Assembly (NCBI GenBank): GCA_025917655.1
Contig: CP084620.1
Coordinates: forward strand, 1,116,001 to 1,180,000
Source of the DNA: Chlorella sorokiniana
Lineage: Eukaryota > Chlorophyta > Trebouxiophyceae > Chlorellales > Chlorellaceae
Direction of reading: 5' to 3'
Length of the DNA stretch: 64,000 bases
Translations under genes and position numbers: made by a program
In this document: one piece after another, positions 1 through 64,000 of the stretch
How positions within the stretch are numbered: position 1 is the stretch's first letter
Layout of the letters: each line of letters opens with the position of its first letter
Notes under the pieces: model-generated
The model's input: the letters and a program-made list of their open reading frames with translations, nothing else
Told to the model about the DNA's origin: nothing
Databases searched by the model: none

Positions 1-458
1 GTCCCCGCACCACAAACACCGACACCTCAAGTCAGTTGCCTTGATTTGCTGTATATGTGCATTCCGGACATTTCCGCACGCTGCATCGCAGGGTTGTAAG
101 GCCGCGGCCCCCGCAACATGTGTTGGGATTGCTCACCTGTTTGGGTTGATACTGATGTAGAAGCTCAAATTAAGGGAAGTTCCTTCTGTCGGTCGCAAGC
201 ACAGGGCAGACTGCCCTGTTGCGCCTGGGCACCGATGCCAGAGTGGCGGCAGGGGATGCCAGGGGATCTGCACCGGGGTAGGGAACCGTGGCAAGCCCTT
301 CAACAATTAGCCTGCCTGCAGCCTGCATACATGGATAGACGGTCCCATTACAGCATTTCACAGCCTTGAATACATTATAGCCACTGCGTTATGCCAGATA
401 CGTGTGCTTTTGCTTTTGATGCGCCCGCGCCAGGTGCAGTAGCAGCCACGTGCCCTCG
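1..458. other. Left edge, no gene recognised
   Basis: No conserved coding sequence is visible here. The stretch lies downstream of the stop codon of the minus-strand protease homologue and probably holds its 3' untranslated region. The short open frames seen on both strands have no family signature. Confidence 0.4.
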
Positions 459-1570
459 CTACTTGTCTGCCAGCTGCTTCTGGAGCCATTCTGCATAAAG
501 CGGCATCCATGCATACATCGCAGGGCTGCTGGCACTAGATACGGATGGATCTGAGCTGCAGGAAAAGCCGCTGGTCAGAAGCCCCAGCTGCAGAGGGCCG
601 CCCCCAGGCGCCGCCGATGGGTCCAACAGCGGTGCACCCAGGTTGCCAGCAGCGCAAGGCCTGAAGCTGTGGCTTAGCGCTGCACAAGAGGGGGCAGAGG
701 TATGAGTTGAAGGCTGGGTGATCAGCGAGGCTTCTCCTGAGCTTGACACACACAGACATATATTCCCACCAGTGCATGCTCGGGTGCTCAAGCTGCTGGC
801 GGTGCCGCTAAGGGAGTAGGCTGCCTGCAGGCCCTCGCACTCCGCCTGCGGCAGCAGCGCCAGTGTGTCCTCGTGCAGCTGCGGCCAAAAGCTGTCGCTG
901 CTGCGACTGCCAAAGCCCAGGGCTTGCACCGGCATGCCAGGTGCTGGATCTTCGTATGAGGCTGCGGACAGAGCGGGAGCAGCGGAGGTTTTACCGCTGC
1001 GCACATCACTTGGGTTCTAACAAGTAGATTGAGCAACACATGCAGAATTATCTGGCTGACGGCAGTGGCTATGCATGCAGCATTGACGGCAGTGCTCAGA
1101 CACGCCCTCAGCTCACCATTGGGAAGTGCCACCGGCTTGATGCCGCTGGCCTGCTCCAGCACCACCAGCGCTAGATTGTCGTGCTGCGGGGCAGCTGCTT
1201 CATACTGTGGGTGCACCATGGTCTCTGCCACACGGAAGACCTCGTAGGCATCCGCACGCCTGCACTGCAACACGGCACTGGTGAGGGGAGGGCTGAACGC
1301 CGAAGCTGCTCAGGTTGCCTGGGCGACAGCTGCATTGACATGCAGGCCAGCAACACCTTGGTCCGCAGCCCACCTGAAGGCGTCAAGGTACATGTTGCTC
1401 ATCCCCACATACACCAAGTCTGGGGCTGGCTTGCCGCGGCCGGGCGATGCGCAGGACGCTGCGGTGAGCACGGCACGGCTGCTGACCAGGGCACCGGTGC
1501 ACAGTGGCCCTGCTTCCTTGCTGACCAACAGCGCTGCAAAGGGGTACCGGTCTGCAGGTGAGAAGTCCAT
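459..1570 (-). CDS. Trypsin-fold protease homologue lacking catalytic His and Ser
   Basis: A chymotrypsin-like (S1 family) protein encoded in several exons. The N-terminal part has YPFAALLVSKEAGPLCTGAL followed by VLTAASC, where the family has VLTAAHC, so the catalytic His is Ser. The middle exon carries HDNLALVVL, matching the region of the catalytic Asp, which is kept. The C-terminal exon has CAAGNLGAPLL where the family has GDSGGPL, so the catalytic Ser is Leu and its Asp neighbour is Asn. The end, AEWLQKQL, matches the usual terminal helix of S1 domains. The protein should therefore be a non-catalytic homologue, perhaps a binding or regulatory protein (inference). The codon ATG at 1570 lies just upstream of a likely acceptor (CACCTGCAG), so an upstream signal-peptide exon probably exists and the true start is unresolved. 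The gene is head to head with an intact protease. Confidence 0.7.
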
Positions 1571-2039
1571 TGACTTGGCCGAAATGTACAGAGCGCATGC
1601 TGGCCGAAGCCTGCGTGATGAAAGTGCGCAAGGATGGATGGCTGGGCGCCGGCGCTCAGGAGGCGGGCTTGGCGGATCGGCGGCATCATTCTTGCATGGT
1701 CGGCGGCATAGATTTCACCTAGATACAGCTCCCAATAACAGCAAGCAGACGACACGCCAGCCAGGATGTGAGCTTTTGGTAGCGGCTGCAGACATGTTGT
1801 GTCAATTGCCGCAGAGATCTACGGGGTGTTACCACAAAGGTCGGTGACTATCAACGGATCGTCGCAACGACCTATGAAGTTGCCAGTAGAAGCCAAAATG
1901 GGGCCTTTCCTCCCGCCCAACCGCCCAGTCCCTCCCTCCCAGAGGCCGACGACTGCTGGACTGCTGCACTGTGCTAGCTCAAAAACCACCTTTGACGAAA
2001 CCAGTTATGCACTGATCTCGAGCTGGAGGCGGTTGCGAC
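1571..2039. promoter_or_regulatory. Shared upstream region of two divergent protease genes
   Basis: About 470 bases separate the two head-to-head trypsin-like genes. The stretch presumably contains both promoters and perhaps a 5' exon of the minus-strand gene. I see no clear TATA box or other named site. Confidence 0.4.
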
Positions 2040-3942
2040 ATGGGGGCCCGACATGCGGCATCTTGGCCAGCCTTCAAGAGGCTGACTGGTTGGGGATGGT
2101 GGATGATGGTTCTGCTGTTCATCTTGTCAGCGCCCGTGTTGGTCGGCGCAGGAGGTTCTCGACTCGCGGAGACCACCCAGGCCAGGTGGGTGTCGCCAGG
2201 CGGCGGCAGACCCTGTCAGGTGGCGGCAGGCGAGGACAGGAGGGAAAATCGTCCGGGGCCCGGGCCATGGTTGGCCTGGACCAATGGCCATGCTGCTGCC
2301 CGTGCTGCAGGATCAAGGAGCGCGTGCTGCTGGTCGGGGGCCGGGCGAACCGGGACGAGGGCGGTACCCCTACATGACCCGCATCCACTTCGTGCTGGAC
2401 GACACGCTGGGCCTGCTGGCCGGCTGCGGCGGCACCCTGGTCACCCCCGCGTCGTGCTGACTGCAGCACACTGCATGGCCCTGGCCCGGAAGAACGGCGA
2501 CAACATATTCATGCGTGTGGGCGCCTACAACCCTCTCACAGACGAAGCGTTGCGGGTGGGGCTGGCCAGCGTGCGACGTGTAGTGGTGATGGGAAGGTGC
2601 TGTTGGCCGGCTCTTTAGCCCGCCTGCATCAATTAACACGGATGCAGCGTGCTGTTGTGTGGAGGAAGGGGCGGCGGGATGTGCATTTCTGCAATCTGAG
2701 CACCCCGCTCCCGACCCACTTTGCCCGTTCCTGCCGCAGCACAAGTTCAGGCTGCGGGGGCAAAGACGTTTGTCATCCACCCAGACTACGTGCAGCTGCC
2801 TGAGGACCAGCCCACCGGCCCACACGACCTGGCCCTCATCCTCCTGAACTGGCCGGTTGATACGAGCGAGTTCCCGCTCGTGCGCCTGCCTGATGGTGAG
2901 GCCGCCTGCGCAGGTGGCAGGGGCACAGCATGAACCGGGGGAGCCATGCAGGCACCTTGCTTCGCGATGGGTCTGTCTTGCATGCAGCACACCGCAATGG
3001 AGACTGTTCGATCCTGTGCCTGCAGCCGACGAGCCGTACCCTGGCGCGGGCGAGGTGCTCCAGGCGGTTGGGTGGGGAGGCACGGACAGCCAGAACACGC
3101 GGGCGGCCTACGCGCTGCAGGGGGTGGGCCTGCCCGCCGTGAGCCTGGAGCACTGCCGCCAGCAGTGGTCGTATGCCGGCGCGACCGGGAGCCTCATTGG
3201 CAGCGGGCACCTCTGCGCTGGTGGGTGCCGGGCATGCGCGACAAGGTGCAGGGGGCTGGACACCGCCCTGCGGCCTCCAACGTCTTGCTGCCGCCGTCCC
3301 TGCAGGCCTGCAGTCCCAGCAGAACATTTGCTTCGGCGACTCGGGCGGCCCGCTGCTGCGGCTAGGCGACGGCCCCGAGGATGACGTGCAGCTGGGCATC
3401 ACCTCCTTTTCCTTCCCAGAGTGCGCGCTGCCAGGCATGCCCAGCGTCTTCACCTTCCTACCACAGTACAGGCAAGCGAGGGACCGGTTGTTGGGCCGAA
3501 TGCTGACGATAGTCAGGGTTGCAGAGGACTGCAGTGCACTTGTGATCACTCCCAACGTTGCTGCAGAAAGTGGATTGACGAGCAACTCATGAAGCTGGAC
3601 CCTCCACCTCCGCCATTCCCGCCGCCCCGGCCTCCAGTGCTGCCGCCGCCCCGGCCTCCAGTGCTGCCGCCGCCCCGGCCCCGCTCCCCACCGCCAAAGC
3701 CACTCCCGTCCAGTGTACCCCTGCCAGAACGGGAGCGGCCTTTGCCCCCGCAAATGCAAAGGAATCAGCAGCACCTGCGCCAGTCGTCAAGGCTGTCGCA
3801 GAGTCAGCCAACGGCACAGAGTCAGCAGCTGCCAGCAAGCCGGAGGCAGGGAAAGAGGAAGCTGGCCAGCAGACGGCGACCGCGGCCGCACAGGGGGCAA
3901 CAGCACGGCACAGCTGGAGAACGGGGCCAGGAATCAGGGTAA
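2040..3942 (+). CDS. Secreted trypsin-like serine protease with proline-rich tail
   Basis: S1-family endopeptidase. The first exon encodes a hydrophobic signal segment, MMVLLFILSAPVLVG; ATG at 2040 is the first in frame, while the Met pair at 2100 would give a neater signal peptide. The domain follows in order: ERVLLVGG activation site, VVLTAAHC (catalytic His), GPHDLALILLNWPV (catalytic Asp), LQAVGWGG, ICFGDSGGPLLRL (catalytic Ser) and the terminal helix KWIDEQLMKL. The triad is complete. A proline-rich run (PPPPPFPPPRPPVLPPPRP) follows, like linkers of algal wall proteins, so an extracellular or wall role is likely (inference). Two single-base losses, near 2361 and 2445, break the frame around the activation site and before the His motif; both sit in C/G-rich runs and look like sequence errors. 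The frame after about 3700 is uncertain. Confidence 0.75.
3621..3680 (+). repeat. 24-bp tandem repeat in the protease tail
   Basis: Two and a half copies of a 24-base unit starting GCCGCCCCGGCCTCCAG. The unit length is a multiple of three, so each frame yields a repeating peptide: PPPRPPVL in one frame and APASSAAA in another. It encodes part of the protease tail. Confidence 0.8.
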
Positions 3943-4132
3943 ATCTAAAGATCCGGGGGTGGAGTGCAGCAAGACGAGGCTGAAGGCGGGGCTGAGCAGC
4001 AAGCTGGGCGGGCAGAGGCTGGAATGAGGGGAGGAGAGCAGAAGGCGCCTCCACAGGTGGACGGTTAACCTGTTCAACTTCTTATTGCATTTTATTGATT
4101 TCATTGTCTGGTGTGCAGCATTGCGTTGCGAG

Positions 4133-4137
4133 TGTAA
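4133..4137 (+). terminator. Polyadenylation signal TGTAA, protease gene
   Basis: TGTAA is the usual poly(A) signal of chlorophyte algae. It lies about 190 bases past the proposed stop of the plus-strand protease. Confidence 0.45.
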
Positions 4138-4226
4138 TTCGAAAGATTGAGGCACGTCAAAGCGATAATCATGCGTTCGCAAGAGCTGGAAAGACGGTTC
4201 CAAAAGTAGGTTCCCGCTGGCATCCT

Positions 4227-5585
4227 TCAGAGATCTCCTCCTCGGGAGCCAGCTATGAGTTGTGCCTTGATCACATGTATAATCTCAGCATCATGCATGT
4301 CGATAAGACGCTTGAAAGCAACTTGGTCACAGCACCGCCAGCGGCAGATCGGCCCCTCGCCCGCCTCTTGCTGAGATGTGCAGTCATCACCGCTTCCAGT
4401 CTTGCTCTCCGTCGACTGCAGATGGGTGGAGGCATCAGATGCATGGACCTGTCTGCACGCTTTCGTATGTCCCCCCCGCTGCAACAGGGACTGCCTCACA
4501 CTGTGCTCCACAGCACCAGCCGCCGCCTCACCATAGAGCCACTTGCCGCCCTCTCGCAGGAATCGGCTGCGCTCCACAAAGGTCTGTGTGTGCCAGCCCT
4601 GTGCCCGCTGCCCCAGCTGGCCCCTGTTCTTAAACCAGGCCTGCACGCATGGAGCACCCCTGGGGAGGTAAGGGCGGGACTGTGGCTCGCTGCCAGCCTG
4701 TCAAGAGCAAACACAACGCACCTGGAACGTGACAAAGCCCTCCTGCTCGTCCTTGCCCGGCTCCACCTCCAGCACTTTCAGCTTCTGCAGCAACCCACGG
4801 CAGGTGACGCAGTGCCGTGCCATACTATGTGATGCAAGCTACCGGAGCAATCAAGCGCTTGGCGGCCGAGCTCGCCTCAAAGCCTAGCTTGTCGATCGTC
4901 GCCTGCACGTCTGCCTTCAGTGTGGGCTTCCCCGCCTGAGCTGCCTCATCCGTCAACAGCGGGTTTAGCGGGTGGGTGGTGTCCACAATGTACTGCCATA
5001 GGCCCTGCACCGGCGGCGGGGACGGGTCCGATCAGCGCAGCTGCCGCACACATGAAGTTGTGTTGCACCTCTTTTGCCTGTCGTGGCAAGGCCACGACGT
5101 CTGCTGCACAAAGCTGAGGACTGGGAGAGCTTGCCTTGACGTAGCCACTATACCGCGAACGCATCAGCTGCTCCGGCGTGTCGGGCAGCCGCCCATCGTG
5201 GTACACTTGGCAGCAATCCTGCGACAGGCTGGCAGCAAGGCTGTTGGAGGCTTGGCACGCTAGTTTCCTGTTTGTGTCGCTGCTTGTTTCATGAAGGCTG
5301 CCCAATTCCATTTACCTTGTACTCAAAGTTGCTGCCGCATGGGCAAGCTTTCTGCTTGCTCAACTTCTTCTCGGACGGCTTGCCAAAACCGCCGCCAGCC
5401 TGCACTGCCACTTGACGCCGCCGCTGCGAAAGGTTGCAAGCTGCCGTGCTGGGTCGCCGGAGAAATGCTGCTGCTGCATGGCTGCATCGGTTCGCTGATT
5501 GGTTTGCCAGCATTCCATGCCTGCAAAATTTGCTGCCGCCTGTGGTGCACTGCGCGATGGCGCATATGATTGGCATCGCCTGCAT
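4227..5585 (-). CDS. YchJ/UPF0225-like SEC-C motif protein
   Basis: A homologue of bacterial YchJ-type proteins, which join a SEC-C zinc-binding motif to an NTF2-like fold; molecular role unknown. Exon 1 (5585-5316) starts at ATG, has a basic N-terminus that could be a targeting peptide, and ends with KACPCGSNFEYK. Exon 2 (5218-5135) supplies the second Cys pair and the hallmark CCQVYHDGRLPDTPEQLMRS, then RYSGYVK. Exon 3 begins at 5004 with GLWQYIVDTTHPLNP, matching the family's TTHP segment. The next exon has LKVLEVEPGKDEQEGFVTFQ. The last (4640-4227) has AWFKNRGQ and the family's ERSRF-x-x-E-x-x-x-WLYGE end, plus an extra tail of about 100 residues of no recognised kind. The intron between exons 2 and 3 appears to be of GC-AG type. 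Zinc binding by the C-x-C...CC set is inferred from the family. Confidence 0.8.
5005..5134 (-). other. GC-AG intron in the YchJ-like gene
   Basis: The exon encoding RYSGYVK ends AAG and is followed by GCAAGC. The next exon opens after GGTGCAG with GLWQYIVDTTHP. Joining the two keeps the conserved frame, and no GT donor lies at this joint. Confidence 0.6.
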
Positions 5586-6116
5586 GCTTGCAGCCCTGGT
5601 TCCCTATGGCCTCCACAAGCACGATGCCAAATTACAATGCCCCGCAAACAATACCGGGCACACTCAAATTTCATCAAGTGTCGTGTCCTGCGTGTCGAGC
5701 CCCGCCTGTGCACTATAAGCTAGCTCTCAAGTGCTGGGGCGGCTTTCTCGTGTGCATGCGTACTCAGGGAGTTCTTGTTCAGCATCTCCTTGCTCCGTCG
5801 CTGAAGTGCGTTACCCAGAAGCCGAAGGCCATGTCGCGCGCACTACCTGGTGAGGTTGCAGGATCTCTGGAGGCGCCATACTGTCCTGCAGGTCATGTTG
5901 ATTCCGGGTTTACGGCATACATCGACAGCACAGCGCCGGGACCTCCCGAGCGCCATCGCCTCTCCTCCACCGTGCACCACCTCCGCTGTTCGCTTCCCAT
6001 GCAGGCCTTCACAGTGCTACGTCTAGTTCGCGACTGTCCTTGCCAGCTAGGGCATGGAGCCGTGGATCATATGTGAAGCAGCAACTCCCACGCCGTTGTG
6101 CCTGCAGTTCTAGCAG
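5586..6116. other. Interval with probable 5' exons of the 6.1-kb gene
   Basis: It holds the upstream region of the minus-strand YchJ-like gene and probably the first exon or exons of the plus-strand orphan gene, because the first recognisable exon of that gene begins at a splice acceptor (TAGCAG, ending 6116). An ATG near 5831 opens a frame but shows no conserved content, so I do not call it. Confidence 0.35.
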
Positions 6117-7019
6117 AAAAAGAAGGGCGGCAGCGGGCGGAATGTGGGTAGCACGGGCGGCGGCGGCGGGGGCAGCAACAGCAGCCAGTCCCACCGCAAC
6201 ATGGAGGTGATCCGGGAGTCGCGGGAGCAGCAGCTGGCCGCCACCGACATGCTGGCCAAGCTGCTGCAGGCGGCCGAACCGGCGGCTGTGGCTCAGCAGT
6301 ACGTCAGCAGCTTGGATGAGGCTTTCTTTTGGTCTGCGAACACTTACCTCGCCATGGTGGGTGCACAGCATGCTTGTGTGTTTGAATCCTTCTCTAAAGG
6401 AAAACCTTTCGGGATTGGCGGGTTCTGCAGGGGCAAGGGGGCAGAAACAGCAATAAGACCTGCGAGCTCGGGACATGCGACTGCATGGTGCAGGATTGCC
6501 TCCGAGCTAGTTGATCTTTCCTCTTGCATCATATTTGCAGCTCATGCGATTGCGCCTATGTTTGTTTGTCTATGCAGGCCAAGAAGGAGGGCAACCAGGA
6601 GGTGGTGGCGAGGCTGGAGGGCGCCATCCGTGCAGCCTTTGAAGCCAAGCAAGCCACCCTGCGTCCAGAGATCCAGCTGCTCAACCGCCTGCTTGCGGCA
6701 GAGGGCGTGGAGCAGCAGCAGGAGGTGCGTGGAGGAGTGGCAGGGCGTGTCATCCGGGCGGCATGCCAATAATGCACCCCCACACCGCTCCCTCCATCGC
6801 CCGCTCCTCCTTACCGGTCTTCCGCAGATTCTTGAGGACTCTGCGGCAGCGGCAGCCACGGTGATGAATGATCGCTACTTCTTCGGTTTGCTGAGCCGGA
6901 TGAGGGAGGATGTGCAGCGGCAGACCCCCAGCGAGCAGCGCGCGCAGCTGCTGGACCGGCTGGAGGGCATCCAGCGGGCGGCCCAGGCGGCAGCGGCTGG
7001 TGGCCAGGCAGGAGCGTAG
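6117..7019 (+). CDS. Orphan alpha-helical protein, 5' end missing
   Basis: Three exons of a soluble, helix-rich protein that I do not recognise. The first visible exon starts after an acceptor with a lysine/glycine/serine-rich stretch, then RESREQQLAATDMLAKLLQA and SLDEAFFWSANTYLAM. The second has AKKEGNQEVVARLEGAIRAA and LRPEIQLLNRLLAAEG. The third has ATVMNDRYFFGLLSRMREDV and ends in an Ala/Gly-rich tail. Well-ordered amphipathic segments, frames that continue across clear GT-AG introns and a TGTAA 60 bases past the stop argue that the gene is real. The segment NDRYFFGLLSRM recalls conserved plastid proteins of unknown function, but I cannot name a family. A transit peptide, if any, would lie in the missing upstream exon. 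Confidence 0.6.
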   Translation, partial: KKKGGSGRNVGSTGGGGGGSNSSQSHRNMEVIRESREQQLAATDMLAKLLQAAEPAAVAQQYVSSLDEAFFWSANTYLAMVGAQHACVFESFSKGKPFGIGGFCRGKGAETAIRPASSGHATAWCRIASELVDLSSCIIFAAHAIAPMFVCLCRPRRRATRRWWRGWRAPSVQPLKPSKPPCVQRSSCSTACLRQRAWSSSRRCVEEWQGVSSGRHANNAPPHRSLHRPLLLTGLPQILEDSAAAAATVMNDRYFFGLLSRMREDVQRQTPSEQRAQLLDRLEGIQRAAQAAAAGGQAGA

Positions 7020-7078
7020 AGGTGGCGTGCAATGCAAAGTACTGGATGTGCAGCTTAACCACGAAACGGCTGCTGGTT

Positions 7079-7083
7079 TGTAA
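7079..7083 (+). terminator. Polyadenylation signal TGTAA, orphan gene
   Basis: TGTAA 60 bases after the stop codon at 7017-7019. Confidence 0.55.
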
Positions 7084-7239
7084 GCTTCATAGTAACGGCA
7101 ATGCAAAAACAGCAAGCAACTGTTGTCCAAGCAAGCATTGTCCAGCAAGGCTGGCAACGGTTTGTAGCAAGGCCTAAGAGCATGGCGCCTTTACTTTGAT
7201 CGCTTTCTCGAGCCAATTCTGTTCGTTTGCAGGATTCAT

Positions 7240-7840
7240 ATGTTCAGAGAGGCGTTAGCCGACTACAGGGCCAGGCAGGCGGAACTCAACAAGGAGTCAG
7301 GTGGGAAAACGCCAACATGCGCGCTTCCGCTGCCACTATAGCCGTCTAGCCGACCGGAACTGCTGTCGAGCTCACCGCAACTGCTGTTCCACTCTGCCGC
7401 CGGCTTGGCGTCGTTCAGCTGGCGCCACTGCGGCAGCCAAGTGCGCTGTGCAGGATCTTGCTGTAGCTTCAGCCCAGGAGCGGACCTGCGACTCGGAGGC
7501 TGCATACCGCGCACAGCAGCGCATCAAGTCGGAGCTCAAGGCGGTGCGGCGGGCGGCCGCCGTGGCGGAGGCCGACGTTCGCACACTGGGCAAGTCGGTG
7601 CAGCAGCTGGAGCGGCAGACGCTGCTGTACGGCGACTTGCAGCACTACCTCAAGGTCATTGAGCTGGAGGTGGAAGACATCTGCGACACGCTTCAGCACA
7701 TAGCCGAGGCTCAGGCAGCCTCCCGCAGCAGCCCACCCTGGAGGAGCGGCGGCGTCGATCGCGGCAGCCCAGCTGCTGCGAGCCCTGCCGGGCATGGCAG
7801 TGCACGAGACAGCGGCACTACCCATCCGAGACGCGTATGA
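7240..7840 (+). CDS. BLOC1S1: BLOC-1 subunit 1 homologue (BLOS1/GCN5L1)
   Basis: Homologue of BLOC1S1, a small coiled-coil protein of the BLOC-1/BORC complexes that act in endosomal and lysosomal trafficking; in animals it also affects mitochondrial acetylation. Exon 1 (7240-7300) encodes MFREALADYRARQAELNKES, resembling the family's N-terminal helix. Exon 2 starts at 7419 and restores the frame as AGATAAAKCAVQDLAV. The core AYRAQQRIKSELKAVRRAA, then QQLERQTLLYGDLQHYLKVI and ELEVEDICDTLQHI, aligns in order with the conserved BLOS1 segment ending in 'IE-D-R-I-T-LE-V'. The total is about 160 residues, slightly longer than the animal protein, with a low-complexity C-terminal tail. The partners of the complex are not in the window. 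Confidence 0.7.
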
Positions 7841-7955
7841 AGTCTTGTGCAGGGTGAGGTCCGCTTTCATTCAGCGCGCTTCGGCAAGAACTGCTCAACT
7901 TTGCCTTTGTCGAATGTGCTCCATGTCCGCGCCTCTTTCCACCCTTGAACTGCAG

Positions 7956-8789
7956 GCAGTGGGCGGCAACCGCCAGGCCAGGGCAGCCCACCCACGTCTG
8001 TTTCGCGACACGATGGCCGTGCTGAGCGGGCTGCGCCCGGCTTCATGCTTGACTACGCCCTGCTTACGCCCAGCCAGCTGGCAGCAGCAGTGGCTGGCGT
8101 GGCCAGAGCTCTGCGCTTGCCCCTGGCTGGCCTGTGTGTGGCAGAGCTTGGGAGTGCTGCTGCCTGGTGCGACCAAGCCTTCTGCCGAGCCGGGTGTGCT
8201 CAGGAGCCCTCCTCACGGCCAGCAGGCTGGCGCAGCACCGCACGTGATGCTGATGGCGTTCGATGGTGGCCACAGCGCGTCCTGGGCTCACGGCGCACAG
8301 GCAGCGGAGGCGACAGCGCAGCTGCTTGCGCTACGGACGGGCTTACTGGCTGCGACAGACGCCAATGCAGAGCGGCAGCAGGGCTGCGGCATCCCGACCG
8401 TGCTGGCTGACGGCTTACCCGGCTGGCAGGCGCTGGCGCCGCCCACCGCCAGGGGCTTCCTGCTTGGCTACCCGGCCGTCTACCTGTGCCACGACCTGGA
8501 GGGCGCACAGGCAGCCAGCCGCTACCTGTCCAGCAGCAGCCTGCACCTGCACAGCGTCAGCTGTGAGTTGCGTCTGCCGCAGGGCGTGCCGGCCATGCCC
8601 GCAGGCCAGCCCCTGCTGGCCTTTTCTGTTCCGGCGGAGCTGGCGGCAGCCAACGATTGGGCGGCATGCCATGCTGCCTGGCAGGCTGGCCTGCGCGAGC
8701 GCCATGCGCGTGCTGTGCAGGAAGGCCTGCCATGGGGCGAGCTCCAGACAGAAGTTGCATCCCAGCGACCGCGCCCTGTTGCGCTGTGA
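7956..8789 (+). CDS. C1orf74/DUF4504-like protein of unknown function
   Basis: A probable member of the UPF0739 (C1orf74, DUF4504) family, whose function is unknown. The N-terminal part reads AVLSGLRPGFMLDYALLTPS and then LALRLPLAGLCVAELG-like sequence; the family has a similar 'GL-P--L-D' opening. The C-terminal part has ARGFLLGYPAVYLCHDLEGA followed by LSSSSLHLHSVSCE, matching the family's conserved GYPV-Y segment and final strand. ATG at 8013 is a possible start; an exon edge at 7956 (after CTGCAG) is also possible. The frame shifts once near 8038, in CGCCCGG, and must shift back near 8200, probably from sequence errors. The upstream end nearly touches the BLOC1S1 stop, so the two could be neighbours only 100-200 bases apart on the same strand. 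Confidence 0.5.
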   Translation, partial: AVGGNRQARAAHPRLFRDTMAVLSGLRPASCLTTPCLRPASWQQQWLAWPELCACPWLACVWQSLGVLLPGATKPSAEPGVLRSPPHGQQAGAAPHVMLMAFDGGHSASWAHGAQAAEATAQLLALRTGLLAATDANAERQQGCGIPTVLADGLPGWQALAPPTARGFLLGYPAVYLCHDLEGAQAASRYLSSSSLHLHSVSCELRLPQGVPAMPAGQPLLAFSVPAELAAANDWAACHAAWQAGLRERHARAVQEGLPWGELQTEVASQRPRPVAL

Positions 8790-9012
8790 CGACCGCCGGC
8801 TGGCCATGGCAGCATGCACTGCCTTGCATGCAGTTTTCACTCTCACACTGATTTTCTCTTGGTTCTTTTGTTTGAGCTTCTTTTTCGTTAGCTCTAGCAA
8901 AATTAAGGCGGCGGCCGAACAAGTGCTTTGCTGCGAGGCGGAAAACATACGCTTGTCGATAGTGTAGCCCAAAGAGCGAGGGAGTCCCCGGAAAGACGCA
9001 GGAGCTGCTTCC

Positions 9013-10117
9013 AGTGAGTGCTATTTCGGCGCAGGCGCATGCGGAGGGGCCGGCTGAGCCGCTCTGCTGTTGGTTGGCAGCAACAGATTTGACTAATCAA
9101 ATGCCATATTGAAGCACCGAACCGAGCTCATCTCCTTCGCACCTTGCCGCCGCCCTGCAGTGCGCTTGGAGAAGTGCTGGTTCTGCTCCAGCACCATCTA
9201 TCCGGGGCATGGGATTACATTCGTGCGAAATGACGCCACTGTGAGCCGCGCCTCCCCGTGCACTGCCGCCGCCCACTACTCACCACCGCTGCCTGCCCTG
9301 CTCGTGACTCGTCGCCACATGAGCCGCAACCATCCAGTGTTATGTCTGAATGTGCTGCGCAAGCACCTCGTCGTCAGAATGCTCATGGTGGTGCAATCTT
9401 TGCTGCAGATGTTCCGCTTCTGCCGGTCCAAGTGCCACAAGAACTTCAAGATGAAGCGCAACCCGCGCAAGGTCAAGTGGACAAAGGCGTACCGCAAGCT
9501 TGCGGGCAAGGAGCTGGCTGAGGACGCCACCTTTGAGATGGAGCGGCGGCGCAACAGGCCCGAGAAGTATGACCGCGAGCTGGTGCACAAGACGGGTGAG
9601 AGCAAGGGCGGCGTGGGCGGCGGCACGAGCGCGGCGCTGTGCTGTGCCCATCATGCAGCGTCGCGTGCCTGCACCTCTCCAGCGTGTGTCCCTGCCGCGG
9701 TCCCCGTCGCTGACCCGCAGTCAAGGCTATGCAAAAGGTGGAGGAGGCGCGGGTGGCGCGGCAGGACCGCTTCTACGAGAAGCGCATGCAGCGCGCGCGG
9801 GAGCAGCAGAAGGAGGCGGACAAGCGGCAGCTGGAGCAGGAGATCCACCTGGTCAAGGCGCCCGCCGCACTGGCCAAGGACAAGGAGGCCAAGCTCAAGG
9901 GTGGGCGGGGCGGGGGCGGGGGACTGGGGAGAAGGGCGGGGGAGGGGGTGGGCAGTCCCTGAGCGGACGACATTTGGGGTGCCTGTGGATCTGTTTCGCG
10001 ACGCATGCTGCTGCATCAGGGCTTGAGGGTCCTGTTGGCTCACGCTGCGCGTGTGCTGGCTCCTGCCGTGCAGTCACTGTGGAGGAGGAGCAGTTCGAGG
10101 ATGGGATGCAGGAGTAA
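9013..10117 (+). CDS. RLP24: Ribosome biogenesis protein RLP24 (RSL24D1)
   Basis: A 60S pre-ribosome assembly factor that holds the site later taken by ribosomal protein eL24 and stimulates the AAA ATPase Drg1 in yeast. Exons: the A of the start codon at 9013, then 9161-9240, 9409-9595, 9721-9900 and 10074-10117. The protein starts [18 protein letters not shown], giving the first half of the zinc site (C-x2-C); [20 protein letters not shown] gives the second C-x3-[21 protein letters not shown], the [11 protein letters not shown] block, [19 protein letters not shown] and [11 protein letters not shown] follow, then the acidic end [11 protein letters not shown]. The length is typical. No ATG lies in frame between an in-frame stop at 9094 and RLEKCW, so the start must come from splicing: CCA|GTGAGT at 9013 joined to TGCAG|TGCGC at 9161 creates CC-ATG-CGC. 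Confidence 0.92.
9014..9160 (+). other. Intron that splits the RLP24 start codon
   Basis: The donor is GTGAGTGC, the acceptor CCCTGCAG, and TTGACTAAT near 9090 fits a branch site. The intron falls after the A of ATG. Confidence 0.7.
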
Positions 10118-10271
10118 GGAGCTGCCGGGTGGCACCCGGCCGGGTGGCACCCTGGCTTACCTGCACGTACTCGGTTTTTGTGACGTTTTTTTGCTCCCTT
10201 TCTTGTTGTGTCTCTGCTTCCTTTCGCCTGCTGTACTTCCTTGCACGGTCTACACAGAAGCTGCCCTGGAT

Positions 10272-10276
10272 TGTAA
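10272..10276 (+). terminator. Polyadenylation signal TGTAA, RLP24
   Basis: TGTAA about 155 bases after the RLP24 stop. Confidence 0.5.
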
Positions 10277-10307
10277 CCACACTGCCAGCCAGTTGCAGTC
10301 ACTGAGG

Positions 10308-10312
10308 TTACA
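10308..10312 (-). terminator. Polyadenylation signal TGTAA, SMC3
   Basis: TTACA on the plus strand, about 265 bases past the SMC3 stop. It lies only 31 bases beyond the RLP24 signal, so the two convergent transcripts end in the same small region. Confidence 0.5.
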
Positions 10313-10360
10313 TGTGCAGCGTCAGCATGGGTCAGCAGTGCGTCAAGCCTGTTGAGGTCA

Positions 10361-18949
<8,589 letters not shown>

Positions 18950-19294
18950 AGCTGCTGCTGCCCCCGATCAGTCCCAAATTGCGGGCCAGGCCGCTGGTCC
19001 TCGCGGCGGAGCAGCCCCCTGATGCGTGTGAGTATTTTCGCTCACTTCACTGTGCCGCAATAACGGGGCGATGCACTCCACGGCGGCGCCATTTTTGTCT
19101 GCGGCCTGTCTCAGCACGCGAGGCAGCCGCGCGCGCAGACACCTTTATCCTGTTCGAGGTCGCATGGAGTCGCGTTGTTTCCTGGAATCGGACACCTTGA
19201 TCATTGTGCATGATTGTTAGTAAGACAGGGAGGAGTTGCAGTAGCATCTCTTGTGTGTGAGAGGTCCCTCTACCCAGCAAGGCTCCGCTGGGCC
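18950..19294. promoter_or_regulatory. Divergent promoter region of SMC3 and the hydrolase
   Basis: 345 bases between the two start codons. No named motif stands out. Compared with the flanking exons it is less GC-rich. Confidence 0.45.
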
Positions 19295-20916
19295 ATGGCA
19301 GTTAGCAGCATTACTGTAGCAAGCCCATGCTGCTTTACAAGCAGAGCCCCGGCACGGCAAGCGGCTGGCAACCCGCGGCGGTCACAGGCGGCAGGCTGGC
19401 GGCGGCAGCCCCTTGCAGTTGTTGCAGCAGCGTCTTCAGCAGCGCCTTCCCGTGCTGCCCCGCCACGCTACCCTGACTTTTTCCCACCAGAGGTGACGGA
19501 AATTGAGGAGCCGGCGGCGCAGCAGATGTTGGCGAGCATGCAGCGCGTGCCGCTGTCGGTGGAGGGTCTCGGCAGCGTGGCGACTGCGTATGTTGGCCCG
19601 GCCTCGCCCAACCCCGACCGCCCCGCCTTTGTGCTGCTGCACGGCTTCGACAGCAGCAACCTGGAGTTCCGGCGCTTCCTGCCGCTGCTGTCAGCCGTGG
19701 GGGACGTGTATGCTGTGGACCTGGCAGGGTGGGGCTTCACCGACGCCGGCTTTGCTGCGGCGCCCGACACCCCTCTGGGCCCCGCCCAGAAGCGCGCGCA
19801 CCTGCGGGCCTTCATCACAGAGGTGGTGGGGCGCCCCGTCACCCTGTTGGGCACCAGCCTGGGCGGTAGCGTGGCGATCGACTACGCCGTGAGCTATGCT
19901 GAGGACGTGCAGCGGCTGGTGCTCGTCGACGCGCAGGTGGGCGGGAAGGAGGGCGAGGGATGCACACTCCCGCGTGTGCTCTTCCTGCGCAAGGCAGTGT
20001 GCAGGATTCCGAACGCATGGGTGCACACCTGCTGCCTGCATGGGCGGCACGGCCCTGCACTCTTGCTGGCATTGCGATGTGCCCTGCCCTGCAGGGCTTC
20101 ATCGACGGCATCGGCCCCATGGCCTCCATGCCCCGCTTCCTCTCGGTGCTGGGGGTCAAGGTGCTGCGCTCGGTGCCGCTGCGCCAGATGGCCAGCCAGG
20201 TGCGGAGCCCGGCAGGCATGGGCGTCCTGCAGGGCGCAACAACGCCGCTGTTGTCGAGCTTGCGTTCTGCACGGCAAGCGTGCGCCTGGACGGGACTGCT
20301 GCTCCCTCCGCTCGGCCACCGCTCATGTCCCTGCCTGCACCCAACCCCCGTCTTCCCTCTTGGCCAATGCAGATGGCATACTACGACAAGAAGCGGTATG
20401 CCACCGATGACGCGATGCGGGTGGCCCGCCTGCACACTTTCCTGCCTGGCTGGACGGACGCCAACGTGGCCTTCATGCGGTCGGGCGGTTATGCCATCAG
20501 CGCCCGCATCAAGGACGTCAGGTGCCCCACGCTGGTGGTGTGGGGCCGCAATGACGAGATCCTCAGGTGCGCGTCTGTTGGCAGGGAAGGGCGTATTCTG
20601 ACATGCCCAGGGGCAGCAAGCATGGGAGACAGGCCGCCATCAAGCACCGTACACACAGCGTCTCCGACCCTTCCACCCTCCGACCTGACCATGCTGACCG
20701 GCCCCGCGTTGGCTCCCCCAACACCCAATGTCCAGTCCCGATACCGCTGAGAAGTTTCTGGACGCACTGCCGGGCGCTCAGCTGGTGTGGGTGGAGGAGT
20801 GCGGGCACTGCGCGCACCTGGAGCAGCCGCACGCCCTCCTGCGGGCCGTCTGCGACTTCTGTGGGCTGAGCGCGGCAGCTGAGCCCAGCGTGTTGGCGGA
20901 GGCCGCAGCTGCGTGA
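19295..20916 (+). CDS. Plastid-targeted alpha/beta hydrolase
   Basis: An alpha/beta-hydrolase-fold enzyme of about 390 residues; substrate unknown. Exons are 19295-19936, 20095-20199, 20375-20566 and 20736-20916. The first 55 or so residues are Ala/Ser/Arg-rich with almost no acidic residues, as in a plastid transit peptide. The core follows: FVLLHGFDSSNLEFRRFLPL (oxyanion loop HGFD), VYAVDLAGWGFTD, then VTLLGTSLGGSVAIDYAV with the nucleophile Ser in GTSLGG. The catalytic Asp lies in VVWGRNDEIL and the His in CGHCAHLEQP. The triad is complete, so the enzyme should be active. The fold also includes haloperoxidases, esterases and chlorophyll-metabolising enzymes, and nothing here decides between them. 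The splice joints restore the frame exactly, and no base loss is needed in this gene. Confidence 0.85.
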
Positions 20917-21492
20917 GCTGCCGCATGGCATGGTCATGCCCCGGCGTCTCCTTGCGCCAGCTGGGGTGGGTCGCGCGGGGCTGGCTGCGTGCGGCGGCGG
21001 CAGCAGCGGCCAGCAGCAAGGTGCACAGCGCCTCGCCGTTTCGGCCGGCTGTGCAATCTTTCACCTTTTAATTTACTGGCTTTCAAAATCTGTAAGGGTG
21101 AAGTCCTGACCTGACAGGGGACGCGTCCTGGCATGGGGCTGGACACCTTGTGACACAGGGGCCCGGACGGCTACCCCTACAGTAAGTTCTGTTGATGTTG
21201 CATCGCCGCACTAGCCGTTCCAATCGGGTGTTGGAGGCCAGGCGTTTTCAGCTTGGTGGGGGAGCACTGGCCGGAGCCAAGGAGCCCGGGTGAGCGCTCC
21301 TGTCCGTCTGCAACCAGGCTCAGGATAGCTCACGTCGCCTGTGTATGTTCGGGAGCCAGGAGTTCCCTGGCGGAACGCCTTCAAGCAACGTCATGCAGTG
21401 GCGGCCCCTTGAGGACTCCCTCTCCCGAATCCCCGCCGCAGGTCGTTTCCCACACCTGAAAATTGTCTCCGCCAGTAGCGGCGCTGCTCTGA
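20917..21492. other. Intergenic stretch, 3' end of hydrolase and upstream of cyclin
   Basis: About 575 bases without a supported gene. It includes the hydrolase 3' untranslated region with its TGTAA signal and then the upstream region of the cyclin gene. Confidence 0.5.
21091..21095 (+). terminator. Polyadenylation signal TGTAA, hydrolase
   Basis: TGTAA 175 bases after the stop codon. Confidence 0.55.
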
Positions 21493-22899
21493 ATGGCGCC
21501 GTCAGAGCAGTGGCCCCCAGGGCAGCCGCTTGACCCGGCGAGCAGCGGTGCCGCCGCCGCTGCAGAGCAGTGGGTTGTGGAGTGCTGCCGGGTGGAGGTT
21601 GACAGCGACGGCAACGTGGTGACCCCTCCCCGCGCTCATGGCCGCTGCCGTGGGGCAGCTGGTGGAGGAGGCTGCGGCGGCCGACTCGGCGGCGCACCCC
21701 GCCCCGCCCCGCCAGCAGCCCACCCGCCTGCACGGCTGCCGCCCCCGCCATCTCGGTGGAGGATTACGCCGCCCGCCTGCTGCGCTACTGCAAGAACAGC
21801 CCGGTGTGCTACGCAGCCGCCTTTGCCTACATGCTGCGGCTGCACCGCGGCTGCACGGGCGTGCGCGGCGGCCGCGTGCGCGTGGACACCCTCACCGCGC
21901 ACCGCATGATGGCTGTGGGCTCCGTCGTCGCCTGCAAGTTCTACGACGACAAGGCAAGCCGGGCCTGGGATCAGCGACGCCTGCAGGCTGCCTGCATGCA
22001 GAGGCCTGGGAGTTTGGGGCTGCCAGGCTCGCGCCCCCACCTCACCCACCACCACCACACGTATACTCATGCTGCCCCCGGCTGACCCGCTGCCGCCTGC
22101 CGCCGCCGCCTGCCCGGCCTGCAGTTCTTCAGCAACCACCACTACGCCCAGGTGGCCGGGGTGAGCCTGGCTGAGTGGAACGCGATGGAGCTGGACCTCC
22201 TCTTCCGCCTGGGCTTCAGGTGGGTGGCGCCTGCTCGCCGCGCGCGCCGCCGCCCGCTGCCCAGCATGCGCAGCGGATCCAGCATGGCAGTGAAACCTCA
22301 GGCCGCCAGCCGCGGCGTGGGCGGCGGGGGAGTGCCGCCCGGGAGGCGCAGGGCCCGGTGCCGCCTGGCCTTGGCTGGCGAGTGAGCATGGGTGCAGCCG
22401 AGCCCTCCAACGCCCCCTTCCGCTCTCGCATCCTCTGTTTGCCGCAGGGCCCGCGTGGGCGTGGAGGAGCTGCACAGCGCCCTGCGGGAGATGCTGGCGC
22501 TGGCGGGTGCACGCCACGCCTCGCTGCTGCCCCCGGAGCCGCGCCCGCCACCTGCGCCCTCAGCTGCTCTGCCCCCGCCCCGCCGACGGCGAGGACTCTG
22601 CCTCCTCCGCCGACACCCTGGCCCCCTTCTCGACGTCGCTGGCCGGCGGCCACGGCGGCTTCCTGGCCGGCTGGGAGGTGGAGGATGGCGCGGAGGGCGC
22701 AGCCTGCAGCTCGGACAGCGCGCCGGGCAGGCTGGCTGCGCTGCCGTGGGCCGCCGCCTCGCCTGCCGAGCGTGGCGGGCAGCCAGCGGCGCCGCGCCCT
22801 CCGCTGGCGCGCCGCAGCAAGAAGCGCTGCAGCAGCGAGGCTGTACAGCGGCCGCATTTCCAGGAGCAGCCGTGCCTGGATTCAGTGTGCCAGGCCTGA
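21493..22899 (+). CDS. Pho80-like cyclin (plant P/U type)
   Basis: A cyclin of the Pho80/PCL group, in plants called P- or U-type, which activates a cyclin-dependent kinase and often links nutrient state to cell division. The N-terminal part ends GNVVTPP, typical of the group, then MAAAVGQLVEEAA. The cyclin box runs from ISVEDYAARLLRYCKNSPVC through AAAFAYMLRLHRG and LTAHRMMAVGSVVACKFYDD to FFSNHHYAQVAGVSLAEWNA and MELDLLFRLGFR. A third exon starts ARVGVEELHSALREML and continues into a Ser/Pro/Ala-rich tail that stops at 22899. The start at ATG 21493 has no upstream competitor in frame. One-base losses near 21628, 21740 and 22580 are needed to hold the conserved frame and probably are sequence errors. 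The partner kinase is not in the window. Confidence 0.82.
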
Positions 22900-23726
22900 C
22901 GTGCGCTGCCTGCCTGAGCTCCTCAGACGAGCAGCCTACAGCCACCGCCCATGCGCTATCCACAGGGCTACGGCTTTTGTTTGAGCCCAGAGCCAGCACG
23001 GATTCTGCCAGCGGCAGTCTAGTACGCTCACCTCTGCACCCCCACACCTATTACGCTCCCTGACCCCCGCATTTGCCACCCCGCATAAAGAAGTTGCCTG
23101 CCCCTGGCGCGCTGCTCTCCAATCGAGCGCAACAAAAGAATCCCCTTTGGAGCCACCTTTTTTTCCTCCTGAGGCCTCCAGCTCCCATCCACACAGCCGC
23201 CCAAGGCCCGCCCGCAGCCTCTTGTCCGCTGTGGCGCTGGGTTTCCCACCCCATCCGCTGCCGTCCACCACCCCACCCGCCCCTATTTTTGTTCTTTCCC
23301 TGCTCCATGTCCCTCCCCCTCGAAATTGATCGATCAAGCGCTCTGACCTTGGTATTGGTATTGTGGGTTTATGCGCTGCCTTCCGCCCTGTCCTCCACTG
23401 CACGTGCTTCGTTACCTGCTTCCAAGTGCGCTTTGTTTCTAGCAGTTCTTCTTTGCACGCATATAGCTGTCGCTGCTTACCATTGCACTCGCTTTCACCA
23501 ACACCCCCTGCTATTCCCTGGCGCGTTCTTAATGTGCCCGACATTCTCCTCCCCTGCACTTTTTGCTGGGGCTCCAGGCCACCAAGCCACCCCTCTCTCC
23601 ACTCCCACATACGTTATGGCACTGCCCTGCAGCGCAATGGCGCCACGCCCTGCACAGCCCTCCACACATCCCAAGAATGGTCCTTGCGCGCAATCGGTGC
23701 CAGCTTGAGCTCTCTTCATCCCGCTA

Positions 23727-23731
23727 TGTAA
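23727..23731 (+). terminator. Polyadenylation signal TGTAA, cyclin
   Basis: The only plus-strand TGTAA found downstream of the cyclin, which implies an 830-base 3' untranslated region. Confidence 0.35.
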
Positions 23732-23741
23732 CTGCTATGTG

Positions 23742-23746
23742 TTACA
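23742..23746 (-). terminator. Polyadenylation signal TGTAA, SulP gene
   Basis: TTACA on the plus strand, 160 bases past the SulP stop codon. Confidence 0.5.
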
Positions 23747-23905
23747 GCACAGCCGTGACTGCTGTCATCTGTGCTGGACCGCCCTACCGTTAGCAGCAGC
23801 AGATGACATCTGCTGCCCTCCACATCGCAGAGAGCACACTGTCGAGGCTTGCCAACGGGCCCCAGGCGGGGTGGCTGGCTGTGCCCACGCGGCGGCGCCC
23901 TGCGC

Positions 23906-26900
23906 TCAGCTGTGCGGAGCGCGCACATGCTGCTCCGCGGCCTGCGACAGGTCCAGCGTGTTGGCCCTCATCACGGCGGCCTGCAGCACGTTCAGCGCCT
24001 GCGGCGCTCCGCCGCCATGCGCTCCAGGGCTGCAGCAGGCGGGAAGCAATGATTGACGCGGTGTAGGTGGCCTTGGTGTGGTGAGGAGCCGCTGTGTCAA
24101 GGAACAACGCAAGCGCTGCCTCGTTGTTCTTCCCGGCTGGAGCAGCCAGCAGCCCTGGGCGGCGCGGCGCGGCGGGCGCCGGCTGCCACCCCCTCACACA
24201 CCTGAGCGGGTGACGCGCAGCACGCGGGCGCTGGGGCTGCGGCACAGAGCGCGGGTGGCGTGGGGGCGGGCGAGGTAGAAAGCGGTGGATCCCGCCACGC
24301 AGCCGGGGCCCAGCTCAAAGGAGCGAGCCAGCACGCGGCGCCCGCTGCCGCTGCGGTCCAGCAGGAGGAAGGAGGGCGAGCCGCCGCCGCTGAGGGGGCC
24401 AGCAGCGCTGCGGCCGCCGCCGCCGCCCTCCTCGCCCACTCGCACAAACTCATCGACCTGCGGGCGGCACAGGGGGCCAGTCATCGGTTGCTGAAGGAGA
24501 GCCTCCGCCTGCCTGCCAGCCTGCCTGCCCATGCCTTCATGCCTTGCAGACCGGCAGCCCAGTGGCGGGCCGGCGGGGCGCTGCAGCGGCTCCAGCATTG
24601 CCGCCTGCAGGCTCTGCGGCCGAGGGCCTCACCCGTACCGCCCCCTTCTCAATGATGTACATCTCATCCGCCAGGTCGTCCACACGCCACAGCAGCTGCC
24701 CCGCGCTCAGCGTCACCTCAGACATGTAGCGCTGCATGGCGGCGGCGGCACCGCCCGGGTCCAGGCCGCCGCCCACCGGCAGCTGCATGCCGCCAGGGAG
24801 GGCGGGTGGGTGGACGACCCAGAGCACAGCAGGGTTCAGCAGGGTGCCGCCATGCACGCTGTGCTGGGAGGTGCTGGACTCCATCAGCAGAGTACACCCC
24901 CACACACACACACATTACATACTACTCTCCTGCAACCCCTCCCCCCACCCTCCCCCTGCCCCCACCCTTCCCACCAACCTTCTCAAGGTGGGACCGCAGC
25001 ATTTCGCCCAGCGGGAGCAGCGCCGAGGGCGGCTGGCACAGGCCGTGCCGCACCGCCACCTCCAGCAGCTGGTCCTCGCAGTACCTGAAGGGAGGGGGCA
25101 GGCAGCAGCGAGTGGGCAGCAGAGGCAGGCGGCTCTTTCCGCAGCCCTGTCCTGTGCCCGGCGGCCCGCCACGCCATGCCGTGAGGCGTCGGCGACAGCT
25201 GCAGCAGGTGACGTCGGCCAGCCCTCGCCAGCCTCACCTGAGTGCCTCCTCCAAGGTGGCAAACTCGAGGCAGCCCGCCGCAACTTGCTCCTCCAACGAC
25301 GCCGGCCCCTGCCCCTCCTGCTCCGCATGCCCCGCCGCAAGGCTGCCCGGCTGGGGCCCCAGCGCATCCGCACCCTGGGCCGACCCCGCCCGGCTGCCCC
25401 GCACGCTGCCGGGGCTGTCCTGTGCAGGTGTGGGCGGCGCCGCCAGCTCCGGGGGCCAGTGCAGCGGCGCGGCGGGCAGGGGCAGGCCGTGCGCCGCCAG
25501 CAGGGGCCTCATGCGGTGGTGGTCCAGCCCAGCCAGCACCAGCACCACGCCCTGCTGCAGCAGGTCGCTGCAAGCAAGCGAGGGGGAGCAGGGGGGTGGG
25601 CGGGGCTGGGGCCACACCTCCCTGGCAGACTCAACAGGAGCGGCAGGGCCAACTCTAGCTTGCCCTTCCGGCCGTGCAGTGCAGCAGTAAGCTCTGCTTC
25701 TTTGCACACGCAAGACCTGCGCTGCCCACACGCGCATGTGCAGAAGACATGCAACCCACGCGCCTGTACACCATTCCCATGGTGCGTGCCCCCGTGGCAT
25801 CCAGCCCCGTACCAGCCGGAAGTCGAGGAGCAGGTGCGGGGGCGGCGGCCAGGGCCGCGACGGCCTGCGGGACGACAAATGGGGAGGACCAGGCCAGGCG
25901 GGGTGGGCAGGAGCGCAGGCCGCCGGCCGCCCGCTGTTCTAGGAGCTGCTGGGATCTGCAGGCCTGGCCTGCCCGCGTGCCTGGATGCAGCCAAGCTGTA
26001 CGCTGCCGCCGCCGCCCACCTGCTCGTGCTTGGCGCCCGCAAACGACTCCCCGCCTATCCTCAGGCACGCCTCCACCGCCTCCTCCACCCCCACCTGCTC
26101 CTGCGAGCGTCCACCCAGACGCTCCGCCTCCTGCCGCGGGAGCGGTGCAGAGGTGCGGGCATGAAAGATGTTCGGCACAGCGCTTGGGTCGCGAGTGGGA
26201 GCCAGCAAGGTGCGCGTTCAACCCGCCCAGCAGCAGCCCCAGACAGGCAGGCGGGGCCATGCATGGGTGAGGGGGCGCCCCACCCCGCCGCACCTCCTGC
26301 AGCCGCTGCCCGATGCTGTTGGCGGAACCAAAGAAGACGAACCCGTTGAGGCTGACCGCCGCCATCTTGCAGCTGAGCACGTCCAGGGCAGCCTGCGGGC
26401 GGCCGCAGCAACGCGAGACACTTGCGGCAGCGCGTCCAGCACACCCGTGCCTTGAGCCTGGCCCCGACACGAGCCTGGATCCTGGCATCCGTCGCCCCAG
26501 TTAGCAACCGTGCCCTCGCATCCACGCCCACACTCACACACCGCACAGTCATGCACCCCCATTCACATGGCCCACCCCCACCCACTTTAACCACGCCCCC
26601 TTCCCCCTCTCTCACACACGCATGCATGGCCTTCCTCCCACCTGCTGCTCCACTGTGCGCACCACCGAGGATCGGGCCCCCTCCGCCACGCGTATGGACT
26701 GCACCTGCGACTGCGCGTAAGCGGCGGCAAAGTAGAGGGTGGCCAGCACGATGCCCGCCAGAATGCCGCCCTCCAGCCCCCACTGCATGATGGCGCCAAA
26801 GGTGGCCAGCAGCAGGCCGTACTCTGGAGGGATGCGGGGGGGATCTTCATGTGAGTCAAGGGCTCCAGGTGAGGAGTGGGTACTCTCTCGCCGTGCCCCA

Positions 26901-29900
26901 GGTGGACCGTCAGCCAGCAGGCAGGGCCGCAGCGACGAGAATCGGCCGCCCGTCAGCAGCACAAGCCAGGGATGGTCATGGGGCTTGGGTGGGCTGCATG
27001 CGGGGGAGCCGCCCACCGGTGCGTGTCATCTTGGTGAAGGAGAGCACCAGCCAGTCGTGGGAGATGGACACGCCAAACCAGATGAGCAGGGCGCCTGGGG
27101 TTAAAGGGGAGAGGAAGGGGTCACTGGGTTGCTGATCTTCAACAGCCCGCCCCCCCCGCCCCCGCACTGCATCTGCTGGTTGCGGGGCTGCCAGGCAGGC
27201 GGGTCCTATGGTGCCGCTGCGCTCACCAAAGAAGAAGTTGGGCATCCACTGGATCACTGCGGGGGGTCGGGTCACCAAACGTGATTTCTATTGCTAAAGA
27301 GGGGGAACAGGCGTGCGAGATTGACAAGCCTGTGCGTCAACCAGCAAGCCACGCACTGCAAGCCCTCTGCCTGCATCCCACCTGGGAAGGGCAGCGCAAA
27401 CATGACGAACTCGGAGATGGCCACCACCCATCCATTCCAGCGGTTGTACACCCCCGCACGCATTGTGAAGATTGTTTGGCTGCAGCGAGAGAGGGGAAGG
27501 AGAGGACGGCCGTCGCTGATGAGGCTCGCACCCTCCAGCGCCCAGGTGGCCCTCACACGCAGCCCGGCTCCGCCGCCAACAACGCATCCAGAAGGGGGGC
27601 CCAAGGGCCAGCAGGCGTGTCAGCCGCAGGCGCAAGAACCCCGCCTCCCTTTCCCTGCCGCCCACCTGAATATGTAGCTGCCGGTGTAGCCGCAGCCAGC
27701 CACACCCGTGGCCATGTTGCTGACCGCCACGGTGACGAGCTCTCGGTTGAAGTCGATCTTCTGCAGGCGCGAGCAGGGAAGTACAGCAGCACACGCAGGA
27801 CAGCAGTTGATGCGGGGTGCGCGGCCAGCTGGCCGCTTGGAAGGCAGGCACCCGGTCGCTGGCCACGCAGCACAGAAGCCCATGTGCTTCTGGAGGAGTG
27901 GATGTTTTCGACCCCCCGCTCCCCCGCCCTGCCTGGGGAGTGTCCTGCTGGATGGCGGCAATGTCCATTGCGCTGCCAAAGATGACCACGAGCGCCAGCC
28001 CCAGCATCTTCACCCACTGGTCGGTCAGGGCAGGCCAGAAGATGCCGCTGCAGGAGGGACCCCCAGCGGCAGGTTGAAGGGCGGGGCGCAGTGGCGGGGA
28101 GCGCACACAGCCTGCCAGGCTGTCGGGCCGAGGAATAAACTTCGGCAGGGCACAGGCGGGGGAAGCCTGTTCCTCGACTGAGCTGCCCCAACTGAGCTGC
28201 CCCAAGACGCCTCTACCGTTCCGTGCCTCCACCCCACCCTGCAGGCACCTGAGCGACAGGTCGTGGATGTTGAAGAGGCCCCACAGCTCCCAGAAGCGGC
28301 TGACGCCCTCCTGCAGGGACGGATGGGTGGGAGGGGGCAACGGTGGCATGCTTTCGAGGCAGAACACCTCGCCACGGCGCGCAGGGGCAGCTGTGCTTGC
28401 TGGGCCAGCCGGCTGCGTGGGGCTCACCGCGGGGCGGATGACCCACTGCGCATCCATGGCCTGCTCCATGGTGACCCCCAGGGCGAGGCGTACCGCGTGG
28501 AAAGCCAGGTTGATGGCCACCAGCACCCCGGCAGCGCCAGCGGGTGGGAGCAGCGCTCCAGGGTGGCGATCATGGCGGCGCAGGAGGCCAGGGTGGGCGC
28601 CAGCTTGGCCGCCGCGTCCCAGCTCAGCAGGCGCGCCCAGCTGGCGAGCGAGCCGATGTCCAGGCTGGTGCCCAGGCCCACCCCGGAGGCCAGGCAGAAG
28701 TAGCCCACAAAGGAGAGGTAGCCGCCGATGACGGGGAGCGGCAGGTACTGCACCATCTGGGCCAGCTTCTGCTTGGCTGCACGGCGGCACGCGGGGCCAG
28801 CAAGCGGCGCGAGTCGGCGGCGACAGGCGCAGCGCAGGTGCGGCGGCGACAGATGCAGCGCAGGTGTGGCGGCGGCAGAAAGCCGCCCGCAGCGCCCTGC
28901 TCCTCTTGATCAGCGCCCAGCTCCCTCAGCGACGACAGCTTCGTCTGCAATCTGCTACACCAGGCAGGGCACACCGCGCTCACCTACGAGCAGGCACGCT
29001 GCGCCGGTGAAGAAGGTGGCCACGCTCATCGTCAGCAGCGCGGTGCCCAGCGCCGTGGCGGCGTCCCGCCCCGCCGCCGTGCACGCCGCGGCGATGGAAG
29101 AACCCATGGCGGACAGAAATATGAGGCCCACATCCTGCACCTGGCCCACTGCTCGACATGTGGGGGCAGGGAGGGAGGAGGGGTCGCAGGCGGCGAGAGG
29201 CAAAGGGTTTGCAAAGCGCAGGCCCGCCCGCACATGCTGCTTCAAGGCCCGGGATGACGGCAGCAGGCGAGCCACCCATCCCAGGCCGCCCACCCGAAAA
29301 GGGCAGGGTGGACAGCAGGCAGAACACGGCCTGGTGCACGGCGGAAGAGAGGAAGAAGAACTTGCAGAGCTGGTCCAGGTATGGGGTGTAGGTGGGGTGC
29401 TGCGTTGCGGGGAGGCAGACAGAGATGCGGGGGTGAGTGGGAGGGAGCATTCAAGGTAGATTTCGCAGAACCAGGCGGGCACAGCGTGGCTTGATCCTGC
29501 AAATACCCCTGCTCCCAGAATTGAAGGGCACCTTGAACACGATGGCGGCATACCTGCAGGGGAGGGGTGATGCGTATGCGTTGCAATGCTTGCATCACTT
29601 CCAGGGAAGCACATTGCTGAACCAAACTCTGGCCATCGCCTGGCTACGCCCGACCATGCCACGTTGCAATCGGGCATGTTGCGCCATGCGCAGCTGCAGC
29701 GCCAGTGCACAACGCGGCAGCCGCACTCACGCGACCAGGGAAGGGATGGTGGCCACGCTGTTGATCATCCCGAACACAAGCGCCCGGCTCAAGTCGGTGC
29801 TGCTTTGGTCGCCGCCGCTTGGGCCGCGTGGCACCAGAGCGGGCTGCGCTGGCACGCCGTCCAGGCCTCCATCCTCCGCACCCTCAGATTTGCCTGGTTC

Positions 29901-30695
29901 GAGTGCCGTGGCGGCAGAGGCAGCCGGGGACAGGGCGCCGCCCCCTCGGCTGCATCGCCGGGCAGCAAGGGCTCTGCCAGCTCAGCGGCCGCGCTGTCGC
30001 TGGGCGTCCCATGCGGCCCCAGGTGCCAGCGCTGCGGCCGGCCGCTCTGCGCGGAGGCTGAGCGGGGGACAGCGGCGAGGGCGGCTCCTGCACCCCGCCC
30101 CTGGCAGCCTCCAGGTCGGGTGGCGCAGTGGCGGCAGCGGCCAGCGACGTGGCTGGCGCATGGTCCTGGGCGGTGCCTGGGGACAGGACTCCTGAGCCTC
30201 CGGAGGTCTGCGGATGGGTCATGAAGGGGCTTGTTGGGTCCGGAAGAGGCACAAGAACAGGGCACAAGAGCAGCAGGGGAAACCGCAGGTACACCCTGGC
30301 CACACACCACCGACGCAGACCAGCATGCCCAGGCTGCCGAGGCCCACCTGGCGGCGCAGAGACGCACTGCGCGCGCCCAACGGCGGGCGCTGCGCCGCAG
30401 CCAGGGCCAGGCCGCCGCGCAGCGAGGCCGGGTGCGGGCTGCTGCTCAGCCAGGCGCCGTGGCCCAGGGAGCCGTATGTGCCGTGGTCGGTGGCGTGGCG
30501 GCGCAGGCTGACGCCAAAGAAGCCGTCCTGCAGGCTGGCATCCAGGTCCATGGAAGCATTGACGCTGGCCGAGGACACCATCACCTGCCACCGCGGATCC
30601 TCGCCCGAGGCGCGAGCCCCGGGAATCGGCATTGCCGACGGCGGGGCGGGCGGCGTGCTGGCGCCACCGTCGTCCCGGCCGTCTGGGCGCTGCAT
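23906..30695 (-). CDS. SulP anion transporter with STAS and cyclic-nucleotide-binding-like domains
   Basis: A SulP/SLC26-type membrane transporter in more than fifteen exons. The N-terminal 150 residues (from ATG 30695) are cytosolic and low in complexity. Transmembrane segments then appear in order: RALVFGMINSVATIPSLVAY, FFFLSSAVHQAVFCLLSTLP, LIFLSAMGSSIAAACTAAGR, LPVIGGYLSFVGYFCLASGV, then VLVAINLAFHAVRLALGV, MLGLALVVIFGSAMDIAAI, the NRELVTVAVSNMATGVAG block, AISEFVMFALPFP, ALLIWFGVSISHDWLVLSF and EYGLLLATFGAIMQWGLEGG. A STAS-type domain follows (MAAVSLNGFVFFGSANSIGQ; then LLLDFRLV and GLDATGARTMG). The C-terminal part has SEVTLSAGQLLWRVDDLADE and MYIIEKGAVRV, as in cNMP-binding domains, ending LNVLQAAVMRANTLDL. 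The layout matches the fungal YGR125W-like branch. The transported ion is unknown; sulfate is only one option. A base is missing near 25806 in the STAS domain. Confidence 0.85.
28177..28204 (-). repeat. 14-bp direct repeat in a SulP intron
   Basis: Two exact adjacent copies of ACTGAGCTGCCCCA (plus-strand reading) in an intron. Confidence 0.8.
28816..28867 (-). repeat. 26-bp tandem repeat in a SulP intron
   Basis: Two near-identical 26-base copies that begin GGCGGCGACAGG and GGCGGCGACAGA on the plus strand, followed by the start of a third. Confidence 0.75.
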
Positions 30696-31026
30696 CGTCA
30701 CGTTGCAGGCCTCCACAGCTCGGCAACTGCTGGTGAGGGTCCCGCAGAGCCCCAGGCGCTCAGAAGCGAAGGGTCAGGGCTGGCTGAAAAGTTTGGAAGG
30801 CCCTGAACTGATCCTGCAGTAATTATGCAATGAATACCTACAGTTGAATCATCACATCAAGGCATGAGCCGTTTACACAGCCAAAGTACACAAGGCAAGA
30901 TGGCAACCACGTCAGCACCCTTTCCCTGCTTCCCTGAAATGGGCTCATGAAGTGACCTTAAGCGCGTAGACTGCACTGTCAGATTGACAACCCATGAAAT
31001 AGGGCGACGACGCCACTGCAACTCCC
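30696..31026. promoter_or_regulatory. Divergent promoter region of SulP and CIAO1
   Basis: About 330 bases between opposing start codons, clearly richer in A and T than its surroundings. No named site was recognised. Confidence 0.45.
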
Positions 31027-32657
31027 ATGGGCAGCCTTGAAGAGCTGCAGTGCTTGGAAGGCCACTCCGATCGAGTTTGGCAGGTTTCATGGTCACCCTC
31101 AGGTGCGTGACGATTTCGCAGCGGCATCAGGGCGCCGACTTTCTCAGCCCGGACGTGCTGCTGCCGCCGCTGCTGCCTCTGCTGCCCGCCCAGCAATTTC
31201 ACGGGCATCCCCGCGAGGCTGCCTCCCAGGTGACATGCTTGCCAGCTGCGGCGGCGACCGCACTGTGCGCATCTGGCGAAGAGACGTAGGCAACCCTGAG
31301 CGCTGGCTGTGCTCCGCAATCCTGGAGGACACGCACTCGCGCACCATCCGTTCCGCCGCGTGGTCGCCCTGCGGCCGCTTCCTGGCCACCGCCAGCTTCG
31401 ACCGCACCACCGCAGTGTGGCAGCACGCGGGGGCGTGTGGGAGGTGGTGGCGGTGCTGGAGGGCCACGAGAGCGAGGTGAAGGAGGTGGCATGGAGCCCG
31501 GGTGGCGGCTTGCTGGCCACCTGCAGCCGTGACAAGAGCGTGTGGTTGTGGGAGGCAGGTCCAGGCCACGAGTACGAGGTGGTGGACGTGAAGCACGGCC
31601 ATTCACAGGTGCGTGGGCAGCAGGGTGGAGCTGGTGCAGGGCAGGATGCTTTGGATCCAGCCTGGGCATTGCGGGATGTCCGGCAGCGACCCTAGGTGGT
31701 TGCATCACAGCGCTGTTGGTGCACGTGCACCAACAGCGCTGTTGGTGCGCGTGCAAGGCGGAATGTGTGGGGTGCCTCTCTCCTGACCCCCTCACCCTCC
31801 TCTCACCGCCCGCAGGACGTCAAAACCGTGCGGTGGCACCCCCAGGGCGAGGTGCTGGTGTCAGCCAGTTACGACGACACCCTCAAGCTGTGGGTGGAGG
31901 AGGACGATGAGTGGGTGTGTGCTCAGACGCTGGCAGGTGAGGCGGCCCCCTCGCACCTGGTGTCCGGGATAGGGCTCTTGCTGCTGTTGGTTCTTGCCAA
32001 GGAGGGGCCGAGGGGTTGCTGCGCTCGTCATGCTGCTGACTGCCCACCCATGCCGCAGCAGTGAGGCCGGTCTGCGGCCACCTGCTGTGCTCTGCTCTCC
32101 ACCCCGCAGGTTCAGAGGGCCACACCTCGACCGTGTGGGAGGTGGCGTTTGATGCAGCGGGCCAGCGCATGGTGTCTTGCAGCGACGACGGGAGCCTGAA
32201 GGTGTGGGCGTGCCGCAAGCATGAGGGGGAGCAGCGCTGGCAGCTGCTCAGCACGCTGAGCGGCTACCACGAGCGAACCGTCTTCTCTGTGGACTGGTCG
32301 CGGCAGGGTCTCATAGCCAGCGGTTGCGCTGACAATGCCATTCGAATATTTGGCGAGGCAAGCAGCAGCGATGACGCCTTGGCAGCAGAGCCGAGCGTGC
32401 GGGCCATCTTCATGCAGCAGCAGCAGCCACAGCAGCAGCAGCAGCAAGCAGGTTCGGGCCAGGATGGCGGCCAGGCCATTAGTAGGAGCAGCGGCACGTT
32501 CCGCCTGCTGTGCAAGCGAGAGCAGGCGCACCCGCTGGACGTCAACTGCGTGCGGTGGCACCCCAGCGACCCCTCGCTGCTAGCATCCGCGGGCGACGAC
32601 TGCTGCATCAAGCTGTGGCGCTGGTGGCCAGACGCTGAGGCAAACGGGCTTGCGTGA
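31027..32657 (+). CDS. CIAO1: Cytosolic iron-sulfur assembly WD40 protein CIAO1
   Basis: CIAO1 (Cia1) is the seven-bladed WD40 platform of the CIA targeting complex that delivers Fe-S clusters to cytosolic and nuclear proteins such as DNA polymerases and primase. Exon 1 (31027-31102) encodes [20 protein letters not shown]. Exon 2 from 31230 has [16 protein letters not shown], the hallmark first blade. Further blades are [40 protein letters not shown] with [69 protein letters not shown], and [20 protein letters not shown] at the end. A Gln-rich insert (32415-32447) lies in a loop between the last blades. One base is missing near 31430 in a G run. The stop at 32655-32657 is followed 15 bases later by TGTAA, so the 3' untranslated region is very short. 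Confidence 0.93.
31707..31742 (+). repeat. Perfect 36-bp palindrome in a CIAO1 intron
   Basis: The arm ACAGCGCTGTTGGTGCAC is followed immediately by its exact reverse complement. The centre contains CACGTG. A second direct copy of the first 23 bases, with one mismatch, starts at 31733. It lies in the intron between the exons ending at 31608 and starting near 31816. Confidence 0.95.
32415..32447 (+). repeat. CAG microsatellite encoding a Gln run in CIAO1
   Basis: CAG units interrupted by one CCA, encoding a Gln-rich loop. Confidence 0.85.
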
Positions 32658-32672
32658 GTGTGAGAAAATTGC

Positions 32673-32677
32673 TGTAA
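32673..32677 (+). terminator. Polyadenylation signal TGTAA, CIAO1
   Basis: TGTAA only 15 bases past the stop codon. Confidence 0.6.
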
Positions 32678-32935
32678 TTTCCCTCAGCTGCTCAGCACTC
32701 AAAATGTCAGTGCCTCCTCTGCTTGTAAAAGCAGTGGCGAGGCCTGTCGGAGTGAAAGGCATGATGCATCAATCTGCACAGCACAGAAAATCAATCTCCT
32801 CCATGCAGCAGTTTCCAACGCCTTGAGAAAGGCGGGAGTCCGGGCAAAAGTCGTTCAGCAAGGCAGTCCAACAACATTCATACCTGTCTGCACTTGTCAG
32901 GGCAGCCTTCCAAGGCTTAGGCAGTGAAGCCGAGC

Positions 32936-35900
32936 ATGGTGGGGCCGGCTCGCCCTGCTCACGGGGCCGAGGCGGATCAAGATCCTGGGATGGAAGGCCC
33001 TGAGGGTGTGTCAGCAATACTTGCAGCAGTTATAGACAACCGGGCTGGGGAGGTTGGGCTGGCTGTGCTCGACGCGGACGGCGGCGCCCTGCTGCTCAGT
33101 CAACATGTCGAGGCTACGAGAACCTTTGCTCGCACCCTGTGAGCATGCCAGGCTGCAACTTACAATTCATGCGGTAACTGCACATGTGACGAGCTTGAGC
33201 AGCCAGGCGAATGCTGCATGCAGGGCTCTGCTGTCGCAGCACGCCCCACACCGGCTGCTTGTGGTGGCAGAGGCGCAGGGCAGCGGGGTCAGTGAAGCCA
33301 CCGCTGTTCTGTATACCCAGGTGGGCGCTGAATCATGCTTCAACGCAGCTTGGGCATGCTGTCTTCAGTTGACTTCATGGTCAACTCTGCCGCCTGGCTT
33401 TGCGCAGGTGCCTTTACCTCGCAGCGCATGGGACGACAGCTCCGGCTTTGTGACGCTGACCATGTACGCCACGGCTGAGACGCGTGCAGGCCTGGAGGGC
33501 CGCATGCTGCAGTCAGCACCCAGCAACTACCTTGCCCATGCGGCAGCAGGGGCGCTGCTTCGGTGAGCTGCAGGCAGAGCAGGGGATATTTAAGAGGCCA
33601 GTTGTCGGGTGCTGGCTCATAAACACGTTAGTGCGCCTGCCTCTGCATTCCAACACCAATTTGCCAGGTATCTTGAGGAGGATGCTGCCAGTGGCCTGGT
33701 GCCCGTGGCAGGCAGCCTTGCAGTGCAAGAGCTGGGCAGCGACACGCACATGCACATCGATCAGGCCACTGCGGCAGCGCTGGAGCTCATCCAGCCCACC
33801 CGGATCGGCACCTGCTCGTCCAAGCTCAATGGCATGAGCCTGTTCAGGTGTGCACAGCGCTCACACTCCCAAACTCTCCGTGCTGGCTGCCTGGTTCTTA
33901 TCTTGCAGAAGCGCATCCGCCACCGCCGCTGCAGGGTGCTCAACAAGACCAAGACCAAGTGTGGTGCGCGCCTGCTGCGTGCAAGCCTGCTGCAGCCGCT
34001 GCGTGACATAACCACTCTGAGGCTGCGGTATGATGCGGTGGCGGAGCTTATGGAGGATGAAGGCCTGCGGTTCAATGTGTCCACCTGTCTGGCGGCGCTG
34101 CCCAAGGACCTGGACAAGTGCGGGAGCATCTCACCCCTGCAGGCCTGCTTTCCAGGACATCCCTGCAGACCAGGGAAGCTCAGCAGACACCCTCAGCCCC
34201 AACCAGCCAATGTGCGGTTGCTTGGCCCCCATGCAGGATGTGCGGCAGCCTCAGCCTGCGCCCGCCAAGAGCCAGGCAGGCATGCTGCGGCGCATCGCCG
34301 CCACCATCCAGTCCTTCATCCTGCTGCAAGAGGCCCTGGCGGTGCTGCCGCCGCTGGCGCAGGCGCTGGAGGGGGCGCGCTGCGAGCTGCTGCGCGCGGT
34401 GGGCGCCGCCTGCGGGCACGTCGCTTTTGACGAGCTGCAGCGTGAGGTGGACGCTGTGCTGGAGGAGGATGTGCGCTCAGCCAAGAACTCGTTCCTCAAC
34501 AGGCATGCCGGGAGGGGCGGGCTGTGCGCAGTTCGGTCTCAGGCAGAATTCTCCATGTGGCGGGTTGCGTGTGGGCCCAACAAGCGCACGCTGGCCACCC
34601 GCAGGACCCAGCAGTGCTTTGCCGTGCGGAGCGGCGTTGACGGCTTCCTGGACGTTGCACGCCAGACCTTCTGCCGTGTGACGGAGCAGGCAGGCCTGGG
34701 ATGGGGCATGCGTGCCCTGTGGAAGAGCTGGCCGCGCGGGCCTGGAGGCTGAGTTGGGACCCCCCGCCCGGCTGTGCACAGGTGCACGAGCTTGCCGACC
34801 AGCTGCGCCAGCAGCACAGCCTGCCCACCATGCGGGTTCACTATGCCGCCAAGCGCGGCTTCTACTTCAACCTGGGGCCTGCGGGCGGCGGCAGCAATGG
34901 GGGCAGGGGTCGCGGCGGTGGCGGTGAGAGGAAGCACCCGCGCCATCTGGAGCAGGGCTGCGAGGAGGATCCCAGCGAGCTGCAGCAAGCTGCCACCCCT
35001 GGGCGTGTGCAGGGTCAGGCTGGCGGCGGCAGCAAGGGCGGCAGGGGCCAGCAGCAGCGCCAGCAAAGGGTGCCCCCGGCTTCCTTGTGCTGCAGCACAC
35101 AAGCCGGGCGGCCCACGTCACTACCGCGGAGCTCAATGCACTCAACGCCCGCCTTCGGGATGCCAGCAACGACTGTATTGTGCTGACAGAGCAGGTGGGC
35201 TGCCAGGCCTTGCTGCCAAGCGGAAGCACCTGCTGGGCCTGGCGGGCTGCGGTACACAGCCGTTACAGGCTGGCGCTCCCCTGCCTCAGGCACTGGATGG
35301 CCTGTCTGCCAAGGTGGCCTCCGCCTACCTGCCCCTCCTGCGCCGCTTGCTGGACGGCGTGGCCCTGCTGGACATGCTGGCGGGCTTCAGCGCGGTGGCC
35401 GCCTACAGCGCACGGAGCTACGTGCGGCCGACACTGACGGAGGCCGGGCCGCTGGCGCTGGTGGAGGCGCGGCACCCGCTGCTGGAGTGCCTCGAGGGCG
35501 ACGGGGTGCAGCCAAACGACACGTACTTGGCGCTGCACAGCTGCTTCCACGTCATCACGGGTGCTGGCCTTGTGCGGGAGGCATTGGAAACGGCGTGGCA
35601 CTGGTTGGAGGGCTTGTGTCACCAACATAACACAGCAACCTGACACCCTCTGTTGTCCCCGGCGTCACCTGTACATGCGCAGGCCCCAACATGAGCGGCA
35701 AGTCCACGTACCTGCGCCAGGTGGCGCTGTGCGTGGTCATGGCCCAGGTCGGCTCCTTTGTGCCCGCCTCCTTCGCCTCGCTGGCGCCCCCGCGACCGCC
35801 TGCTGGCTCGCATGGGCTCCGCCGACAGCCTGGAAACCAACTCATCCTCCTTCATGGTTGAGATGCAGGTGAGTGTGTGGTTGTGTGGGTGGGTGGGATG

Positions 35901-36913
35901 GGGGTGGGGGTGGGGGGCGGAGGCATGAGTGCGGCTGCAGCTTGCACAAGCGAATGGTGCCTGTGGTATGTGTGTGTGTGGTGGGGCGGGAGGGGGCGGG
36001 GTGGACCTGCTCGGACTCGCATCTTCCAAAGAAGGCCCGTGACCTGGCGTTGTTCAGTGTAAAACGTGCTAGAGCCATGGCCTCCCTCCCTTGGCCGATG
36101 TTTCCCCCGCTGAGGGCGCCCCCACTGCCCCCGCTGCTGCAGGAGGTGGCCCACATCCTGGCCCACGCCACCCCCTGCAGCCTGGTGCTGATCGACGAGC
36201 TGGGGCGCGCCACCTCCACCGCCGACGGCACGGCGCTGGCCTGGGCGGTGGGCGAGGCGCTCATCGCGGCGGGGGCGCCCACCCTGTGCGCCACGCACTT
36301 TGGCCAGCTGGCGGAGCTTGCGGCGCTGTACCCCGAGGCCAAGGCCTGGCACTTTGACGTGGACGCCTCGCGCAGCCGCCTCGACTTCTCGTGGCGCCTG
36401 CGGGCGGGCAGCCTGGGGGAGGAGGTGGGGCACTACGGCCTGCTGCTGGCCCGCGCCGTGGGCTTCCCCACCGACGTGCTGGAGGCGGCGGAGGAGGTGG
36501 TGCAAGGTGGGCTGGGTGGCTCTTTCCACCATGAGGCCCGCATGCAGGCTGGTCAGCAGGAGCGACCAAATGCTGCCCAGCGCTACACAAACCGCTGTGC
36601 TCCTCACAGCGTCACAGTTGGGGCCAGCAAAGTGCTTGGGCATATCGTGCATCTGCCAACAGATTCCGCCCTGCCTGATGCAGCTCTGGACGAGAGTGAG
36701 GAGCAACGCGTGTGTGCGTATGACAGTGGCGACGCCGCCGAGCTGGCCGCCATCTACGACTGCATGCACAAGCTGGGGCTGGTGGCACAGAGCTTCGTCG
36801 GTGGGGGCAGCCAGGACCTGGCGGGCCTGCAGAAGCAGCTCAGGCAGCTCAGGAAAGAGGCCAGGGCAGCGCTGACCAATGCCGCAGGCCTGCCAAGCCT
36901 GCCAAAGGTGTGA
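32936..36913 (+). CDS. MSH4: Meiotic MutS homologue MSH4
   Basis: MSH4 pairs with MSH5 to stabilise recombination intermediates and promote crossovers in meiosis; it takes no part in mismatch repair. ATG 32936 precedes [20 protein letters not shown] and LSQHVE, the connector-type start of MSH4; the mismatch-reading domain I of MSH2/6 is absent, as expected. Core landmarks are [93 protein letters not shown], Walker [33 protein letters not shown], Walker [21 protein letters not shown] and [17 protein letters not shown]. The [10 protein letters not shown] segment favours MSH4 over MSH5. ATPase motifs are complete. A frame break near 35790, in a C run, separates the Walker A exon from the SADSLET segment and looks like a sequence error. 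The gene sits in tandem with CIAO1 and glucuronokinase. Confidence 0.88.
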
Positions 36914-37042
36914 GCGAGAGCCGCATGTCGCCCTGGGCGCCCGCATGCTTGCTGGATCCCCGTCAGCGACGCCATCTGCTGTTTGACTTGCAAAACCCTT
37001 CACCAGTGCATTCGTCGATTCACATTACATCCTGCACTTCTT

Positions 37043-37047
37043 TGTAA
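37043..37047 (+). terminator. Polyadenylation signal TGTAA, MSH4
   Basis: TGTAA 130 bases past the MSH4 stop and about 60 bases before the next start codon. Confidence 0.55.
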
Positions 37048-37108
37048 TCGTCAAATGTGTCAACTCTTGCCTATCTCAGGTTGCTGAGGCGCTTGACCCT
37101 CAGGCCGA

Positions 37109-38698
37109 ATGTCGGTGAGCGTCCACGCCGACGGAACTATCGTTTCTCGTGTTTTTTCAAGGATCGGACTGCTGGGAAATCCGAGTGACGGTTTTGAAGG
37201 CGCCTGCCTGAGCCTCAGCTTGGCGAACTTCCACGCAGAAGTGCGCCCGGCCGCACAACGCGGTGATTGATGCTGTTAGATCAGTGCACAATGATAAGAT
37301 CATGGGAGCCTCCCCAAGGAACCCAAGCCGTGAACGTGGCGGCGGCGATAGGTGCACGACGGCCACGCCCTCCTGTCTGCACTGGCCTGCTGCAGGTCTC
37401 GCTGACCCCTTCCCCCACCCTGCGTTTCCTGCCCAACCCCGAGTGCGATGCGCTGGAATTTGACAGCCTGGAGGCCTTTGGGCGCCACGTGCGCGGCTGC
37501 GGCTTCTACGGCGGCATCCGCCTCCTCCAAGCCATGTGCCGCACCTTCCTGGACCACTGCCTGCAGCGGGGCCTTGCGCTGCCGCCATCCGCTGGCCCCT
37601 TCACGCTGTCCTACACCACAAACATCCCTCGGCAGGTGGCCCGGCGCGCCTCCTCACTGGGCACGACGCTGCGAGATGCTGCTCATCAAGCCCGCCGTGC
37701 GGCCGCCACCCTGACCTGTTGCTCGCTGCTCATCGGGGCCTGCCTGCTGCACTCGCAGAGCGGCCTGAGCGGCTCGTCGGCCATCGCCTGCGCCGCGCTC
37801 AACTGCCTGCTGCGCCATTTCGGGCTGGAGGCGGCGGTGCCGGTGGCGGAGCGGCCGCGCCTGGTGCTGGCGGCGGAGCAGGCGCTGGGCATTGCGGCGG
37901 GGCTGCAGGACAGAGTGATCCAGGTGGCATCTTGAACGACTAGCGGTGCCAGCGTTGCTCCACATACGCAGTGTCCCGGCGAATAGCTGCCCGCCTGCAC
38001 AGTGCTCACCAGCTGGCTGGCATACCCGCCTGGCTGGCCGCCCCCAACTCCAGGTGTATGGCGGCCTGGTGGCCATGGACTTCAGCCAGCCCTCCCACGA
38101 GCGGTACGAGTCCCTGGACCCCTCGCTGCTGCCCCCGCTGTACCTCCTGTACCGCCCCGCCGCCGCCAGCGGCAAGGACAGCGGCGGGGTGCACTCGGAT
38201 GTGCGGCAGCGGTGGCTGGCTGGAGACGCCGCCGTCAGGTGGGCGCGGCTTGCCAGCCCAGCAGGAGCAGCAGCACAAGCCCTGGGCGCAGCCTGCCCGC
38301 TGCATGCCTGGGCAGCTGCAGCGCGCCCCAGATCCTATCCCCCTTCCCGGCTGCAGGCGGGCATGCAGCAGATTGCGGCGCTGGCGGGGCAGGGGGTGCA
38401 GGCGCTGCGGCAGCGCGACACGCAGCGCCTGGCCAGCCTCATGAGCGACAACTTCCGCCTGCGCCGCCGCATCTACGGCGACGATGTGGTGGGCGCAGCC
38501 AGCATCGGCCTGGCCGAGTGCGCAGCCTCGGTGGGAGCCGCGGCCAAGCTGACGGGCAGCGGCGGCGCCGTGGTAGCGCTGTGCCCGGGCGGCCCGCAGC
38601 AGGCGGATCGGCTGCGTGAGGCGTGCGCTGCGCGCGGTATCGCGTGTGAGGTGGTACGGGTGGGGCCGACACTGCACCCAGCCGGCTCGGCAGGCTGA
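37109..38698 (+). CDS. GLCAK: Glucuronokinase (GHMP kinase)
   Basis: A plant-type kinase that phosphorylates D-glucuronate at C1, feeding UDP-glucuronate through the myo-inositol oxygenation route used for wall sugars. Exon 1 (37109-37240) gives MSVSVHADGTIVSRVFSRIG then LLGNPSDGFEGACLSLSL; exon 2 (37396-37635) has GFYGGIRLLQAMCRTF and LSYTTNIPRQ; exon 3 (37759-37923) has SGLSGSSAIACAALNCLLRH, the GHMP phosphate-binding loop, and AAEQALGIAAGLQDRVIQ. Exon 4 (38054-38238) begins VYGGLVAMDFS and includes VHSDVRQRWLAGD. The last exon, from 38357, has LMSDNFRLRRRIYGDD and AKLTGSGGAVVALCPGG, the GHMP motif 3. The order and length match the Arabidopsis enzyme. No targeting peptide is seen, so the enzyme is probably cytosolic. 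The phase at the last joint is off by one, perhaps another lost base. AATAAA lies at 38737-38742. Confidence 0.92.
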
Positions 38699-38806
38699 GT
38701 GGACTGGAACAGTGTTCGTGATTGCAATGAATGCTGAATAAACAATGACAACCAAGGCTGCTCGACAGGACCCAGCCCTCAAAACCGAGCAAGTGTATCA
38801 AGTGTA

Positions 38807-40094
38807 TCAAGGGTGAGGAGCGGGGCATGCAGCCTCGGCCCGCGGCAGCCCCAGCCCCGCAGCGCTCCTCATCCCCCAGCAGCAGGTCCAGCGCCGCCAT
38901 CGCGTCCTGCCGCTCGGCGGCGGCGTCCAGCCCGGCGGCCAGGCGCGCAGCACGCGCCCACAGCTGGCGGAAGCGTCGGATGTTGTGGGCTGCTTCCCGC
39001 ACGGGGTCCTCGCGGCGTGGGAAGGTGTCGAAATAGATGGTGCCTGGGGGCAGGCGGGAAGGCGGGGTGTGCGTGTGTGCTGCGGGGCGGGGCGGCGGGG
39101 AGAGGGGGCGGGGCGGCGGGGCGCACCCCTCCCAACGGCCCTCATGCAAGCACGCGGCGCCCAGCTGCGTGGCAGCTCCGCGCCCAGCACCTCAGGCCCC
39201 CCCCGCCCCCGCCTGCATCGCCCGCCCCCACCCGTGTAGTTGACTCGGTGCAGCCAGCGCACGAGCTCCAGCGCTGCCGCCCCGCCCACCGAGGCCAGGG
39301 CCAGCCCGTCCTCAGCTCCCAGCCGCACCGCCGCATCGTTCAGGTGGAGGCCAAACAGGCTGTCGCCCGCCAGCGCCACCGACTGGGCCGGGTTCTCGCC
39401 AGCCAGCAGCATGTGGCCGGCGTCCAGCGTCAGCCCGAAGTTGGGGCGGCCCACCTGGCGCACCAGCAGCAGGGCGGCGCCGGTGGAGGGCACCAGCGAC
39501 CAGCGGGCCGCCTCGTCGGTGGCCTTCCACTCCAGCGACACGCGCACGCCGGGGGCAGGCGTCGGCGAGGGCGCGGTACGCCTGTACCGCCCGCTCCCAG
39601 GCCGCCCCGTAGTCCAACTCAAAAGCGTAGTTGTAGCCGTCGTGCTGGGGCCACACCACCAGGTCTGGCGCCCCCAGCGCCGCAGCCCAGCGGCAACCCC
39701 CCACCGCCAGCTCCAGCGCCCGGCGGCGCACGGCGGCGTGCGGGTGCGTGAAGGCGCCCGAGCCGTACTCGCTTTCGGGAAGCGCAGCGCCACCGCGGCA
39801 GCGCCCAGCCCCGCCGCCGCCAGCGCGCCGCGCAGCTGCTCGGGCGTGTGCCCCGCCGTGTGCTGAGGGTGGTTGAAGGCGACCAGGGACAGGCCAGGCA
39901 CCCGCGCCTGGCGCTGTATCCAGCCCAGGAGGGAGTCGGGGCCGTCGGAGGGGGCCGCCAGGTCGCGCCGCGCCCGCATGGAGTTGAGGCGGGAGGCAAA
40001 GCGGTGGGGGCACTCGAGCGGCATCGCCGGCACCCGCCCAGCCGCGCTGCTGCGGGCGGCCAAGCCGCATGCCGGCCCGCTGCCCTGCGTGGCC

Positions 40095-40132
<38 letters not shown>

Positions 40133-41575
40133 GCCGGCAGGGTCGGCGCAGCTGTCGCCGCCGCTTTCGCTGGCGCTGTCCTCGCCGCCGACGCCGCTCC
40201 CGCTGGGGCTGTCCTCGCCTCCGCCGCTGGCCGCCAGCTGATCCGTCTCTGTGCGGTGCGGCAGGCTGGGCACCGCGCCCATGCGAGTCACCGCCATGCC
40301 TCCCGCAGCGCTGGCAAAGCGCAGGCAGTCCTGCAGGGGCCGGCCCTCCACCAGCGCAACAGCAAAGGCAGCACGGAAGGCATCCCCCGCCGCGGTGGCG
40401 TCCACCAGCTGGGCCCCGCGGGTTGCAGGGCCGCCTGCCGCAGCAGGGTGCCGTCTGGCAGGGCCAGCAGGGCGCCACGCGGGCCCAGCGTGGCCAGCAC
40501 GCCGCGCGCGCCGCGCGCATGCAGCGCCGCCGCTGCCGCCGCCACCTGCGCGTCGCTGTCGACGGGCAGGCCGGTGAGGCGTGCCAGCTCAGACTCGTTG
40601 GGGCACAGGTAATCGCAGAGCTCCAGCAGGGCGTCGGGTATGGGTGTGTCCTCGCCGCCCGCGTCCTGACCACATGCCACAACGCAAGGCAGGGGACAGG
40701 TTGGGGTCACACCGGGAGAGGCTTCAGTGGCAGCACGCGCATGACCTTGCTGCTCCGCAAATGCGGCTATGGACGTGAGCAGCAAGCAGTGCTGGGCTTC
40801 GCGCACACGCCCCCCCCTTTCCCGGACCCACAGAAACGCACCAGCAGAACAGGGATGCCCGCAGCGCGCCGCCGCCGCCACCGCCTCATTCACGTGCTGC
40901 GGCACCTCGCGCTGCAACAGCACCGCCCCCGAACCCGCCACCAGCGCCGCCGCGGCAGGCGAGAGCTGCGGGAATGCCGAGTTGGCGCCTGGCACCACGA
41001 GGCTGGTGGCGCCGCCATCGGGCTGGAGCATGACCTGAAGCACGAGAAGGGAGGGGTTGGGAGGGTGTGGAAGTGGCAAACGTACGATGATGACTGGTTG
41101 GGCTGGAAGGCCGCCACTGAGCGACCACAGCAGGAGGTTTGCTGTAAATTGCAGCCGATGCAGCAGCTTGCACATAAATGTACGTACGGTCACCAAACGG
41201 GAAGGCAAAAAGGCCGCCACTCACGATGCCCTGGCCAGACGGCATCGCGACGCGGCCGCAGGCAGACACATCGACCCCTTCTGCCAGCAGCGCCGCCTCC
41301 ATCATCGCCGCATATGAGTCGTTGCCAAACTGCGTGACGAAGCGGCTGGCACGCCCGGTGCCCGCTGACAGGCGGGCAGCAGCGACGGCCTGGTTTGCAC
41401 CCTTGCCGCCCGCGGCGACCGCGGCCGATGGGGTGCGGGCCATGAGTGTCTCGCCAGCAGTGGGCAGCCGGTCCACGCCGATGATGATGTCGACGTTCAG
41501 GCTGCCAACAGTCAGAATGTGCGGCTTTGCTTCGGCAGGAGCCCTGCAATGAAACACGGGAGGCTCCTGCTGCAT
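38807..41575 (-). CDS. Ribokinase fused to a TIM-barrel sugar isomerase
   Basis: A two-domain protein. The first half is a PfkB-family ribokinase: ILTVGSLNVDIIIGVDRLPT, AAGGKGANQAVAAARL, FVTQFGNDSYAAMMEAALLA, LQREVPQHVNEAVAAA, DYLCPNESELARLTGLPV and the catalytic loop VDATAAGDAFRAAFAVAL, like the AAGD loop of E. coli RbsK. Without any stop the same frame runs on through an acidic, Ser/Gly-rich and poly-Ala linker (about 90 residues) into a xylose-isomerase-like TIM barrel: FASRLNSMRARRDLAAPSDG, GLSLVAFNHPQHTAGHTPEQ, GAFTHPHAAVRRRALELAV, VWPQHDGYNYAFELDY, VSLEWKATDEAARWSLVPST, NFGLTLDAGHMLLAGENPAQ, LFGLHLNDAAVRLGAEDGLA and IYFDTFPRREDPVREAAHNI. Likely metal ligands (Glu of SLEWK, Asp/His of DAGH, His of HLND) are present. 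Linked isomerisation and phosphorylation of a pentose or deoxysugar is inferred. Lost bases near 40415, 39775 and 39560 break the frame. The C-terminal end is uncertain. Confidence 0.82.
40096..40131 (-). repeat. (CTG)12 microsatellite encoding poly-Ala
   Basis: Twelve uninterrupted CTG units on the plus strand; on the coding strand they are read as GCA and give the poly-Ala part of the kinase-isomerase linker. Confidence 0.9.
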
Positions 41576-42242
41576 GGGAGGCGGCGCGGCGCCGGCGACA
41601 GCGGCGGACGAAGTTGTCTGGCGCCCATCGGCGTGTGCATTGGTCGAGGAGGCTCACCCAGCAACCGTCAAGCAATGGAAGAGCAGGCCCATCAGCCAAG
41701 CCGCAAACCGGGGCTTATGAATTAGTAAGCGCTTCATCCCTGCCCCCTCTGCTGAATTGAAGATGTTAGCTTACTGAAAATACATTGCTGATATCGCAAT
41801 CTCAGATTGTCTTGCTTTGGGGCAACACCGCCGCTTTCGAGCTGGAGTGAGGTGGAACTCATGGCCCTGCTCTTCTGGCGCAGGAGGTGAGGTAATCGAA
41901 GTGATCCATATTGCCATAAGGACATAGGAGGCTTGCCGGCGAGGTGCAGGGCAGCACCTGCGGTATGAACGAGTTTGGAGCGTTCGGCTGGTGAAGAGGT
42001 TTGGGCTTGCAGCTGGATTTATAGACAGGTGATGCGCAGCAGCTCGAGAAGCGCATGGATCGCGCCACGTTGCATGCCTCTCCACACCCCACCGGCTGCC
42101 CGCCTCACCGCCGGCGCTCAACGCTGCCGCCTTGCAGCCCAGATGGCCTCTGCGCTGCACGGCTCGCGCAGCGCGCGCGCGGCTCAACTCCAGCTTTGAG
42201 AACGGGCTGTCTGCGGGGCTGTCCAGCAACCCGTACAGCACC
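41576..42242. promoter_or_regulatory. Divergent upstream region, ribokinase fusion and PhoD
   Basis: About 670 bases between opposing start codons; the part from 41700 to 42000 is richer in A and T. It probably contains both promoters and 5' untranslated regions. A possible acceptor (TTTCATTGCAG) just inside the ribokinase start leaves open an upstream exon. No gene is recognised. Confidence 0.4.
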
Positions 42243-45200
42243 ATGGAGGTGGAGGTGCCGCTCTCCACGCCCGCCGCCGCCCCGCTGTCGCCCCAGGCCC
42301 CCGCCGAGCGGCGCCAGCTGCACCACACCATCCGCCTCGTGTCGGCCGCCGTCATCTTCACGCTGCTGCTGGCCACGATGGCCGCGCTGCTGGCCGCGGT
42401 GGTGGTGCGCTGCCGCCAGGAGGGCGGCCCCGGCTGCCTGATCCCCAAGTCGGCTGTGGCCCTGGACTGGGAGGCTCCTCGGCGCTGTGGCCCCCCGCAA
42501 GCTCGTCTCCCGCATCGCCTTTGGCAGCTGCAGCGCGTACGACGTCAGCCGCCAGGCCGTCTGGGAGCAGGTGGGGCCGTGAAGTGCGTGGTGCCTGTAG
42601 GGCAGGCGGTGCATGCAACCGCAACCCGTGCATCGGTGCATGCGCTGAGCGCCTGCGGTGCGTGCCACCCTAGCAGGGTGTCATCCCCAGTGAGCCCGAC
42701 ATGTTTGTGTGGCTGGGGGACATGTACTACGGAGATGAGCCGGTGAGAGGCTGCAAAGCGCGGGCAGCGCGGACTGCGAGCAAGCCCTTCTTACAGGCAA
42801 GGCAGCCCATGCGCTGGCCACCAGCGCCGCTGGTGTCCCCCCCCCCCCGCAGGAGTTCAACTGCAACCCGTCCAACGCCAACGCGTCGGCCTGCCGCTGC
42901 GAGTCCACCTGGATGAAGCAGCCGCCCTACATGTGCGAGGCAGGGGAGCTGGACAACGCTCGGGAGAAGATGGTGGCACAGGTGTGGGGGCGCTGTGGCT
43001 CTTGGCGGCCGAGCCATGTCGCTTGATCACACACCCTGCTGTTTGCTTGATGCTTTGCCTGCAGAGGGAGCAAGCTTGCAGGACTGTGTGCACGCAAGGC
43101 AGCTGCCGCTCTGCACCAAGAGCCAGATCTCCTTCACATGACGCAGGTGCACCAGCTGGGCTACCGGGCCTTCCTGCAGTACAGCTGTCCCGGCTACGAC
43201 TCGAGCGGGGCCATGGTACCGCCGGGCGACAACCTGGACGCCTGCCCCCGTCCCATACTGGGCGTGTACGAGTGAGCGGGCGCTCTGTGCGACACGCTGT
43301 GGCGGCAGGAGCGGCCCACATGGGGTGGCAAGTGCCTGCTGCTCTTCTTCCTGCATAAAGCTCCCAGCGGTAGGCCATTGGACCACTGACCTGTCCTCCT
43401 CCGCCTGCCACCGCAGCGACCACGATTACGGCGTGAACAACTTCAATCGCCGCCTGCCGCAGAAGCACCTGTTCAAGCAGGTGCATGCACTTCCCAGCTG
43501 CCCGGCCTGCCGTGGCCGCCACAGCTGGCACTGCAGCTGGCCGGGCTCCGCCGATTTGCCCATACGAGCAGCATGCGGCCTGCCCCCAGCCCGCCCCTGC
43601 CCCGCCCTGCGCAGGTGTATCTTGACGCGCTGGGAGTGGCCGCCACCAGCCCGCGCCGTGCCTCTCACCAGGGCATCAACTGGGCGTACCGCCTGAACCC
43701 GGGCACCCGCCAGGCCGTGGACCTGGTACTGCTGGATGGGCGGTACGAGCGGGCGCCGCTGCCCTGCGAAGTCAGGGGCGACTGGTGGGTGGGGCACGCG
43801 CGGTACACCAGGCACACGCAGGGCTGCCCACCGACCGAGCTGCAGCTTCCCCCTCGGCTCAGCCCCATAGCTGAGCGTCCGATTGTGCTTTATTGAAATG
43901 GTGCCGGGCGGCCAGGTGTCCAGCCGTGTGGGGTGCTCTGCCCTCCTGCCATCCTCCCCAGGTGCCGCAACGTGGTGTTCAAGGACAGCCAGCACCCCAG
44001 CCAGGGCTGGTGCCACGACTTCCTGCACAGCGGCGGCGCCACCGGGCACGACGGCTCCTGCTGCAAAGCCGACGGCCAGATCTACTACGGCTGGTGCAAG
44101 CAGGTGCGGCGCAGCTGCATGGCAGGCAGGCCTGCCCTCCCGCTGGGGACCTGCCGCGGCCGCAGCCTGGGCCGGTGCTGCCGGCCGATCTGCCTGTGGG
44201 AGTCCCGGCAAGCGTGCTGTCCCTGCCCACCTGCTGTGATGCGCAGGAGGGCAGCCGAGCAGACCCCCTGTGGGAGGTGGCCTGCAACGCCTCCTCCCCG
44301 CTGTTTGGCAGCCAGGCCCTGGTGGTGGCGGGCGGCAGGTGGGGCTGGGCGCCGGCGCCCGATGCCTTGCTGCCGCCCAGGGCTGAGCAGCGTCCAGCGG
44401 GCCGAGCCGCTGCAGGCCAGCCCTGGGCCAGTGCTTTTCCGACCATCTTGCTCCGTTGCCGCCTGCCCCTGCGGCCTGCAGGCTGCAGCCGCGGGATGTG
44501 ACGCGCGGCGCGGGCGAAGCCGAGGAGGACAGCAGTTTCTGCGAGGTGCTGGGGCCGCAGCAGCGCGCCTGGCTGGACCGGGTGCTCTCCGCCTCCACCG
44601 CCCCCGTCAAGCTCATCGCCAGCGGTTCGGTGGTGTTCGGCAGCAGCGGGCTGGGCAACAACAGCCAGGAGAACAGCTGGCAGGGCTACTGCTCGGGTGG
44701 GCAGCGGTGCACCGTGTTGGGCTGCAAGCGGGCTGATGCTGTGACCTGTGACTTGTTCCTCTGCTGGGCAGGGCTTTGGTCATTCCTGTGTGCCGCGACT
44801 GCCCTTGCATGCTGAATCACCCAGCCCACACACACACGCGCGCCCTCGCCGCTGCCGCAGGCGACGACTGGGACTGCTACCGCCCCGCTCAGCTGGCGCT
44901 GCTGGCCACGCTGCAGCGGCACGCGGCGCGGCATGGCGGCTGCTGGATCGTGCTCACCGGCGACTACCACTACTCTGACGTGCGCATGGCGCGCCCGGCA
45001 CCGGCCAGCCCTACTCCCAAGCGTACGCCACCGCCAACTGGACCACGCCACTGTATCAGGCAGGCAGACAGCTCCGAGGGGCCTTGGCCGCACTGGGTGG
45101 CAGCACAGCAGCTCGCGCTCGATGCGAATGCGTGGCCTGCCTGCTGTCGGCACACGTGGACACTGGCACACCGCTGCTTGTGCCCCCCCCTCCCCTTCCT

Positions 45201-45864
45201 CCTCTGCCAGGTCATGGCCAGCGGCATGACCAACTCGACGGCGCGCCCGGATGCCCCCTGCGAGGGCTACCGCCGGGAGAGCAGCGGGCTGCGTGTGGAG
45301 GGCGACTGCGGCTTTGTCAAGCTGGCCGCCTTTGGCATGCTGCAGTTCGACTGGGACCGGCGGCGGCTCAGCATGCAGATACGCGGCGCGGAGGCGCCCC
45401 ACGGCGGCAGCGTGCTGCAGCAGCTCACCATCTCGCTGGACACGTGCCAGCCGGTGGGGGGTGAGGGGCGGTGCGCCCGCCGCCTGCACCCCGCCCGAGT
45501 GTGGCCCCCTCTTCCGAACCGCATACACCTGCCGCTTCTGTTCTCCACTTTGCTACCAGTGCCGCTTCCTCCCCATTTTTTGTTCGCTCATTTCATTTTG
45601 TCGCCGAGCGGCGCATGTATGCAAGCCTGCACGAACTTCGGTGCTTCCCAAGCTCTCTCGACCGGCTGGCCTCGGCAAATGCTGCCCTGCTTGCTGAGCT
45701 GCAGCGTTCAGCGGGAGCGCAGACTGCTTCAACTGCTCAGTCTGCTCGTTGCTTCGTTCCACGCTGCACCCAAAACTGGATATCTGGTCTTCACGCTACA
45801 ACTGAGACGGCGAAGCCGAATGGGAACTGTTACAGCATGGTGCCAAGGAGCAACGGAACACTGA
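42243..45864 (+). CDS. Membrane-anchored PhoD-like phosphatase
   Basis: A PhoD-family metallophosphatase, which releases phosphate from mono- and diesters using Fe/Ca. ATG 42243 has a good context (CACCATGG) and is followed by one transmembrane segment, [20 protein letters not shown], with no cleavage site, so a type II membrane anchor is likely. The catalytic domain then shows [54 protein letters not shown] (metal-binding DHDYG), [74 protein letters not shown] and [14 protein letters not shown], the last His-containing motif. The motif set is complete and suggests an active surface enzyme for phosphate scavenging. A base is missing near 42494, in a C run, before the FGSC motif. The open frame runs to 45864, about 130 residues past the last conserved strand (QLTISLDTC), so the true 3' end could be earlier. 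Confidence 0.82.
45830..45834 (-). terminator. Polyadenylation signal TGTAA, DLAT
   Basis: TTACA on the plus strand, 256 bases past the DLAT stop. Confidence 0.45.
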
Positions 45865-46089
45865 GCAGCGCTGAACAGCCGCGGCACAGCTCACGGTACG
45901 ATGGTAGGACGGGAGGCTGCACCTGCCCCCGCATCAGCAGCGGGCAGGGCCCGCCGACCAGGGAACCGTGCCTTGGGGTGCAACCCAGAACAAAAACGGG
46001 GCAGGCGTGTGTCGGGCGCTCCGACAGCGCTCGTGGGGGGGCGTGCGGCTGGGGCCGGGCGGGGCCGCAGCCGCATGCCCAGCTCCCCC

Positions 46090-49000
46090 TCACAGCAGCA
46101 TGGTGGCGGGGTTCTCCAGGTAGCCCTTGAAGGCCTGCAGCCACTGCGCGCCCACCGCGCCGTCCACCACTCGGTGGTCGCAGCTCAGCGTGCAGGTCAG
46201 GATGGAGGCCTGCTCGAAGCCGCCGCCAGGAGCGGGCACCACACGCTGCTCGGTGGTGCCCACAGCCAGGATGCAGGCCTGGTGTGTGTGTGTGTGTGTG
46301 GGGGCGCACGCAGGGGGAGAGGAGCGTAAGGATTGAGTTGAAGGGGTCACATGTTAGGCCTGCAGAAGGGCCAAGGCTCAGCAGAGTGCGCTGGCATGCA
46401 CAGGCCTTGTAGGGCCTCAAGCCCCAGGCAATCGACCCCCACACCCCCAACCTGCCCACCCACCCACCCACACAAACTTCTTCCCCTCCCCCCCCACTCC
46501 ACCCACCCACCTGGGGCGGGTTTACAATGGCGGCAAACTGAGAGACGCCATACATGCCGAGGTTGGAGATGGTGAAGGTGCCGCCGCTGAACTCCTCCGG
46601 CCGCAGCTTGCCCTCCTTAGCCTGTGGAAGCGGGGTGGGGGTGGGGGGCAGCGGTTGGAAAGCGCACATGCGGGCCAGCTGCGGTCAGTGGCAGGTAGCC
46701 GAGGCGGTTTGACGTAAAGGCCTTGCAGCTGCTGCCTGCCCCTGCGCTCTGCGCTCACCTTGCCCGCAAGCTCCTTCACCTCAGCCGCAATGGCGGCCAG
46801 CCCCTTCTTGTCGGCATCCTTCACAATCGGCACCATGAGGCCCAGGGGGTCTGCGGCAGCAGGGTGCAGGGAGGAGCGGGTGGGCGGCGGGGAGCCGGCT
46901 GGGCAGACAAGAGGCAAGATGCGTGACATGGGCATATCGCTGCCCCGTTTGTGTGTGTGGGGAGCGGCAGGGTGGAACCGGCACACAAGCAAACCGCCCA
47001 GTCACAGGCAGAGGGGCGAGGCGGGCAGCGGCGTGCGCTCTGCCAGCTGGACGCTTGAAGTTGCTTGGCTGTCCTTGGCTGTCACAGCCCTTGAGAGCAG
47101 GCCCACCTGTACCGCCACGCTGCAGTCCACGCTGTGGTACTGCCGGATGAACTCCGGGAACCAGCTGGCGTTCACCTCTGGCACCTTGCGCAGCGCCAGC
47201 GCAGACGCCTGCAACATGAGGATAGTGTCGTTTTAGTGCGCGAACCGTTCAACAACAGCTGCTGCTGTGCCTTTCCGGGCTCCCCAGGCCCCACCTTGAT
47301 GACGAAGTCGTTGAGCGACAGCTTGCCGCCGTTGCCCGCTGCCAGCGTGGCGTTCAGCTGCTGCCTGCAGTTTGTGGGGTGCAGGAGGGGGCTTGCATAG
47401 GCGGCCTGCCGCGGTACCAGGCCTTTCCGCAGGCAGGCAGGCTTTGGCCATCTTGCAGCCTGCACGGCATGGCCCTGCTGGCAACCGAGCTGGCAACCAA
47501 AGGCCCGCCTTGCACGGCAGAGCCATCGCATCGCCCGCGCCCCACCACCGCCCGCCGGCCCACCTGAGGCGCTGCAGCGCGTCCACCCTGGCCGTCACGG
47601 TGAGGTAATAGTGCGGCACCTGCTGCTTGCTCTCCAGCAGGCGCCGCGCGGTCACCTTGCGGATCTGGCTGTTGGGCACGTCTGTGTAGTCGGCGTAGGG
47701 GTAGGCGGGTGCGGGGGCGCCGGCCTCGGCTGCCGCCGCGGGGCGCCGCCGCCCGACGCCACCAGCTGCTGCACGTCGGCGGCCACCACGCGGCCGCCCG
47801 GCCCACTGCCTGCCACCCCAGCCAGGCTGACGCCCGCCTCAGCTGCCAGCTTGCGAGCGTAGGGGCTGGCCACGACGCGGCCGCCGGGCGCGGGCGCTGG
47901 CGCCGCGGAGCGGCGCGGCGCCGCCGAGGGCGTCTGCAGGGGCGCGGCCGGTGCTTCCGGCGCTGCTGCGGGGGCCGGCGTAGGAGCCTCGGCCGCAGCT
48001 GCTGCTGGGGCCGCCCCGCCCGCCGCGTCGGCCGGCGAGAAGGAGGCGAAGGCCGGCACGTCGTCGGCGCTGTCTGCGATGACCAGCACGGGGGTGCCCA
48101 CCTCGATGTTGCTGGTGCCCTCGGGCACCAGCAGCTTGGCCACGAAGCCGTCGTCCTGGCTCTCCCACTCGATGGTGGCCTGCGCGGGTGGCGGGGGCGG
48201 GAGCGGCGCGGCGTCAGCGGCCCCCTGTAGTGCAGGCCCCGGCCGTCGCTCACATTCACAAAATCCCCATGCTGCCCGTGGGCTTTCTGCCCTCGTTTAG
48301 TGCGGTTGACTGGTGCCCAACCCTCGACACGCTGTGGGTTAACTTGCGTCTGAGCCCCCAAACCCCTCCCCCTGTTCCCCCCACCTTGTCTGTCTCCACC
48401 TCTGCCAGGATGTCGCCCGCCGCCACCTCCTCCCCCTCCTTCTTGCGCCAGGCCAGCAGGTTGCCCTGGTTCATGGTGGGGCTCAGGCTGGGCATGGACA
48501 GCAGCGCGTGCGGCGGGAAGGAGCCGCCGCCGCCGCCGCCGCCGGCCGGGGCGGCCGCCGCATGGGGCGCGGGCTTGGGCGCCGCGGGTGCTGCGCCGGG
48601 CGTGTAGTCCTTGAAGGCCTCCACGTCGGCTTGGTCCTCCACCAGCAGCGCTACCGTGGTGCCCACAGGGATGTCGCGGGAGCCCTCGGGGCCAGAATCT
48701 TGGCCAGATACCCCTCCTCCTGAGCCTCCCACTCGATGGTGGCCTGTGTGAGCGGGCAAGGCAAGCAGCATACAGCTCTCGAGAGCTGCTTCAAGCGCGG
48801 TGCCAGGCTGCGCTGGCAGGCTGTGTATGAGGGAGCGGGGGCGGGGGGGCAGTGAGGCGGCCAGCCGGCCTGCCGCCGCAGCACCCACCCACCTTGTCGG
48901 TCTCCACCTCGCACAGCACGTCGCCGGGGGCGACGGCGTCGCCCTCCTTCTTCTTCCAGGACACGATGTTGCCCTGGGACATGGTGGGGCTGAGCGCCGG

Positions 49001-49414
49001 CATCGCCATCTCCTGCGGATTCGTGGAAGGGAGGGAGCGGGTTCTTTTTGGGGGATTAGAGGTGAGAACCCTGGATGTGAACCCCTCTGAAAGAGCCGTC
49101 TGGACTATCGCCATGGTTGTGGAAAGGTGCATGCAGCGCCAGCCCCCGCCTGGGCACCCAGCAGCTACGCCCATCACCTCGTGCGAGGGCAGGTCGGCGG
49201 CGGCGGCGTACTGGCGCAGCGCCTGCAAGCTCAGCAGCGCGCTGTGCTGCGTGCGGGGCAGCGTGCTGCTGCTCGCCGCCCTGCTCGCTGCCAGGCTGCT
49301 GAAAGCGCGGCTGGCCTGCGCTGCCGCCACGCGAGGCAATACCCCCTGCTCCGCTGCCGCCAGGGCGCGGAGCAGGCGGGCGCCGCAGCGCGGCAGCCTC
49401 TGCCTGAGGGACAT
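46090..49414 (-). CDS. DLAT: Pyruvate dehydrogenase E2, mitochondrial (DLAT)
   Basis: Dihydrolipoamide acetyltransferase, the core of the pyruvate dehydrogenase complex. ATG 49414 opens [20 protein letters not shown], an amphipathic basic presequence typical of mitochondrial import, with [14 protein letters not shown] following. Two lipoyl domains come next: [20 protein letters not shown] ending VLCEVETDK, and [20 protein letters not shown] ending ILAEVETDK; each ETDK Lys is the lipoyl site. Each is completed by ATIEWE-type strands in the next exon. An Ala/Pro-rich linker leads to the E3-binding domain ([32 protein letters not shown]). The catalytic domain runs from [20 protein letters not shown] through [47 protein letters not shown] and [13 protein letters not shown] to [17 protein letters not shown]. 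The HxxxDG active site is intact. One base is lost near 48692 in a G/C run. Confidence 0.95.
46282..46300 (-). repeat. (GT)n microsatellite in the last DLAT intron
   Basis: An uninterrupted GT run on the plus strand just inside the donor side of the exon [11 protein letters not shown]. Confidence 0.85.
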
Positions 49415-49853
49415 AGGCTGGGCACCCCCTCTCCTGGCGCTGTGGGCCTGATCGGACCGCCACTGCAATGCAGAAGGGTTGGCAGGGAGCGAGCAGGGTC
49501 AGCCTCCCATGCAGGGGACAGGGGCAAAGGTGCAGCTCAACACTAAACAGCATTGTCATGCTCGATCTCGCGTTTGCAGTAGGCGACGTCCCCTGCCAGG
49601 GTGCAGCACCTTGCTTGGAAGCCCTGTCGGTCGGCCGAGGTCCCCACCCCTCCTGTTTGTTAGCTGTGCTCTCCCAATCGGACTTCCCCGACGTTCACGC
49701 GACGATCGGGCGATGAATGACGCCCCTCCGCAAAACTGAAACCGACGTGGCACAGGCCTCCTTCTTCTTGGGCAGCGGGGCGCTATTCAGCGTGCATGTG
49801 CCCTGATCGATCGCCATCGATCATCTGCCTCTGTGATTGCTTCTAGGGGCAGC
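49415..49853. promoter_or_regulatory. Divergent promoter region of DLAT and carA
   Basis: About 440 bases between the start codons of two organelle-targeted enzymes. A possible acceptor (TTGCAG) near 49462 leaves room for a non-coding 5' exon of DLAT. No named motif was seen. Confidence 0.4.
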
Positions 49854-52793
49854 ATGTCGGCCGCCGCAGTGACCTTTTGCTCGCTAGGGCATTCTGTGCC
49901 CAACACTAGGCAGCAGGCGTGCCCCCATAGGGTGCACTCTGCCTTCTTTGGCAACAGTTTGGGCGCTTGTACGTACCGTCAGCAGCTCTCGGCCACCACC
50001 AACACCCGCCGGCGGCTGGCATGCTCCAACGCTGTTTATGCTAGCGCAGCACCCTGGGCAAACGAGAAACCGGCCAGGTCAGAGAGCTTTGGATGCCGGG
50101 GCGGCCCCAGCCACTACCTTGTGCGAGGAGCTCTGAACCTTGCCGCCGCCGCCAACTTGAGACCGCGCCTTCCAGCTTGCCCTCCACTGCGCTGCTCTGC
50201 TACCTTTGCCGCCTGCAGGCTGGTGCTTGGGGATGGCTCTGTCTGGCATGGCGTGTCCTTTGGAGCAACCGGCACTACAGGTGAACACAGAGCAGCACAG
50301 CCCCAACTTGCATCCGCCGCGCAGCAGCACCGCAATCAGCGAGCTGTCATTTCTGTGCTCCGGGCATCGGGGTGCCAAAGCCACGACTTGCCCAGCCTTC
50401 CCTTACTCATCGGACGCAAGCCGCTCATGCACGCACGCGTCCCACCGCTGCCGTGCCAACCTTGTTCGCCCGGCGCCGCTGGCCGCAGTGGGCGAGGTGG
50501 TGTTCAACACGTCCCTCACCGGCTACCAGGAGATCCTGACCGACCCCTCCTACAAGGGCCAGTTCGTGGTGTTCACCTACCCCCACCTCGGCAACGTGGG
50601 CATCAACCCTGGTGGGTGTGCTGGCGGGGTTTTGGCGTGGTCGCCGCACAGTGCTCCGACATCCGTAGTCTGGGCTGCCGCTGCCGACCGCCCTCGCCGT
50701 TCCCAGTGCTGCGTACTCAATGCTTGCCCCCTTCCCCACCCCCCGCCCCCTGCAGAGGACATGGAGTCCACCAAGGTGCACATGGGCGGCGTCATTGCCC
50801 GCGACCTCTCCCTCGCCGTGTCCAACTACCGCGCCAACATCACGCTGGACCAGTACCTCAAGGACCAGGGGGTGAGTGCAACAGGCCCGCAGGTCCTGCC
50901 GCAGCGACAGCCTGATGCGCAGGAAGGCAGACCTGGAGGTGTTTGCATGCGGGGCCATGAGCAGCGCAGATGCCCCCGGGTTGGCGGCAGCTGCAGGCAG
51001 AACGCTGCAGCCAAAGGCAGCCCTCAGGGTCATGGCCAAGCCCTCCACCCCTGCCTCCGCCTTGCCCGGCAGGTGCTGGGCATTGCGGGCGTAGACACGC
51101 GCGCCATCACCCGCCGCCTGCGCGTCGACGGCTGCCTCAACGGCGTCATCTGCACAGACGCGTCCATCCCTGGTGGGCTCAGCGCCGCCGCCTGTGCAGC
51201 CGCCGCGCACTCGGCACCCTGCTTTGGCACCTCCTGCCAGCTCGGCTCCCCCATACCGCACGCACCTCACGGCCTCCTCTGCTGCCGCCTCCCTGCATCC
51301 CCCCCCTTCAGACTCTGAGCTGCTTGAGATGACCAAGTCCTGGACCATTGTGGGCAAGGACCTGATCAAGGAGGTGACGTGCGCGGAGCCCTACGAGTGG
51401 AAGGACCCCACGGGCGAGGAGTGGGAGTTTGCGGAGGCGGGTGAGCACGCCGCCCTGCACGACAGCATGATGCAGCACGCTGCAGCGGTGCTGTGCGGGG
51501 CTGGCTCACCTCGAGCGCCCGCCGCCCTGCATGCTGAGAACCTTCGCTGGCCCGCACGCGTCCCGCCCTGCCGCTGACGTGCCCCCCTCCCCCAACACAC
51601 CCCACACACACACACACGCTTGCGTGCCCCGCAGCCAAGAACGGCAACGGCGCGCGCCGCTTCAAGGTGGTCGCCACGACTACGGCATCAAGCACAACAT
51701 CCTGCGCCGCCTGGCCTCCTTTGGCTGCGACATCACGGTGGTGCCCGCAGACTACCCCGCAGACAAGGTGCTGGCCATGGACCCCGACGGCGTCTTCTTC
51801 TCCAACGGGCCGGTGAGGCGGCGGGGGGGCAGGCGGGGGGGGCAGCAGCGGCGGGGGGCAAGGCGGGGGCCGCAGCGGCAGCGGGGAGGGTGTGCGGCCG
51901 CCATGGCAGTGCAGCTGCCGGGGGCGGCCGCCAACGCTTCCTGGGCGAGCGTGTCGCAAGGGTGCCCGCCACGCCGAGACCAGCATGGGTGCGTGGGGAA
52001 GCATCTGCCGCCACACGCCGCCCCCCGCCCACCCACACCCACCCACACGCCCATGTGCAGGGTGACCCGTCTGCGGTGCCGTACGCAGTTGAGAACGCCA
52101 AGGCCATCCTGGGCCAGAAGCCGGTGTTTGGCATCTGCATGGGGCACCAGGTGCTGGGGCAGGCCTTTGGCGCCAAGACCTTCAAGCTCAAGTTTGGGCA
52201 CCACGGCGGCAACCACCCCCTGCGGTACACGCCAACCGGTGAGCCGCCCCCGCCGCCCGCGGCATGCTCCGCCGCATGCTCGCTGCACTTGGAAGCGGCT
52301 GCGCCGACCCAGTCCTGGGCTTCGGCCACAACCGCTGCGGCGCTCAGCGGTGAGGTGCCGGCCTGCCCCCCCCGCCTTGCCTGCCCCCAGGCCGCATCGA
52401 GATCAGCGCGCAGAACCACAACTTTGCGGTGGACACGGCCACGCTGCCGCCCGAGGTGGAGGTGTCGTTGATCAACCTGAACGACGGCACCTGCGCCGGC
52501 ATGGTGCACCCGGCCTGCGCGCCATGACGGTGCAGAGCCACCCGGAGGCCTCGCCGGGCCCCCACGACTCCGACGTCGCCTTCGAGCAGGTGCGCGGGTG
52601 GCAAAGCGCGGTGCTGTGGTGCTGTCCAGATGGGCGGCTCGCGGTGCGGGTGGCGCACCACAGCAGGGCAGGGCAGGGCAGCACCACGCTGTCGTTCCTG
52701 GCGCAGCGCTGAGCAGCGCTGCCGGCGCGCCGTGAACCCCTCTCCCTGCAGTTCATCCAGTACATGAAGGAGGCCTCGGCAGTGGCCGCATGA
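49854..52793 (+). CDS. carA: Carbamoyl-phosphate synthase small subunit, plastid
   Basis: The glutamine-hydrolysing subunit of carbamoyl-phosphate synthase, which supplies carbamoyl phosphate for arginine and pyrimidine synthesis in the plastid. ATG 49854 starts an N-terminal region of about 70 residues rich in Ser, Ala, Gln and Arg, a probable transit peptide. The CarA-specific domain follows: [80 protein letters not shown]. The class I amidotransferase domain has [56 protein letters not shown] with the catalytic Cys, [35 protein letters not shown] and [14 protein letters not shown] with the His-Glu pair. The order and residues match plant enzymes. One-base losses near 51672 and 52512 disturb the frame in C/G runs. 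The large subunit is not in the window. Confidence 0.95.
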
Positions 52794-52976
52794 GACTGGG
52801 CGCAAGCTGGACGTTGGGGCTTTCAGGGTTGGAAGCACGGCTGTGCTCCTGCTGGGGCCCTGGCTCCGCTCGCCGGCCTCACCGCTCTTGACCCCCCTGG
52901 ACGATACACACAAACATTGTTTCGCTCTCCCTCCAACACTTGCTCTCGATTCACTTTTGCTTCCGCTCGTGCTCTC

Positions 52977-52981
52977 TGTAA
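52977..52981 (+). terminator. Polyadenylation signal TGTAA, carA
   Basis: TGTAA 184 bases after the stop codon. Confidence 0.55.
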
Positions 52982-53280
52982 CGTTTGCCTCAGTGCGTGG
53001 TGATGATGGTGTGTTGTAGACTGCATGACATCATCCCCCGCCAACTGGATGGTCTGGACCATTGGCGTTGCAGGCTGCCTCAATAGCAGCACTTGGATTC
53101 GCACGGATAAGTCTCCAGAAGCCAAGGCTGAGGCAGGGGCAGGCGAACTGCGGCGATCAGAGTGGCGCGCCTGCATGTGGCACAGCGGCTTCTCGACGCG
53201 CAGGAAAGCGCCGCCCACCAAGTGTTGATTATCCAAACTCGGCCTTTACAGCCAGACATTCCCACTCCCTTCTCTCTATC

Positions 53281-55304
53281 ATGATCGCGAAGACCCAAGT
53301 ATTCGGCTCTCGTTCTGCTCTCTCTCGCTCCTCTGCACAGCCTCGCCAGCCTCGTCAGTCCAGCCGCATTTTCGCCATGGCGCCCTCTCTGGACACCATC
53401 AAGGCAGCGCGCAATGAGATCCGCGCGATCATCGACAAGACGCACTGCAACGTGAGTGCAAGCGAATCGTGGATTCGGGTGGCCAATCGCTCCACTGTGT
53501 GGCCTGCACCGGGCCACGCTGCCAGAACTGCACGGCATCAGGGTAATGCCGTATGAAAATGCAGGCAGCAGCGGCTGGGACAGGCTGCCGATGGCAGGCG
53601 CCGCCGCTGCTGCCCGCCCTGGGCCGCTGGACTTGCCCGCCAGCTTGCCCGCCCATTTCCCTGCGCCACCCACGCAATTTGCTCTGAGTCTTGTCAGCTC
53701 TCCCACTTGAGCGGCTGCCGTGCCCGACTGTGCAGCCCATCCTGGTGCGCCTGGCGTGGCACGACTCGGGCACCTACAGCGTGGATGCGGCCAAGGAGCT
53801 GCCCTGGCCCCGCGCAGGTGGGCCCCTAGGGCTGGCCTCACCCGGCGCTGGGGCGGTGTGCTGATGCCAGCTCAGCGCGCCTGCTGCATCTCGGCCTCGA
53901 CAGAACCCTCGCTTGTGGCTCGGCTTGGCCCCGGCTGGCTGCAGGCGGCGCCACCGGCTCCATCCGCTTCAAGCCCGAGATGAGCCACGGCGCCAACGCG
54001 GGCCTTCCGGTCGCCTACAACCTGCTCAAGTCGGTGGACAAGAACCACCCGGAGCTGGGCTGGGCGGACCTCATCCAGCTGGCCTCCGCCGTGGCCATCG
54101 AGAAGGCAGGGGGGCCCTTCATCCCGCTGCGCCTGGGCCGCAAGACGGCGGAGACCGAGGAGGGCTGCACCCCGACGGCCGCCTGCCCGGCGCCGCCGCG
54201 CCCTTCCCGACCAGGCGCCCACCCCGCGCAGGTAGGTTGACACAGTCTGGTACAGGGTTATGGTATGGAGCGACTCATTTGGGCTCATGCTCGGCCTGCA
54301 GCGTGCTGCTGGCTCCACCTCTTCTCCTCGTCCCCACCTGTGCCGCTGCAGCACATCCGCAACGTCTTCTACCGCATGGGCCTCAACGACCAGGCCATCG
54401 TCGCGCTGAGCGGCGCACACACCCTGGGCGCGCGCGCCCGACCGCAGGTGCGACCCCCCCACCGGCTGCCTTTGCCAGCGTTGGTCAGTGCAAGAAGGCC
54501 GCCCCTGCCCCTCCTCTTTGCGTCCACTGCGCACTCGCTCACGCACGCCTGCCGTGCCCCTCCCAACGCAGCGGCTTTGGCAAGGAGAGCACCAAGTACA
54601 CCAAGGAGGGCCCCGGCGCCGCGGGCGGCTCCTCCTGGACCGTGCAGTGGCTCAAGTTTGACAGTGAGCAGCCGCGCGCCCTGCATGCGATCCCACTGGT
54701 CCTCCTGTGCTGCCGCACGCGCCCGCAGGCTGCTTGGGTCACAGCCGTGCTTTGCCATCGGAAGGTCAGCCCGCTGCCGCTTCCTGACCCCGGTGCCCTG
54801 GCTGCTCACCCGCAGACTCCTACTTCAAGGACATCAAGGAGCAGCTGGACGAGGAGCTGCTGGTGCTGCCCACCGACGCCTGCCTGTTCGAGGATGACGG
54901 CTTCAAGTGAGGCACCCGCCCGCTCCGCGGCCCGGGCGGCACCTGCGCTGGGCAGGGTGGGCTGGGCACTGTCAGTCAGGTGGCCACCGCCTGGCCCGAC
55001 CCCCTCCCGGCATGTCTCACCCCCCTTCCCTGCAGGCCGTTTGCCGAGAAGTACTTCGCCGACCAAGATGCTTTCTTCGCTGACTACGTGCAGGCTCACC
55101 TGGCGCTCAGGTGGGGCTGGATTGAACCAGCATGCTGCCGCCCAGTGTTGCACCTCAACAGGAGAGCGAGCGTGTTGGGCTGGCCGGCCCAGCTAGCTCG
55201 CCCCCGCCTCTCCTCTGACCTGCCGGCCTTGACCTGCACCTCCTCGCAGCGAGCTGGGCGTGGAGTGGGATGGCGAGCCCGTCACCCTGCCCAAGGATGA
55301 CTGA
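53281..55304 (+). CDS. APX: Ascorbate peroxidase with N-terminal targeting peptide
   Basis: A class I haem peroxidase that reduces hydrogen peroxide with ascorbate. ATG 53281 begins about 33 residues rich in Ser, Arg and Gln ([20 protein letters not shown] and on), a likely plastid or mitochondrial targeting peptide, before the mature start [20 protein letters not shown]. Exon 2 from 53736 has [14 protein letters not shown] with the distal Arg, Trp and His. [40 protein letters not shown] and [20 protein letters not shown] follow. The proximal His is in [43 protein letters not shown] and [20 protein letters not shown] lead to [20 protein letters not shown] and the end [17 protein letters not shown]. 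The catalytic set is complete. Two one-base losses, near 54163 and 54207, and one near 54434 sit in C/G runs. Regulation is not visible. Confidence 0.93.
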
Positions 55305-55893
55305 GCGCACGGCACTGCTGGCAGCGGGGACCTCGCTGCTCGGAAAACCAGCAACCCTGCGCTTTTGTGCCGTCTGCCCCACGCTATGTCACGCGGGCAT
55401 CAACTACCTTTGAGAAGAAAAAAATCCCATGATATGCATCATTTCATTTGTGTTTTGCGGCGCGTCGGCCCGGACATCGCCGCCTCGTGGGCTGCTTGCG
55501 TGAGCATGCACCATCACTGCCTTTCTACTTCCACCCATACCTGTATGATGATTCTGCTTTTGATAGACACTATACCAGTGTTCAATTGTCGGGGATGTGC
55601 ATGGATAGGAAGCTTACAGAAATGCAACATGAAGTCAGTGCGGGTTCGAGTGCGGCTGGGAGGGAAGCGAGAAGCGGTGTTTGGAGGCAGGTACCGGGGT
55701 TGGCATGAGGCAGGGTAAAATACAAGCGCTGGCGCCCAATGTGGGCAGCATGCAGCAAAGGAGAGCACAGAAAGCACAAAAATCCAGCAGGGACAACCGG
55801 TGTTGTGGGCAGAAAGCGCACCAAGGAGTGCGACTGACAGGCAAGAGTCCAGTGCTGCTGGGGCGTCGGCACTCGCCAGAGCAGGCAGCGCGC
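55305..55893. other. Convergent 3' intergenic region
   Basis: About 590 bases between the stops of ascorbate peroxidase (plus) and the nucleoside phosphorylase (minus). It includes one minus-strand TGTAA. I see no TGTAA for the peroxidase and no gene. Confidence 0.5.
55614..55618 (-). terminator. Polyadenylation signal TGTAA, nucleoside phosphorylase
   Basis: TTACA on the plus strand, about 280 bases past the proposed stop. Confidence 0.45.
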
Positions 55894-57449
55894 CTAGGCC
55901 AGCCAGACGGGCGTGGAGCCGTTGCTGGCGGGCCCCACGCGTCGTCCAGCTGCGTGGCCGCCAGCGCCGCCAGGCACGCCTGCCCCGCGGCCCGCTCCAG
56001 CTGCTCGATGCGCTGCGCCCCCAGGAAGCCGTTGGAGGTGCGGTCGGCCAGCACGATGACCCCGCGGCGGCGCGCACGCTGCCGCCGCTGCACCTCGCCA
56101 GGTCCAGCAGCTGCGCCGTCTCCATCTCCAGCGTAACCGCCGCAGGGTAGCAGCGCAGCAGGTCCGCCAGCAGGCTGTCGTTGCGGTCCTCAAACCAGCC
56201 GCTGCGCCGCCCCTGGCTGGAGTAGAAGGAGTCTGCGGTGGCGTTGAGGCCCGAGCACACGCCCTCGCCGCCCAGCCGCGCCGCCGCCTCGCGCGCCAGC
56301 GCCGCCGACAGAGGCGCGTCGGAGGGGATGGGGCGGGAGAAGGTGTAGGGCGTCAGGCCAGCGGCCTCGCCCTCGGGGCTGAAGGCGTCCGGGTTGCGCC
56401 TGCAAAGAGGAGCTCGGCGTGAGAGGGTGTGAGTGCGAATGTGCGTAGCTGGGGGGCGGAGGGCTTCTATCGAATGGATGCACGACACAAGAGACAAGGG
56501 CACCGCAGCCATCGCCGCTCTCCAGCCTCCAGGCGGCACGTCCCCCACCTGATCAGGATGGCCCCCGGTTCAGCCACCACAAACGAGCCGAGGCGCGCGG
56601 GCGGCTGCAGCGCGCCGCACGTGCCCAGGCGCAGCACCGCCATCTCCCCGTCCACCACCGCCCGGTTCTCGCGCACCACAAAGTCTGCGTTGGCCAGGCC
56701 CATGTGCGTGACGATGATGGACACGGGGGTGCCCTGGTAGCGACCTGCGCGCAGCGTGCAGCACGGCACGGCAGCGGCGGCGAGCTCAGCTGGCGTGACC
56801 AGCCAGCACGAGGCTGCGCCAACGAAGGAGTCGGCTGGCTTGGCTGCAGCAAGCAAGCCCCTGGCCGGTGTCGGCGCGCGGCCCACCCGTGATGGTGAGG
56901 AAGCCGCGGCTGCTTTCCAGCATGAAGAGCCCCCGCCCGGCGCCGCCGGCTCCAGGTACTCTGCCAGCATGAGGGCCCGCTTCTCCGACCCCACCGACAG
57001 GATGCGGTTGGCCACCTCCCCCGCTTGGTGCCCAGGTGGTAGGTGCGCCCCTCAGAGTCCATGGGGAAGTTGGCGTCGCTGATGTCGCGCTTGGCGGGGC
57101 GCAGCACCGCGCCGCGCGCCTCTGCCGCCGCTTGCTGCTGCTCCGCCGCGGCTGCGCGCACGATGCGCGACTGCTGCGGCCTGGTGCAACACAAGGATGG
57201 GGAGGGGCCCTCGATGGAGCGTGCAGCCCAGCAAGGTGACCGCGCAGGCGGCGGCGGCGGCAGCAGGCAGCTGGGCCTTGCCGCCGATTGGCCTTGTGCG
57301 AAGGACACTCACTTGCGTCTACATGTCGCTGAAAGGCTGCCGCGGGGTTGCAAGCCAAGTAGCCGCAACGGACACCCTTCCCTCTCCGTCGCTGCAGCTT
57401 GCGGAGCACCCAAGACAGCGGCTCGCGAGCTACTGATGCTAGCTATCAT
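55894..57449 (-). CDS. Uridine/purine nucleoside phosphorylase, organelle-targeted
   Basis: A member of the PNP/UDP phosphorylase family, which splits nucleosides with phosphate to free base and ribose 1-phosphate. Exon 1 (57449-57313) starts MIASISSSRAAVLGAPQAAA, with a hydroxylated, basic composition like a plastid transit peptide. After an intron with donor GTGAGTGT the frame continues QQSRIVRAAAAEQQQ and reaches the domain: DISDANFPMDSEGRTYHLG, RILSVGSEKRALMLAEYLEP (SVGSEKRA phosphate loop), GFLTITG, YQGTPVSIIVTHMGLANADF, RENRAVVDGEMAVLRLGTCG, LGSFVVAEPGAILIR, then DAFSPEGEAAGLTPYTFSRP, VCSGLNATADSFYSSQGR, AVTLEMETAQLLDLARC (the EMET base-binding Glu) and GVIVLADRTSNGFL. The domain order agrees with uridine phosphorylases and the Plasmodium-type PNP; base preference cannot be told. 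The last 15 residues depend on a frame choice, and the stop at 55894 assumes one lost base near 55945. Confidence 0.82.
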
Positions 57450-57897
57450 GGTTCAACTGCAATGCACCAGCAGCGATGCCTCATAGGTGAGCCTCAGGCC
57501 AGGCGAAGCAAACGGGCGTTGACTGCCGATACCGAAGCTCAAAAGCGAGGATTACGCTCGATCCTAGGTCAGAAAGGAATGGCATGGGTTAAGTGGTCAT
57601 CGTCGAGTTGCATGCGCAGTACACCGCTGCAATGGTACTCTTTGGCCCTTACAAGGCTCTACGCCAATCTTGGCTGGCCTCCCGATACCATGAATTTGAA
57701 TATTGACGGCGATGGAGACGTGTTGGTGCCAAGACGGCGCCAGGAGGTGTGCGCTCTCGCTCTTCAGCTGTATGGCAGGGGCTCATGTGTTGATGTTACA
57801 TTGCATACCGGTTCAGGAAAGCGTGCAATGCAATCAACCGCTCCCAAGCTCCACACACACCACCGCTGCGCCTGCCGCCACTGCCTGCCTGTTGCAG
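57450..57897. other. Upstream region with possible METTL22 5' exon
   Basis: It lies between the divergent phosphorylase start and the first recognisable METTL22 exon, which begins after TGTTGCAG at 57897. It should contain both promoters and an initiating exon for METTL22; ATGs near 57691 and 57712 are candidates, but neither has conserved content. Confidence 0.35.
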
Positions 57898-59182
57898 CTT
57901 GGCAGCGGAAGCCAGGCACAGCCAGAACAAGCACAGAGCGACGAGGCCGATCTGGTGCTCAGCGAGGTGCACCTGGAGTGCCGGCGGCCAGGGGTGGCAG
58001 GCTCCCCCAGCTGCACCGTCTTCACGGGCCGCGACGGCGCCGAGGTCGCTCGCATCTGCCACCTGCTGGCCACCCCCTGAGCCGCGTGGGCCTGCAAGTG
58101 TGGCGGGAAGCCTGCTGCTGGCGGACTACGTGCTGAGCCAGGCGGCGGCGCCCGCCCTGCGCGGCTGCACTGCGCTGGAGCTTGGCTGCGGCCCCGGCCT
58201 GGCAGGGCTGGCGCTTGCCCGGCTGGCACGCGCGGTGTACCTCACAGGTGCAACTCCTGGCGCCGCTTGCTTGCTTTGGGAGGAACAGGGACGCGCAGTA
58301 GCAGCTGCCTGTGCTGACCGGCGTCTGGGGCTGCTGCAGACGCGGGTGTGGGTGTGCTGGCCAACGCGGAGCTCAACGCGCGGCAGCGCCCTGCGGCGGC
58401 AGCGGCGGCGGCGGTGCACGTGCGGCAGCTGGACTGGCTGGACCCGCCAGGCTGGCTGTTTGCGGACGAGGCAAGCGGAGAGGGTGGCAGCCCAGGCCCT
58501 GCGCAGCCGAGCGCCGGGGGCCGTACGGGTGGCGGCAGGCAGACCTCGCTGAGCTGGCGGCGCTGGATGTGCTGCTGGCTGCCGACTGTGCCTACGAGGA
58601 CTCGCTCACTGAGGCGTGGATGCGCTGGTGAGGGGGCTGGGACCTGACGTCAGCCGCGTCTGGGGCCTTAGTGCCCGCCACCCACCGGCAACAGCGCTGC
58701 CGGGCTCTCGCCCGCCGCCGGTCGCAGCACAGCAACCACCTGCCTGCAGCCCTCATGCGTGCCTGGCCCTGAGCTCTGCACCGCTGCGGTGCATGGCCTC
58801 CTCAAAGCTGTACCGCCACCCTGCCCTGCCGCCAGCGCGGCGGCCGCGATGCGCTACGCTTGGCGCCGCCGCGGCACGAGCCCCCGTCTGCTGGTGGCGC
58901 TGGAGCGGCGGGTGGTGTTCACTCTGACAGACACGGCGCCCCGCCCCCGCCTATGACTACTGGCGCACCCTTTTCCGGGAGGTGCCCCGGCTTTCCAAGA
59001 GAGCGACGGCAGGCAGCGTTCCTGCGGCAGCAGCGCAGCATGGAAGCGTGGGGGCGGGAGGCGCTGCGCCGCCGCTGCCGCTGTTGGGCTGGCGGCTGGA
59101 TGCCGCGGCGGTGCCGCAGTACATCCCGCAGTACGACCGCTCAGAATACCTTGAGCTGTGGGAGTTGACGCTGGCGGATGGT
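57898..59182 (+). CDS. METTL22: METTL22-like protein lysine methyltransferase, ends unresolved
   Basis: A family 16 seven-beta-strand methyltransferase like METTL22, which methylates lysines on proteins such as Kin17 in animals. The first visible exon has ADLVLSEVHLECRRPG, matching the family's LSDVHL opening, and ARICHLLATPLSRVGLQVW, matching its MATPLEDVGKQVW. SLLLADYVLSQ and CTALELGCGPGLAGLALARL (SAM-binding motif I) follow, with ARAVYLT. The next exons have VLANAELNARQRPAAA, VRQLDWLDPPGWLF, LDVLLAADCAYEDSLTEAW (substrate motif; animals have AAEVFYDDDLT), RLLVALERRVVFTLTD and PQYIPQYDRSEYLELWELTL, the usual C-terminus. An in-frame stop at 58078 arises only because one C is missing in ACCCCCTGAG; conserved sequence continues directly beyond it. 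The start exon and the stop codon were not found. Confidence 0.75.
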
Positions 59183-59385
59183 ACTGTAACAGGGGTTGTG
59201 TGCGGGGCTTGCGGAATGAAACAACGGGTGGGGTCAATGCATCGGTCGTGTTCAAGAGGGTCTGTCCGTCTGTCACGCGGGGCCGGCGGTCACGGTGATG
59301 CGCACTGGGTGGGCGTGTCTGGTCAGTCAACGCACAACGGAAGATGTGGCGCCACTGGGGGCATGCCTTGCGGCGGGGCTGGGCA

Positions 59386-61337
59386 TCACATCATGGGGGG
59401 GGCTGCCGCGCGCAGCGTGTTGCCCGCCGCCGCCGCCGCAGCGGTCGCCTGCAGCAGCTCCCCGCCCAGGGCTGCCGCCTCAGCGTGCACCCGGTCCATC
59501 TTGGAGCGGGCGCCGCCAAAGTTCTGCCGCACGGCGGCGATGTGGGCGCTGCTGGCCTCTGCAGGGGGTCCGGGAAGGGCAGCGGGGCCTGTGGCGACAG
59601 CGCTGCCATGCGAGCCACCAGGGCCAGGTTGCGCTGCAGCTGCAGCACACGGCGGCGGCGGTGGTGGTGGGCTGCCGCATTCTGCCGCGATGCGCACTTG
59701 CCCGCCCGTGCCCCTCGCATACCCTGTTCGCTGCGCACTTCAGCCACCTCACGGCGCAGCCGCTTCACGTATCCCTTGTACTCCTCAAAGCGACCCGACA
59801 GATGCTCCTGCGCCGCCACCGCCGCCTCGATCCGGCTGCCCAGCCGTGCCTCCAGCCCTGAGAACTGCTCCTCCACGCCGTGCTGCCACAGCGTGAGCGC
59901 CTGCCGCAGAACAGCCTCCGCCTCGGCCCGGCGGGACGCAGCCGCCGCCTGCTGCTCCTCCAGCGCTGCGACCTGGCGCTGCAGCGCTGCTGACGCGTCC
60001 GACGCCTGCTGCCGGTCTGCTGCGCCGCGCTCCAAGGCCGCAGCCTCAGCACGCTGCTGCCGGTCCGCCAAGGCTGCCAGCTGGCCTACCTGCTGCTCCA
60101 GCTGTTCGGAATGGGCCGCTGCCTGCTGCTGGGCGGTGGACAGCTGCTGCTGTGCCTCTTCCAGCTGTTGGCAGGCAGCATCCAGCCCCGACCGCAGCTC
60201 GGATGCCTCGCGCTGCTGCGCAGCCTCCACGGCGGCAACTCGCTCCTGCAACCGCTGCTGCTCCTCCGCGGCGGTGGCCCCTGCCAGCCCGCTGGCCTCA
60301 AGCCGCGCCTCCAGCTGCTGCTGCAGGCCCTCGGCGCGCTCCTGCACCCAGCGCCGCTGCTCCTCGAGCTGCTCCTGCACCGCGGCTGCTGCCGCTGAGC
60401 GCTCCGCGGCCTCTGCCGCCCTGCCGGAGATGGCCTCCTCCAGCGCCGCCTGCAGCGCGTCAAACTGGTCTGCCACGCGCCCGATCACTTCCGACAGCAT
60501 GCCCTTGGTGGCTTGGCGCAGCTCTTCCACGGCCGCCGCCGCCTCGGACGCCACCGAGTCGGCCTGGGCAGCCAGCGCTGCCAGCTGCCGCTCCACCTCC
60601 GCCTGCCGCGCTTCCACCTGCTGCATCCGCTTCTCTGCCTGAATGCGTCCCTCCTGCAAAGCCTTGGCAGAAGCGCCGCAGTCAGAGCTGGAGAGGGTTT
60701 TGGTGGGCACATGGTTCAGAGGCTTGCGTAGTGCACTGCGTGGCGCACCTCTTGATCCCGCCCCAGCAGCGTGATCTGCTTGGCAAGCTTGTCAATCGAT
60801 GTACGAGCAGCCGAGAGCTCGCCGTGCACATCCACCTCCTGCGAGGGGGCAAGCATGAGCAAGACAGTTGGCCACGTTAGCTCCAGAGGCCCCCGCGCAA
60901 AGCTTCGGCAGCAAGCGCCAGCGCCCCACCCGCAAGTGCCACAGCGCCGCCATGTCCTCCGCCATCTTCCTTTCCAGGTCTTTCACCCTGTCATCGAGAT
61001 CCATCACGGACGTGCCCTGCAGACGGCAAGCTTTAGCGGTGACAGCTGCTCCGAGGCCTGCCTGAAAACTCAGTTGATCGCCCTTGACACTATGAGAAGT
61101 ACACTGCATGCCATCGCGCAGCAGCAGCTCGCCTGCTGCCGGATGTTATGAGAATGCTCGCCAAGGTCGGCTATCAACTTGTCCAATCGTGACAAGCGCA
61201 ACGAATCTGGTGTTCCCATGATGCTGAGAGAATTTGGAACTCACACCTTGCCGCACACGGCTCAAAATTTTGGAATGCAACTTTGTTTGCACAGCATTCG
61301 AAGCGGTGTCGCCGCTCCAAAACAACGTGTCATCCAT
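59386..61337 (-). CDS. Coiled-coil protein of unknown function
   Basis: A long alpha-helical protein of about 500 residues. ATG 61337 starts MDDTLFWSGDTASNAVQTKL and HSKILSRVRQ (exon 61337-61248). A short exon follows, SLRLSRLDKLIADLGEHSHN, whose donor seems to be GCGAGC (GC type). Next come MDLDDRVKDLERKMAEDMAA and VDVHGELSAARTSIDKLAKQ. The largest exon, about 60700-59720, is almost pure coiled coil rich in Ala, Glu, Gln and Arg (for example QQVEARQAEVERQLAALAAQ) and ends GRFEEYKGYVKRLRREVAEV. The last exon has ASSAHIAAVRQNFGGARSKM and stops at 59386. The N-terminal LDDRVKDLERKM and the heptad core suggest a structural or scaffolding protein, for example of the cytoskeleton. I cannot assign a family. 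Confidence 0.7.
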
Positions 61338-61634
61338 GTCAAAACTGTATGAAACTTCGGCCAATTGTTTTATTCACAATGGACGAGCTGGTTGTATTCA
61401 TGAAGAGAGCTTCAGTTGTTAAAAAATGGGCTGCAAGTGCGGATCGTGGTCGTGCAGAAGGCGGAATCGGTCAAGGGGGTTGGACAGTATGCGGAGAAAT
61501 CGATGAAACAGAGCATGCCGGGAACAGAGGGAGCCAACACGACGCAACGCGCTATCAAGTAGTGCTGGCCGGAACGCGCAGGATGGCAGTTGAGTTTGGG
61601 ATGCAGGTTTATCTTGTACTGTTTTCCGTAGGGC

Positions 61635-62982
61635 TTAAGCCGCGGACGCCGCCTTGGTTGGGAGTCTGGCTTGCTCTGCAAGGAAGCCACCAACCTGCTG
61701 TTGCCTCAATGGAGCAACTCGCACGGCGGCTTTTCCTTCAAGGGCGGCGATCTGAAGGGAGCCGACGCCCGCTGGCGCCTGGCTAGCCGCAAGCACGCTG
61801 CATGGGGAGGTGCCCGCCACGCTGCTGCAGGGCGAGCAGCTGCCGGACGACACCGCAGAGTCGGCTGCATGCTGCTGTTGCTGGCGCGGCTCCTGCTGCT
61901 GCGTCTGTGCCGGCTCCAGCAGGCCCATGCGTATAAGGTGCAGCTGCACGCGCTGCAGCTGCTGCTGGTCGTGCTGGTGCTTGCGCTCCACGAAAGCGGC
62001 CGCCACAGCGGGGGCAGCAACGCGGGGCCCTCCCGCCGCCACGGCTGCGGCTTCCTCTGCCGCACGGGGCGCCACGCCGCCGCTGGCGTGCACCGCCACT
62101 GAGCTGACTGCGTCGTACTTGGAGGCCATGGCGTCCACACGGCGCCACGGCGGCAGCGGCAGGCCGCGCTCCTCAAAGCAGCGCGCCAGCTCGGCGCCCA
62201 GCAGCAGCAGGGCACGCACCACCAGGCGCGGCAGTGGGGCCACCAGCACCGGCGGAATGGCTGACAGCAGCTCGGCATATGCCGGCGTGGGGCAGGCGAC
62301 AGCAAAGGCCTGGGCAAAGCTGGGGTCGACAATCCACTCGACTCGCCGGCCTGCAGCAGCAGATGAAAGAGGGTCATAATGTCAGCATGTCTTCAGAAGG
62401 CAGTCAAGGCGCAACTGCTGCCTCGGTCAAACTTTCGCGTGCTTCCAATCAAGGGCGCAGGACCGCACAAGCCGTCCCCTAGCTACCTGCCAGGGACGTG
62501 CGGGTGGCGGTGAGATACCGATGCTTCAGGGAGTGCAGGGTGCCGCCCGCAGATGTGTTGAGCGTGACGGCGTAGCCAAGGCGTGCAAGCATCTGTGCAG
62601 TCAGCTCTAGGCTGCCACTGCTGGCCTGTGCCGCCATTAGCGCGGCATTGTAGAGCTGCAGTGAAAGGTTAGGGGTGGGGGTGGGTGGGGGGGGGTGCGA
62701 TGACCGAGTTACTGGGGCAGCGGGGCTGCCGACCAGCACCCGGTTTACAATGCCCGATGTGCAAATGTGCATGCAAGCATGGCGTGTGGAAATGCAGAGA
62801 TCCAAGTGCACGCTCCCAGCTGGCCCTGACGCCGCCCAAGTCCCATTCACCGCTTGGTCCTTGGGCGACGGCTGGAGGAGTGCGGCAACAGCGGCGTGGG
62901 TGGCGCTGGGCGGTGGGCGCTCGGCCCGCTCCTGAGCGGCTGGCTCAGTAGGGCACTCTTCATCCAGCGGGAACAGGGCCAT
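61635..62982 (-). CDS. DUF506 (PDDEXK-like) plant protein
   Basis: A member of the plant DUF506 family, which is assigned to the PDDEXK nuclease-like superfamily without known activity. ATG 62982 begins MALFPLDEECPTEPAAQERA; a likely donor after PSPKDQA and an acceptor TCACTGCAG lead to LYNAALMAAQASSGSLELTA, then QMLARLGYAVTLNTSAGGTL and HRYLTATRTSLAG. The final exon starts RRVEWIVDPSFAQAFAVACP, then TPAYAELLSAIPPVLVAPL and FEERGLPLPPWRRVDAMASK, close to the family's IDFR--FEIARPT--Y and LPPWRK--YM-AKW blocks. The C-terminal 120 residues are low in complexity (Ala, Gln, Ser). The family's usual Cys-Lys-Ser-Lys-Trp segment is replaced by NTSAGGTLHSLKHR. The gene stands in tandem upstream of the coiled-coil gene with a 300-base gap. 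Confidence 0.72.
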
Positions 62983-64000
62983 TGGAGAGAACAAGCGCTG
63001 GGCCCCCTCCCTCCCACCCTGGGCGCAGGCCCCAGGGGCCGCCGCCAGGAGAACTTCTATGGGGGAACTCGAATCACTCGCATGCAACAGACGAGTGGCG
63101 GGGGTGTCAACCGGCACGAGGTGATTCACAGTGCAAGCAAGCGTGCGAGCGGCGGCAGACTCTCCTCAGAAACAGATGTTTATGTGAATGTCGAACTGTA
63201 GACAACGGTTGGATAAGGGTGAAAGGAGCAGACTGCTGATCACGTTTTTGAGGCCGTGTTCGGCATGGGCATCGTTGGGTGAGCTGTATGGGCCACATTT
63301 TGGTCGCCGTAGACGACATCAGTTGCAGCACGGCATTGCTGTTTCTTCATTGGCAGGACTGGCAGCCCTGGAGCAAGGAGCTCTGGCGGGCGACGTCAAC
63401 TGCCAAGGTTGGATGCATGCCGCTGTGCTCTTTGATGCTTTCTGCTCTGAAACGCCTTACGTGGCCCTGGGCAACCCAAGGATGGGGCTCATCCCCATGC
63501 TGTTGCTGGTATGTCACCGGCAGCTGCTTGCAGGGCTGATGGACTGGGTGATGGCGCGCGTGCATCCCCTACAGCCAGTGCACCCCAGCATCGGGTAGAC
63601 CTGCGCTGACGCAGGACGCCTACTGCTGCTGGGCCAGCTGCCAAACCAGTCCCAATGCAACTGTGCGTCACATTCTTCTTAGCCCATACGTTACAGGGGA
63701 GGGCAGTAGCGCCTGCAGCAGCAGGTGATGGAGGCCGAAGGGCGTGGAATATGCGACATAGTATTTCATGGCCAAAAGATGGGTATTGATCATGTGTTGG
63801 GAGCCAAATTAAATCGCTAGCATGTGGCGGTCACTGCCAAAAAAAAAAGAACATTGGGCGGTGTGTGGGACAAAGGCGGGGGCTAAGGAAGGGGGTAGCA
63901 TGCCAGTTTGGCTGCAAATTGGCGGCAATCTGTGCCGCTTGTGTGCTGTCCTCTTTGTTACCTCTCACATCACAGCTACCGGCCCAAAGCTGGCTGCGGG
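62983..64000. other. Right edge; possible plus-strand exon
   Basis: Mostly unassigned. Around 63337-63515 a pyrimidine-rich acceptor (TTTCTTCATTGGCAG, ending 63360) is followed by an open segment with GWMHAAVLFDAFCSETPYVA and LGNPRMGLIPMLLL that runs to a GTATGT donor. It may be an exon of a plus-strand gene that extends beyond the window, but no family was recognised. An A run lies at 63840-63848. Confidence 0.25.

Follow-up and report, generated by a model that had tools for sequence, protein, structure and literature searches.

Does a locus of the alga Chlorella sorokiniana encode a ribokinase and a TIM-barrel sugar isomerase on one polypeptide, and if so, which sugar would such a chain handle and where did its two parts come from? 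We addressed this in a window of 64,000 nucleotides (C4:1116001-1180000 in an assembly of 38.8 Mb and 15 contigs), to which all positions below refer unless a contig is named.

Structure of the locus

On the minus strand, one open frame (40588..38807) takes in the catalytic loop of the kinase (VDATAAGDAF), crosses an acidic linker with a poly-Ala tract and reaches FASRLNSMRARRDL, and the claim of an earlier note that neither a stop nor an intron interrupts the path from this loop into the first barrel motif holds, as does its description of the linker. The open frame carries only the final part of the kinase, the remainder lying in another frame, and part of the barrel, the middle of which again lies in a different frame. 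Joining the pieces over three introns and four frame breaks yielded a composite protein of 717 residues (Table 1), in which PfkB (PF00294) matched residues 19-318 (E = 1.1e-51, 176.4 bits vs. a cut-off of 25.8) and AP_endonuc_2 (PF01261) matched residues 452-687 (E = 4.9e-21, 76 bits vs. a gathering score of 31.1). Both matches are significant on one composite, in support of the proposed shared polypeptide, and the sequence predicts one transcript across both domains. The barrel piece is present in a single copy in the assembly, and an exon-by-exon search with PF01261 at E 0.001 returned the barrel of this gene as the sole match. We consider, with a probability of roughly 0.6, that one gene occupies the locus, that it belongs to a photosynthetic, green-lineage-like eukaryote and that it encodes a bifunctional sugar enzyme composed of kinase, linker and barrel.

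Table 1. Features of the fusion gene in the window, and frame breaks in control genes elsewhere in the assembly
Feature	Position	Strand	Evidence or remark
Possible extra first exon	41658..41737	-	ATG 41737, donor GTGAGC at 41657, acceptor before 41543; from sequence alone
Alternative gene start	ATG 41575	-	vs. ATG 41737 of the possible extra exon
Kinase exon, N-terminal PfkB part (GSLNVD, GGKGANQ)	41225..41575	-	PfkB 1.3e-12
Intron GTGAGT...TTCAG	41035..41224	-	joins GQGI to VMLQPDG, as in Arabidopsis ribokinase
Kinase exon 3, with frame break	40842..41034	-	6ilr alignment and intron phase
Intron GTGCGT...GTCAG	40666..40841	-	
Kinase C-terminal part, loop VDATAAGDAF	40241..40665	-	frame break at G/C run 40417-40411
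Linker, 73 residues, acidic Ser/Gly part then 11 GCA-coded alanines	40022..40240	-	stop-free in three frames
TIM barrel, first and main part	39232..40021	-	frame breaks at C runs, approximately 39779-39777, and 39555-39551
Likely metal ligands of the barrel, in VSLEWK, LTLDAGH, LHLND	within 39232..40021	-	
Intron GTGGGG...CCCAG	39044..39231	-	joins NYTG to TIYFDTFP, as in relatives
Last barrel exon (TIYFDTFPRREDP...LLLG)	38869..39043	-	TGA 38871-38869 in another frame
Frame breaks in control genes	C3:1270967, C3:3153835, C3:2702270-2702288, C5:2386479, C8:1777355		three of five on C3

Several further features were seen around the gene and elsewhere in the assembly. A convergent GHMP kinase gene (37267-38698, plus strand; PF00288 and PF08544), by eye glucuronokinase-like, leaves about 170 bp between its own end and that of the fusion gene. 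The same strand holds a PhoD-like phosphatase piece (44387-44815; E = 1.1e-4, below the gathering score) and, at 35873-36913, what we take by eye to be the end of a MutS-type ATPase (...ATHF). RuBisCO small-subunit matches lie at about 492 kb on contig C7 and are probably nuclear; like the spliced genes and the grouping of the kinase with a plant enzyme, they are in keeping with a green alga.

Frame breaks in the assembled gene

The kinase and the barrel of the assembled gene are each interrupted by two single-base frame breaks, which makes at least four in all, every one of them in a G/C run. The first, in the G run 40860-40858 of kinase exon 3, is a surplus base, as judged from homology (RC|IPVLLDAGGED) and the phase of the next intron, and the second immediately precedes the catalytic loop. 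A fifth break is probable, by eye, at the G run 38877-38873 at the 3′ end, because the frame there overruns the point at which relatives end and at which a TGA sits in another frame (Table 1).

These breaks could be real mutations in a former fusion that is now decaying, which we regard as unlikely, though it is the alternative that we take most seriously. We compared their density with that in 190 stretches of the same assembly matching HSP70, TCP1 and kinesin (57, 55 and 78, respectively), counting a break wherever paired stretches at most 17 bases apart matched consecutive or nearly consecutive profile positions in different frames. The fusion gene has four or more breaks over some 2.1 kb of coding sequence, against five in 33.0 kb of conserved genes, a length that includes some intron read-through; its density of breaks is roughly twelvefold higher. 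Loss of the gene would moreover be tolerated given a second, stand-alone ribokinase on contig C11. Conversely, every break falls in a G or C run of 3 to 5, the composite is free of in-frame stops through both domains, catalytic residues are retained and splice sites are intact. Breaks also occur in conserved genes of the assembly (one in HSP70, four in kinesins and none in TCP1), which suggests indel errors in the assembly, and the C11 ribokinase itself has, by eye, an apparent frame change inside its last exon. A Pfam search of ten neighbouring reading frames found too few domains for frame breaks to be counted. Sequencing or assembly error is the likelier source of the breaks, given their confinement to G/C runs, the absence of in-frame stops through both domains and the intact active sites. 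The earlier observation of a fusion was correct as to domains, their order and the absent stop, and it had missed the frame breaks, which leave the gene unreadable as assembled. Its view that catalytic residues are kept in both domains is borne out by alignment, but an assembled gene with at least four breaks gives no basis for its conclusion that both should be active.

Relatives and active site of the barrel

Among solved structures, the barrel was closest to 3ktc (E = 8e-33, positions 34-316), followed by D-xylose isomerases (from E = 3e-13) and then L-rhamnose isomerases, whereas matches to epimerases were weaker. Seven residues (E166, K168, D202, H205, H228, N230 and D271) are identical in 88 of 88 aligned barrels, the alga included; five of them (E166, K168, H205, N230 and D271) match the residue of xylose isomerase at the same position, and D202 and H228 replace Glu and Asp. 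We presume that these aligned residues include the metal ligands. The composite scored 63.9 bits against the D-xylose isomerase model TIGR02631 (xylA_Arthro), under the curated cut-off of 447, and was not listed at E 1e-6 for the L-rhamnose isomerase model TIGR02635 (cut-off 531.35), to which five bacterial relatives of the barrel scored 45-86 bits. Because the equivalog scores are far under the cut-offs, the barrel group has no assigned function in NCBIfam. The sequence places the barrel in an unassigned branch close to D-xylose and L-rhamnose isomerase, as a putative metal-dependent sugar isomerase.

The superfamily is functionally mixed and epimerases gave weaker matches, so that the barrel, while sharing a chain with the kinase, might instead be an epimerase or act on the sugar phosphate after the kinase. 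It is known that 3-epimerases carry Glu at the position of the last ligand, whereas all 88 barrels have Asp there (D271), aligned with the Asp of xylose isomerase; K168 is likewise invariant and aligns with the xylose isomerase Lys. Together with the ranking of D-xylose and then L-rhamnose isomerases as the best solved relatives after 3ktc, this makes an epimerase or a sugar-phosphate enzyme improbable, and we retain the assignment as an isomerase of free sugars.

Matches to the barrel were found in 118 plasmid records, all below 60% identity, and a scan of genome contigs gave at least 527 relatives; we used the best 80 of these. Relatives at 44-46% identity among these best 80 came from four Trueperaceae, a MAG titled Bacteroidales, Thermomicrobiales and a Chloroflexi MAG; a separate scan of viral contigs found none. 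In the barrel tree, the alga stands at the base on a long branch, beside rows from Thermomicrobiota, Chloroflexota and Trueperaceae, and since the branch is long and its basal position lacks resolution, no donor can be named.

The linker between the domains

The linker lacks a stop in all three frames, so that no single-base error within it could mask a stop of the kinase. Of 20,000 shuffled copies, 48% retained the one open frame and 9% had all three open, and the openness of the linker is by itself weak evidence, compatible with chance. Over its full length, GC content by codon position is flat (0.78/0.81/0.77); with the 11-codon GCA run removed post hoc it is 0.74/0.77/0.90, compared to approximately 0.80/0.57/0.84 in the exons, which as support for coding is neutral to mildly favourable.

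These figures bear on the possibility that the locus consists of two head-to-tail genes in GC-rich DNA with a frame open by chance, the barrel being translated from its own ATG past the linker (MPLECPHRF). That ATG is located near the start of bacterial barrels, the bacterial relatives are separate genes, and both the flat codon-position GC of the whole linker and the 48% of shuffles with an open frame would be in keeping with it. However, with no stop in any frame ahead of the barrel the kinase would be endless, and only about 220 bp would have to fit a 3′ end, a promoter and a 5′ end. AATAAA and TGTAA are absent from the minus strand over 41760-38700, although they are equally absent at the true end of the gene. 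Two separate genes are distinctly improbable. What carries the case for a fusion is the absence of a stop, which is a fact, together with the pairing of the corresponding genes in bacteria.

Bacterial neighbourhoods of the barrel

Using the algal kinase as query (phmmer, E <= 1e-5), we identified a ribokinase-like gene in the retrieved DNA around the barrel at 81 of 87 bacterial loci, a set dominated by rhizobia and hence not independent, made up of 7 plasmid records opened of the 118 and of 80 contig loci (the best 80 of at least 527). At the six remaining loci the retrieved DNA stops 0.2-4.8 kb beyond the barrel; at many rhizobial loci the kinase begins 4 to 4.6 kb beyond it. None of 20 control stretches of 19 kb, drawn from 8 bacterial genomes (Acidisoma, the phylum of locus L025) rather than from rhizobia, contained a ribokinase-like gene. 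All seven annotated plasmid loci have a ribokinase or PfkB gene nearby, together with an ABC or MFS transporter and an RpiR or SIS-domain gene. Six of them show the run barrel, substrate-binding protein, ATPase, permease, RpiR regulator and then kinase, and the seventh, from Pantoea, has a divergent ribokinase with a SIS-domain gene and an MFS transporter.

The order of the two genes varies. Among 12 loci picked for a kinase frame within 264 bp, the kinase lies directly downstream of the barrel in 11, and at ten loci it is divergent and about 1 kb away. The algal order was seen only on the Allorhizobium plasmid pAtS4e (L008), where rbsK lies about 100 bp before the barrel: an RbsD gene and a ribokinase scoring above the cut-off of TIGR02152 directly precede it (5034-6426), and the usual kinase also occurs further on. 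Barrel and kinase were fused in one frame at none of the 87 loci. No kinase was found in the frame of the barrel at four loci fetched from 400 genomes of one phylum, which among the matches listed were frames of 680, 717 and 772 amino acids and the best match, of 541 amino acids (the 873-amino-acid frame of G004, a weak match, is outside these four); at one locus (L128, G300:C45:12500-17500) the kinase follows the barrel in another frame, adjacent but unfused. Domains that are always separate genes in relatives had been named earlier as a sign against a fusion: they are separate in 87 of 87 bacterial loci, but they are mostly neighbours there. This pairing is a Rosetta-stone link between barrel and ribokinase and the strongest new evidence on the locus.

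Family and origin of the kinase

The closest solved relative of the kinase is Arabidopsis RBSK (PDB 6ilr; 230.6 bits, residues 18-321). In the alignment, the residues at E. coli positions 14, 16, 42, 43, 46, 143 and 255 are all retained, including the GGKGANQ motif and the catalytic Asp loop (G42, K43, N46 and D255 of E. coli); we take these positions to form the sugar and catalytic sites of E. coli ribokinase. Against the bacterial D-ribokinase equivalog TIGR02152, the kinase scored 223.1 bits, under the curated cut-off of 299.65. The second ribokinase, stand-alone and of plant type, lies at C11:1925400-1927480 (L099), which rules out that the fused kinase is the only ribokinase of the cell. 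In trees with one plant sequence and few reference ribokinases, the fused kinase grouped with Arabidopsis ribokinase (100/99 in the first tree) and was sister to the pair of Arabidopsis and C11 ribokinases (100/98), the latter two being closer to each other (97/96).

The fused kinase has Gly at E. coli position 98, presumably near the sugar; E. coli, Arabidopsis and the C11 ribokinase carry Ala there, and each of the six aligned operon kinases carries Gly or Ser. Since the C11 gene already supplies a plant-type ribokinase, the fused copy may act on a different sugar from ordinary ribokinase; the Gly at position 98 is a hint in the same direction. As to the ordinary enzyme, passages of one paper describe plant ribokinase as plastid-located and as recycling ribose from nucleotides (PMC12589546).

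The wholesale take-over of a ready-made bacterial operon pair that was then fused is very improbable and is rejected on the kinase trees: the same two kinds of enzyme adjoin in bacteria, once in the algal order, but the trees, albeit with few references, put the kinase with Arabidopsis ribokinase (100/99 and 100/98) and apart from the operon kinases, and directly adjacent bacterial pairs are in the opposite order. Instead, a ribokinase paralogue of the green lineage was probably joined to a bacterial-type isomerase, rebuilding a known partnership.

Proposed function and significance

In the bifunctional enzyme that we propose, the barrel would catalyse a metal-assisted aldose-ketose interconversion of a free sugar, whose product would then be trapped as a phosphate by the kinase domain on the same chain. 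The flexible acidic, poly-Ala linker would provide proximity rather than a fixed tunnel. The phosphate would enter the pentose phosphate pathway or glycolysis directly; that it is a central metabolite is suggested by the annotated runs, six of seven of which hold only uptake genes and a regulator between barrel and kinase. Pentoses are the likeliest sugars, a choice that we offer with considerable doubt as the least secure part of our reading, and they could be handled by either of two routes: from D-ribulose to D-ribose and on to ribose 5-phosphate, or from an aldose to ribulose or xylulose and on to the corresponding 5-phosphate. The hand-over from isomerase to kinase suggested by the earlier note is still the best reading and agrees with the bacterial neighbourhoods, while it continues to rest on inference. 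As a tentative account, held at well under even odds, a eukaryote would have duplicated its own ribokinase, acquired a bacterial-type barrel and built from the two a covalent two-step enzyme, capturing a free pentose beyond the reach of ordinary ribokinase.

The partner families are already known; the pairing of the domains is real, makes good sense functionally and, as far as the open-licence literature shows, undescribed, in that we found there neither a described fusion or operon nor, as had been supposed, an algal enzyme of this layout. Should the fusion be real, an unassigned isomerase group that lies near ribokinase in many bacteria would be tied to a kinase in a single chain, and the fusion would define the activity of that group; expressing one protein would allow a direct test of its substrate. 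The fusion would also illustrate clearly how a eukaryote can reassemble, with a kinase of its own, a partnership that bacteria keep as two genes, and it would suggest an algal pentose salvage step beside ordinary ribose recycling.

Comparison with known systems

Comparison with 3ktc, a putative sugar isomerase deposited as 'xylose isomerase', shows a match over nearly the full length of the barrel and the same aligned metal-site residues, except for His228, which is Asp in 3ktc; the 3ktc chain, however, has 333 residues and no kinase. In the open-licence literature a single paper was found to mention 3ktc, and its title concerns a different topic. With D-xylose isomerase and the L-rhamnose isomerase of Pseudomonas, the barrel has the fold family in common, and Glu, His, Asp and Lys align with those of xylose isomerase, whereas its scores are far below the curated cut-offs. 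The kinase belongs to the same clade as Arabidopsis RBSK and has the seven checked E. coli positions in common with it, but RBSK is stand-alone whereas the fusion kinase carries a second domain, and the C11 copy is nearer to RBSK. The bacterial pairs place the same two kinds of enzyme near each other, but as separate genes, with the kinase mostly after the barrel or divergent from it and from another branch of its family.
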